In this document: positions 1-64,000 of the stretch, one piece after another
Numbering within the stretch: position 1 is the stretch's first letter
Layout: each line of letters starts with the position of its first letter
Source: Odontesthes bonariensis
Taxonomy: Eukaryota > Chordata > Actinopteri > Atheriniformes > Atherinopsidae
Direction: 5' to 3'
Length of the DNA stretch: 64,000 nt
Assembly: GCF_027942865.1 (NCBI RefSeq)
Contig: NC_134509.1
Span: 6,796,254-6,860,253 of the forward strand
Notes under the pieces: model-generated
What the model was told of the DNA's origin: nothing
What the model saw: the letters and a program-made list of their open reading frames with translations, nothing else
The model's database searches: none
Program-made: the position numbers and the translations under genes

Positions 1-618
1 TGTTTGTGAGCGTTTTAATGCACATTTACCAAAGTGCAGAGAAGTACTGTAAACCTCTACTGTAAACTTGGCCTTTTGAATCCACTTATATCAAGCCCTG
101 TCTTCATGTGCTGTTATCCTTTGTTCTCATCACTTAACACACTGAACAGACTATCATTTTTTTTTTAATTTCTCACACACTTCCACAAGGCAAACAGACA
201 TCATTTGCACATCGCTGGTTTTTGCTTTTGATTTTCAAACTCTCACGTTGCACTGTTAACTTCTCTTAACAACCCTTCATTGTCCTACATGGACACCATT
301 TTTCTTTTTCCCATTTGTGTGACAATGTTCAACACTTTTTTACTTCTTGTTTGCTTTTCTTTCTAACTACTTTAGAGTAGTGTATTTTGTTTCATATTAA
401 AAAAAAGAAAAAAGAAGAAGGGAGTCACCCTGTATGAAAGTGTGCATGCTTGTCTTAGTTTGACGTGTGTGTATTCTGCTGGTTTGTACCTATACTTCAG
501 TCTCTTTACCTTAAAAAAAGACTCCGTCTGTGTGACATTTTGCGTGTGAGTGGCTCCCTGTACAGTGTATAATCTCGGGGTGTGTCCCGCTCACCCTGTC
601 TGTATGGTCCATCTGCAG
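1..618 (+). other. nfix: nfix intron (3' part)
   Basis: AT-rich non-coding DNA ending in the acceptor ATCTGCAG just before the exon at 619. No reading frame here resembles an NFI protein. It is read as the downstream part of the intron before the first NFI exon in the window. Nothing else is recognised in it. Confidence 0.6.
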
Positions 619-3600
619 CCTAATGGAGGTGGCCAGAGCAAAATGCCGGGCTCCTTCCTGCTGCCCCCGCCACCCCCGGTGGCGCGCCCTGTGCCCCTCC
701 CCATGTCCGACTCTAAAACCATCAGCACGCCCACTGACGGCGGACTCAGCTCACCCGCATCTCCGTGTAAGTCACCCCCCACTCCCACTCCCCTCCACAA
801 ACCCGCATTAATGCCCCAGTTGCCCCAAAGACTTTTCATAAAGGCCAGTCCGAGACCATAATGGCAGAAAGTTTATCCTTCATACATCCTACGACTGCAT
901 CGATTCTACAGATGAAGCCATCATAGAAGTCCCAGTATTTCTGTGCAGTGCTGCCGCACTGGGTTTTTCTTATTTGATCCCAGGTCTGGGGCATCTATTA
1001 TGGCTTCTGCTGTGGTTTTTTTCAGTAAGGTTCACTGTAGGTTTTCATTATGGTTCAATCTGCTCAGTCAAACACTCAGCAGCCCCAGGAGCTTCACTCC
1101 TGTTCCATCCATCACCTTTTGGACTGTGCAGAGCTGTACTGCACCAGCAACGAGCAATACTGCCAAAGCAGAAGCCACGCCTTTGCCAAACCAGAGATCC
1201 TTTTTCAAGTTCCTCTGCAGCCCCTTTCAGACATGAGAAATATGCCACATTTACGCCTTTATCGATTCATCAAAGCAACAGCACTCAATCACTGACACAT
1301 GGCCCACATACACTCATCAATGACGCAGAAAGACACATTATTTGTCCTTCTTGCCAGATTGTGCGATACATTAAGTGATATATGACAGCAGCTGCGAGTT
1401 TTTATACAACAACATCTCATGTTGCCATAAAAATTCATAGTAGCATTTCAAAGTGCACCGGGAATGTGTAAAACATACGAGCATACGTCTGATTGGCTTA
1501 TCACTCATAAGGGATTAGTTGCACAGTGTTTTTTGTCAGCACAAGAAAATGTTTCATTTCACCAGGGGACACTATCTTCACTGCCGTCTCTGTGGTGTCC
1601 GCCGTGTGTGTGAGAGGAAAAGCTGCAGCTGCACTCAGCTGTTTTTTTCCATCTATTTGGCTCAAACACTTAGGTGCTGCACCAAATAATGGTAAGGAAA
1701 AGTTCCAGGCAGCAAAGTTTGCACGGCCCTGTTATTTATCTACTCAATCACGCAATTTGTCAAATTAAGACCCAGTGCTGCTGTGCGTACCTGTCAGTTA
1801 ATGTGACGGCAGCAGTTCAGACGAGTGTCATGTTGTCAGTGACAGCTGCAAATTGTGAGGTTTGACTCAGTAAAATTGCGTACGTTGCCATCAGATTCCT
1901 GAGAAGCAGTGCGTGTCTGAAAGGGGCTTGTATCTCTTGCTCTTGCTTTCTCTCATCTCTGAAGTTCAGTCTTCTTTCCTCTCTCCATGTCTTTGCAAAC
2001 CACCTCCACCTCTGTCCTCCACCCTTCCTCTCACAAAGTCATTTTTTTCTCTCTCTGGTGTTGGATTTCCTGCTAGCACCACAAGAGGCAGTGCAATTTT
2101 ATCTTCTTTCTTTTTGGATGTGTTTTGTAGTTTGCGAGAGCAGAGCGCAGCTCGTCTCCTCTGTCGCTGTAAGCCTTTGATCAACGCAGACTTTGCATGT
2201 CTGTCTGACAGCGGCAACACAATCTCCTCCCGTCTCTCATTTCTTTCTTTTGCTTTCCTCTTTTCTTTATTTTATATATGCTCATGCCCTCCTTTCTTTG
2301 TTTCCTTTTCCTTTATTTGCCCCCTTTTTTTTCTTTTTGAAGGAACAACATTAGGGCAGTTGGCGTGGACTCCAAAAAAAAAAAAAAAGACATGATGCCC
2401 CACTTTACCAACGCAATCCCCTTGCCACTTTCACACAAATCTCACAACAATTAAAAATTGAGAACAACAAAAAAAAACATGTATAACAAGAACAACGTAT
2501 GTCTGTAAACATGAATTATAGAATCCAATCAAACATGTCTAATTAGTGCTATACTGGGGGAGCGGGAGAGAGGAGTGTGATCAGAGAGCGGTGAGGCTTT
2601 GGTTGGTTCCACCCACACAGGTGCGGTCCAAGAGTCGGGTCATGGGAGAGGCACACCCAGAGGGGGCACTGGACGGAGCAACCGGGGCTCCTTCTCCTTC
2701 TAACTTTTTTTCCCCTTCCTTTCCTCTCAACTTTTCCTCCTCCCCCTCCTTCCTACTCTCTCAGATTAACATGTCGTTCCTATTTATTTATATTGACGTC
2801 CAGTGTATAAATAAATATGGGACATTCCATATTTTTTTCTCATCCCGGTGAATGTTCTCACTGTATTTTTTTTATTTTTTATCTTCCTCTCTAATTTTGT
2901 CTCTGATTATAAAAAATCTTAACAGTCATGGAACACACACACACACACACACGCACACACACATGCATATTGTACACTCACTCATGCATCAGTCTCCAGC
3001 CCTGTCACTGTTACCCCTACACATCCCCATCCCCTCAACTCACTCAGTTCATGCACAGCGAAAGTTCTGCTCAGCAGTCATGTTGGAGTCCAGTGAGCAC
3101 AACTGCCCTAACTTTGATCCTGTGGCATCACTGAGCGATGCCACTTTGTAGGAGAGACGCTCCCCTTAAACTATTAACTGTATGGAGCGTCGGTTACCAC
3201 AGGTGATGAATACAGTTCATCCTGAGGTCAACCTATATACCAACAGTCGACAGTGAATCCTTGAGGATTTTCTGTCATTTCTTTGGCTCGTTATTGAGGC
3301 CAGGGGCTGCTGAGGAGCATCTGTGGTCAACAGAGCAGCCATATCTGAGGGCGAGACCTTCTCCACGCTAGCACTAATCATTTTCATGCCCTTTCTTAAC
3401 AGCAGAGTAATTGGTATGGTTAAAGAAAAGAAAATCATACCTGCCAATGATAAGAAAAAGAAAAATCTCCCCTGTGACCAATAGGGAATCAGTATCACTG
3501 ACCCTTAATGTCTTTTTCCAAGTATTGCGATACATCAAAAATATAAATAAAATGATGAGGGCATCAAATTCTACTACAGGCTGGGTGTGTATATGTATGT

Positions 3601-6600
3601 GTAAAAGCATGTACACACTTGTATCTCTCTGTTTATAGCATACTCCACGCCAGGCTCCACAGCTCCCAACCGGTTTGTCGGCATCGGAACACGGGACAAC
3701 TTTCTGAATATCCCCCAGCAGACTCAGGTACCCTGCCAGCCTCCCTCATTTACTTAACATCCACATATCCACCTCTCCCTCCTCCTCCTCCTCCTCCTTC
3801 TCCTGTTGTGTCTTTTTCTTCCTTTTCACTCATCACCCACTGCAAGCCTAACGCTGCACATTGCTGTTCATGGATGAGACTTGCCAAAGCGTCTGGGTTT
3901 ACATGAACAAGCATGCCGTTCAGATCGAAGGCCACAATACAGAAGCAACACTCACAATGACTCTGCTTTGGGAACAATCAATGATCCAACCCATAACCAC
4001 TGTGATAAGTAGTGATCAGCTCTATGAATACTTTGTGTAGACATCCAAAAGTGTGACCCATTTACCTGCAGTGGTTTACTGAAGTCAGGACTTCAGTATT
4101 TTGTTAGAAGAATCCCAAACTTCTCCTGGAGTATTTTGTGTCTTCATCAGCGGCGGAAGATTGTTGGGATTGTAGATGTATTCATGTTTAAACTCTGTAA
4201 CTTCTGAAAGTGATTCTGTCTCATTTGATCATTGAGATATGGTTTATTAACTGTTTGAAGACTTTATCAACTGAAGCAGAGTGGTGCCCAGGTATCAAGG
4301 CCTTTAGTTTCAGTATTGGTTTACAGTGTCTATATTACTGTAGATTCCCCACAGTGAATGTTAGCTGTGCCAGTTAGTTTCAGCTCCAGCAGTGTTGATT
4401 TATAACTGCAAGGCCCCACAGTGTGTATTAGTGCAGCGTGTGAGGCCGGGAGTGCAGTACATTGTGGTTTCAGCTTTGGCTGTGCTCTGCCACTGGGCTG
4501 CAGTGTCTTGGGCCTCCTCCATCACCAACACAACTTTTCTCATTAGGGGCTAACCGCACCTGCCTGCAGCCAACTCAGCCCTCCTGCCCTCCCCACACAT
4601 GGAAACAATCTGCATTCCTCCTCGGCACAGCTCCGTTCAGCTGCCCCCTCCTCTCACACCCTCAAGTGCATCAGCAGCCCAGGCTCCTACTCTCCTCCTG
4701 CTGCTCCCCGAGCTCCACACCTGCACCACTCTCCCACAGATGCAGCTCTGGCACCGAGGGGACATCCAAACACAATCCAAATGCGTGTTAGCGCTTTTAC
4801 AACAACTTGCATCTGCTCAGAACGCCTATTTTCTCCCGCTGTTGGTTAGCAGAATTATTTAAAAAAAATGTGCACTTTGGACATTTCTGCCAGATTATTT
4901 ATTTTATTTAATTAAGCGCAGAGAGAACTTGGGCATCGGTACCAACAGCTCTCAGTTAGCTGAGCCTAGTGGGTCAGTGACAGCCTCAGCCAGAGTGAGG
5001 AACAGAGGTCTCTGCCTGTCCTGCTGTTCTCTGGCATATGGCGAGGTTCAGGAGAAGGCCCTGCCAGCCCGCCTCGCTGCCTGCTAGCCAACAAGCCAAG
5101 ACAGAGGGAACAGGTCTTCCCACTGGTGTCAGAGCAATAAGCAAAGAAAAGTTGGTCTGAGGGGCTCTCTGGTGGTGAAGCCTCAGCTATGCAGGGGTAG
5201 AGCAGGGAGGTAGGGGAGCATGTCTGAAAAAAGTACACTGAAAAAAAGAACTCATAAGATTTACTTAAAAAACCCTTTGTAAGTATTTGCACTCAAATGA
5301 TTTAAGTAATATTTAAGGCTGCAATATCAAGTAACACTCACTTGCCAGTATCAAGTAAATTTTACTTACCATAAAACATAACAGTTTTGAAGATATTAAG
5401 TAACATTTACTTAATTACATCTAAGCTATATTTTTGAAAATACACAACCTTGCCTCTCCCTTCAGCCCACCCCTCGAAACCCGCCTTCAAAACACATGAA
5501 CGAGTCACGAGTCTGTGAACGCGCAGGGGTGAGGGGTGAGGGGGGCTGACGGTTGATTGGCATGTCAGAATCCAATAGAAGTAACTCTCGTCATTACTTC
5601 TATTGGTCAGACATTTCCTCTTGCTACACCCTCTACAATGGACTAAAATATAATTTTTTTTTTCCAAACATTCAAATGGGGTTGTGAGGAGGTTTTCAGA
5701 CAATATGATAAAAAATGCTCCAGAAAACATCTCATACCCCACCTTTAAGAAGCTCTAGTTCTTACTGAATCTTAAAAATACAAGGTAGAAACTATGACAG
5801 TTACTCTAAAAGAGTTTACTTCACCAAAAAGTCACTTTTTTCATTGTAAGAGGGAACATGACGAGAAAAAAAGACAGAGGGAGTTAGTTGAAGCTCGCTG
5901 CACTCCACAGTCACGTCCCGGCTGTCTGGTTGCCAGCAGCAACCAGACATGATGTCATAGGCAGTTGAACTTGGACTTGAAGGGGGGGGGGGGGGTTAGA
6001 GCAGGAAGGGGGGGTCACTTTCCACTGCCAAGGATTACATTGAGAGAGCCGGAGTAAGAGAAGGAGGAAAGGAGAAGAGGTGTCAGGGAAGTTGGAGCAG
6101 ACAGAGGAGTTGTCTCCAAACACCGAAAGGAGGTAAAGTTAGAGGAAGGAGAAAACAAGGTTTAAGGGGTTGAAGCTTTTTCGGAGTTTGCTCGAATGTG
6201 TGTGTGTGTGTGTGGGGGGGGGGGGGGTGAAGTAGTTTGCTGTTGAAGGTGTGGTGAGTAGTTTCTCTCTGCGAGCCTGTGGAATGTCAGAGGGAGCCAG
6301 AACCCTCTGGCCTGTGCCAAAGCCTCCGCTCTGCCCTCTTATCAAACTGAGAAACTGGATCCCTGGAGTAGCTGCTCTCAGTAGCTTTATAGTGTAGCCT
6401 GAGACCACTCGGGCCCATAGAGCACAGACATATTAACAGGATCACTTTACATGTAAACTGGTAGCAAATGACAGAGCAGCTACAGTTCTGTGCTGGATCG
6501 CTGGAAAACCTGACAGACTCACACAAGCAATTGCTTTTGTCACTTTGTAGAAAACACAACTGTTTCACACGCGTTTTTAAAAAGGTAAGAGTTGGTCAGC

Positions 6601-7275
6601 CCTTTTTAAAAGCGGGAATCGGCGAAGTTGACATTGTAACTTTTTCAGCACTGTATGGGACCACTGAGCTCAGCGACGTCTGTAAAAGAGTAGTGGGGGG
6701 CCCTCTAGTGGCTGACAGATAATTCACACTTGTTCTCATTTTGTTTGCCTGACCCTGGAAACAAATCATGGTAAAACCATCCTCCCGATTACAGGAGTTC
6801 AACCACAGAGTATTTCTGCAAGGCTAAAGAGAAGGAAGGAAAGGAATCATTGCTGTTCCTCTGAGATATTCTAAATAAAAGAAAGAAATGTCTTTTTTTG
6901 TAATTATTATTATGTGTATTTTTATGTAATTATCATGTAGTTCTTCGGATTTCTCTTGTGCTTTTTTTCTGAGGAAGCAGGTGTAACGCCGACTTATATC
7001 TCAGGACTTTCCCTACTACAACCGTGTAGATGTGCACCTGAACTTTAACCTTTGATTTATAGCATGATCAGAATTTGTTTATGTGTGTGTCAGATGCAGT
7101 TATGTGCTCATGATTCCCAACTGTTCGTACTCTGTCACACTTTTTATAGTCTTCACTGCACGCCGCAGCTAAATACTGAATTCAATCAACTGATTCTAAC
7201 TGATGTGAATCTGGTGTAAAAACTAAATCTACCATTTTCCCTTCTTTTTTTTTTTCACAGTCCTGGTTCCTCTGA
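619..7275 (+). CDS. nfix: Nuclear factor I/X, C-terminal coding exons (partial gene)
   Basis: Three exons join in phase: 619-766, 3639-3727 and 7261-7275, each with AG acceptors, and GT donors after the first two. They encode the last 83 residues of an NFI-family CCAAT-box transcription factor. The N-terminal DNA-binding domain lies outside the window. Visible marks are the proline-rich block FLLPPPPPVARPVPLPM, an NRFVGIGTRDNFLNIPQQTQ stretch, and a tiny last exon encoding SWFL-stop. NFI proteins bind TTGGC(N5)GCCAA as dimers in the nucleus, and this part is the transactivation tail. NFIX and NFIC tails are alike. nfix is preferred because the tail fits NFIX as I recall it and lyl1, the human NFIX neighbour, is also in this window. 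Introns are 2.9 and 3.5 kb. Confidence 0.88.
2932..2963. repeat. (CA)n microsatellite
   Basis: A run of CA dinucleotides with one G interruption, inside an nfix intron. Confidence 0.9.
5234..5848. mobile_element. Candidate small DNA element (MITE-like) in nfix intron
   Basis: The left edge (TACACTGAAAAAAAG) and the reverse complement of the right edge (TACAATGAAAAAAGTG) match imperfectly, as short terminal inverted repeats would. Inside are repeated TTACTT/AAGTAA words. The middle (about 5430-5750) looks like a second dispersed fish repeat with a local inverted repeat around CAATAGAAGTAA / TTACTTCTATTG. There is no coding potential and no clear target-site duplication. Confidence 0.3.
6197..6228. 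repeat. (TG)n followed by a G-run
   Basis: About nine TG dinucleotides run directly into roughly 13 G residues, in the last nfix intron. A similar G-run lies at about 5981-5994. Confidence 0.85.
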
Positions 7276-8745
7276 CAAGGCCTCTCTGAATCAACAACTA
7301 AAGTTGTGTCATGAAAATTAGTAATTTGAAACACAAACACATCACAGCTGATAAAGAACAAACTGTTGACACTAAAAGGTCTTTCTCGCCAAACACTATT
7401 GAAAGTACTACTACAGAACCCCGAAGAGCCCCACAATGGCCCCGAGAGGACTCCCCCACTTCAACACCATTCGAACAGGAATGTTCGTCCCCTTTCATGC
7501 AGGAGGCTTCAATGAGATTGAGTAGACAGACTCAGAACGCAGGGTGGAGGAAAAGGAAGACGAGGAACTGTCTCACACACGTTGAAACGTCAGAAAGGAA
7601 ACGCAATGTAGACACCTGACAAATGACCAATTAAACATTTGTTTTTCTTTCTTTTTTTTTATATAATTATATATATGATTTTTTTTTTTCCATTTTGTTG
7701 TCTCCACAATGAAACTCCATGCATTGGCTGGGAGATCCAAACAAAAACAAAAAAAGTAGTGGTGAATGGTGGAGTCGGATGTGCAAGTTTAAAGGATTGC
7801 CACCCCAAATTGCACACATCCATATCCGTGTATTTGCGCATCTCTCATCCGGGTTCATGGTCCCACCCCGACACCCATCACGCCACACACACCGCCACAC
7901 CTGGAGCTCAGTGCTGCTCAGGGTCAAGACCGTAACCGCAGCCGCACGCCTGTGTGTGTCGCCACGCTCTGCTGCTCCATTCGCTCCACCCTGAGCCTCT
8001 TTCATTTCCGATTGGCCAATCATGGTGACACCATCGGATGGTGTGACATATATGCACTAAGTGGCTGGTCTTTGTTTACCTGTCAAAGTATCAGGGTGTC
8101 CTGCTGTGGAAGAAATGATAGCCATGAGGCGAGTGCAAGAAAGTGAACACACGACAGACAGTCATAACACTAACTTTACATGTGCTCTTTCGTCCCCTCA
8201 CCTATGCACTATTAATTTTTAATAAGGGATGAATAGTGTTGCACATCAATGGCCAGATGAGCGATTAGAGAAGTGAGTTGAGGCTGGCCGCCACTACAGG
8301 GATGTAGTTGTGCTAACTTTGGCGTCCAGGCCCTGAAATATGCAGCACTCATACGTACACAGACACGCACGTTTGCAGACCATCCTCTCCAGAACAGTCT
8401 GTCACACAACCACTCATAATACCGTCTCATTATTCATAGACAGTAATGCACACACAGCATCAGCATCTTGTTCTTAGCTTTCATTTGGTTTGTAGGCGGG
8501 TTTGTTTTTTTTCTTTTCTTTTTTTTTTCCTTGTCCGTTTGTTTCGTTTTTTTCTGGATTTTTTGGTTTTAACCTTCTCTTGCATGTCATGAGATTTTTT
8601 TCTTTCAGTTTGCAGTAATTCACGAATTCACGCTCAGATTTTAGCAGCATAGTAACTACAGTTTCTCAAATCTCTCACGTATGGACAGCACAGTAACAGC
8701 TCATCTCACGCATCCTTTGCATCGCTTCACCCTGACAATCGAGAG

Positions 8746-8812
8746 GAGCGCACGCACGCACGCACGAACGCACACAAGCACACACGCGCACCCGACATGC
8801 ACGCACGCGTAA
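8746..8812. repeat. ACGC/CACA-rich simple repeat in the nfix 3' UTR
   Basis: Imperfect tandem ACGC and CACA units. This gives a spurious Arg/Cys-rich reading frame on the minus strand. Confidence 0.8.
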
Positions 8813-11800
8813 AAATGCACACGGACAACCCGACGTAAAAAACAACAAAGGGAAGCCTTTATATTTGGTTCTCCAAACTGCCTTTGTCAATGGTTTTTCA
8901 TTCATTTCAGATTTGTCTTTTTTAATTTGAAATATTTATGTAAATGTTCACATGAAAATCGCTGTTTTTATCCTGACACGATCCAACAACAAACAAAAAG
9001 AAGAAAATAAAAAAAATATATAAAAACTGACCTCACAAAATAACTGGACTGCCTGGCTGTTGGTTCTGTTTTGCAGGGATAGTAAGTGGGGCCCGAGACC
9101 CTGCTCTCCGGCCCCCCTAGAAACATTAGCTCTATCTACTAAAACCATATATCAAGACTATAACAGTATATGGAAGTGCCTCTGTATTCCCTTCATGCAA
9201 TTAGTACTAAACTTCAGGGTTTTTTTTCCCGTTTAAAAGCTACAGGGAATGTTAGCGTTTGTGCATGTGGAAACCCTGGGACAGATCTTTATAGAGGACT
9301 GCAATCCTTTTCCTTTTTTTTGTAAAGACAGAGAGAGATCTTATACATATATATTTATGATATATGCTCCTTTTTAACTTTTACTACACAAGCTTCTTGG
9401 CAGTCTAGTTATTTTCTGAACTATCATCCCCCACCCCACCCCACCCCACAACCCGTTTCAGTAACTTCACCTTACTGTTACGAATCAAACGACACACGCC
9501 ATCTGCAGCTCAGCGTTACGATACTTAGGTGAACATGTCAAAAATCGACAGTTGGTTTGAAGAAAAAGTGTTTGTTTTTTGATGGAAAGTATTATTATTG
9601 AAAAATATGTGTCGATTGAGCCACGTGCAATGCATTGGGTAGATCATTGTGTTTGTCTGTTAGAGATTTTTAAGAAAGCTAAGAGAAAAGTGAAAAAAAA
9701 AGAAGAAAAAAAAAGTTTTTTTTGTTTCAAAGTCCGCAAGCTCCTGGACTCTAAACTGGCGGGCCATGAAAAAAATCCTAGTCTTTGTAAGTTTGGGGGT
9801 ATTTGTTTTTATTTCCTTTGTCTCTTTTTTAATGTTTTAATGTGTAATCATTTGTTTATAAAAATGTGGGAGGGCGGAAGGAAGAAAAAAAAATCTACGC
9901 AGCTTCAAAAGAAAGAATCTATCATCAGACGAAAAACTGGTGCTTTAACACTATAAAGTACGTTCAGAAATATTATAAATGAACAAAAAATAACAGACCA
10001 TTTAGGAAACAGCATTATTCCTCTCTCTATTTGTATTCTTCTCTTTGTGTCGATCAGGGGGAGAGGTTCCTGTCCCTGAAGGTTGTGACGCAAAAGGCAT
10101 TTTGGTTCAACCTTTTTAGAAAGAAAGACATTGAAAATATATACTGTCGACCCCGCGCAGAAAATGTACCCATGCTCTGCCTGAAAAATCACCAGCAAAA
10201 GCGATTCAACCCTCCCAGTTCAATGGATTTGTTTTCCACATTTATTGGCATAAACACTTGACAAGTTCCTCCCTGCCCTGCGGGAGATGCTTCACGTCCA
10301 GAAAACCTTTTATTCTCATTCTCATTACCTTATATGTTTGCGTGTGAAACTCGAGCTGGACGGAACTCAGCTGGTTGCATTGAGACACCTGATGTTGAAA
10401 TGGAGTGGGTCTGAAGCTGAGACCGAAAAGGGGCAAAAGTAGCTCGTAATCAGGCATAAATATGAGGTCTGAGCCATTTATGAAACAGGCAGCAAAGTGA
10501 GCCTCCCCCCCCCCCCCTCCTCCTCCTCCTCTGTAAATGACTCTTATAGTGCTTGTGCTGTAGTGTATAGTTTCCCAGCAGTTAAAGGTTGTCCCTTGAA
10601 AGTGCCTTTTGTTCACAGACTCCATTTTGTAATCCAGATCGCCCCCCCTTTTTTTAAATTTCTTTTCTTTTTTTTTTTTTTTTTTCCTGAATTGGCTTAA
10701 GGTAGCAGGTGGCCCCTTGAGTGCCGCAAGAGGGCAAAAAGCTTTTTGCCCGCTCTGCACTCGGGGACGACTTCTTCCTCTGGCTTTGAAACGAATCCCC
10801 TCCATTGTTCCTCCCCTCGATCCTTTCTCCATCAAAGCTGCGTATCTATATGTTTATAATGAATATAGATAAGCGCCTTTGTAAAGTACAAAAGGAAACT
10901 GGTGTGAATTAGTTCTTTACTTTTTATTGATAAATGACAAAAAAAAAAAAATTTGAAAAGGCAAAAAAACTTGTTCTCGTTCGGCTCTTGCTTTTTTCTT
11001 TTCCTCTGTCTCCACTGTCTGTTTTCTCTTAGACACTGGAGTAGTCTGTAACTGTGTGTCCGTCACTCTCCGTCTCTTGCGCTCTCTCTCTCTCTCTCTC
11101 TCCCCCGCCCTCTCCGCTGTTTGGGAGGGTGGGGGTTAAAAAAAAAAAAAAAAAAAAGATATTGCCGGAAAACTTTTTGTCTGAGCAGAATGCAGTTAGC
11201 TCACATGTTATTCTTGTCTGTATGCTTCACATTGTATTACCATACCCATCTTCTTCAGCTTCTCCATTCAGCAGCTAATGTAAGTGAACAAATTACGCTG
11301 ACGGGCTTTTGGGGGTGTCCTTGGGTGGGTTAGGAAGGGACAATAGGGGTTCATGGGTCTGGCTGTAAGAGGTTTACGGAGAACTCAAATGGGGTCAAGA
11401 GGGCTGGATAAACTGCCTTGGGAAGTTGGTGAGGGGCTGCTCAGACTAGGATAAGAGTTTGCTCTTTTTGTTTTAGCTATTTATATTTTGGCTTTGTTTT
11501 ATTCCCCTTTTTTTTGTTTCTTTTTAATTTGGATTTCTTTTATTACTTGCTATCAGGGTATGCTGTCATTTAGGCTCTCTTTGAGGATGCCTTGGACTGT
11601 AAAAAAAAAAGAAAGCTACAAGCACCTTATAACCGGACTTGTTCAGCATGAGGCCGAAAGAGGAGGTTGCATTTCCTGCGTCAAATCCCATATCATTTCA
11701 AAGCAAATCTCTCAAAGTCAAGCATTCTTGTTTACGGTGGGTTCCACACAGTGAAACCTTCAGCAGTATTAACCATTTACAACACACCAACCGGACAGCA

Positions 11801-13233
11801 AAATGGCCAGCATGAACCTGATCTCTCAGATTTAAGAGGATTCAGGAAAGTCCCTCCACTTTTCTCCTCTAACCACCTCATGCTGGATGGCTCCGCATCT
11901 TTGTTCTGTTGTTTATTTTGTTCTTTATATTCTTAAATGTGTATGGTTATTAGTGAAACGGGCAGCAGCCAGTGCCCCCCCCCCCCTTGACTCCCAGCTC
12001 TTCTATGCCTCTGTTCTGTGCCCTCAGTGCAGCACCACTTCTTTGTGAGAACACCCCCAGAGCTCTAGGTGAAATGCATGTGTTAATTACAGTTTCTTTT
12101 CCATAAGAAGAAAAACACAGTTTGAGAAGAGCAGCACCTGATTGAATAAAAAGGATGTTCTTGACTGTACGACCTTGCTGTGCCATGTCTTTCTTTCTGA
12201 TGCCGCCACACGGAATCACCTCTGGGGCTGCGAAATGATCACGATCTGGTTGAGATAAATGCTTAAAAGTTACTGCCAGTTCATGTTATATCTCCTCACA
12301 CTACTGCAGTATAATCATTTACTCTTCTAGCAGCAACAGTAACACAAAAAATTAAGTCTGTAAACACCTCTGGAGAAAATGGCAACTTTTTTGCTCTTTA
12401 GCTGCCCCCACAGCTGTGGGGTGTAACTCCAGTGACGTAACCTCCATCTGAGCCTTGCACATTAACAGCCACACAGGCTTACAAAAGACATCTCCAGAGG
12501 CCACAAAAAACGTCAAGACAAGGTAGGGCAATGTCACAGGACCATATATTCATATACAATGATATATGTGATGAACAAAAAGACAAAAAAATAATAAAAT
12601 GCTCTTGTTTATGTGCAAAAATAAGGTGTTTTCTGATTAAGATTTGAATGTGGTATACTGAATATGTGGAACCAATACATGTGCAAGGTGATGTGCATAG
12701 GTGTATACTGCATACTGTGCAATATTACAGTAACATGTACTGCAAGACAGCAGAGAACCGTTGTGAAAGGCTGCAAAATTCCAAGATTATGTTGTTGGAA
12801 ATTTGTAAAAAGTGACCAAACACTTTTACTTGAGAGTAAAGTTTTTTCCCCCATGTTAGACTGATACAGAACACGACAGTTAATATTTGGAATATACATA
12901 AAGGTGTTCATTAGTTTTGTTACAGGGATCAACCACAGTTTTCAATCTCGGCCCACACGGAGCAGATAAGACAGAACTTCACGAAGCCACGTGTGTCCGC
13001 CACTTCCCCCCCGACAAAGCCGAGCAGAGCAGATCTGACAGGAGAGCCGAACTCTGCATGCGTGTCTGTCCTGTTATTCCTCTGAGCGGTTAAAACCCAA
13101 CCTGATGTTAGTTCTCGTCCTGCGTCTTGCTCTTACATTTAACCTCTTCTTTCTCACCTTCTCTCATAACGTCTTCCTGCACTTGGGTTTGCTTTGTTTT
13201 TTATCCAACTTTATTTGTAATGACAACTGTACC

Positions 13234-13239
13234 ATTAAA
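13234..13239 (+). terminator. nfix: Candidate nfix poly(A) signal
   Basis: ATTAAA followed by GT/T-rich sequence (TTGTGAATATGTTGTATAG). It is the last plausible plus-strand signal before the minus-strand gene starts to read in from the other side. Confidence 0.4.
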
Positions 13240-13383
13240 ATGAGATTGTGAATATGTTGTATAGCACGCTTTGTAGACATCGGCGTGATCGTGATGACTG
13301 TGACCGTGCTGACTTTGATCTGAGCAAAGAGTTTTCTTTAAAACAGCAATTGCACTTGACAAAAACAGGTTTCATTTAGAGGT

Positions 13384-13389
13384 TTTATT
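13384..13389 (-). terminator. Candidate poly(A) signal of the minus-strand proline-rich gene
   Basis: TTTATT on the plus strand is AATAAA on the minus strand. It lies about 1.05 kb downstream of the stop codon at 14443 and about 150 bases from the nfix end, giving a convergent gene pair. A second candidate lies near 13500. Confidence 0.35.
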
Positions 13390-13984
13390 TGAAGGCACAT
13401 TTGATGGCAAAAATAAACAAAAAAACTTTGGTCCAAATGTGCATGCGAATGAAAAGAGAGAAAAAAAAAGACAAAAATGATCATTGCATAACTCAAGAAA
13501 TTTATTTACTTAAACATCCCTGCAGGAAAAAGGTCTCTCAGGAATATCTTTTTGTGTAAAATGACACTCCTTTCCATTCACAAACAACTAATAATCAAAC
13601 CGCGGCGAGAATATGCATTTAAAGTGCTTTTATCTAACCCTTTACAATTCAGGAGGGTTTTGACCTGAACACATCAATCACAGCAAATATGTCACTGAAA
13701 TGTTGAAATGAAATGTTTCTCCGTCCTTAATATGTAACATATCAGGTGACACGTGTCACGTCTCATACGTAACGGCTAGTTTGGCGTGCTCTCAATCAAA
13801 GTTAGTTAGACTCAGTATTAACTTGTCAGAGCCTAAAAAGTGCTCTAAGCTACTAACACAGCACGTCAGTGTTGACGGATCCAAGAGTGAGCACAATTGA
13901 ATCTTGATTGCACAGTTAGATTCTGTACAAAGTTGGGATGTTCTCCCCGTCTCAGCATTTACCTCAAACTAAAGATCTGCTAAA

Positions 13985-14245
13985 TGAACTGTACTCATAT
14001 AGTGCTTTTCTAGTCTAGTTGACTGCTCAAAGCGCTTCTACACCAAAGCTACCCTAAAAGCGACCACACACTCATACAGCCCGTCTTAGTCTACACAGTG
14101 TTACAGGCTACACAGCACTATTTTTCTCTAGCCAATGGAGGCATCGGTAGGCAATGCTGGGTCTTGCCACGAGGGGGAAGCTGGGAGTGGAACCACAGCC
14201 TCCCAGTTGCTCTTCCTCCTGAGCTACAGCAGCTCCGTACGTACC
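13985..14245. repeat. LINE-tail-like dispersed repeat
   Basis: The string ATATAGTGCTTTTCTAG, then CTCAAAGCGCTTCTACAC, and later a GGAAGCTGGGAGTGGAACCA segment resemble a widespread fish repeat usually seen as the 3' end of non-LTR elements. It lies in the presumed 3' UTR of the minus-strand proline-rich gene. Its short reading frames are not taken as genes. Confidence 0.55.
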
Positions 14246-14442
14246 GTAGGAGGAAAAACCACAGCCAGGTCTCCATTCAGTTGTGAAGCAAATACAAAAG
14301 AGGCTATCTGAAATCATATCTGGAAAACCCTCAGTCAGTCCGCTGAAAAAAAAAAAAAAAGGTGAACAGCAGACCCCTTAAAATAGCATTATGAGCCTGC
14401 ACTCTTAAAGTAACTTGAACGTTTCAGGGCAATGAGTCCGCT

Positions 14443-15024
14443 TCAGGCCTCCTCCGAAGAATCAAATTCTCCACCGTGCTCACGGTGTTCTTCTGTCTCA
14501 GGGGGCTGAGGGGGAGAGAGAAAATTAAATTAAGCCGCACCGTATCTACATGCAATAAAGAAAACCTAAAAAAAAAAAGAATATCGCCTTGAAGAAAACA
14601 TACCTGTGAGGTGTTCAACGCCTGAGGTGCAGGGTCGGTTTCCTGCACTGGCTGGTATTTATCCCCATCATCGGACAGACCGTCCTGCTGTCCGTCTGGT
14701 GGTGGAGACTCAGGTGCGTTTTGCTCTGCGTGCAGGGTTGGAACTGTGGATGTGGACTGTGGACCGCCCTGGATGTACAGAAACTTCACCGTGAACTCTT
14801 TTGGGGGTTCTCGTGTCAGTTTAACTCCAGGCCGAAGAGGCACTTACCTGAGAATCGTGTACAGTCCCGGGTGGACACCCTGTCTCTTGGACTGAGGGCC
14901 CTACTCCAGGTTGATATGGTATCGCAGCATATTGAGGTTTTGGCGCTGGACTGATCTTGATGGGCTGGTTTGGAGGTGGAGGCACAGGTGGAGGTACAGG
15001 TGGAGGTGACTGAATTTTCATGTC
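14443..15024 (-). CDS. Unrecognised proline-rich, acidic-tailed protein (last three coding exons)
   Basis: Three minus-strand exons chain in phase 0 with consensus sites: 15024-14848 (acceptor CCATTTAG, donor GTAAGTGC), 14768-14604 (acceptor TACATCCAG, donor GTATGT) and 14505-14443 (acceptor CCCCTCAG, ending in TGA). They give 134 residues. The first exon starts DMKIQSPPPVPPPVPPPP and continues with KISPAPKPQYAAIPYQPG. The second is Ser/Pro/Asp-rich, with DGLSDDGDKYQPVQE. The last ends GEFDSSEEA. I do not recognise the family. The low-complexity, Tyr/Pro-rich composition suits a cytoplasmic tail or an adaptor. An upstream exon may lie at 19122-18745 (listed separately). If not, translation could start at the ATG in the first of these exons. 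Confidence 0.6.
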
Positions 15025-15929
15025 CTAAATGGAAAAACCCAAAGATTAGAGAAAGCCAAACGTCCCAACAAAAAATAAATAAATCACAGAGTCACCAAAT
15101 TCAGCTTTTTGATTTTGTAAAAGCAAATAAACAACAAAACACAGACAAGCAATTTTACGCAAAAGCTCAACGCCCTTGACTTTGTAAAAACATCTTTAAA
15201 AAAAAGTATCTTAAAAATGGGAGAAAATGTACTGCAGCTGTTGTAAAAGGCTTTCACTCCACATTGGTAGGCTTACTTATAATTGCAGTATGTGGTTTTT
15301 ATTTTATTATTTCAAAAACAGACCAAAACAAAGCAGCTGGGAACGCGAATGTAAGTGAGTTAAGGCCCATTTATGCCCTACGTTAACTACGGAAACGGAC
15401 GCTTTCACCCGGTTCCGGGGGGCGTTTCATCCGTCAGTTTGTCCGTAGGTCAAGAGCTTAGAAATCCGGTGAGCTCCGGGCGAAACGGAGCAATACCAGA
15501 GGAATTCGTGGGGGCAGTAGAGAGTCAGGAGCGTGTTGGCTCCGGAAGTTATGGAGGAAGAAGAAGAACGAAGAGTAGGAGATCAAAACATTTTAAGATT
15601 TAAAAATGCCAGGTAATGGAGGAGAGGATTTGTGAGATGGTCAGGGGGTATATACATTTGTATGACTGCAACTTCCTCAATTGACGCCATGTTTCTCAAA
15701 CCCGCGGCCGACAATGACTCAATATATACCGCCCTCTAGAGGATTTCTTACGGACGTGCGCAATACGGACGGAGGCATAAACAGAAGTAGAGATGCTTAA
15801 CTCGAATCTTTTGGGTGATCCGGGCTGATCGGATCATTTCAAGGAGGTGATTCGAGTTATACGGATCACTTGAATCACTTGAGTCACTTATTAAAAAAAA
15901 AAAAAAAAAAAAAACCTTTCTGCCGTTAA

Positions 15930-16584
15930 AGGATAAGACCGGTTTTTTGACATTGGGCCCTTGATTTCACATTATAGCATGATGTTCTACTCACCCCTGC
16001 TTGTTGTTGGTCATTTGGAGCTGTTCCGAAGATATTCGAGAGGCGTCTGGCTGCTCTCTTGAGATATTCGGCCATGAAACGGTTTCCTATGGGCAAGCTC
16101 ATACAGGCACAAACTATGCTGTTTATAATTTATTAATTACTCTACACTAGCACTGATAACGTGGAGGTGCGTCGCTTACTTAAAAAAATCCGGGTTATTG
16201 TAATTTTGATTTTTTTGTCGTAAAGTGGGTGTTACTGACGTCATCGTCGTGCTACTGCCACAGGCAGCCCACAGACCTGCTGCCTATTTATTCATTCGGC
16301 TAAAATTCAAAATTAGTAACCCGGATTTTTTTAAGTAAGCGACGCACCTCCACGTTATCAGTGCTAGTGTAGAGTAATTAATAAATTATAAACAGCATAG
16401 TTTGTGCCTGTATAAGCTTGCCCATAGGAAACCGTTTCATGGCCGAATATCTCAAGAGAGCAGCCAGACGCCTCGCGAATATCTTCGGAACAGCTCCAAA
16501 TGACCAACAACAAGCAGGGGTGAGTAGAACATCATGTTATAATGTGAAATCAAGGGCCCAATGTCAAAAAACCGGTCTTATCCT
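15930..16584. mobile_element. Fold-back element, copy 1 (arms ~268 bp, spacer ~118 bp)
   Basis: The sequence 15930-16198 is nearly the exact reverse complement of 16317-16584. TTAA lies on both sides (15926-15929, 16585-16588) and the ends read AGGATAAGACC. TTAA targets are known for piggyBac and Kolobok elements. Assignment to either is inference. Each arm contains a short coding-like block (see 16439). Another copy lies at 25776. Confidence 0.8.
16439..16519 (+). other. Exon-like 27-codon block in the fold-back arm
   Basis: An ATG in the setting TTTCATGG opens 27 codons beginning MAEYLKRAARRLANIF and ending QQQAG, followed exactly by a consensus donor GTGAGT. The opposite arm (minus strand, around 15990-16075) carries the same block with an Ala-to-Ser change. 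So does the minus strand of the copy at 25776, with two or more substitutions. It looks like the first coding exon of some gene, perhaps the element's own transposase, kept inside the arms. No downstream exon was found. Confidence 0.35.
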
Positions 16585-16842
16585 TTAAGTGGCTATGTAC
16601 CTCGCCTTTTTTTTTTGTCCCATTTATCAATTCATTTTGATAAATCAAAGAGCAGCCTACGGCTACAAGTTCACTCATTTATTTTTGTCAAGTAATAATT
16701 CAATGCCATTTTATCTGAAAGCCAGACATGAAATGATTATTTTTCAACGACTGTACAAGATGCATGAAGCCACGCTAACCGAGCCTGTAGCGAGCTACAG
16801 AGGCTTCAGCAGACGGGTTGACGACGACAATCCTTGCTGCCG

Positions 16843-16992
16843 GCAGAATCGAAACTTAAAAAGATCCGAGTTGGCAGTGATCCGCTACTTGCCCGTCTGA
16901 CCGCTGAATCGCTGGCTCTGAGTGACTCAGCGGGTCAGACGGGCAAGTAGCGGATCACTGCCAACTCGGATCTTTTTAAGTTTCGATTCTGC
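16843..16992. repeat. Perfect 60-bp inverted repeat with a 30-base loop
   Basis: Bases 16843-16902 are exactly the reverse complement of 16933-16992. The arms begin GCAGAATCGAAACTT. It sits inside the nested hAT-like element. Confidence 0.9.
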
Positions 16993-17050
16993 CGCGTGAC
17001 TCGACTGGCCGTGAGTCACCCAGAGCCGGCATGATTCGCCCGACTCAGCT

Positions 17051-17552
17051 TGCGAGCGAGCAGAGAGATAGAGCCGAGTGCGCCGCGACCAGCAGAGTGA
17101 TCCGTTCGAGCAGTACGAGTCAGCGGGGATCCGTCCCGTCCGGACGGATCGCAAGTCAGGACGGATCAGTAGGGGGCATGGCTCACTGAACCAACAACAA
17201 ACGGGCTCGTGACAAACGGGGCGGGACTAGCTAGCTAGCACCCAACTACACCAGTTCTAACATGATTATTACAATTCTTCCTCTTTATTTTTTTATTATT
17301 TATCACACAAATACCAGTCTGTGAAAACTACCAGTCTGTGATTGGCTGGTGGCGTGGCTCATTTATACAACTAGGAGTTGCGAGCGAGCAGAGCCGAATG
17401 CGCCGCGACCCGCGACTCGCAGAGTGATCCGTTCGAGCAGTACGAGTCAGCGGGGATCCGTCCCGTCCGGACGGATCGCAAATCAGGACGGATCAGTAGG
17501 GGGCATGGCTCATTTAACCAACAACAAACGGGCTCGTGACAAACGGGGCGGG
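17051..17552 (+). repeat. ~175-bp direct repeat pair inside the hAT-like element
   Basis: Bases 17051-17226 recur at 17379-17552 with few changes. Both hold TGATCCGTTCGAGCAG, a CCGTCCGGACGG palindrome and AACGGGCTCGTGACAAACGG. The unique spacer is about 150 bases and AT-rich at its start. Confidence 0.85.
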
Positions 17553-17739
17553 AGTTAGGTTTCGTTTCACTCAGTGTGTGCCTGTGACTGTGTGTTCGTG
17601 ACTGAACTAGTAGGCAACTAAAGAGGGATATATATATATATATTCCGGTTTCATCATTTCTCTCACGACAAAGGTGCAAGAGCGCTGTAACTGCCATTTG
17701 TTGACATAATGAAATGCCGTCTGGCTCAACTTGGGCGGA

Positions 17740-17773
<34 letters not shown>

Positions 17774-18110
17774 GCGGATCAAATGCATGCCACCATCCGG
17801 TCTGCCCGGGTGACGTATTTATCCGGGTTGAAAACCGGATAACCCGGATTTTGTTACAGCTCTAAACAGAAGCTCCGGGAGCAACGTATGGACCGGACAG
17901 ACAAATTTCGTCCGGTTCCGTAGGGCATAAATGGGCCTTTACCCCTGACATGGAGGAAAGGAAAACAATATAAAGACGGTACCTCCTCATTTTTCAAATT
18001 TTGGGGTCAGTAGGTGTGCATCAACGCCAGATAATTGAATATATATATATATATATATGAATAGTTTATTTTTTCTGTGATGCACAGAACATCTGAAATC
18101 ATCACACTAA

Positions 18111-18598
18111 AGGCCCATTTATGCCCTACGGTAACTACGGAAACGGACGCTTTCACCCGGTTCCGGGGGTCGTTTCATCCGTCAGTTTGTCCGTAGGTCA
18201 AGAGTTTAGCAATCCGGGCGAAAACGGAGCAATACCAGAGGAATTCGTGGGGGCAGTAGAGAGTCAGGAGCGTGTTGGCTCCGGAAGTTATGGAGGAAGA
18301 AGAAGAACGAAGAGTAGGAGATTTACCACAACCGTGTACGAAAGGAACGGGTGTAAAAAAAAAACAAAAAAACGCACAAGTTAATGTTTCCTAAACACCG
18401 GTTTCTTTGTGTGCAACTTCCACAATTGACGCCATGTTTCTCAAACCCGCGGCCGACAATGACTCAATATATACCGCCCTCTAGAGGATTTCTTACGGAC
18501 GTGCGCAATACGGACGGAGGCATAAACAGAAGCTCCGGGAGCAACGTATGGACCGGACAGACGAATTTCGTCCGGTTCCGTAGGGCATAAATCGGGCT
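18111..18598 (+). mobile_element. Harbinger-like MITE copy B (uninterrupted)
   Basis: This 488-bp element starts AGGCCCATTTATGCCC and ends GGGCATAAATCGGGCT, with the 3-bp duplication TAA on each side (18108-18110, 18599-18601). It is in the same orientation as copy A and only about 170 bp downstream of it. Its reading frames (one starts MPYGNYGNGRF) are by-products of the terminal repeat, not genes. Confidence 0.75.
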
Positions 18599-18744
18599 TA
18601 AAGGTATATCTGTTCCGGATGAAGCAAACGTGCTTGGGCCTTAGCAGACACCGCTCTTATCCAACACGGGGGGAAAAAAGACAGTTTTTAAGTGTAGCTA
18701 CGCAAAGGCGGAACTGTAGATGCCTCTTTTTCTCTTCCACCTAC

Positions 18745-19122
18745 CATTTCGAGGTCTTCTCGGGAACCGCGAAATAGAGGAAACAGCAGAACGAGAAAGA
18801 CAAAAGTGAAAACGCAACTGTCACTCCGAAGACAACGACCAGAATAACAGCAATTCAGACTCCCGATTGACAACGGCCCCTCCGGACCGGTGCTATGTAG
18901 AAGTCTGTCTTTGAGACTCCCCTCCCCTTCCCTCCCCGCCCCTCCCCTCTTTTCGACTGAAATACTGTATTTCCATTTGTTTTTGCAATTTTTTTTTTTA
19001 AATAAATCTCTTATTTCCTGTTTCCCACTCATCCCGAACCTACTGATCATCGTTCTTCCAGAACTGAGCCTTTCTCTGATGTGCCATTTTTCATGAACAA
19101 AACTCGGATAATTGTAGGACAA
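18745..19122 (-). CDS. Possible first coding exon of the proline-rich gene
   Basis: A minus-strand open frame from ATG at 19122 runs 126 codons to the donor ATG|GTAGGT at 18745 in phase 0. That is the phase needed to join the exon at 15024. It holds a short hydrophobic run (CVFTFVFLVLLFPLF) that could be a membrane segment. A longer hydrophobic frame overlaps it (IAVILVVVFGVTVAF...) but is preceded by a stop and joins out of frame. The N-terminal part looks like no known signal peptide, so the start may be further in or untranslated. The join would make an intron of 3.7 kb filled with transposons. Confidence 0.3.
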
Positions 19123-19636
19123 ATAGATGCCTACCGGGCATCCTAGGCGTCCTTTTGTTTTTTTAATTAACAGTACAAATCCATAGATTTAACATTAATA
19201 AATATCGCTCATCAAGGGGCCCAATTTATGTTAATTATGATGTTTTTAAATTCTCTACTCTTATTCTGAAAGTATGCGGAAGCGGAAATGGAAGTGGAGC
19301 GTTGGCAAACTTCCTAACAGCGATATTTCCGGCTGATACTCTGCGTAAACACAACATACTCCTGGACCCGCAAACATAACTTTTCAGATAGAGTTACGTT
19401 TTGGGTGAGGAGCTGTCGTGAGCGTCACTCTGCTGCTCAGCGTTTGTTTGCCAGAAGTGAGTGAAGTCACTTCTCCTGTCGCTTCTTCTTCGACAAGACT
19501 CGCACGGAATGTCAACAAACTAACAACATCGAAGCTAAGCTAACGTCAAGCAAAGTAATTCGGCGTAGCTCTGGTTTACGCTTAAGACTGTCTCCCCACA
19601 GAAAGAGGTGCACTCTTTAATGGTGGTCTCGGGTCA

Positions 19637-22600
19637 ATGGGGAACTGTCTGTTTTCACAAGGTGCGGATGACCTGTCGCTGCTGAACGAGTCCGAGGGGG
19701 GCAGTCTGCCCGGAGAGCCACCGCCGCCCTATCAGGTGAGCATACGGGGTCTCAACTTTAAGTCAGCCCGGGGACTCAAGTCGCCTCTGTAGTTTTGATA
19801 AGCCATGACCTCAAAGTTTAATTAGTTTAAATTACTGATGGGAGTATCTATAATTAGCATCAACAGAGTGACGCAGGCATATACGTATTTATTTACTGGT
19901 TTTATACACAAAATATTGCCAAAAGTATTCACTCACCAAATCCAAATAATTAAACTCAGGTGTTCCAATCCCTTCCATGGCCACAGGTGTATAAATTCAA
20001 GCACCTAGACATGCAGACTGCTGCTACAAACATTTGTGAAAGAGTGGTTCACTCTCAGGAACTCAGTGAATTCCAGCATGGTACCATGATAGGATGCCAC
20101 CTGTGCAACAAGTCCAGTCGTGAAATTTCCTCGCTACTAAATATTCCACAGCAAGGGCGTAGGAATGGGTTTACCATTGGGAAGGGCACATATCGGAACA
20201 CATCCCACCAATTCCCCCCAGTTCCCATGCTTATGTTCCACAGTCAACTATCAGTGCTATTATAATAAAGTGGAAGCGAATGGGAACGACAGCATCTCAG
20301 CCATGAAATGGGAGGCCAGGTAAAATGACAGAGCAGGGTCAGCGGATGCTGAGGCACAGTGCGCAGAGGTCGCCAACTTCCTGCAGAGTCAATCGCTACA
20401 GACCTCCAAACTTCATGTGGCCTTCAGATTAGCTCAAGAACAGTGTAGAGACACATCAGATACATCACCAAGTGCAATGCAAAGCACGTCGCCACTGGAC
20501 TCTGGAGCAGTGCAGATGCGTTCTCTGGAGTGATGAATCACGCTTCTCTATCTGGCAATCTGATGGAGGAGTCTGGGTTGGGTGGTTGCCAGGGGAACGG
20601 TACTTGTCTGACTGCACTGTGTAAAGTTTGGTGGAGGGGGGGGATTATGCTGTGGGGTTGTTTTTCCAGGAGCTGGGCTTGGCCCCTTAGTTCCAGTGAA
20701 AGGAACTCTGAATGCTTCAGCAGACCAAGAGATTTTGGACAATTTCACGCTTCCAACTTTATGGAAACAGTTTGGGGAAACAGTTTGGGGATGGCCCCTT
20801 CCGCTTCCAACATGACTGCACACCAGTGCACAAAGCAAGGTCCATAACGACATGGATGAGCCAGTTTGGTGTGGAAGAGCTTGATTGGCCTGCACAGAAT
20901 ACTGACCCCGACCCGACACCTTTGGGATGAATTGGAGCGGAGACTGCGAGCCAGGCCTTCTCTTCCACCATCAGTGTCTGACCTCACAAATGCGCTTCTG
21001 GGAGAAGATTAGATTAGATTAGATAGAACATTATTAATCCCTTTAGGAGGTTCCCTCAGGGAAATTAAGATTCCAGCAGCACCATTACAGAAAAAAATAT
21101 TATAAAAATTATGCATGTTCAAATGTTCAAAGATTTCCATAAACACACTCCTAAACCTTTTGGAAAGCTTGCCCTGAAGAGTTCAAGCTGTTATAGCTGC
21201 GAAGGGTGTGCCGACGTCATATTAAACCCTATGGGTTAACAATGGGATGTCACTTAAGTTCATATGCGTGTAAAGGCAGATGAACGAATGCTTTTGGCAA
21301 TATAGTGTATAAAATAATACACATAAATGCAACAAATGTTATCACTTTTAAAGTGTCAGCGTATAAAGACAAATAGGTGCATAGACAGTCTGTGTTGTAC
21401 ATTCAGAAAATAAATGCAGCCTGTAAGGCCAGGATGAGACAATTTATAAATGTTAACTTTTTATGACGACCAAACTCCCAGGTGCTTTTATAGGATGTTT
21501 AGCTACTTTGTCCTTGTGTTAACAAGAAAAAAAAAATTGGAATCACCACTCTTGAGGATGTTTATCAGCTGAGTGGAAAACAAAATCACAGATAAAAAAA
21601 AAAAAAAAAAAAAACTGTTTTAGGGAACAGTCTGACTTTGTCAAATATGCCGAAAAACATTCAATAAGATAGTTGTGATTTATGTTTTTTGTTGTTTTTT
21701 TTTTTTCCTCCGATAGGTAAAGGACAAAAATGGTGGCATCATGAACTGAAAATAAAATCACAATTAGTGCTTTGTGTTACCTTTCTACGGCTTTTGTGAC
21801 GTCTTGAATTAGTTGAGGCGCGGATTTTAATGATGAAAAACGTCAGTCTTCATCAATCGCATTCCAACTTTGTCTCGACAGATCAGTTTTGCAGGGGCTT
21901 AAGGCTCACGGTCTTAAGGCTCACAGGCTTAAGACCGAAGTACTGTCATGGACTTTTGTCCACCTCTAACTTTTCCATTCATTCGTTTAGAAATCAGTGA
22001 TATACTGTGTTCAGGATGTGCGGCTCTATTGTGCAATCTAACTGGACACGGCCGACATAGTCATATGTTCGTCCTTTAATTTTAGTTTCATACCTCCAGC
22101 CATGGGGGAAAAAAAAAAGCCTTATGGAAATGCTAACCGTGGTGCTTAGCCTTCAGCAAACATGTGAAGTCTGGAGCTGCTTGGAGTTAAATCCAATATG
22201 GAGGCCTCTGCTTTAGTTGACTCATTCTTCCAGAGATGACACAGGTTGTGTTGTGACCCTTCTTTTCCAGGAGCGCACCCAGCCAGTGCCAGTGTTCCAT
22301 CCCAACCCAGGAGAGAGTCGCCTTGCCAGCCAGCTGACCGAAGAGGAGCAGATCCGCATCGCCCAGCGAATCGGACTCATCCATCACCTTCCCAGAGGCA
22401 TCTTTGACCCGGGCTCCGACCCTTCTGATAAGAAAGTTAAAGAGTGAGTCTTAAATGGCGTTAGTTTGATCATGTTTTGATCTCCGTGCTCATGCATGAG
22501 TACGCTGAAAGGAATTGCTCAAAGTTTATTCATCATATGTTTAATGGTCTTAAACAACCAAATCGAAGTTATTAGAGTGGACATAATCTGATTCTCTCCA

Positions 22601-22778
22601 ATCCAGGTGTGTGATCTGCATGATGGATTTTGAGTACGGTGATCCCATCCGGTTCCTGCCCTGCCTTCACATCTACCATGTGGACTGCATTGACCCCTGG
22701 CTGATGCGCTCTTTCATCTGCCCCTCCTGCATGGAGCCAGTTGACGCAGCCCTGCTGTCCACTTATGAAACCAACTGA
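19637..22778 (+). CDS. rnf11: RING finger protein 11-like E3 ubiquitin ligase
   Basis: Exons 19637-19735, 22271-22443 and 22607-22778 join in phase to give 147 residues; human RNF11 has 154. The N-terminus MGNCLFSQ offers Gly2 for myristoylation and Cys4 for palmitoylation, so the protein should sit on endosomal membranes. Next comes PPPPY, a PY motif for WW domains of NEDD4-type ligases. Then comes a near-invariant LTEEEQIRIAQRIGLI stretch. The C-terminal RING-H2 has C-x2-C, C-x-H-x2-H-x2-C and a final C-PS-C spacing, which recruits E2 enzymes. The N-terminal segment before the PY motif is shorter than in human RNF11, and the residue matching human Thr135 is Ile. It is probably one of two teleost rnf11 copies. 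CG-rich sequence precedes the ATG. Confidence 0.93.
19907..21307 (+). mobile_element. Degenerate Tc1-like DNA transposon in rnf11 intron 1
   Basis: The TA-flanked ends match as inverted repeats: CACAAAATATTGCCAAAAG on the left and the complement of CTTTTGGCAATATAGTG on the right. The interior reads in broken frames as a Tc1 transposase. WSDESRFSIWQSDG (around the first catalytic Asp) and VKFGGGGIMLWGCF are recognisable, but stops and frame changes separate them. The element is dead and transcribed only as intron. Confidence 0.85.
21007..21116 (-). mobile_element. LINE 3' tail nested in the Tc1-like element
   Basis: Tandem GATTA units followed by ATTAATCCCTTTAGGAGG and TTCCCTCAGGGAAATT interrupt the Tc1-like sequence between GGGAGAA and AATGTTCAAAG. 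On the minus strand this ends in (TAATC)n, as CR1/Rex1-type non-LTR tails do. The family name is from memory. Confidence 0.55.
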
Positions 22779-25015
22779 GCGGCCCCGTCCCCAGGGGGCT
22801 GCTCCTGCCTAGAAGTAACTGAACTTTTTTTTTTTTCTTTTTTTTTTTTTAGCCAAAAATGCCCGAGCTGCTCAAACAGGTAGGCTAAGGTGACGCGACG
22901 TTAAGCAGATGCTATTTACGAGATGCAGACGGGTGCTAAAAACTGTTGCATTGCTGGGGTCTGACATCAACCTGTTTGGGTCGTGAGAAGTCTTTGCCTT
23001 TCGCAGTGGGACAGTCAGCCAAATCACACGAAGAAAAAGCTGTGCAAGTCGGCATTCATATTTTTTTTTTTCTAAAAAAAAAAAAAAAAAGTAATTAGTG
23101 GAATTTGCTTCACCTTTGAAGACTGAATGTGCAATATGTTACGTCAGTGGAGAGGATTTGTCACAGTAAAGTCAGCATCGTTGTCTGAACCGCCACTGAA
23201 AACATGAAGCGGAATTATGATGCTCTCTTAAATGGAACAATGGCACGGAAAGTCTCAGAAACACTGGCCTCTCTGAGATGTCATCAAAATACAGACAAGT
23301 GGGGGAAGTGACCTCCACATCACTAATATAGAGCGTGTCATCGGGTCCCATGATCTCACATCTACAGCGAGATAATAACGTGGTGTCATTTCAACATTTG
23401 AACACATTTTGGAGATTGCTTTTTATTTTTAAGGTTTTTTTTTTGGGCGGACTCCTGTCGAAAGCTGCTTTTATAAATGTGAATTTTTTTCCCTCTTCAC
23501 AACATGAATCCCCTCCTTTGCTTTGCCTTGGGTTTGTTCTCTTTGACAGGTTTCAAAACTCAGTCCTTCGAGTTCTTTTGCCTTGCACTCTTCTCATAGT
23601 TTACAGTCGGTAGCATTTTTAAAGATGCGACATGCTGTACGATCCCCCTTAAAGCACTTTGGGATACCCCTCATCTGAGACTTTTGTAGCTTGTGGATTT
23701 CAGATGTATGCCGTGTCATGAACATCTGTGTTTTCATCTGTGCGTGTTGTAGGGAATGATTGTAAGAGACCGACATTGTGAATTAACCCTCTCGGTTGTA
23801 AAACCCCGTTGTCTCTCTTTTATTTTTGTTTTCTTAGTCCGAAGCTGTTGGATTCCGCTTCGTGTCGATGGACTTTTGCCAGTTTTTGTTGCATGACGTC
23901 TAGTCGCACAAAAACACTCGACTTTTTGGCGTCAGTGTGATCTGTGGTGCCGACTGTGTATCCCACAGCACAGTCGGGTAACACGGGGAAGCAGAAGCTG
24001 CAGTACTAGAAAGGAATGCATTTTTGGATGTTCAGCATGATTTTAGTTGTTAGAAATTGAAACTACCAGAGTGATGATGAGAGGACATTTCTGATTTATC
24101 CTGCACTCGTAGTGCCTTTTTGATGTTGAGGTAAGCCAATTCCTGTGAAGTACAATCATTTCTGATATCACTTTTGTCTTTCTTTAGTTGTCCTCCAGGT
24201 GGAGACAGATACCAGCATTGTCCTGAACGCTGTAGCTGTTTTTTTTCCACACGTGGCCATCGGAGATGTTCAGGACAATGTGCAGACACTTTGGTTTGAG
24301 ATTGGTCACACACGGTTTTCTTTAGAGCATGTTGAGAATGGCATGCGAGACTCTGTCGTGATGTCATCAGTACTGCTTGTATCTGAATTTATCCACAATA
24401 GAAGGGAGCAAATGGAACATGAATAATACAAGTCATCAGGAAAGAGTGTGAAGCAGTAGCTCTTACCATCACGCACATTTGCGATAGTTAGCTATCTGGA
24501 GTTTTTGTTAATATATTCATACGTACTCTTACCGTCTTGTCTAACCAGGATTTTCCATGGGGGGGGGCTGGGTGAGAAACATTTGCGTTCACACATGCCA
24601 CCCCTTTGGAACATCTCCTAAACATTTCAGAACTCCGGTGCATGTGTGAAAACGGTGTGTGTGACACAGGCCGAAGAAGAAGCCAGAAATTGAAGCTGGT
24701 CGATGGTAACAACTAACAACAACTACCAGGTCTTTTTGATTTATATTGCACAAATTTTTAGGAAACCTTGTGAAACCACGATAAAAGTGGGTGCCAAATC
24801 GTATATAAGTGTGAGGTTTTGTCCGTGCGTTTCCTTTTTTTAAAAGCTCGAGCTGTGCTGGAAACACCGCAGCACTGTGTGGTGGCTGCAGGTCGGAGCT
24901 TGTGCAAGTTGGTTGGGCCGTGCAATTGAGTGACTTTTATTTTCAGTGATAATTCTGTTTACCAACGATAACAAAAGCAAGTTTATCAAGATGAATAAAA
25001 GACGTTTTACAGTCT
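22779..25015 (+). other. rnf11: rnf11 3' untranslated region
   Basis: About 2.2 kb of non-coding sequence follows the stop, with T-runs and an A-run at about 23075-23090. It ends near an AATAAA at 24994-24999. No other gene is seen on either strand. The extent is inferred. Confidence 0.5.
24994..24999 (+). terminator. rnf11: Candidate rnf11 poly(A) signal
   Basis: AATAAA within GATGAATAAAAGACG, followed by T-rich sequence (CAGTCTGTTTC, TCTCATTTTGTC). Confidence 0.45.
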
Positions 25016-25775
25016 GTTTCATGATGACGGTCTCATTTTGTCATGTACTGCAGAGGTGTGCCTTCGCCGTCAAGTTTAGTTTCAGCTCAAATCAAGATGA
25101 TGGAAATTTGACATTTTTGTCAACAAGAAAAGTAAAAAAAAAAAAAAAAAAAACATTCAGCTGTTGGGAAGTGCAACAAATATATCCCCAAATATTTGCA
25201 ACAACTAACGTGTCGATTAATGAATGTTTTGATAGACATATGATGCAACATCGATCAACATACACATGAAAGTTCTGAGTCTTTGAGAAGCACAGATGGG
25301 CAAAAATAAAATCCTTGGCTTGTTAAGAAATGTGTAAAGAGATCATTGAACTCTTTAAAAATGTTGGAGGGGATTTCCCTCCACAGTGCATAATGTCAAG
25401 GAATAATTCAAGGAATAATTTAAGGAACTTGGGAGGGATTTCGGAGGATGAGGAAAGGGCAACCCTAAACTGGATACTCATGATCTCTGACCCCTCGGAC
25501 GCAGCACATCAAGAGCGGTCATTCATCAATAGCTGGAATGTTACACAATTCACAAATGCCACCTAAAACTCGACTTGCGCAAAAAAAGGAAGCCTAATAT
25601 CCAGAGAGCGCATTGATTTCTCTGGGCTCTAAGGCATCTGGGATGGGCCATCATACAGTGGAAACATGCAAGAAAAAAAAAGAAACAGTTGAGATGCACG
25701 TCTGTGAAGGCAGTTTTAATGCAAAAAAAAAAAAAAAGTAGATTAGGACATTAGAGCAACATGTGCTGCCTTTAA
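25016..25775. other. Intergenic stretch rnf11-hmox1, left part
   Basis: AT-rich sequence with an A-run at about 25135-25152 and a local duplication of AAGGAATAATT near 25400. No gene or mobile element is recognised. Confidence 0.5.
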
Positions 25776-26212
25776 AGGACAAGACCGTTTTTTTGACATT
25801 GGGCCCTTGATTTCACATTATAACATGATGTTCTACTCACCCCTGCTTGTTGTTGGTAATTTGGAGCTGTTCCTAAGATATTCGCAAGGCGTCTGGCTGC
25901 TCTCTTGAGATATTCGGCCATGAAACGGTTTCCTATGGGCAACGTTATACAGGCACAAACTATGCTGTTTATAATTTATTAATTACTGAACACTAGCACT
26001 GATAACGTGGAGGTGCGTCGCTTACTTAAAAAAATCTGGGTTACTGTAATTTTGAATTTTAGCCGAATGAATAAATAGGCAGCAGGTCTGTGGGCTGTCT
26101 GTGGTAGTAGCATGACATCAGTAACACCCACTTTACGACAAAAAAATCAAAATTACAGTAACCCGGATTTTTTTAAGTAAGCGACGCACCTCCACGTTAT
26201 CAGTGCTAGTGT
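25776..26212. mobile_element. Fold-back element, copy 2, with truncated right arm
   Basis: It starts AGGACAAGACC after TTAA (25772-25775) and matches copy 1 (15930-16584) through the whole left arm and spacer. The right arm stops after about 50 bp, at 26212. The spacer is in the opposite orientation to that of copy 1, as expected if the near-symmetrical element inserted the other way round. Confidence 0.75.
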
Positions 26213-26709
26213 ACAGCTCACCTGAAGCTGCATCTGCAGGAAGAATCGCAGTATCAGTATATAGGTTGTTCTATTAATTTCAGATGTTTCTGAAGTGAAT
26301 TTCTGAAGTGAGTAATGGTGGCAAACCATTTTGATCTCAGTGTTGACCAAAACATTTGTACCTAAAATGATTCCCATAGTTGAACAGCACTACATTCTGG
26401 TACGAAGACATCTGGAATTGCTGCTGAAACTGTTTTTCCTTTCTCTAGCGCAAATTATTAATTCATCATGGGCATTGAAATGACGGCATTTGGTCGTAAT
26501 CTGGAGCAAACAAGCATCCCAATAGCATCTGGGAAACCATGATAGGGCATCTTCATCTCATGTAGCATACAGCAGGTACCATGAGTGAAAAATATCCACC
26601 GACTGCACCTTTAACGTCAACAGTGTCCTACCTGCTACAAGAAAATGGTGTGTGGGCACGGGAAATTAAAGCTCCGACAAATACAAACCGCACAAAAGAG
26701 AAAAAGACA
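26213..26709. other. Intergenic stretch between the fold-back copy and the hmox1 3' end
   Basis: No gene, repeat or RNA is recognised. It holds only short chance reading frames. Confidence 0.4.
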
Positions 26710-27027
26710 TTTCCCATTAGCAAAAGACTTTATTTAAATTTAAAAAAAGGCACGTATTTACAGAGTTTAGTACAGTATTTACAGTATTGAACATAAAATC
26801 AGTGTAGCAGAGAGAACAGTAAGAGGGTGTCTCTGAAATGTGACATCATACATTTGATTTTCACTTATTTTGTACAAACATTTCTTATCATTTTTTTTTC
26901 TTTGATATAGTATCCTACAGGATTCTGATCAGATCTGGGTTTTTAACACTTTTTTTTTTTTTTTAGTCAAAAGCAAAGATCCTGAAAACTTAACAGTCGT
27001 TTAAATTAGTCCTTCAAAGTCAACCCT
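26710..27027 (-). other. hmox1: hmox1 3' untranslated region with poly(A) signal
   Basis: On the minus strand, AATAAA (26734-26729) follows the hmox1 stop by about 300 bases. A-runs near 26890 and 26950 (T-runs on the plus strand) lie inside. The end is inferred from this signal. Confidence 0.55.
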
Positions 27028-28411
27028 CTATAAAGCATAGATTCCCACACTGACGGTAGCCAGAGCTACAAAGAGTCCCAGCACCATCCTGATCAGTGGG
27101 GCACTGTTGATGATTCCTATGATCTGGAGTGTTTTAGCAGCTACTGGTTTGGAGTTTGTTAAACGGTCCTCCGGCTTGTGTTCGGTGACACTCAGCATCT
27201 TCTGTAAGTCTTCAAAGACCTGTAAAACAAGAGAAAGTGCCTCAGCTGTTTGTGTTGCGAATAATTAACTGTGAGAGCAAAGGGTAATCTCATGTATGCG
27301 ACTACCTTCAGTGTGGCATTTTCTCTACATGCCCAAACGTTTGCCTCTTACTTGGATGTTTAACTCGAAGGCCCTGACGGCTTCCTCCAGCACGCCGGTC
27401 CTCTCCTCCTCTGTCAGCTCCACGCTGTTCATTCGGCTGCGATAGAGCTGCTTGAAGAGGTTGGGGCTGGAAACGCCAGGGAAAGCAAAGAAAGACAGAC
27501 CCTCGCCTCCTTTCAGCCCCATGGACTTCTGTGCGATCCGACCAAGAACCTGTCCCCCCGACAGGTCTCCAAGGTAACGGGTGTATGCATGGGCAACTAG
27601 GAATTCAGGGTTTTCTTTACCAATCTGAAAAGTACACAGAGATAAACCGTGTTAGTGGAGATCACCTGGTAGAAAAATGAAAGCGATTTGTGTTGGATCT
27701 GTGACGGAAAACTCTGGCCCACCTGACGGAGTCGGTGGCAGTATCTTTCAGTAGCGGCGGGAACAACCACTTTCTCCCTCCAGCCTGGGCCGTAGAAGTG
27801 TTCCAGGTCTTTCTCGATGGCCTCCAGCCTGGCCAGTTCAGCGGGGAAGTAAATGGGTGCGACACCAGGGTGGTCGGAGTTCCTATCCATCTCTTCCTCT
27901 AAAGCCAGGTAGATCTCATAGAGAGAGCACAGGAGGAGCTGCAGGGGGGAGGAGAGGTGGTGTCAGGCAAAGATAAAAGTAAACTCATCTCCACATTGGA
28001 TTTGAAGGGATTACTACCTTATATTGTGGAAGTGTGACTCGTCCCCGTTGGAAGCTCAGCATGAGTTCAGTGTTTTCTGCTTTGACATGATTCTCCTTAG
28101 TTACCTTTTTGATTTGCTCCGACAGGTCCCTGAGAGAGGAGATGAATCGCAATCAGCACAAGGCAAACTCGATTTTAAATCTTTTTTGTACTTTTAGGCT
28201 TCTGTAGAGACCGAGGCCACAAAGTTGTTTCACACAATTGACAGAAAATGAAAGGTTATGGGAAGAAGCTGTGAAATCAAAACTCTGCACATGTGCTGTT
28301 ACTGGTAACTCTCCTTTGGTTGCCACAGCATTATTAGTGGATTTAGAGATGTGAAAAATCTCACCTTTCAGTCATCTGCTCTGCTGCCTGAGTCTTTCTC
28401 TCTGTTTCCAT
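27028..28411 (-). CDS. hmox1: Heme oxygenase 1
   Basis: Five coding exons join in phase: 28411-28365, 28129-28018, 27938-27723, 27624-27352 and 27219-27028, giving 279 residues (human HO-1 has 288). The enzyme opens heme to biliverdin, CO and ferrous iron, using electrons from cytochrome P450 reductase at the ER. The proximal heme ligand is His30 in [12 protein letters not shown]. The family signature is present in [15 protein letters not shown], followed by [15 protein letters not shown] hydrophobic C-terminal anchor ([20 protein letters not shown]) fits ER insertion. HO-2-type Cys-Pro heme motifs are absent and hmgxb4 lies next door as in human 22q12, so hmox1 is preferred to hmox2. It may be one of two teleost copies. 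Confidence 0.95.
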
Positions 28412-28568
28412 TGTGGACCTTAAAAAAATAAATAAAATAAAGCCGTCAGAAACGTGCTTTTACAGAAAATGAATAAATTACAGCATGATAACCTATATCA
28501 TTTAGGATTTCAAGAAATCAGCAAAAGGGTATGGCCCCGAAACAATAATACTGTTGTGTTCAACTCAC

Positions 28569-28655
28569 TAGTTGTGGTAAAGCTGTAATCCTACAGATTT
28601 GATAGTTTGGTCTCTGGTCCCTCTGTTTTCTCTCTCTGGATGTCCAGTCCACTTT
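28569..28655 (-). other. hmox1: hmox1 untranslated first exon
   Basis: A consensus donor (AACTA|GTGAGT) at 28569-28567 lies between the TATA box and the ATG exon, whose acceptor (TTTTAAG) is at about 28421-28419. The cap site is inferred at 25-30 bases from the TATA box. The intron is about 150 bases. Confidence 0.5.
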
Positions 28656-28679
28656 GTGTGCCTTCAGTCCTCTCCCGAC

Positions 28680-28685
28680 TTTATA
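28680..28685 (-). promoter_or_regulatory. hmox1: hmox1 TATA box
   Basis: TATAAA on the minus strand within AGAGTATAAAGTCGGGAG, about 270 bases upstream of the ATG and about 110 bases from the untranslated-exon donor. HMOX1 promoters are TATA-driven and stress-inducible. Confidence 0.65.
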
Positions 28686-28699
28686 CTCTGGTCTGCTTC

Positions 28700-30530
28700 T
28701 GTCTCCTCCCCCCATCTGCCGGATGAAAACAGGAACTGGGAGTCACAACACCCCTGCTAAACATGATGCAGCAGCTTCAGCAGGAACAGTGGGAGGGACT
28801 GGGAGTTAACATGATGCAGCGGCTTTGAGTATAGCTTGGGAAAATGTTGAGGGAGGGACTTTAGAGTGAAAGGACGTTTCAGTAATGCCCTGGAGAACCG
28901 GACGGAGGTGGGGGCATGAGCGCTAAATGTGACAGTGCAGCTTTGAGATTCCAAAGTTGAACCAGATGAGAGGAGGAGCCAAGTCTAAACATGACACTGA
29001 GAGTTTCTGCTGGAGTGGGAGGACATGTTGAAACAGTGACTAATGATCTGATGATAGAGGGAAACAATCACATGATTGTACCATCAGTTCGCCAGAAAAA
29101 TTAACAAGTTTAACCACATTGTAAGATCACTGCTAAGTATGGCAACATTCATGTCTGATCATTGAGACACTTCATCAGATAAAATCTGTGAAGCCTGATG
29201 CAGCAGTGTTACAGCATACGATGAAACATGCAGCTTTCTAAGTCTGCATTCATAATGTCTGAAATAACCATAGATCCGGAACTGGAAGTTGTTATCAATT
29301 GTTGTGGGGTATCACTGATACTGATGGAATGTTAAACCAACAGCACAGTGCCCTCCAAAAAGAACACTGCGACCCATCTGATGTCTGCTAAAGAGCACGT
29401 GGAGCAGCCAGATGGCTACTGAGAAAGTGCTTTGGTTTAAAAGACAGACAACATGTCAGAAGAAGGGAAAATTCTGCATTCCTGCCTTAGTGGGAAACAT
29501 AGTAGTATTAATGTGATTAAATGATTCTTGGTATCTGGGTAGGATGGCTTGTCGTTAATGATTCAACAATGAACTCTGAACCATACTTCTGAATTCCAAA
29601 GGAAAATGCCAGGATGGCTCTGTCTCAAGGGAAAGTGGGTCATGCTGCACAACAAAAAGAAAAGACCAAATAATAGTTATAAGAAGAATAAAAGAACGAG
29701 GTGAGCAGTTCATGTGAGGAAACCCACCAACATCCTAGAGCTGAAGCTGTACAATACAGAAAAATGACATCATTCATTCAAGCCATTGTGTAGAAATGAT
29801 CTCTGTCTGATTATGCCCAATAGTTTGTTCTTAAATAAATGACTAAGTCGGATTTCCTTGTCTCGTTTATTTAACTGGGTTCTCCTCGTCGACTATCAGG
29901 ACTTGATGGGTTTTTTTTTCCATCTAGGGTTCGTAAACATATTGCATCTCTGGACAGATTTTATATGAAAAACACGCTGCAGTCTGCTGAGACAGTTACA
30001 GCGACACGCAATGGTCATCTACTAAATCACGAAGTGGCGCTTCAGCCTATCGTGACTCAGCACAGCAGCTGATGGGGAAGGGAGGGGTAAACGTGAGACA
30101 GCAAGTCCTGTGAACCAATGGCGTGAACCCAAAGAGGCTGTTGGCACACCCAAAAAATCCCCGCCAGACGATGCGTTGCGACACATGCCAACCCGGCGTA
30201 GCGTTATTTCTGATTCAATAATAAATGCGTTCAATCGCCAAGCCACGCCGTCTTGCCCTTTAAAGTGAGCGAGTGTTATGTTTTTGCGGTGTTTTTTTAT
30301 AGAACACAGTGTGCTTTTTGTATTACTTTGTTATTGATTTATTTGAGAGCACGAGTGAATAGACCCGCTGTGAATATTACTGATGAGAACGCACACGACG
30401 CATGGATATGTTTTGTGTTAATAATGTTGTCTTCGAGAAATACATTCTTTTGAATGTTTGTGGAGGTGTAACACTCTGTTGGAAAGAAATTTGGCACACA
30501 CTGGTGCACAACCAATGTCTTTTTCCTGGT
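28700..30530. other. hmox1 upstream region
   Basis: Non-coding. Near the promoter (28755-28860) a segment with AACATGATGCAGC and GGGAGGGACT is duplicated. A stress-response-type motif lies at 30053. Otherwise no gene or element is recognised. Confidence 0.5.
30053..30062 (+). promoter_or_regulatory. Candidate antioxidant/stress response element
   Basis: TGACTCAGCA, a full match to the NF-E2/Nrf2-small Maf core (TGACnnnGC), lies about 1.4 kb upstream of hmox1. In mammals such elements in distal enhancers drive HMOX1 induction and are repressed by Bach1. Function here is inference. Confidence 0.4.
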
Positions 30531-30540
30531 AACGCCAATG

Positions 30541-31015
30541 ACCGTGGTGAAGTTGGTTTGATATTGGATATTCGGATATTCGACAGATATTCACAATAAG
30601 GAAATAAGGTGTCTTTTTTTCCAATACTCTCAAGCCATGTGACCCAGTGACTCCAAACCAATGCAGAATAGTTCTCCCATGTAGTACCAACCGCACACAC
30701 CTTTTTTTACATCAATTGTATGCACACACTATTTTATATGATTCACTAGGTCACAATTGGCTTGGGAGGTATTGAAAAAAATAGACCATTCCCTATAGGA
30801 AATAATGGCTTTTCCTTAAAAAATCATATAAAATAGAGTGTGCATACAATTGATGTAAAAAAAAAAAAGGTCTGCGTGGTTGGTTCTATATAGGAGAACT
30901 ATTCTGCATTGGTTTGGAGTCACTAGGTCACGTGGCTTGGGAAAAAAAAGACACATTATTTCCTTATTGTGAATATCTGTCGAATATCCGAATATCAAAC
31001 CAACTTCACCACGGT
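30541..31015. mobile_element. MULE-like fold-back element with 9-bp target duplication
   Basis: Two arms of about 200 bp (30541-30745 and 30815-31015) are inverted copies with small indels, starting ACCGTGGTGAAGTTGG. A perfect 9-bp duplication ACGCCAATG flanks the element (30532-30540, 31016-31024). Long inverted ends and 9-bp duplications are typical of Mutator-like elements. No coding sequence is present. Confidence 0.75.
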
Positions 31016-31916
31016 ACGCCAATGCTGTGAACTAAACTGAAGATTTAGACCCGCACAGTGAGCTGCAGAAAACACAGAGAGCTGAGCCGTGTATTCTCGT
31101 GAGAATACACTAGGGGGACAGCAGGTCAGGACGTTCCCATATCGTGTCGTTCACCCCATACAGGCAGACGTTTCGACGTCAGCTGCAACCAACTGCCAAC
31201 TCTCGCTGTAACGTGGAAACGGCGTCAGACGTTCAACTTGAAATATGACGTGTTGCAGCTTGTCTTTAGCTGACTGAGCAGTCCGTTTTCATTTGTTTTA
31301 GATTGACAAAAAAAAAAAAAAAAAACGCCCAAAACCACAAAGTTACACTGGAGCACTACTCCTAATTTATCCAGTGTTACTAGTGTTATTGCAGTCAGTC
31401 TCTTTCCCAGCAAAGTAAGTAACCGTCAAACTTTTTAACTATTGGCTTGTTTCTTGGCCTGCAAGACGTATTTGTCACCAACACCTTGCTGGTATTATCC
31501 ACCTCCCTTTTTAACATTACATAAGTGATGTGATCACCGTCAGGTTAAGTCACGCGCTGATAAAGATGAGAAGAATAAAGATTAATTATTCACCTGACCG
31601 TGTGAGACTTTCTTAAGTCAGCTAACGTTGGTTAGACACACCTTTCAGGTACATCGAGAACATCGTGTACTTTTAATAGAGACTATTGAGCCAACTCCAT
31701 ATAATGGTTTAGCGATGTGATACTTTGCCGAATAGTCTTGCAGTATCCTAAAGGGATTGGGACACCATATTCACACATTTTATGTTTAAATGATGGTGGA
31801 AAGCACACACATATCAGTCCAAAGTCTCCCACAGCTGTTAAATCGTGTTCAGATGTGGTGACTGCAGAAGCTAACAACCTAGTTCCCTAAGAAATAACCA
31901 GCTCTGTCATTTCTGT

Positions 31917-32062
31917 GATTTGATTCGTCTCTCTTTATATTCTTTTATGTATTTTTAATGCTTCTTCCACTCCCTGCTGCAATGCTTTTATTTTATGTAA
32001 AGCACTTTGAATTGTTTGTACATGAAATGTGCTATATAAATAAATTTGATTTGATTTGATTT
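31917..32062 (+). mobile_element. LINE 3' tail next to the hmgxb4 acceptor
   Basis: AAAGCACTTTGAATTG, GTGCTATATAAATAAA and a terminal (ATTTG)n run are the typical tail of fish L2/RTE-type non-LTR elements. It ends only about 18 bases before the first coding exon of hmgxb4. Confidence 0.65.
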
Positions 32063-32080
32063 AGATTTCTGTCTGTGCAG

Positions 32081-35000
32081 ATGGATGGTGAAGCAAACGT
32101 AATGAGCCCGAGAGACAAAGAAAGACCGTACAAAGACTTTCGGGTGATGAAGTACCTGGAGGCTGAGGAACGTGGCACCAAGAGCTTTCAGCAGGTGGAC
32201 CAAGTTGTTTTCTTTATTTATTTCTTAATTGGCCTTCAGTTGCAACAACAAATACTTTAATGATGCACATGGGAACCAGTTTCTCTTGTTGTTGCAATCC
32301 TGTACGTGGATTCTTACGGCTGATGTTCCTTAACAACCCTTTTGGAGTTTGGTGTATCCTTTCACACTTCCAGTTATCATAGATATAACAATTGGCAGCA
32401 TTATTAGATCACTAAATTGTTGTTGTGGGCAAATATTTTAGATAAGTAATATTATATGTTTCCCTGAGATTTCTTGATCATCCTAAAAGTGTTTTTATTA
32501 CTTTTTTTTTTCAGGAATCAAATGGCTCCTTGATGGAGAGGATACAACATATTGGTAAGGCTTAAACTTCAGCTTTAGCTGTGCAGATTGAATGAATGAC
32601 ATTTCTATTTATTATACAATTTGTGCTGCAGATAATCATGAGTCTGCTGTGTCTACGTGGACGTTTTATTAGTTGAAATTGATCTCATCAGGTACAAACC
32701 CGATTTCCAGAAAGGTTGGGACATTCTTTTTTTTCTAAGTGCAATAAAAGCTTAAATCTGTGATTTGTTCATTTATTTGAATTTTTATTCAACTTTATAA
32801 AAGTCCAAAGAAATTATTTTCAGTGTCCTGACTAATTTGATTGTATTTAGAAAATATGAATACAATTTGATGCCAGCAATACACAGAAAAGTTCAAAGAA
32901 GAATTTTTTTTTTTTTTATAGAAGTAGCACAGTTCTGGAAGACTCTGCAGTCGGGTGATTAATTGGTGAGAGGTTAGGGTGTCCATTGGGTACAATAACA
33001 GCACCCACCAAAAGGCTGAGTCTTTCAAAGCAAGGATGGGATGCGGCTCACTACTTTGTGTCAAAGTCTGTCAGGGAATCATTAATATTTTTTGTATTAT
33101 ACATCTGCGAAGTATAATACGGTGAAAAGATTCAGGGAGTCAGGGGAAATCTTTGTGCGTAAAGGCTGAGAATGGAAACCCCTGTTTGGTGTGCACGACC
33201 GTTGAGCCCTCAGGCAGCAATGTTGAGGAACCATCTCATGCAACCAGTATAGCCACATAGGCTCGGGAACAAATTGGAAAATGATTCAACACGGCCTGCC
33301 GCTGCATCCAGAAATGTAACCTGAAACTGTATGACACAAGGAGAAAGCTATATATGAACTCAGCGCAGAAACGCTGCTGAGTCCTCTGAACACAAGCTCA
33401 TCTCAGATGACAGAAAGACAAGGGACACATGTTCTGTGGTCCTATGGGTCCATGTTTCAGCTGCTTTTGGGAGAAAAGTGCCATCTGGCTCTTCATGCCA
33501 TTTATGAGGAAGGCCATCCAGACTGTTCTAAGCGAAAGGTGCAGAAGCCAACATTTGTGATGGTATGGGGCATCCATGTCCATAGCATGGATGACCAGCA
33601 TTATGTGGGACACTCCTATTGATGCATAGAAGTTCATTGGAATTTTTAGATGTTTGCGACCGTCAGATTCTACCGGGAGATATGCAGGACAATGCCAGGC
33701 TGCATGACTTAGAACAGCGTGGCTCCATGCATACAGAGTGTGCGTGTTTGATTGCCTAACTGCACTCCAGATCTGTCCCTTACTGAAAACATGGTGCATG
33801 ATGAAGAGGAGAATCGGGCAACAACCGCAGACTTTTGAGCAGCTGAAATGCTGCATTCAGTAAGAAGGGACGCAGATTCCTCCTGAAAAATCCCAACGAT
33901 GAGAATCCTCAGTTCCCGAATGGTTTAAAATGTGTTTGGTATTTAAATGGAGGGATTATGTCTGTCACAATCTTTTCTTTTTTGTGTGTTACTGGCATAA
34001 CATTTAAAATTTGTTCAAATTTTTCTAAATGCAATGAAGTTGGTCAGTGAGTATACTGGAAGCCCCCCCATACTGGTATTGTGCCTATTTCAAGCAATTA
34101 CACATTCATGTGTCATTGGAGTGTTTTTAATTTTGGCCCATTTCCCAACTTCTCTGGAAATAAGGTTTGCATGATTACATTACTCATTACAGGGAGTGTG
34201 CGCAAAGATGGAGCCTTTTTTAAACCCAGTGTGTATGATTTCATTCTGTGTTGAGGTAGTGTAGTATGACTAAATTGTAGATAAAGAAAACAGGGGGAAT
34301 GGAAGTTTTTGGCTCGGCTAATGAACTGTGCAAAAAGTGATGGTGTCAAATTTGCAAAGACTCTGATTGTCCCGTGTTATTTAGTGTTGAAATGCAGCTC
34401 ACAGATAATAGCCGGTCTGATCTTGAACTTCATTGTGCAGAGTCCTCTGGTACCTTCCCTGCATATCCAGTCTTTGTATCACAGGACAGATGGACAGTGA
34501 GAGGAGAGGAAGAGGTGACTACAGGCTGTGAGAAAATGACATCAAATGCATTTTACTCTTAGGTTGAATTTGTTGTAAAATGTTCAAATGAATTGATTAT
34601 CATCAAATATGATATCATAGTTAGAGTCTAGTAAGACAGACAAGTGTGTGTGTGAGACAGAGAGAGCATTAGATAGAGAATGCTTGCACGTATATATGTA
34701 TGTATGTATATGTGTGGATCTAATAACTATGACTGTTTTGTGAACTCTTCTTCAGAACATCCAAGACAACTTGTTGTATTCATTTTGCACAGTAGAGGGC
34801 AGCAGAGGTCAGGTAATTATAACGCGCTCAGTAGCCAAGGATATTTTCTTATTACCGTTTCAGTCAAATATATTTTTCAACATTTATGTTTCCACCAGAA
34901 GAGTCCAAGTCCCACAATGGAGCAGTGGGTATGTCTAGATAAGCAGCACAACATGGCAGACGGTCAGGTAAAGACACCTGCCCCCCCAGTGTCAGACAGG

Positions 35001-36975
35001 CCTCTTTTGTCTATACGCATTCCTGGTGCAGTCACAGCCATTGCTAACTCTGAAGTGACTGGCCTCTTCACTGACACCAGCTGTCCCTTTGGGTCTTTGT
35101 GCGGTTTGACCAGTTCAGCCTGGGAAGCTCTCGGTTCCACATCCAGAAGTCCCTGTTCCTCTGACCAGGATCCTGTCAGTGCTGCGGCTCACTTACACCT
35201 CTTAGGGGAATCCTTGTCTCTGATTGGACACCATCTTCAGGAGACAAATGTGAGTAGATAGAGTTAAGACAAAAAATAATCTAAAATATGCTGTTAATTT
35301 CTACTTAGAGGATTTATTATAGTTTATTTTACTTTGAAAATGCCCCGTTGAGATAGTGTATATATATATTGTGGCCCTCCAAGTAATGCTAGCTTTAATT
35401 CTCCACTTCTTCATTGAAAGGAGGGATTCCTGGTGTATGTTGGGGCAAAAACTGCAAATTTACTGCAGTGCTCAAAAAACCTTGTGAATCAAATGTTTTA
35501 CTACAGTATAAAGTCTGACAGAAAGCAATTACACAAAAGAATTTCTGACTATTAGACATCACATTATGTACTTTTTTCTGTTTACATTCAAAGTTGAGCC
35601 ACTGAGCAAATGTTTGTTGGGAAAAAGATAGTAATTTGAGATCTGTGAGCACAGTTGCTCACTCCAACACGTGCCAGGATCATCCAAATAAATCAGTCAA
35701 CAGAAAAGTTTGTGGACTATAAGCTGGACTGTATAGGACTGAAATAATTCCGGTAGGCTATGTACAGTCCTGTTTCACAGTAAGTGGGGATGTTGAAACT
35801 GCAAAAGCTTCTATTTTGAGACCTGCATAAATAAATGTGATGCCATCAGCACATTTTAGAAAATTTGTGACAGGGGCATCTAAAGACTTGTAGCAGTTTA
35901 GTTAAAGGGATAGTTCGCCTCTTTTGACACGAAACTGTATGACATCCCATACTAGCAATATCATTTATGAACATTTTCTTACCCCCTGCTGCGTCCTGTG
36001 AGCAGAGTTCCAGCCTCGTTTTGGTGTTGACGAAGGTAGTCCGGCTAACTGGCTGGGGCCACAAAAATAAAGTGTTTTGCTTCTCAAATCAATATGCGTT
36101 CAAAAGAGTAATACATTTGCATCACAAAATCGTTGTCCAGGAAAAAGTCAGACCTCACAATCGCTTGGCGCTATTTTATCTCTCCCTTCGTATCACTGCG
36201 TGCTGTGTAAACTGTGCAGACCGAGCAGTCCCCTGCTTCCGAGCAGCAAACACTGTAACAGGTGCGGCTGTCGGCAGGCGGCAGCAGGCAGTGATACGAA
36301 GGGAGAGAAAATACCGCCAAGCCTCAGCACAACAATTAAAAAAAGCCAGCCTCTGCACTTAGTATGGGTAACATGGAATGCCAAATCTAATTCCGCATGT
36401 ATTAAAACAGTAAGATGGTTCTGGAAGTGGGAGTTAAACTGGTCTGCCTGCTGCCCAGATCTGCCATCCATTGAAAGCTTTCTATTTTGTAAAACATAAA
36501 GCATGATAAAAAGAAGCCCCGAACTGCCCATCGTGTGAAAAATCCTTCATCAAGCACAAGTGGGAAAGCATTCTGCTTTCAATACCAGTTATGGATCTTC
36601 TATGTCTTCAAACTATTTGATTGCTGTTGCAACATATTCAGTGCTTAAAGGGGTCACGCAGGCGTCTCTGTGCCTCTCTACAGAAAATGGTGTGCATGTC
36701 GAGTACCTTCTCTCTACTCTTGGACTCTCTGCTGTGTGCTCTGGCTCCACTAATGGGCCTCACCACACAGATACCTGAGCTGGCAAGCTGCACAGAATGC
36801 ACATTGGTGAGCAATGCAGCCAGTTAACCACGCATACACACTCCATACTTTACACTCTGTTACATGTGCACGGTTCACCTAAGGGAAATGTTACCTGTTA
36901 AGAGAACACATGCTTATATCCCTTTTTAAGGCCTCCACTCTGGAAAACCTTGCTTATGTGATGCCTGGGCTGTAA
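32081..36975 (+). CDS. hmgxb4: HMGXB4-like protein lacking an HMG box
   Basis: Probable exons are 32081-32194, 32515-32554, one ending at 35249, 36684-36806 and 36931-36975. An untranslated exon likely ends at 31414 (CAAA|GTAAGT). The long exon's start is uncertain: AG sites at 34756, 34864 and 34899 all precede the same open frame. The C-terminus matches human HMGXB4 as I recall it: AAHLHLLGESLSLIGHHLQE, then STFSLLLDSLLCALAPL, LTTQIPEL and ENLAYVMPGL-stop. The N-terminus has ERPYKDFRVMKYLEAEE, like the family's YKDF block. HMGXB4 is a nuclear chromatin protein linked to Wnt control and the NURF complex. No HMG box or lysine-rich middle is found, so this copy is much shorter than human (~600 residues). 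It is divergent from hmox1. Confidence 0.8.
32695..34169. mobile_element. Degenerate Tc/mariner-class element (ISRm11-like) in an hmgxb4 intron
   Basis: The left end CAAACCCGATTTCCAG and the complement of the right end (CTCTGGAAATAAGGTTTG) match as inverted termini, with TA before the left end. The interior, for example GTGATGGTATGGGGCATC and GGATGACCAGCATTATG, resembles a broken transposase gene. The frames are full of stops. The subfamily name is from memory. Confidence 0.6.
35906..36330. mobile_element. TTAA-flanked repeat with internal hairpin, truncated at right
   Basis: It starts AGGGATAGTTCGCCTC after TTAA (35902-35905). An imperfect hairpin joins 36164-36199 (ATCTCTCCCTTCGTATCACT) to 36288-36321. 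The second arm ends early. It lies in an hmgxb4 intron. The overlapping short reading frames on both strands come from this hairpin. Confidence 0.55.
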
Positions 36976-37120
36976 GTGGGGACAGAAGACCCCGGTGGTT
37001 GTAGACAACAATGATACACTGAAAGACACTTTTGGACAAATCCCATTTATTTACAGACATCATGTTTGTGTGAATGTCATATCCTAATCGAATATACATG
37101 TGTACTGCCTTACATTGGTT

Positions 37121-37135
37121 ATCTGATTAAACAAC
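37121..37135 (+). terminator. hmgxb4: Candidate hmgxb4 poly(A) signal
   Basis: ATTAAA in CTGATTAAACAAC, about 150 bases after the stop codon. Confidence 0.35.
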
Positions 37136-37449
37136 ATACGTGAACGCTGAATTATGCGAGTTTCATTTTTCATTTGAGCTCTGAAAAAGAGATCCTGTGT
37201 CACTGGAAAACTTTAGATACGGGCTTGAGTCACATTAAAGCTCAGGCGTCACATCGCTTTAGTACAGGAATGTTGACAACATGAATGTCCAACGTAAGTG
37301 TTAACATATTCCTTTAAAATGTCTTAAAGCACATATAATTATGGTTTAGCTGATTTGTTCATCTCAGAAAAAAACACATTTTTGAAACACATTAAAGTTA
37401 ACAGTTCTGTGAGTGTTGCATGTTTATTTAAAAAAATAAAATGCATTTT

Positions 37450-37632
37450 TTGGGGGGGGGGCTTTTGTGCCTTTAATGGATTGCAAAGTTCAGAGAGACA
37501 GGAAGAGGGGGGGCAGAGAGAGAGGGAACGACACACAGCACAGGGCCGTCCGATACGGGACCAGCTGCAGCGAGGACTATAGCCTCTGTACATGGGGCGC
37601 CTGCTCAACCCACTACACCACGGACCACCCCT
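37450..37632 (-). mobile_element. tRNA-derived SINE
   Basis: On the minus strand it begins GGGTGGTCCGTGGTGTAGTG (an A-box-like promoter). It then runs through GAGCAGGCGCCCCATG and GCAGCTGGTCCCGTA (weak B box), a CT-rich body, and a tail with CATTAAAGGCACAAAAG. This layout is the common teleost tRNA-type SINE. The B box looks decayed. Confidence 0.75.
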
Positions 37633-37656
37633 GTTTTATTATTTTTTTATTATAGT

Positions 37657-38215
37657 AAAAGTATGTTGCTCACAGGCTTTTATTTTGTAAAAGTCTGTTG
37701 CTCACAGGCTTTAATTTTGTAAAAGTCTGTTGCTGTCTGCTGTGGAACCGGAAAAGAAAGTAATCGGCGGATCCACCAAACCTGGAGAAGGGTACGGAAC
37801 TTTTACTCTGCCATTTTAATTTTAAAGTTCTTCCAGACGGCGGAGTCGACAGAACCAAAGTCATCTGTAAACACAGCCAAGTTGAATTGTCTTCTCAGCG
37901 CAGTAGTTCCAGTATAAAATATCACTTAAAGGCAAAACACACAACTGATAGCAGCAAGTCATTCAAGGAAACAGACAGTGGAGCGAGGCTTCTACATAAA
38001 AACGACAGAAAGATGCTGATGTTAAAAGTATGTTTGCACAACAAATGTTATGGCACTTTCATTCATATGGCAGCACATTTAAAGTAAAACTAAAAACTAT
38101 ACGCTACTTTTGAATTCATTTTTGGATTTTGCGTACAAATGCGATTAATCGTGATTAATCTAGGAAATCATGTGATTAATTAGATTAAGAATTTGAATCG
38201 TTGCCCATAGTTGAA
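37657..38215 (+). mobile_element. hAT element fragment with a decayed BED zinc finger
   Basis: A tandem ~32-bp unit (GTAAAAGTCTGTTGCTCACA) is repeated at the start. The frame around 37820-37990 then reads GGVDRTKVICKHSQVEL and SSIKYHLKAKH, the shape of a BED finger with one Cys changed to Ser. It ends with GCGATTAATCGTGATTAATC and GTTGCCCATAG. Related pieces in the other orientation lie at 63463-63845. Confidence 0.65.
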
Positions 38216-38961
38216 AGTTTAGAATGTCCCCCACTCCAAAAAGATTTGACTCATGTTAAGGTAAATATTATCTTGTTGATCATTGCTCATGTTTAATAGA
38301 TTATTTCATTAATGCAAATGCTGATTGTCAAATGTTTTAGAGTATTAATTATTACCCTTTCAAACCAACTTTCCATAGCTATTGATTGGTGTTTATTGTA
38401 AGACATTTGTAATGTTATCCATTATTGTTATTTATTTGCTATACAAAGTTTTTATAGATCAAACCAAATTCACAGGCTATGAAATGAGTAAAGTTTTATG
38501 CTTCAAGCTTTTCAGACAGCATGTAGAAAATAAATTCCGGGTCCTGTTTTAGGAATTTCCTTCGGTCACAACTCTGCATGACAACACATGTTTTCACAGT
38601 TTACCAACTGTTCTCCTTGGTAACCATAAGCCGTGAATAACATCTTTGACAGACAGTGAGGACTTCATGGGTGCGGCAGGCGAACAAAGTTGGAGTGATT
38701 CACATGTCCAGCGGGTGTTCCTCCTCCGCCCCATCTTGGAATGCTTAGCACCTTGCAGACTACAAAAACCTGTTCAACACAAAAAAATAAACATTTAATT
38801 TGTGCGTATGCGTGGTTAAAGTTGGGAGTGGTTAAATGAGTTACTCCCTGATAATGCAGACCTCACCTGAGGAGGCACCTTTTAGTAGTCGACTGGGAAC
38901 CGACGTGTTCTGAAGCTGTCTGGATGGAGATGTAATTCAGTTCCCAACTGAATGAAAAAAA

Positions 38962-39005
38962 TATATATACACCTGAACGTGGCTTCTTAGAACTCAAAAA
39001 CACAA
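38962..39005 (+). promoter_or_regulatory. Candidate promoter and untranslated first exon of the double-GIMAP gene
   Basis: TATATATA at 38962-38969 is followed about 35 bases later by a consensus donor (CACAA|GTGAGT at 39005). The coding exon has its acceptor (CCCAAATCAG) only two bases before the ATG, so an upstream untranslated exon is needed. This is the best candidate. Confidence 0.35.
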
Positions 39006-39817
39006 GTGAGTAGATTTCCTTTTATTTAAATAATACATTGTTTCCATTACAAGAGACAGATTTACCTGTAGCAGCTAATTGTGGACTAGTGTTGCTCAAA
39101 CGGATGTTTCTTGGCCATTTAAATAGTCTGTGGCGAAGAATAAACTAGTATTTAATGTGTGCTGAAGACGTGGTTTGAATTCTGTCTCTGCTTTTAGCAA
39201 ACAGTAACTAGAGACAATTTTCATGTGACATTTTTTATGCTCAGTAATAGTGCAGTTCCTCAGATTCACTTTGGTTCCAGATATGTTCACGTTGCTGCTA
39301 TTGTGTGGTGCATGGTGTCAAAGTAAACTACATACCGTACGTTCAGGCCTTGTTTTTGTGAGCTAAACATGAATGTTTTGTGACTGCTTCGCATATCAAT
39401 TAAATTGATTAAAAAAGTCCAGGCAGAATGTAGCTCAACTGGACTGGCAAGGTGTGTTTTATCAAACACTTAGATCTGAGGGAAGTGGTTTTGAATCCAA
39501 ACAAAAGAGTAAGCAAGTTCTCACACATGCATTAGCAATGTTTCCAGTTCCTTGTGCACCATGCACCACGGTGTAAGGACAGTAGATGAAAGAAAGAAGT
39601 TGTCTATACATAATATCTGTTCAACTGGCTACTCCAGTTTTCTCTGTATCCTCTTTCATTATAAGGTGTTATGTATTCAGAGTTAAAGTAAGAAAAAACT
39701 ACCTTGATTTTGTCAGGTTTTAGAAGTGTTCAGCGGATAATAGCAGCAACTTTTAGTATTTATTAAAAGCATGTAGCGCATCTGACCCTTTTCTTCCACT
39801 CTTCTCCCAAATCAGGC

Positions 39818-42800
39818 ATGAGTGAGCAGAGCCTCCGGAGGTCCTCACCCTCAGACCTCAGGTTGATTCTTCTGGGGAACATTGGATGTGGGAAGACATC
39901 ATCAGCGGACACTATCCTGGGCCAGCCGTCCCACACCTCTTCCAGTGACTCTAAGAGTTGCCAGCAGCGACAGGGCTTCAGTGACGGCAGGAATGTGACT
40001 CTGGTGGAGGCTCCAAGATGGTACTGGAACGGTGGAAAAATGGAAGAAAGTGTTAGAAAGGAGACGGAGCGGGCTATGACTCTGGTGGCACCAGGTCCAC
40101 ATGCTGTTTTGCTGCTGGTGCCTGTTGGCCAGTTCACAGAGGTTAGTGGACGTTTGCCCTCCAGTTGCCTTTTTCCCTACATGTATCAAAGATGAAAAGG
40201 TGTGATCAAATTACATTTAAGTGTAGCTAGCATAGTATACAGTATGCTGAACACATCTGTATGTCCAACATAGACTGAATTTTTCAGTTAAGTTTCAAAT
40301 GATGACTTTTTAGTACCTGTTCGTTCCCAGATGGAGGGCCGGGTTCCTGCAGAGTTGGAAGACTTATTTGGGACGGAGGTGCTGGATCACACCTTGGTGC
40401 TGCTGACCTGTGGAGACTACTTGTTGAGAAGAACAAAGGAGGTATTAGAGATTTACACCTACCCCTTGTTTAACATCATCAAAAAAAAAATAAAGTCATT
40501 CTTGACCCAATATCTAAAACTGTATGTTAGAGATCCACCTTTCATTAAAGCTCACTGTTGGTACAATACAGTCCACTAAGCTCTCCCTGATATAACTTCT
40601 GGCTTTGATTATGTTAACCTGCTTTCAAACAATAGTACGTTATGTTAAATATACTGTATTTTGAAAAAAAAATGGTGGTTTGCTTCCACCTTCTGGCCTT
40701 CAGATATTTTTGCATTATATACTAACCTTTCACCGGGCTCAGTTTCTACCAATTAAGGTACTGTTTTAAAAAGCTGAGGAGGAGCAAAGAAATGCAAGTC
40801 AAAATTCACTTACGCCTCGTTGTTTTTTCCACAGGAATACCTTCAGACAGAACAGCCGGGACTGAGGCAGATAATTGAACGCTGCGGAGGGAGGTACCAT
40901 GTCCTTAATAACCGTCGGCGACAAGACAGAGAGCAGGTTCATGAGCTGGCGGAGAAGGTGAGCTGGGAAGCTCTGAATTAACGGTTTTCCCACCATACGT
41001 CATAACTGAGCCAGTTATCTGTTGAGCAGTAGGCATCCTGCTTCATCTCTTTAAACGCAGCTGCATTTCAGGACTGGTCTGGGTTTAATGATCACATTCA
41101 TTCGCAGCCACAGCTGTGCAGTTGTTTTTACGAAGTGAGTCTGTCCGTCTGTTCTGGCAAAGTGGTGTCCTGGAAACACCAGCTGGAGCGACAGCTACCA
41201 CTAAAGTGTTTTTAAAACTTGTTGTATTGATCAGATGCAAAGACCATGATCAAAGATGTTTACTCATTAGACAAATCACCAACATTTTAAAGGATGTCAC
41301 ATCGCAAATTGTCCTCTTGATACATTGCAAATGTGATTGGCATAAGAATCATCCAAGAAAACCAAAGTTCCTGAATTCTCCACCTGTCACCACTTTTCAA
41401 GGCGTAGGGATGGGACCAGTAACCCAGTACAGTAAACTGTGAATTCATATTGATAATTCTCTCCCTTATGCTTCACATTCAGCAGTTGCTTGAAAAAAAA
41501 AAAAAGATTGAAAATAAAAGTAGACCTTTAGAATCAAATCTTTCTTTAAGGGCCAAAAGGATGCTAGCTGTGACCACTTCCGTGTCTGCAGGATCATGGA
41601 AATGTTATTTACTGGCGTGCTACTTCTGTACTGTAATACTTCCACACCTGTAAGATACAGTTTGCCACAAAGGATTGAGCTTCATTACCGATGTTAAAAG
41701 CCTTACCCACCACTTTGCATTGTATGCTTGAGTTGAGTGGTGTGCTTTGTCCACCCGTACACTCAACCGCTGGCATTTTTGGTCTGCTTCTAACGTCCTT
41801 CAAAAAAGTCTGGGAAGTTACCATGATTGTTCTGAAGGCATATTCATTTTATCTTTCCTTCAAACCTTTACTGAGAGAGGACAAAAGGCATTTTGAAAAT
41901 GCTGCTCCATTGGTTTATTGACGAAAATCTCAAATGACTTTGATATCTGCTCTTGCGAAATGAATTCAAGTAAATATTAAACATATTGGAGGCAAATACA
42001 TATGACGGTAAATGCGACCTTAGTTGATCAAATATTTAGGTATGATGTTATAGCTCCTTTAAATTATTGAATTAAATTAAATTAAATTTTATTTATATAG
42101 CGCCAAATTACAACAAATGTCATCTTAAGGCACTTCAAAGATACAATCCAATTCAATCCAATCAAATCCAATTAATTAGATTCCAAATTAGTTCAATTAA
42201 TACATACAAAGCCAATTTAAAAAAGTAGCCTATCTAAGGAAACCAACAGATTGCACCGAAACGTCTCTTCAATCCAATTCCCCATCCTGAGAGTGCACGA
42301 GGCAGCTGTGGAAAGAAAAACTCCCTTTTAACAGGAAGAAACCTCGGGCAGAACCAGACTCAGGAAGGGCGGCCATCTGCCCCGACCAGCTGGGGGTTGA
42401 GACGACAGGAAAGAGGGGACAATAAGCACCATGAAACCAGGCCAGGAATACCTGCTGAGAAAGAGAAACACAAGATTATGTCATATGCACATGGAAAGTA
42501 AAGGAGAGTAGAGTGAGGAGAGGTGCATCATGGGAGGTCCCCATGCATTCTAGGCCTAGAGCAACATAACTATGAGATGTTTGAGGTTCACCTGAGCCAT
42601 CCCTAACTATAAGCTTTGAGGATGTCTGCTTCCCGGACATTTACTGGCAGCTGGTTCCACAGAGAGAGGCCTTATAACTGAAGGCTCTGCCTCCCATTCT
42701 ACTTTTAGAAACTCTCGGAACCACAAGTAGACCTGCAGTCTGAGAGCAAAGTGCTCTTTATGTGTATGTGTAAATTATGTGTACAAATTTATTTTGTTTA

Positions 42801-45800
42801 TTTATTTTTTATTTTATTTAAGTTGTCTTTGTTGGCCTGAGTTGAAGCCTGTTTTGGCCAAGACTCTCTTGTAAAAGAGATTTCCAATTTGACTAATATT
42901 CCTGGTTAATTAAAGGTCAAATATAAAGCTGAACTCCCCTGTCCTGAAATTCAAATGTAACATTTTTTTAATTCCTGCAGTTAAAGTTATGGTTTTATTT
43001 GTTTATCAATAGGTGGACAGTATGGTGCAGAAAAATGGGCTGTACATCAGGAAAACTGACCAGGAGAGAGAGCTGGAGAAACGAGTGAAAGAACGAAAGC
43101 GAGAACTCATGGAAAGTTACACAGCACAAAAGGAAGAGACAAGAAGGGCAAAAGCATCGAGGAGCATCTCTGACAGGGTTGATCAAGGAGAGGAGTCCGT
43201 CAGCATCTTGGAGCGGATGAGAAGAGAAGAAAGAGATGAAACGGAGGGAAAAGTGGTGGAGATCCAAGTGTCTAACAGTCTTTGTTCAGCTCCAACACCG
43301 GAGCCGCAGTCGTATTCGCAGCCGCGAGATGACCGGCTGTTGAACAAGACACCCAGTTACAGACTAAATGCAGGTAAATGAGGTGCAGCTGGGGCATGTC
43401 CAATGTTTTTACACAATTTGTCCTGCATCTCAGTGTTAACACGAGTTGTCTCAGAGCAAATACCTCTGCTAAGGCTGAGTAGAAAAAATCCTTGCATCCA
43501 GATGTGGAAGGAGATCAAAGGTTTGTCACTTTAAATTTGCCCATGACCCACCTCTGGTAAAATTTATATTCAGATGAGTTCAGCTTTTTGAGTAACTGTG
43601 TTAAAAAAAAACAGACAAAGCTGAGACAACCACATAACATGACTCTTGAATTAGTAAAAAGGCAAAAGTGAGCAAAGAAAATATTAAAGCTTTTCCTCTG
43701 ATTTTGTTCCCTGCAGATGGAGCCACACTCTCACAAATTTCTGAGGTTAAATCAACCCCAAAAATCACATATACTCGTAAGTCTCTGGACCTCGCTGTCT
43801 TATGTCACTTTGATGGCCCATTCACTTCTATGATATTGAGTAGGGATATTAATGATCTTGATTTCCAAATGTACTTGATGATTTTCAGTTCACCACAGAA
43901 TCAACAGTTTTGAGGAGAAAACACCAGAGTCGTCTCCTACCTCCTCTCCTCCTCCTTCGCCCGTCTTCTCGCCTTCCACCCACTCCTCGCCAAAGTTTAC
44001 CGTTTCTCCGTCTTTGTTCTCAACATCCTCCTCGTCTGCCTCATCCTCCTCTTTGTCCTCGTCCTCTCCGGAGCTTCGCCTGGTATTGCTTGGGCGATCC
44101 GGAGCAGGGAAAAGTGCAGCTGGCAACAGCATACTGGGGCAGGAGGTGTTTGACTCCCGTCCAGACAGCTTCACGACAATCACTCAGAAGTGTGAGAAAC
44201 AGAAGGCACTAGTTGATGGAAGAAAGGTCAGTGTATAAAAGTATTAATATTGCCAAACCTCAAAATTATCATTGTCATCCTCCATCTTCTTGTGTAGCAT
44301 TATAAAACAATGCAACCAGTCAGATTTCACTGGAATTAGCTTCATGTTGTCTTTTGTCTCACCCGCAGGTGGCAGTAGTGGACACTCCTGATTGGTTCAA
44401 CTCAGAGCAGACTCCAGAAGAGGTGCGAGCTCAAATCTCCTCCTGCGTTGCTTTATCTAGCCCTGGCCCTCACGCCTTTCTCCTGTGCGTCCCGTTAGAC
44501 CAGCCTGCAAAGACCGAGCTGCAGGCTCTCGGGGCCTTTGAGACTGTTTTTGGCTCAGCAGCAGTCCAGAGACACACCGTGGTCCTTTTTACTTACGCAG
44601 ATCGACTGAGGGAAAGCGGGACAGCTGGAAACAACAGTGTGGAGGACTACATCGCCAGTCAGCGAGGGGATTTGTTGAAACTTGTGGAAAAATGTGGGGA
44701 TAGGTTTCATGTGATGGAGATGGGAGAAGGTTGGAGGGAGAAGAGGAATGTGGCAGAGCTACTAGAGACAGTGGAGCAGACTGTGAAGGAGGCTGGAGGA
44801 CAATGTTATTCTTCTCCTGCTTTTCAGGAGGCAGAAAACAAAGTGAGGCAGAAACAGCTCGAAATTTCAAGGGAGAGAAGGGGCAAAAGGCCAGAGCAAG
44901 ACAGGATAGGAGATGCTAGGCGGCTTAGCTCTGAGAGGCAGGGGCTTTATTCATGCATGCAGCCTGTAGATGAGGCAGAAGAGGACACGAGAGAGGAGGA
45001 GATTGAGAAAACAAGGGATGAGGCAGAGATGAGTGTAAGCACCATAAACCTTGAGAGCCTTCCTCCTATTACACATTCCACCATGTCCCCTTCACTTCTC
45101 TGCTCCATTATGGAGAAAATGGAGTCCAGTGCAAAGATGTTACCCAAACTGTTATCGGACAGCTCTGCTCTGTTTGGAGAGGGAGCAAAAAAAGTAAAAA
45201 GTAGTCCAGTGTGGGGAAAAGTTGGCAGTGGTGCACAGAATGTCCAGAAGGTAGTGGTTGACAGTTCTGTGTGGCAAAAGTTTGGAGCTACTGCAGAACA
45301 GGTTTCCAAAGCAGTAGGAGATAGGGTTCCCAAGGTAGTGGTGGATGGTTCTGCATGGGTGGGATCTGGAGCAAAAGCAATGGGGGCAAGTCCAATGTGG
45401 GAGAAAGTTGGTTCAGGGGCCAAACTAGTGGCTGACAGTTCCATGCGTGTCGGATCTGGGATTGGAGCCGGGGCAAAGAATTTGGCGCAGAGTTCTGTTT
45501 GGGGAAAAGTAGGTTCTGGTGCCAAAACTGGAGCTAAACTGGTGGCAGACGGTTCAGTAAAAGTTGGAGCTGGGCTCGGAGCTGGAGCAAAGAAGGTGGT
45601 GCAGAGTCCTGTGTGGGGGAAGGTGGGCTCTGGGACAAAAATGGGGATCGAAATGGTGGCTGAGAGTTCAGTGTGGGAGAAAATTGGGGCTTCTGCTAAA
45701 CGGGTGCCTAAAGTAGTGATTGGAGGTCTGCTGCTGGGTCTGGTGTTAGGCGTGTTTTTGGGGGGGATGATTGGTGGAGCGGTCGGGGCAGCCGCTGGAT

Positions 45801-45949
45801 CTGCTGTTACCGAGGTGGGGAGACGGAAATTTAGCAACAAAAACACATCAGAGAAGATGGATGAGGCTACAAGAAATGTTCAGGGAATGATGAACAACGG
45901 CGTTGATGGCGTGATTAAAGAAGGAGGAAAAAGTTTGAAAACTGAATGA
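39818..45949 (+). CDS. Double GIMAP/AIG1-domain GTPase with repeat tail and hydrophobic C-terminal segment
   Basis: Eight coding exons chain in phase: 39818-40141, 40331-40441, 40835-40957, 43013-43373, 43717-43776, 43889-44226 and 44369-45949, with an untranslated exon upstream making the eighth. They give about 965 residues. AIG1 domain 1 (about 11-200) has the P-loop GNIGCGKTSSADTILG and GPHAVLLLVPVGQFT, but EAPRWY replaces the usual DTPG. A charged coiled-coil-like linker (about 190-300) and a Ser/Pro linker follow. Domain 2 (about 388-590) has GRSGAGKSAAGNSILGQ, VVDTPDWF and FTYADRL. Residues about 717-884 hold nine degenerate copies of SSVWGKVGSGAK. Then comes a glycine-rich hydrophobic stretch (about 887-920) that could enter membranes. 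GIMAPs are septin-like GTPases of immune cells that coat membranes. I know no family name for this layout; GIMAP8 also has several AIG1 domains. Function is inferred. Confidence 0.85.
42065..42770. repeat. Dispersed fish repeat in intron 3 of the double-GIMAP gene
   Basis: It starts after (AAATT)n with TTTATATAGCGCCAAATT. It continues with AGGCACTTCAAAGATAC, GAAAGAAAAACTCCCTTTT, GAAGAAACCTCGGGCAGAAC and GGCGGCCATCTGCCCCG. These words mark a very common teleost non-LTR-associated repeat. No open frame is present. Confidence 0.65.
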
Positions 45950-45978
45950 AGGATTGAATGGAGCATGTAAAATGTCAA

Positions 45979-45984
45979 AATAAA
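45979..45984 (+). terminator. Poly(A) signal of the double-GIMAP gene
   Basis: AATAAA 30 bases after the stop codon, giving an unusually short 3' UTR. A T-rich stretch (CTTGTTTCATTCC) follows. Confidence 0.6.
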
Positions 45985-45989
45985 CATAA

Positions 45990-48360
45990 AAACTTGTTTC
46001 ATTCCAAAAGATCGTAGATTAGCTGATATTTATTTATAAAGATGAAATAAGTTTAGTCATCAAGGTGGTTTGTTGGAGTGTACTAAAAACTATGTTGATG
46101 CCTGTCATTGAATACTATTGGCAAGCTTTGTCAAATTCTTGAAAATAAAAACAAAGCACACAATTATTATGGTGACTAAGTAAAAATGCAGTTATCAATT
46201 ACGCTTCTGTTCCTTTGTAAACTAAAGTGTAAATTCAAGGACGGCTCATTTGGCAAGTCAAAGATAAGGAGCAACACTGTAATTCTCTTGTGCCTCATTA
46301 AAATCCATGCATCATAAAAAGACTGCATCGTTGTCTGTTTTCAGTTTAATGCATCGTGAGAATGTGGTAATAATTTTTAACAGTTTTATCATAACCTTTT
46401 CAGAAGCTTCCTACTTTTTCACCCTTATTCATTGACTTTTTGTGATTGTGCAACGGTTAGAAAGCAGCGACTTTGCTGCCTCACCAACCTTCTTAAAGTG
46501 CTGCTCACGTGGAATGTGCACATTGGTCTGTAGATGGAAGATGAAATGGACTTAGCGGTACAGTATATTTCAGGGTTGGAGGGGATGGGGTGGAGGCAAC
46601 ATTATCTCTTAGTCCCAGGCTAACCAGCAGGACCCTACATGGCCCCTTGTATCCAGACGTGGGAGGGCTAACACCCCAGCTGTTACAATCAATGTTTGAA
46701 GGTTTCACTTTCTTGAATTATATTGTGCTTCACTGTAAAATATACAAATGGTACAATTAGAAAGGAAAAAGTTTGACATCATGACCATTAGCATCTCATC
46801 AGGCTTTGAAAGGGAGCCAGAATGCACAGTACCAGAGTACTGAAACTCACAAATCTTTATGGCTTGCAGCATTTGGCTATTTAATTCACTGTTACCACAC
46901 AAATATGTCAGCCCTAACAGTTCTATATTGTTAATTGATTCAAAAAAGAAAAGAAAAAAAATGTATTTGCAACAGCCACATCGATCCAATAAACTGTGTG
47001 ACCCCCACCTCAGACTGTAATCGTCTCTGTGGTGTCAGAGCGGAGCAGGGAGGGGTCTGAGCAGCAGGGCAGAGCAGATGCAGCCGTAGCAGTGTTGTGA
47101 AAGCAGCTCTTCCTGTTGTGTGATCCTGAAACCGGGTGTACAGGGCTTCCCCGAGCATCCTGGTGGCTGTTTTCTCTTTCTTTTTTCACGCCTTTCTCCC
47201 TTCTTCCAGGCAGTGGTTGCTACCCTACACGCCCAAGCACCCATCAAACGCACATACATGCACCGCCAACACCCCTCCTTCAGGAAACTCGTTGGCCATC
47301 AATGAGACAGCACTAACTGTAGCCATTTCCTGGCCACTTGATAGAGCTGAGCACACACGCTGAGACTGCAATGCTGCAGCTGCAACTTACGCCTACCCCC
47401 GTCTTTCACTTTCCCCCACCATGTTGAACCCCATCTCCAACCACATCCCACATCCATCCTGACCTTCCTCAAACCCAACCAGCCCCGCACCCCCATCCCC
47501 CACCCAAAAAAAAAAGAAAAAAAACTGTTGCTATCACATAAATCTTTTGCTTGCTCTGTCGAATATCCATGTAGTTTGCAAAACATGTTCAGTATTCTGG
47601 GTTTTGTAACATCTCAACCAGTTAGATAGAATAAAATATTTGTACAGTTTTATTATCAGCCTAATAATCTAATACTATTTTTGTTTATTTTGAATTCAAA
47701 CATGCTGCTTGGTGTAAAGATTTCACACTGAGATGACGAGTTGCTCGACGCTTTAAGGACACGAAATGCTCCCTAAACTAAGAGAGGCAAAACATTTGGA
47801 TTTGTTGAGAAATTGTGCTGACAATGAGCAGTCTTTGGAGCCCAGTAAGAGGATGTCAAATAAGGAACAGCTAACTAAAACACACTTTATTTCTGTCTGC
47901 TGCAAGTGTGTCACAATTTCAGGGTGGGACCATCGGCCCTCCGTCTTGACAATAAGCACAGTTTGACCATAATATTCGGCAAAATTATGATTGCATGCCA
48001 AAAAAACCTCTGCTTGTGTGCTAAAGTCTGTAGCTCTGGAAGATATCATAACTGGAATGAGGAATTACAGATTATTTACAGATGAACTTCTACAGGCAAC
48101 CTATTAGTTATTTTAACCCTCTTGTGAGAGATGGTACATTTTTATGGGTCCAAGAAAGTGGAATTCATGACCCCGGATTTCCTTGATCATTAGTTATTTT
48201 TTGTGTTCGACACATAGAACTGTTGCACCTATATCAATTACTCCAAACCTTTTTTTCATTCATAATGTTTTCTATTGCATGTGTTATAAAGGAAGGATCA
48301 TTGTGATCTCTTTTCTTTTTTCAATGTAAAACAACAGATTGCTTCAGTTGATTTTGGGTG
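45990..48360. other. Intergenic stretch between the GIMAP-type gene and lyl1
   Basis: No gene is supported. There is a C-rich tract at about 47395-47505 and A-runs near 47510. Open frames here are short, unsplit by consensus sites and match nothing I know. Confidence 0.5.
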
Positions 48361-48361
48361 G

Positions 48362-48367
48362 TTTATT
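48362..48367 (-). terminator. lyl1: Candidate lyl1 poly(A) signal
   Basis: TTTATT on the plus strand is AATAAA on the minus strand, about 240 bases downstream of the lyl1 stop. Confidence 0.4.
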
Positions 48368-48608
48368 CAATTGGCTCATTGTTCTGTGAAGTTTCATGCC
48401 TTAGCCAGTCCCAAAGCGCAGTCTGGTCTTTCGGTAACACACAGAGCGTCACAATCACACTAAAAAGTTTGCACATTGCTGGTGGAAAAACACACTGTTA
48501 AAACTACAAAATACCACAAACACTTTTGGTATTTCGCGCTTCCAGGTTGTCAGTGGGACGTTTACACTCCTGATGTCTTCACAGCTCTTTGTTTGCTGTC
48601 TTTTGGTG

Positions 48609-51600
48609 TCACCGCTCATCATTCGTGGCTGCCACCATCCTTATCTGACTCTTGACCTTCCCCAGAATGCTATGGGTCACCAAAGAAGTCTTAGCACCAA
48701 AGCTCTCCTCGCTGTCCGTGTCTCCATAGCAACTGGAAGTTGCTGGGGAATTAGCTAGGACGATGACTGAATCATTTGAGTCCCTGTGGGCCGACACTGT
48801 GGCGGGACGGACTGTTGCTGGTGGAGTGTCGCAATGAAAAAGAGGCCTCCGTTTGTTGCTGTCCAGCCCGGCAGCAGCGCTCTCATCCTCAGCGCTATCC
48901 TCAGCTGAGTCCCTGCTCTTGTCCTTGGCCTGGTCATTGAGCAGGGTGACGAGGAAGTTGATGTACTTCACAGCCAAACGCAGGATTTCATTCTTACTCA
49001 GCTTCTTGTCAGGCGGGTGTGTGGGGATTAGTTTTCTCAGCTCGGAGAAAGCCCCGTTCACGTTCTGCTGTCGCCAGCGCTCGCGGCTGTTGGTGAAGAC
49101 CCGACGGGCGAGTTTCTGAGGAGGGCCTGTCAGAAACACGTAAACGCTGTGTAAATGTGCAAGACCTTAGAATATCATACACACATTTTCCTGTTGTCAA
49201 GAAATACCTTGAAAAGAGCAATGAGTGAATTTTTCCCCACTCACAAGTAGCCAAAACCTAATTTCTCTACGTATCAGACTTCCATCAGTTTCCAAGGCAA
49301 TCTAGACGATTATATCAAGTTCTGTTATTACCATAAACATTCCCATAATCTACATGTTGCCATAACATGTATTAATCCTCTACTTCAAAAGGACTTTAAA
49401 CAGATGTACTTTGTTCTTCCATTTGAATGATGTCACTGAGATGTATATACATCTCCAGCAGGAACTAATAAGCATGGTGTTACTAATGAAGTAGTGAAAT
49501 ATTGAGTTCAGTGAAAAAATACAAACTATCCCCAACCCAATCCACTGAATATGATTTGAACATCAGCAGCAATTTCTCCAAAACAGTTTGAACTGATGTC
49601 ATTTTCTATTTTGTCTCACAGACTCACATTCGTTGATCTCCATCTCAAAGTGTGATGACGGCCTCCTCTTGACGCGACTGTTATTGATGACGCCATAACC
49701 TCCTCCTGAAGGTCCCAGGTACGAACTATAGATGAAAAAAAGCACACACACATAATAATGTTAACAATTAACCTAGAAATTAAAATGACTGAATAGACAG
49801 AATGAATAGAATGAATAAATGGCTAGATAGATAGCTAAAGATGGTGGGACTCTGTTACGGTTAAGTTGATTGAGTGTCCGAGCTCAGTTTCAGCCCAGTT
49901 CCAAAAAGCCAGAGTAACGACTGATTCTTTTTAGAGGAGGAGGAAATAGATCAATGCATTCTGCTACTTAACCAACCCAAAGAGAAGAGTGGAGAGGATC
50001 TTATTCCCAGACCTCCATGACAGATAGGGAGGCCATAGTTATATCCAGTGTGAAAATGTGTCCTACTTCTTTTAACACAGTAGATGCTTTTCTGTTACAC
50101 CCTGCAAAACTGTATAAAGTTCTTTGTAGAACAGAGAATAGATGAACAGTAGGAGGGCTTAGTTAATGACTGCAAATGAATGCCTCTCTTCACAAGAGCA
50201 AGTGATGAGCTGCCAACTCCTGGACCCCCAAAAAGAGCTCAAAGGGTTCTGTTTTGTGGCATTTTGTCAGTTTAATGGCTAAATTTAGCCATCATAAAGT
50301 GTTTTCTTCAGGTTTTTCGGGGATAAATGCTCAAAAGATTTCAACGGTTCAACTCCTCTTTAGCAAACCAAATGTTCCTTTGCGAGGTCGCTTTTTAAGA
50401 GCACACATCCTGCTGTCATTTTCACATTTCACAAGTGCGGTGCGGGCACTATAAATCATAATAGGAAGTCATGAAATCCCAGCAGTTGAAGTTGAAAATA
50501 GAAACCAGCAGAGCATCATCACTAGCTCAGGAAGTTATATTATAGCAGGTTTAATAGTTTTGCTGTACACATCTGTTGGTGTCAAATCTGTTCACTAATT
50601 CTTTCACATTTTCTTCATATGCTTAAATTTGACTTTCAGGATTATTTACCTGCGATGAAACTGATATTCCACAAGCTACATTTTTCAATTGGTTATTGGA
50701 TAACACTACCAGAGTTATCTGCTGATCTTGTTGTCTCCAATCTTAGGGCTTGGGTAGATCAGATAGGATCAGATAGAAGAGTGAAAAGTACCAAAAGATT
50801 ACACAGAATGACACTATGATAATTGCCTTGTGACTTCATTTATTAGCTCTTTTGGTCTTCAGATTTCTTCAGGTAAAATTAAAAGAAGAAGCACAAAACG
50901 TGCCACAAACAGGTACAAGAACGATCGGCTTGATTTTAAAAGGTTATAAGTCAAAAGAGTTGGGAAGAGACATACTTATGGAGGAATTCAAATTAGTTTA
51001 ATCTCACCTGGTCAGGAAGGGGTGTGCAGTCAGGTACTGCTGAGCTAGCAGGGGCCCCGGAGAAGCAGCTGAGGGGCCTCCAGGACCTCCAGATAATCCA
51101 GAAGCTCCAGGGCCTACCATGGGTAAACAAGTCTGCTGGCTGCGCCGAATGTCCCCGTGTATGAGGTTAGGAATTGGATGGAGGGCAGTCAAAGGCGTAT
51201 TGGGGAGCGGGAGAGGAGGCTTGCTGTGACCAAGACTGATGACTGGAATGTGTGGAGGAAGAGGTGAGGATGATGAGGATGAAAGGAGGGCTGTGGTGGT
51301 GGTTGGAGGGGGCAGAGTGCAGGGAGAAGTCTTGGCTGGTGCTGGGAGGAGTGGAGGTGGAGAGGAAAGACTTGGCGACCCATTTGTTGAAGCTGCAGCA
51401 GTGGCAACGCTTTTCAACCCCCGTAGTTTTTCCTCCTCCTCCTCCTCCTCCTCCATCTCCACGTTGGCAAGCTCAGGTGTAGCAGTTGTATCTGCTTGGT
51501 GGTTGGTTGACACCGTTGTCAGGGTGATGGGAGACCGAGCTAAGATGGCAGTAGGGGTGTCTGTCTGCTCAGTTTTGTTCACAGGATGTTGGCTGCTGAG

Positions 51601-51750
51601 AGGGTCCAAGGATGCTAGATTCTGGCTCTGGAGGGGACTGTGCTGCTCAGCAGACACACAGGATGGTGAGGAGGTCCTGGAGGATGAGGGGGGGCGAGGT
51701 AGGTCGTGAGGTGAGGCAGGTGAGGCAGGGGGGTTCAGCTTCTCCATCAT
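48609..51750 (-). CDS. lyl1: LYL1, basic helix-loop-helix transcription factor
   Basis: Three exons join in phase: 51750-51008, 49725-49628 and 49126-48609, giving 452 residues. The first exon encodes a long Ser/Pro/Thr-rich N-terminus starting [14 protein letters not shown], with an acidic run of glutamates near residue 100. The second gives [15 protein letters not shown], like the matching TAL1 segment. The third carries the bHLH domain (about 286-342), with [20 protein letters not shown] in the basic region and helix 1 and [19 protein letters not shown] in helix 2. TAL1/LYL1 proteins pair with E-proteins on E-boxes and work with GATA, LMO2 and LDB1 in blood and endothelial cells. QKLARRVF (TAL1 has KVVRRIF) and linkage to nfix favour lyl1. 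The large N-terminus is longer than in human LYL1 (about 280 residues in all). Confidence 0.9.
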
Positions 51751-54700
51751 GATGTTGAAGTCTCTTGAGGGAACCTCGTCAGTTTCAGGCTCTCTTTCTT
51801 CTCAGCTGTCCAGTAAGTGTCTCGTCCCCGTTGTGCTTTTATGGAGGTTTGAATAAAGCCAATGAACTCCCCACTTTACCATCAACAGCTTGTCCTGCAG
51901 GGCACTTAAACCTCTTCTAAGTGTATGTTTATAGAGTTTATCAATAGAGGTGACTCACAACCCTTTGTTTACTCTTCCTCTGTTAAGTTTTTCTGCTTTT
52001 CCTCGTATGAAATATAGAATATAGATTTTCCTCAGACCAACCTGAAAGCCATCAGTCGTCCTTTTTGATGCCAGAGTTAGCATGCAGGTTTTTGTGTCTT
52101 TGATGGGTCTACATGTCCCCCTCATCCAGGTCTAGTCAGCTTTATTCCTATCACTTAATATCACAAAACACAAATTGGCCTCTAAGAACTACAGAGCGCC
52201 TTCTGTCACTACATCATGGTTTCGGATTCGTTCAAACTCCCCAAAACTTTCATTTTGATGCAGCCTCGCTCATTTTTCCCGCCTCCGATGGGTCTTGTGT
52301 AGTAGCAAAGTATGAGCCCTCACTTATTCCAGTGGAACAACTGCAGTCCTCTCAGTCTTGAAGGAACGGCTACTCCTCCGTTGTCGACTCTGGCTCCAGC
52401 GTGCAGCAGACACGGCTGTTGTGTTTTGGTGTGAGGTGGATGTCTGTATTTTTTTTACAGTACATCCTGAGTGGCAAATTTTAAGTTTAGAACAAGTCTC
52501 GAGTGGCTTCTCTTTATGAGTCCGTCCGTCTATCTGTCTGCGTGAGGATGTGACTCAAAATCCTTGCAAGGATTCAAAATGCTCCAAATCCTTGAAGGTT
52601 GGATTGACATCAAAGAGTCTGTTGAACAAAAGAAAAAAGGGGGGAAAAAGGTGCACTCAGGATACGCAAAATGTTTGATGCATATTTAGTGAAGGCAGTA
52701 TGTTATGAAACATGCCTGACATTTCAGTTCACACACAAGCACCACAACAGCTGGTACTAAAACGTAAGAGGGACTGTTGCTGTTTGAGGATTCCTCAGTG
52801 GACGATGGTCTGCAGTTCAAAATGTAAATTCAGCACATGGATGGACTTAAAAAGCTGGATATTGAGGAACTTTGTGAGTTGTACTTTATTGAGTACAAAT
52901 GGAAAATAGTTTTGTACTCTGAACAGCAAAGTGGACGGTTCCTATAATTGCTCAGGTTTTGCAATCGCAAGTGTTCCTGTTTTGTTTTTTCTGGTCGTCA
53001 TGACTTTATTTCGGACAGTTCTGTCTTTCGCAGTCATGTCTGGGGACGACACATGCATGTGGCTATGAATAATATCATCATCATATCATCAGTATCATAA
53101 TATCATTCAATATCATTTTGCAGTGCCATTATATTTAATGTTATGTAAAAATATCCTGGTTAAAACAACTTTTAACTAAGCTGCGCATTCGGAGAGGTGA
53201 AGATTCATTTTTATCTTGGTTTTAAAAAAGCAAGACGCAACAACACATGATAACTTATAACGAAAGGCTCTAGTTCTTAAAAAAAATGTTTCGCATTGCA
53301 AGTCAAAAATACAAAGCAATTAAGTATCCTACTTATTGAATATGCCACGTATTTGCATTACATGCAATGTTTTCAAATTTAAATGATCCTTATTGAACAG
53401 AAATTTTGATTACACAATACCGGTATGTTGTTAATTCAATGTGATCTGTAGACTGTCATGGGAAAACTAATATTTATATAAGAATTTGTTAGTTAATGTC
53501 CATCCAAGCAAACTGATTTCCAATTTAATTTCTGTCTTTATCCCTTAACATTAAAATCATCTCATTCTTTATCACAAAAACTTTTTTTTACTTGGTATAT
53601 TCTATTGAAGGCTCCTGCACATGTCCCACATGTGCCATATGGTACTTTGGCTTGGTAATCTATATTAACAGGATTTAAAATAAGCTGCAGATTTGTCTTT
53701 ACTAAAATAGTGAACAAAAAAAAAAGTATAGATTATAAAAGATAAATTACCCCAAATACTTACAAACACATAGTGACGTCCACTGTGGCTCCTGCGTCAG
53801 TCAGGCAAACTCTGTCAGTTCAAGTGATCTGCGAACGCACATGTTGTATATGCACAGCGCTTGACGTTGTCTTCCTCCTCCTTCAGGTCTCTCGTACTCC
53901 TCTGCAGCCTGTCAGCAGCTGTCTGTCAGTGTCTGAGGTCAGAACTGGAGCCAAATTGTCTGATACCACTCAAAAAAAAATCCGCTCGCTTTGGAAATGA
54001 AAAATTATTATTATTAAAAAGTAGTTACAAAAGACACAACATTACAGTAAGGGCACAGCATTGAAAACGTATATATTTGTTTTTTTAGTTGGGAAGTTGC
54101 TCCTTAGAACGAAGACGCACTCAAAGCACGGAGATAGACGGTAAGGGTCTCTGCCACCCCCCCCTCGGCCACATGTCATCCTCACCTCTCTGTCTCTGTC
54201 TTTCTCTGCCCTGTCTGTCCCTATCCCTCTTCCTCGCCAAGAAGACACAATGCTCTAGTTGGTAGCCAGAGTTCTGGTCCTGGCAAATCAGAGGTGGGAG
54301 AGAGAAAAGGGAGAGAGAAAGGGAACCATGTTGCAAGGAGAGTTTTCCGCTCCCTGCTGGACAAGAGGATGTGCTAGTACAATGTGGTGGCTGCTGATAA
54401 GAGCCTCAAAAGCTGCCTGTGGTCTGTAGATAAGGAACCTTCCCCACCCCTCCTCTACCCCCACCACCAATACACACACAAACAGGTTCACGCCTACATG
54501 CATGCACACACACATAAACACAGTACAAGACTGGTCAATCCCAGACTTTGAGAGGATTTGGACTCTTTCCAAACAAAGATGTGCCATTGCACTTACATCA
54601 CAATGTATTAAACAGACAGAGCAGACAGTTATACAGTGCATAAATAAACAAAGCCACGGATGACACGTTTATCTTCGCTTAAATTGGCTACCTTAATCGA

Positions 54701-55080
54701 TTAATAGATACCTTATTCCCCAATAAGATGTAATTGCAGAAGCATTATGCAAACACTTAAAGGTTATACGTATAGGATCAGAGACAAATTCAGAAAATTA
54801 ACTGACTGACCATCTGTCATCTACATGTATCTGTTGTTTGTAGACTCTTAAATGTGAGAAAAAATCAAGGGGAAATTAATCTATCTGGGTTTTAAAAGAT
54901 CAAGTGTGAAGAACTATAGAGTTAATTTGTCACCTCGGGCTCTGGTGCACGCAAGAGAAATCTATATAATGATTCATTGAGAAAATAATAAACAGGGTGT
55001 TTGACTCTAAAATCAGTCAGTTGCAGTCTAAAGCCCCTCTATATAATGTGATATACATATATATACTATATAATAACAGT
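51751..55080. other. lyl1 upstream region, proximal
   Basis: It holds the lyl1 5' UTR and promoter, whose cap site I cannot place. No TATA box is obvious. Open frames at 52113, 52712, 53773 and on the minus strand at 54121-54641 are low-complexity and unspliced. No gene is supported. Confidence 0.45.
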
Positions 55081-55335
55081 CTTCCAGAAGATGTGAGACA
55101 GGCCTCAACTCTGACAATGTTTAAATCCAGGCTGAAAACAATTCTGTTTAGCTGTGCATATGACACCTGAAAGTATTTTATCTGCACTCTTCACTTTTAA
55201 ATGAATGAATTTTTTTATTTTTTATTTTTTATTTATTTTTAATGATTTTAATGCCTTCTTGTGATTTTATGTAGCTGTAAAGCACTTTGAATTACCTTGT
55301 GTACGAATTGTGCTCTATAAATAAAATTGCCTTAC
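55081..55335 (+). mobile_element. LINE ORF2 C-terminus and 3' tail
   Basis: The frame from 55081 reads LPEDVRQASTLTMFKSRLK, followed by TILFSCAYDT and a stop. This is the typical end of an L2/CR1-type LINE polyprotein. Then come GTAAAGCACTTTGAATT and GTGCTCTATAAATAAAATTG, the usual tail. The 5' part is missing. Confidence 0.75.
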
Positions 55336-58300
55336 CTATAACTGCATCACATCTGCACAAATAATTATCACTCAGTGGGTCAAAGGAAGATATTTTAGTC
55401 CCTAGTTTCTGCTGTTGCATCAGAACACACCTGTGTCACTGATGACCAATACACAAGTCGTCATTGTGGTAACTTTCCTCTCCAAGAGCTCTGAACTTCC
55501 TTCCTCCCACCCCCCCAAATCCTCGGTGATCACCCATTCCTGTTCACTTCGCCCAATCTGTCGCTCTTCGCGTGTCTCTCTTTCGCCCCACAGGGTCAGT
55601 ACTTCTTCTACATTCCCTCAGTCATTTCCTCCTCAGACAGTCTGAAACACAAACATTATAAAGCTTTTACAGTTACCTGACCCTCAGGGTCCTGGGAAAG
55701 AAAGAGGTCCCGCTGAGCAACAAATCTGTCATCAACCTCATCATCATCATCATTGTTGTTTTTTTTTGCCCCCTTGTCATTGCAGTGATCTTTGCCATCA
55801 TCATTATAAACAATAATGGCTGGGTCTGTGGAATCAGAGAGCAGACAGTGTCATCTATTGGTCGTCACACTTTTTTGCGTCCGACAGCTGCGGTTCTGGT
55901 TGATCACACTCTGTGTGCCAGAATAACGTTGTAGTGGCACCGTTGCGCTTGCAGATGCAGAATTAATTTGCCTGCAACATATAAAGAGCTACTCGAGGGA
56001 CAAACAGACATCCTTTGGGATTAGCTTTTCCTGTGCTTTACTGTACATTCTCTTGTTAAAAGTATTTTAATGAAACAGAAATGTTGATTTTATTTCTGTT
56101 CCTCTCTGTGGTTTGTTCAAAATACAGTTGAAAAATTCATTCATTCCTTTTTGTTGACTCGTGGCACTACTGAGAAATCTATCAAAAGCAAATATTTCAA
56201 AATGAGCAAAATAAGTCTTGTTTAAACATTTGATATTAAGTATTTTTATTACTCTTAACTGTTGTTACAGAGTTGTTTTTATTCCAATATTTCCATTGAT
56301 CTATTATGAAAAATATGTTGTGAGGATAAAATCAGGTTAAAAGCATTAACATGAAAATAATAACAACTGAACTGTTCGTTAGCGTCTTAAGCAATTATGA
56401 CAAAACATTTCCTGAGTAATTTTTCTCCTCAGTCTCTGCCGGTTTCACACACAAAATTCTTATTAAATTTGCGCTTGAACAAATGAGCTAAAAAAAGCTA
56501 AAAAATCAAATAAATAAGAGATGAAATTGAACCAAACTGAACTGTGACCACAAAGGCTTTGAGAATCCAGCCTAAATGCAAAATCTTTCCAACAGCTGTA
56601 ACTTCATAAGAACATGTAAAGTTCCTTCTGTGAGCAACTAATCACTTTACATCTTGGGTTTCCCCTTTCTAAGGGTAAAGCCCTGACTTCTCATACAATC
56701 AGAGTTACCTGTGGAATAGAGAAACAAAATGAATTGTTGAGTCTCTCAATTAGGCCCAGTTTGAACGCTGAAACTGCAAATGAGGAATAATAATAGAAGC
56801 AAACGATAACAGACAGCTTCCGCTTTGCCCGAGTGAGGAAGAAATCAAGAGAGAATTGTTTTAATCTCAGAGCATTGGTGTCACGCCCTCCTCCTGGCTA
56901 TCTCAAAATAGAAGTATTGACGGGGCCTTTGAGCGAAGGGCAAGTGTGCTCGTGTGAGTGTGGATGTGCACCTTCAGAAGCATTGATTGCCTTGCTTGGT
57001 CAGTGAGCATGTGTGACCCGTAGAAAATAACAACTATTAAATCATAGTTGATTTGACAGCTATCTGTTATCATTATACAATTGTGGTCAGGTAGACAGCA
57101 TTTAAAACTGCAAAATTCGGAAAATCAAGCCACATAAGTTCAACAGAAATGCAGTAAATGCAGTAAGCAGAAGAGGTAACTCTCTTCTTCTAAGAAAATG
57201 ACAGCACAAACTGTTTCTGGAAACAAATTAAGTCAAATCTATATGATTGTGTGAGTCATATGGCTGCAGTCTCTGGCAGAGTCATGGAAATCTTGAAAAC
57301 TGAACTTCCTTTGTGATTAAAACCTAAACCATTAGCAACCATTACAACTAGCATCTGAGTTTTGCTCAGGTCTCCTTCTTCTCTTTGATTTTAATTAATT
57401 GAATTGTAAACAAGCTCATGAGAATGATATCGCAAAGTGTAATCGCCGTAACAGGTTATCTACCCGTTCCTGCTTTGGTAGCCTTGCAAGGACTCTTTGA
57501 ATGACTCAGCCCTTATCAGATATTTCACGAAGCCATACAGGTGAATTTAGCTGTGCCACTTCTTGACCATTCGTTTCTGATGTATTTTCCTAATGTGAGT
57601 TACATGTTGACTGATGGCAAAATTTAGCAAACATCAGTCACCACATGCTATTGATCTTACCAGATCAAAGCTGTAAAAGCTGACCCCCTAAAATTCAGAG
57701 ATCCCCTAAATATGTCTCACTCACATATTTGGGTCTATGTGCTGCATTTGTTACTCAGACCGTGTAAACTTCTGCTAGATGGGAAATTACTTAAAACTGG
57801 TCTCTCCCACCCTGATATTACCCCATTTATGTTGCAGATGTGCAGCTTTGATTTCAAAAGCGAATGCACCTGATACTTCAAAAGATGCAGTCTACAGGAG
57901 GCAGCCGTCGTGCTCGAAGTGAAGGCCTAAGGGTATTCCTTCTGTAAATTCAACGTTTACATTTTAACTTTTCATTTTCTATAAAAGGAAAATCCAAATA
58001 ATCCTTTTTTTAAAGCACACATTTGAGGTCAAGAGAGCAGGAGATGAAAACAACTCAGAGAAAACACAATGTTTGTGCTATTAAAAAGCAACGATAGGCA
58101 GATTGTCACCCTCACACAATCCGAGCTTCAAAAGTAAATGACCATAAAGCGAGGACATGGGAATGCACAAGAAAACACACACACACTCCCTAAATTGGGC
58201 TCCATGGCCACATTTCCTCCATGTCATGTAAACACTATTGTGCGCCGGGCGATAGGGATCACTGGAACCTAATTGTTTGAGGCAATATTCGCAGTGAATT

Positions 58301-61300
58301 TCATGGAGAAAGTGACAAACAATGCTGCGAGCACAGGCCAGGACAGACGTGCTCTCTCGTCTGCTGCGACACATGTTTATTTTTCCTGATTGTCCTGGAG
58401 ACTGGCCATACAGCTACAGCTACGGACAACAAGAAGAACTCTGGCTTATGTTGAGACGTGGGGTGAACACCAAGATTAGGTTTACACTTTCAGCCTTGAA
58501 ACCGGCCTCAAGCCTCATCAGTAATTTTACATAGGCTGTGTCCGAAATTACGCACTCATTTACTAATCCCTACTGACTACTTAAGGAGTTTTGCATGAAG
58601 GACTGGTGGTTTCATCATCATAGTTAAATAAAGCTTTAGAACTGAACGTACCAGATTAACACTGGCATGCAATTTTGTGATGTACCAAGTTGTTGTCAGT
58701 ATTGCCAAAAAAATAAATACCAAAAGCCTGAAACCATTTGTGTTTGGATTTAGTTTAACACATCGTTTTTGTGCCACAACACATGCATTAGTATCATACC
58801 TGCAGTCAAAGTGAAAAAGAAATGGTTTAATCTGTTATTTCATATAAGATTATAAAATAAAGTTTTAAAGATCAAAATTCAAGTTTGGGAAGTGCTGCAG
58901 TTCTGCTTTATTGACATTGTATTTTTTTCCTTCAGAGCAGTGCATTATGGTTTAAATTCGCTGGGTTAGTGACCAACGATTATGCACTACTTTTCACTTA
59001 CTTTAAGTACAGTATGAAGAGTATATAAAATCTCACTATATGCAGCAATATAAAACAGACACCACTACAAAATGGCAAACTCACTGTGCAGTCTATTATA
59101 CAGCGAATGGTGAGGTATATAGGACACGCCCATAGACCTGATTAACTATAGAAGGACTCAGCTGGCCCCTTAGGGGCTGCTGGGAAAGCACTGCAGGAAA
59201 TACTCCTACAACGCTGTTAACATGAACAAACAGGTTTATTTCACATGTTTTGTAAATATCAGATCAGTCTTTCATCTATCCATCAGCCATTCCTGTTTAA
59301 TCCGTGGAGGTTAGTGTTGGGGGGTGCTAGAGCTTGTTTGGAACTGACCTAACTTGCATGTCTTTGAACAGCGGGGGGAGGTAAGGCACCTGCTGAAAAG
59401 CCTTGCAGACACAGGGACCGGCAACTTTGGACCCAGAACAGTGTTACACAGTGTTAAAAACTGTTTTCATATTCCTCGTGTGGAAAGGGCTTCACATACC
59501 CTCAGCAGATCAATACTGGGCTAATCCTGCACCTGAAAAAAATGGTAACATGCTGATTAATGTTTTGCTTGTCAAATGAAAAAAAAATAGTGAAAGCATG
59601 GCTGCAGCAAGAAAAGTGAGTCATTAAACCCATCTATATAACACGAGAAACAGGGAGTGAAATACTTGGGACTTAGAGAACTGGAAAGCATGTTAAGATA
59701 GAAAACAATAGACACTATTGCATAAATAGGTATCTATAAATAGACACAATACATAGATTAAATCAACACTAATTGAGTAATGTGATAAGAAGGTAGCTGC
59801 TTTTCACATTAAAATGTGTGGGACAGGTGAGAGACAGAAGCTTTTGTAACAAGTGATTTTGTCCAACTCTGTTAACCATATTATCCACAGTTTAGTTCTA
59901 TGACTCAGGACTCATAAAACTTTATGATTTTCAGACTTGTTTTATTCAGACCCAAAGAGCATTGACATGTAAAATATAGGAAATATAGCAGATTTTTCGC
60001 CTGAAGCCTTGACGAACTTAATAAAACCATATCCATGTGCAGTGATGCTTTCCAACACTTGCAGTCAGATTTTGTCAAATCTGAGGAGCTTCTCTTTTTC
60101 TGTGAGGTCACCATTCATTAAATAAGTGAACCTGCTGCATCTCAAGCACATCAAACATGAAGGACTCAGTCATCCTCGCCGATGTCCCGTGAAACTGAGG
60201 AAGCATCTCTGTTGATTCTTTTTTTCCAACAAAAGTTCAGTTACGGGCTCAATAAGAAGGCTTATTTTTATCCACTGCCTGTATAAAGTTCATGGTGATT
60301 CTGATTACTGTAACGGCACCTCGTACAGTGTCAACCACATGTCGACGGTCACACATCGCTCCGTTCCCAGGATGCACCTGGCCAGGGGCGAGCAGGCGGA
60401 TGCGAGGGACAGCTGTTTCCTGTGCACACTTCCTGGTATGGCAGAGAAGGGGGGTGGGGGGTGGTGGACTCGGTGGGGGGAGAGAGGGGGAATACAAGGC
60501 AGAGTATGGACATGATGAGGTTTGATGAGCCTTTTTCCAAACAGGAAATATCTGCCATGACCACAGGTGTGAAAGTGCAGAAGCTCCTCACTCACATATA
60601 TTCAATATAAAAGCACGCAATAAGAAAGGAGAGCCCTGCCTAGTGGAGGGGGGAGGATTTGTATGTAGAAGATGGAAGGGATAAACAAGGGAACGCAGCA
60701 AAGGCACAGCACAAGCTATAGAGCTGTGGAGAAGAAGGATAAAGGGTTCCTTTATTGTCTCCAGTCTCAGAATAGACTCACTCAGCTGGGAGGCGAGTGG
60801 GGGCGGTGAACTAATCAGAGCATAATGGGCTCAATCAATAGTTTCCTTGATTGCACACATACTGTACATTCCAAATAAACAGTGGTACGGGAGCCAGAAA
60901 AGGAGCAGAGCACCTTGTATTCATGTAGTCTTGAAATGACACCTGCAAACCTGTGAGAAAGTTTCTCTACATGGGAACTTTGCATCACAACATACTCAAT
61001 TAAAATCAGTAAGTTATAAATAGGGGCCACGTAAAGTATGTGTGGAGCATCTAAGAAGAAAATGCTTTGTCACTTATTCTATAAACTTGGCTTTACCAGT
61101 CTTCATTGGCTGGATGTAGATTTTCTGTTTTTCCTGAAAAAGATGACCATTTTAACTTTAGAAGTCTGGGAGAAAGCTCATATGGAGCTCGCAGGTACAA
61201 GTTTGTGTTGTTTAGATACTTAAACTAAACGGTAAATGAAAATGAAAAAAGTAAAAAAGGCAAAAAAGTATGCAACACCTGAAAAAGAAGGAATTATAAA

Positions 61301-63462
61301 ACTAAATAGTGAATAACCAATCCAGATTGGAGACAAATTCTAATAATTTTATCAGTGGAATATTTTGGGAATCCTTCTCCATCTGCTCCAGCCTCATAAT
61401 TGAAACTTTCTGCCTCTTAAAGGGGACGTACTGTATTTTTGAAAGCAAAAATAATCTTATATTTAGGTGTCTGAAGTCTCCAACTCGGGCCCACTGTTTG
61501 GGACCCCGTAGGTCTGAAAATATCTCATAGAATAGAAATATAAAGCCTCCTCACTTTTATCTCCACCCAACTTCAAGTTGACATCGTGCCTGCATTCACA
61601 GTATCTAAAAAATCCAGAAGTAGAAACTCTGATGCTCTTACATTTTACCTTGCTAGCACATTTTATCAACAGTGATATAGTTCACTTAAGACAGAAATGA
61701 GCTAATAATGCTCCACCAGCACTTTGTCTAAGGTTTTTATCCTGCTTAGGAAATCAAACCTCTAATTTTTTAAGTCTTCTTCCCAGATAAGAGCTGGAAA
61801 TTCCGATTAACCATTTGTCATTGACCACCATTCTGCTATTATAAGATAAACCTATAAATTAATCAATCAATGAAATCAAGTATCTAAATGTAAGTATTTG
61901 AGAATAAAATTTGACAGTCAGGTATTTCTCCATCAGCGAGGTGTGTGGTAGTCTGAATTGATTTCAGTGTATGTATAGTGTGAGCTCTCAGGTTATTTAG
62001 TGGATGCTTTCTCATACAGTAATAACATGCTTCGAGGACTGATGAGTGTAATTTGTACCCAAATTTACATTTGCATGGTAGGCAACCTAAAACCAGTTGC
62101 TATGAAAAGAGCTGAAAATTCATGGTCGAAGAGGCAGCGGTGTGCTCTTGTTTTTGTCATATTTTGACCAAAGCACGTCACAGACATGCCACTCAGACCT
62201 CAGGAAATTGTGTCAACAAAATTCATTCTAAAAATCATCTCCAAAAGCACCAATTCATTTGATGTCATAATGTTTTACAAACAAAACTTTTTTTTCCACC
62301 TCTCATTTTCTATATTTCGGTCAAAGCACAGTTAATCCTTGTCCATCATCCAATAAATTCAACCATTTGCCAGATAGTACCATATACCCAATAATAGACA
62401 GAAAGTGCGGCGTATTGGCAAACTTGATTTTGAAAAACGAAAGTGAATATTGTTAAAATAGTAAACCAATGATCAAGCGTAGCTACATGAGTGACCTTCA
62501 GCACAGTGGATTGTCTGATAGTAGCTCAGTGCGGGTTTTGGAATGAAATGTGGGACAAGAAAAGACAGAGTTGAGCTCCACTGCAGTTACACTCACAGCA
62601 CGGACTGGTCTGAGACGCGGGGCGACCTTTGACTCTGAAGCTTCATACGTGCAGAACGTAACGGGATCAGAGCGGCTTTTAAAACAGCCTCACATCCACT
62701 TCTGGCAATACAATTACAAATATTACCGTATGAAATGAGCGCCGACAATAGCCCCTGTAAAGTGTGAGCATGTGTGTGTCTGTGCATGGACGTGTGTTGA
62801 GTACCAAATGAATTGAGTGCAAGTCAAAGACTAAGTTTGTGATTGTCACTAAACACACAGCGGGTGTGTACGTGTGTTTCTTGGATCACGATGAGTGGAA
62901 AGCAGAATATTGTCTTCCTCTCATATTTCTAGTCATCAGCACTGCCCCCGTCCAAATTCCACTTGTGTGTTCACAGTGTGACGGGGGGGCTCAGCCCTGT
63001 TGTCAACCCCCATCCTGTAATAATAGGAAACACAGCATCACTTTTCCACATTCCCCTCACTTTTCACTGCTAATTCAAAATATATGTGTTCCTGTTTGGA
63101 GTTTTTTCACCCTGTGCTTGTTTTTTTTTTGTCCTGTATAAAGGTTGCCGTTTCCTTTATTGTCTAAAATATTTTTGACGTCCACAGTTTGTTATTTAAC
63201 CATATCATTTGTGTGACAAAGTTTAGAGCCATTTAAGATGTTGCAAACATGTTTGTCTTTGTAATTCAGTTATTCTGAAACAGGATTTAACCAAACTGCG
63301 AGCCTTGCATTCAAGCTCATGACCCAAAACATGATTAAGCACGTTCTGCATGTGGATTATTCACATCAGTTTATGTTTAGTTATTTCGTTTAAAAGAATC
63401 ATTGAGGGCGAGCCCTAATTTATAACCCAAAGTTGGTGAGGTGCATAAAATACAAGTAAAAA
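55336..63462. other. lyl1 upstream region, distal (gene desert)
   Basis: About 8 kb with no supportable gene, RNA or complete transposon. A (TCA)n tract lies at about 55735-55760. Several GC-richer blocks (58240-58500, 60330-60600, 62580-62700) stand out from AT-rich surroundings and could be conserved non-coding elements. Open frames there (58081-58374 minus, 60305-60595 minus) have no splice or family support. Confidence 0.45.
60541..60568 (+). promoter_or_regulatory. Candidate ETS/GATA/RUNX/E-box cluster
   Basis: Within 28 bases are ACAGGAAAT (ETS core), TATCT (GATA on the minus strand), GACCACA (RUNX core) and CAGGTG (E-box). It lies about 8.8 kb upstream of the lyl1 start codon. These are factors that co-bind blood enhancers. 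The motifs are short and could occur by chance. Confidence 0.25.
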
Positions 63463-63845
63463 CTAGGGCTGGGCAACAATAAAAATTTTTAATCCAATTT
63501 GTACATAAAATCCAAAAATTTATTCAAAAGTAATGTATAGCTTTTAGTTTTATTCTAAATATACTGCCATATGAAAGTACCATAACATTTTTATGTAGAA
63601 GCCTCGTTCCACTGTCTGTTTCCTTGAATGACTTGCTGGTATCAGTTGTGCGTTTTGCCTTTAAGTGATATTTTAGACTGGAACTACTACGGAGATAAGA
63701 CGATTCAACTGAATTGTCTTATCACCAGATCGCTCTGGTGGCCTGATGCAGGTAAGGTACTAACTAGGGCTGGGTAATGATTAAAATTTTTGATCCAATT
63801 AGTCACATGATTTCCCTGATCACGATTAATCGCATGTCCAAATCC
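63463..63845 (-). mobile_element. Two hAT-type repeat fragments head to tail
   Basis: CTAGGGCTGGGCAAC at 63463 and CTAGGGCTGGGTAATG at 63764 each start a copy of the same family. The first runs through AGCCTCGTTCCACTGTCTGT and ACTGGAACTACTACGG; the second contains TGATCACGATTAATCGCATG. Both are related to the BED-finger fragment at 37657-38215 in the opposite orientation. Confidence 0.6.
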
Positions 63846-64000
63846 AAAAGTGTAATGTATACCCCCCCAGTATGCTGGACAAAGGACTGGTACAGTCCCA
63901 TGTTTATTCAATATCATTCAAGTACAATGAATAAAGCAGGCAGAGAATGTGTGGTTAGGTCCTAGTGCTTGGTCCAGCAAATGTAGGTTTTTTTTAAAGG

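Follow-up and report, generated by a model that had tools for sequence, protein, structure and literature searches.

The 64,000-nucleotide stretch of Odontesthes bonariensis DNA analysed here (the window; C4:6796254-6860253 of a 945-Mb genome) contains a gene whose 965-residue product combines two AIG1 GTPase domains with a tandem repeat array and a hydrophobic, glycine-zipper-like segment. The gene is present in the DNA as seven exons in one frame, and its sequence assigns this teleost protein to the GIMAP/AIG1 family. Somewhat short of even confidence, we favor a model in which it would act as a poorly hydrolysing, two-domain GTP-binding GIMAP scaffold, placed on an internal lipid surface by the hydrophobic segment and by contacts of the array.

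Structure of the gene

The seven coding exons join between positions 39818 and 45949 (Table 1). All six introns have GT-AG borders, with phases 0, 0, 0, 1, 1, 0 that link both domains in one frame, as the original prediction had proposed. From these features we infer a single transcript of seven exons. We find it scarcely credible that the two AIG1 domains belong to different genes or transcripts that were wrongly joined. A 2.1-kb intron does separate exons 3 and 4, but the phases and splice sites are compatible throughout, and no methionine occurs between residues 255 and 555, so that domain 2 and its P-loop have no start of their own and need one upstream. The P-loop-exon frame of a paralogue on C26, described below, likewise has no methionine before the P-loop. 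Charged stretches rich in E, K and R were seen by eye after both AIG1 domains. A 310-residue open frame runs antisense to exon 7 (44950-45879, minus strand); it had no Pfam match at E 0.1 and is probably a by-product of the composition of the coding strand.

Table 1 Positions, in window numbering, of the exons and other features of the dual-AIG1 gene
Feature	Position	Strand	Description
Coding exon 1	39818..40141	+	aa 1-108; P-loop and core of AIG1 domain 1; Pfam AIG1 1.5e-14 for the exon alone
Coding exon 2	40331..40441	+	aa 109-145; domain 1; GT-AG, phase 0
Coding exon 3	40835..40957	+	aa 146-186; end of domain 1; GT-AG, phase 0
Coding exon 4	43013..43373	+	aa 187-307; charged extension, start of linker
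Coding exon 5	43717..43776	+	aa 307-327; linker; phases 1 and 1
Coding exon 6	43889..44226	+	aa 327-439; Ser/Pro-rich linker and P-loop of AIG1 domain 2
Coding exon 7	44369..45949, stop included	+	remainder of domain 2, then an acidic/charged segment, the repeat tail and the hydrophobic segment; AIG1 1.5e-27 for the exon alone
Repeat array	45203..45712	+	aa 718-887; nine cores, seven with W and two without; main period 38 aa / 114 bases
Gly-zipper-like hydrophobic segment	45713..45817	+	aa 888-922; from hydropathy, modelled helix 887-927; common to the C26 paralogue
Predicted last helix	45845..45934	+	aa 932-961; block pLDDT 50-68, single-sequence model
Polyadenylation signal AATAAA	45979..45984	+	30 bases past the stop

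The two AIG1 domains and their nucleotide sites

The prediction of two AIG1 GTPase domains in one protein agrees with the Pfam AIG1 profile (PF04548), which matches the 965-residue protein in two stretches (2.4e-88; 295.4 bits against a cut-off of 27), the match to domain 2 covering residues 389–599. Aligned with each other over 248 columns, the domains share 32% identity. Both P-loops (GxxxxGKS/T) are intact, reading GNIGCGKTS in domain 1 and GRSGAGKSA in domain 2. At the G3 motif, where the aligned paralogues have DTPG, domain 1 reads EAPR and domain 2 DTPD. With a profile match so far above the cut-off, this change is, as judged from the sequence, a departure inside the family.

The conserved box, GRFT in three aligned paralogues, reads GQFT in domain 1 and DQPA in domain 2, and its arginine is thus gone from both. 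The box is GRYT in GIMAP7, and we take the GRYT arginine to be the arginine finger of that protein. Its absence from both domains points to weak or no GTP hydrolysis, and the two domains probably bind GTP but hydrolyse it poorly. The loss bears on hydrolysis, not on GIMAP/AIG1 membership. GIMAP7 reportedly stimulates both its own activity and that of GIMAP2, through dimerization and a catalytic arginine finger (PMC8066113).

The repeat array

The repeat had been counted as nine copies, a number that we recover and refine. Seven cores, chosen by eye as were all others, carry a tryptophan (at residues 718, 738, 766, 780, 814, 852 and 872) and two, at residues 796 and 834, are degenerate and W-less; a tenth, weak core may be present near residue 705. 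The main period of 38 residues resolves into 20 + 18, with SSVWGKVGSGAK-type and GSVKVGAGLGAGAK-type cores alternating in the best part of the array. Identity autocorrelation over residues 696–890 peaked at lags of 38 (z 7.1) and 20 (z 6.4) relative to 2000 shuffles, the strongest lags being 38, 20, 34, 76 and 16, and Tandem Repeats Finder returned a 114-base DNA period (1.9 copies, 76% matches, score 265). The array is rich in Gly, Ser, Ala, Val and Lys, and its seven tryptophans are spaced 14 to 38 residues apart. Residues 696–890 carry a net charge of +15 and include 31 glycines among 195 residues, as well as six prolines.

Comparison of eight of the nine cores (16 residues each, without the core at 766; 28 pairs) gave a mean pN of 0.42 and a mean pS of 0.69, where pS is near saturation, the pairs are not independent and some single pairs are reversed. 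For the three 38-residue units pS was 0.61 and pN 0.48, with pN exceeding pS in one of the three pairs. This pattern among the cores hints at selection on the protein sequence.

The exact tail was found in no well-described family: no Pfam family scored above its cut-off on the tail (the best, DUF456 at 0.0011, lay below its own), and no solved structure matched at E 10. Exon 7 gave two pattern stretches in viral contigs and nine in prokaryote genomes, where fish genes are not expected, and no relative in either set. The tail sequence was not found in open-access literature text, and a search of the open-access literature for a GIMAP with an amphipathic tandem repeat in teleosts gave nothing relevant among the matches listed.

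Amphipathicity of the array

Hydrophobic moments were computed on the Fauchere-Pliska scale, which is used by Heliquest, as means over 18-residue windows of residues 696–890. The mean moment at 100 degrees was 0.255, a value reached in 8, 9 and 13 of 1000 period-preserving permutations under three schemes; the same permutations gave values as high in 19–28 of 1000 at 98.2 degrees and in 2–4 of 1000 at 105 degrees. In the 18-residue windows at the nine cores the moment was only 0.14–0.34. The helical amphipathicity of the array is thus weak but above chance. At 160, 170 and 180 degrees the z values against shuffles were −1.7, −0.1 and 0.9, revealing no beta-type periodicity. When AlphaFold2 was run on the single sequence, most of the array was unstructured (pLDDT about 27; mean pLDDT 41.0 for exon 7 and 43.3 for the tail), an outcome that, for a single-sequence model, decides neither for nor against a helix.

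The array resembles those of perilipin 4 and alpha-synuclein in being long, tandem and weakly amphipathic. The moments printed in the part of the source at hand are 0.257 for Plin4, 0.30 for alpha-synuclein and 0.35 for Plin3, values not computed exactly as our sliding mean of 0.255 (PMC5889406). At about 170 residues the array is also longer than the 66- and 132-residue Plin4 arrays tested in cells: according to the same excerpt, the 66-residue array is cytosolic, and the 132-residue array, largely cytosolic in yeast, gets to some droplets in HeLa cells (PMC5889406). Unlike these proteins, the array has a main period of 38 rather than 11 or 33 residues and includes tryptophan and proline, and no sequence kinship is evident; the Plin4 array is described in that excerpt as almost free of aromatics, compared with the seven tryptophans here (PMC5889406). 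We rejected membership in the perilipins, as no perilipin family appeared when the protein (E up to 1) and the tail (E up to 0.1) were scanned with Pfam, and likewise a perilipin 11-mer/33-mer register, which the strongest autocorrelation lags do not include.

The hydrophobic C-terminal segment

The glycine-zipper-like hydrophobic end that had been anticipated is evident at about residues 888–922, where Kyte-Doolittle means over 19-residue windows reach 2.46. The segment has seven GxxxG motifs in a 55-residue stretch. In structure prediction of the tail, to which the original prediction had looked, the single-sequence model is poor overall; it renders this part as a helix (residues 887–927, block pLDDT up to 80). 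Hydropathy indicates one continuous hydrophobic segment after the array, not two.

Human GIMAP2 is likewise an AIG1 GTPase with a C-terminal hydrophobic part, but its hydrophobic domain is double rather than a single continuous segment. The accessible text on GIMAP2 states that this double hydrophobic domain places it on lipid droplets, gives it one AIG1 domain and mentions no comparable array (PMC8201404). Mammalian GIMAP8 also has several GTPase domains in one chain, but it has three, and the sources as available describe no such tail. Dual-AIG1 proteins of the snail Biomphalaria share two AIG1 domains and a transmembrane segment with the protein described here; they are from an invertebrate, and the available part of the report describes no such repeat in them (PMC7053062).

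A paralogue on C26 and duplicated loci

A search of the genome with the 279-residue tail gave five matches at E up to 10. One was the tail itself and one a significant relative, on C26 (5.6e-8), with the remaining three at E 6.5–9.95. The last, on C13 and C17, were rejected as relatives of the tail, being simple-sequence repeats. No second repeat array was found anywhere in the genome by this search.

The C26 paralogue, from two exons joined by eye (L034/L035), has one AIG1 domain (1.2e-34) and ends in one W-core followed by the hydrophobic end LLGALVGLFVGGPFGGMVGATVGSVATEVGQRK, with no repeat array. The W-core and hydrophobic end are 46% identical between the two genes, and their retention in the paralogue indicates that this module is older than the split. 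As far as the sequences tell, the anchor is common to both genes and the array was gained in the window gene or lost in the paralogue. The AIG1 domain of the paralogue is 48% identical to domain 2 and its sister at 100/98 in a 43-row tree, in which domain 1 falls in no starred group. In the 36 kb of C26 searched, loose settings included, no separate domain 1 was found among the matches listed. The paralogue (L034 ~5678-5818, L035 871-1731) has lost the P-loop lysine, and its last exon is still open; it is a candidate pseudo-GTPase in which the hydrophobic end is retained.

The surroundings of the two genes also correspond. Upstream of the window gene, a frame at 34677-35258 has a counterpart (1.4e-11) before the C26 gene, on the same strand and in the same order. 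On C26 this counterpart is found downstream, by 1.7 kb, of a frame carrying DUF4171 (8.1e-32), which is a domain of HMGXB4, and both upstream genes are probably HMGXB4. Heme oxygenase exons lie in the window at 27328-27962 (minus strand, 3.9e-34), and HMGXB4 and HMOX1 adjoin in human. Together, the matching upstream genes and the nearby heme oxygenase make it probable that the two loci arose by duplication of a block, perhaps in the genome duplication of teleosts.

Other matches between the loci are short or dispersed. A dispersed repeat at 42238-42640, in intron 3, also occurs between the two exons of the paralogue, where a common element likely inserted independently. The stretch at 33.1-33.9 kb of the window matches C26 downstream of the paralogue and looks like a dispersed repeat, and there is a short match at 36.6-36.8 kb (6.8e-6). 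Elsewhere in the window, frames at 20449-20970 resemble a Tc1-type transposase remnant by eye, the plus-strand frame having no Pfam match at E 0.1. A bHLH gene (48612-51801, minus strand, 3e-20), LYL1/TAL1-like by eye, lies beside the GIMAP gene. This is a curious neighborhood, as, according to a review, the human GIMAP super-enhancer is activated by TAL1 (PMC8201404).

AIG1 tails across the genome

The AIG1 family is strongly expanded in this genome, with at least 152 matches. We surveyed the tails of frames of 120 residues or more at 30 loci (L001-L028, L034 and L035, omitting L029-L033 and L036-L039); these frames are unspliced, and some tails may enter introns or end early. A hydrophobic tail segment was present in 8 of the 39 frames that reach the end of the AIG1 domain, five of the eight having at least three GxxxG motifs, a count that includes near-identical copies and, as one of the five, the C26 paralogue. 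A Gly-rich membrane segment is thus a recurring end of these AIG1 proteins, and the distinctive part of the window protein is the array. The claim that the tail is unusual therefore stands for the array, which the tail search located nowhere else in the genome, and not for the anchor, which has precedents in these five of 39 frames and, as far as the sources at hand describe them, in GIMAP2 and the snail proteins.

Multi-domain frames on C7 (L004, L005) end in long charged, coiled-coil-like stretches and may be akin to GIMAP8. At C25:3.92-4.52 Mb, AIG1 matches follow one another in tandem, mostly at intervals of 18-25 kb. Many score exactly alike and are probably near-identical copies; the sequences read were L008 and, from outside 3.92-4.52 Mb, L007.

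Models for the function of the tail

In the model that we favor, the tandem AIG1 domains would bind GTP and hydrolyse it poorly, and the C-terminus would hold the protein at an internal lipid surface, that of an organelle or of a lipid droplet, on its cytosolic face. The Gly-zipper segment (888–922) would enter this surface as a hairpin or a single helix. The basic array (718–887) would stretch out on it as a multivalent and weakly amphipathic helix, much as perilipin 4 or synuclein do. Once loaded with GTP, the domains would then pair with other GIMAPs, as GIMAP2 does with GIMAP7. We infer both the lipid binding and the scaffold role, and a single analogy, that with GIMAP2, suggests a preference for lipid droplets. 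Our confidence is held below even by the weak moments of the cores, the many glycines and prolines, both poor for a helix, the tryptophan content, the largely cytosolic 132-residue Plin4 array in yeast and a model with no helix in most of the array.

Close behind comes the possibility, doubtful in itself, that the hydrophobic segment is the only anchor and the repeat a flexible, disordered spacer setting the distance between GTPase and membrane. The repeat is modelled without confident structure and is rich in Gly, Ser, Ala, Val and Lys, and the C26 paralogue manages without the array. Against a plain spacer are the amphipathicity, which exceeds that of permutations keeping the period, and the core differences, fewer at nonsynonymous than at synonymous sites, with the reservations on saturation and independence given above. 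It is decidedly improbable that the array self-associates, its tryptophans and Val/Gly motifs forming an ordered or condensed polymer that would make the tail an oligomeric immune platform. The spacing of the seven tryptophans would suit this, and Gly-zipper helices often pack against one another, but the array lacks beta-type periodicity and no similar solved sequence was found. The original prediction also had the repeat and glycine zipper insert in or deform membranes. A membrane role is indeed likely; a pore or membrane deformation, to which the GxxxG density might point, is highly improbable, as similar segments occur in other AIG1 proteins, including a paralogue without an array, and a single hydrophobic segment follows the array. 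Deformation found no support.

An extension of the anchor and array model, which we consider unlikely, is a GTP-switched coat, in which a GIMAP with a multivalent perilipin- or synuclein-like array of its own evolution would, as an immune GTPase scaffold, cooperatively coat lipid droplets or damaged organelle membranes, the length of the array choosing the surface. In any case the gene is a variant within the known GIMAP family, not categorically new, and could already have a name among fish GIMAPs without having been described.

To our knowledge, little is understood of how GIMAPs select their membranes. In this respect the window gene can be paired naturally with its paralogue on C26: they have the hydrophobic end in common and differ in the array, the second GTPase domain and the intact P-loop, and comparing them would test directly what a GIMAP gains from an amphipathic array. 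If droplet binding is true, innate immune GTPases of fish would be tied to lipid surfaces, as human GIMAP2 suggests.
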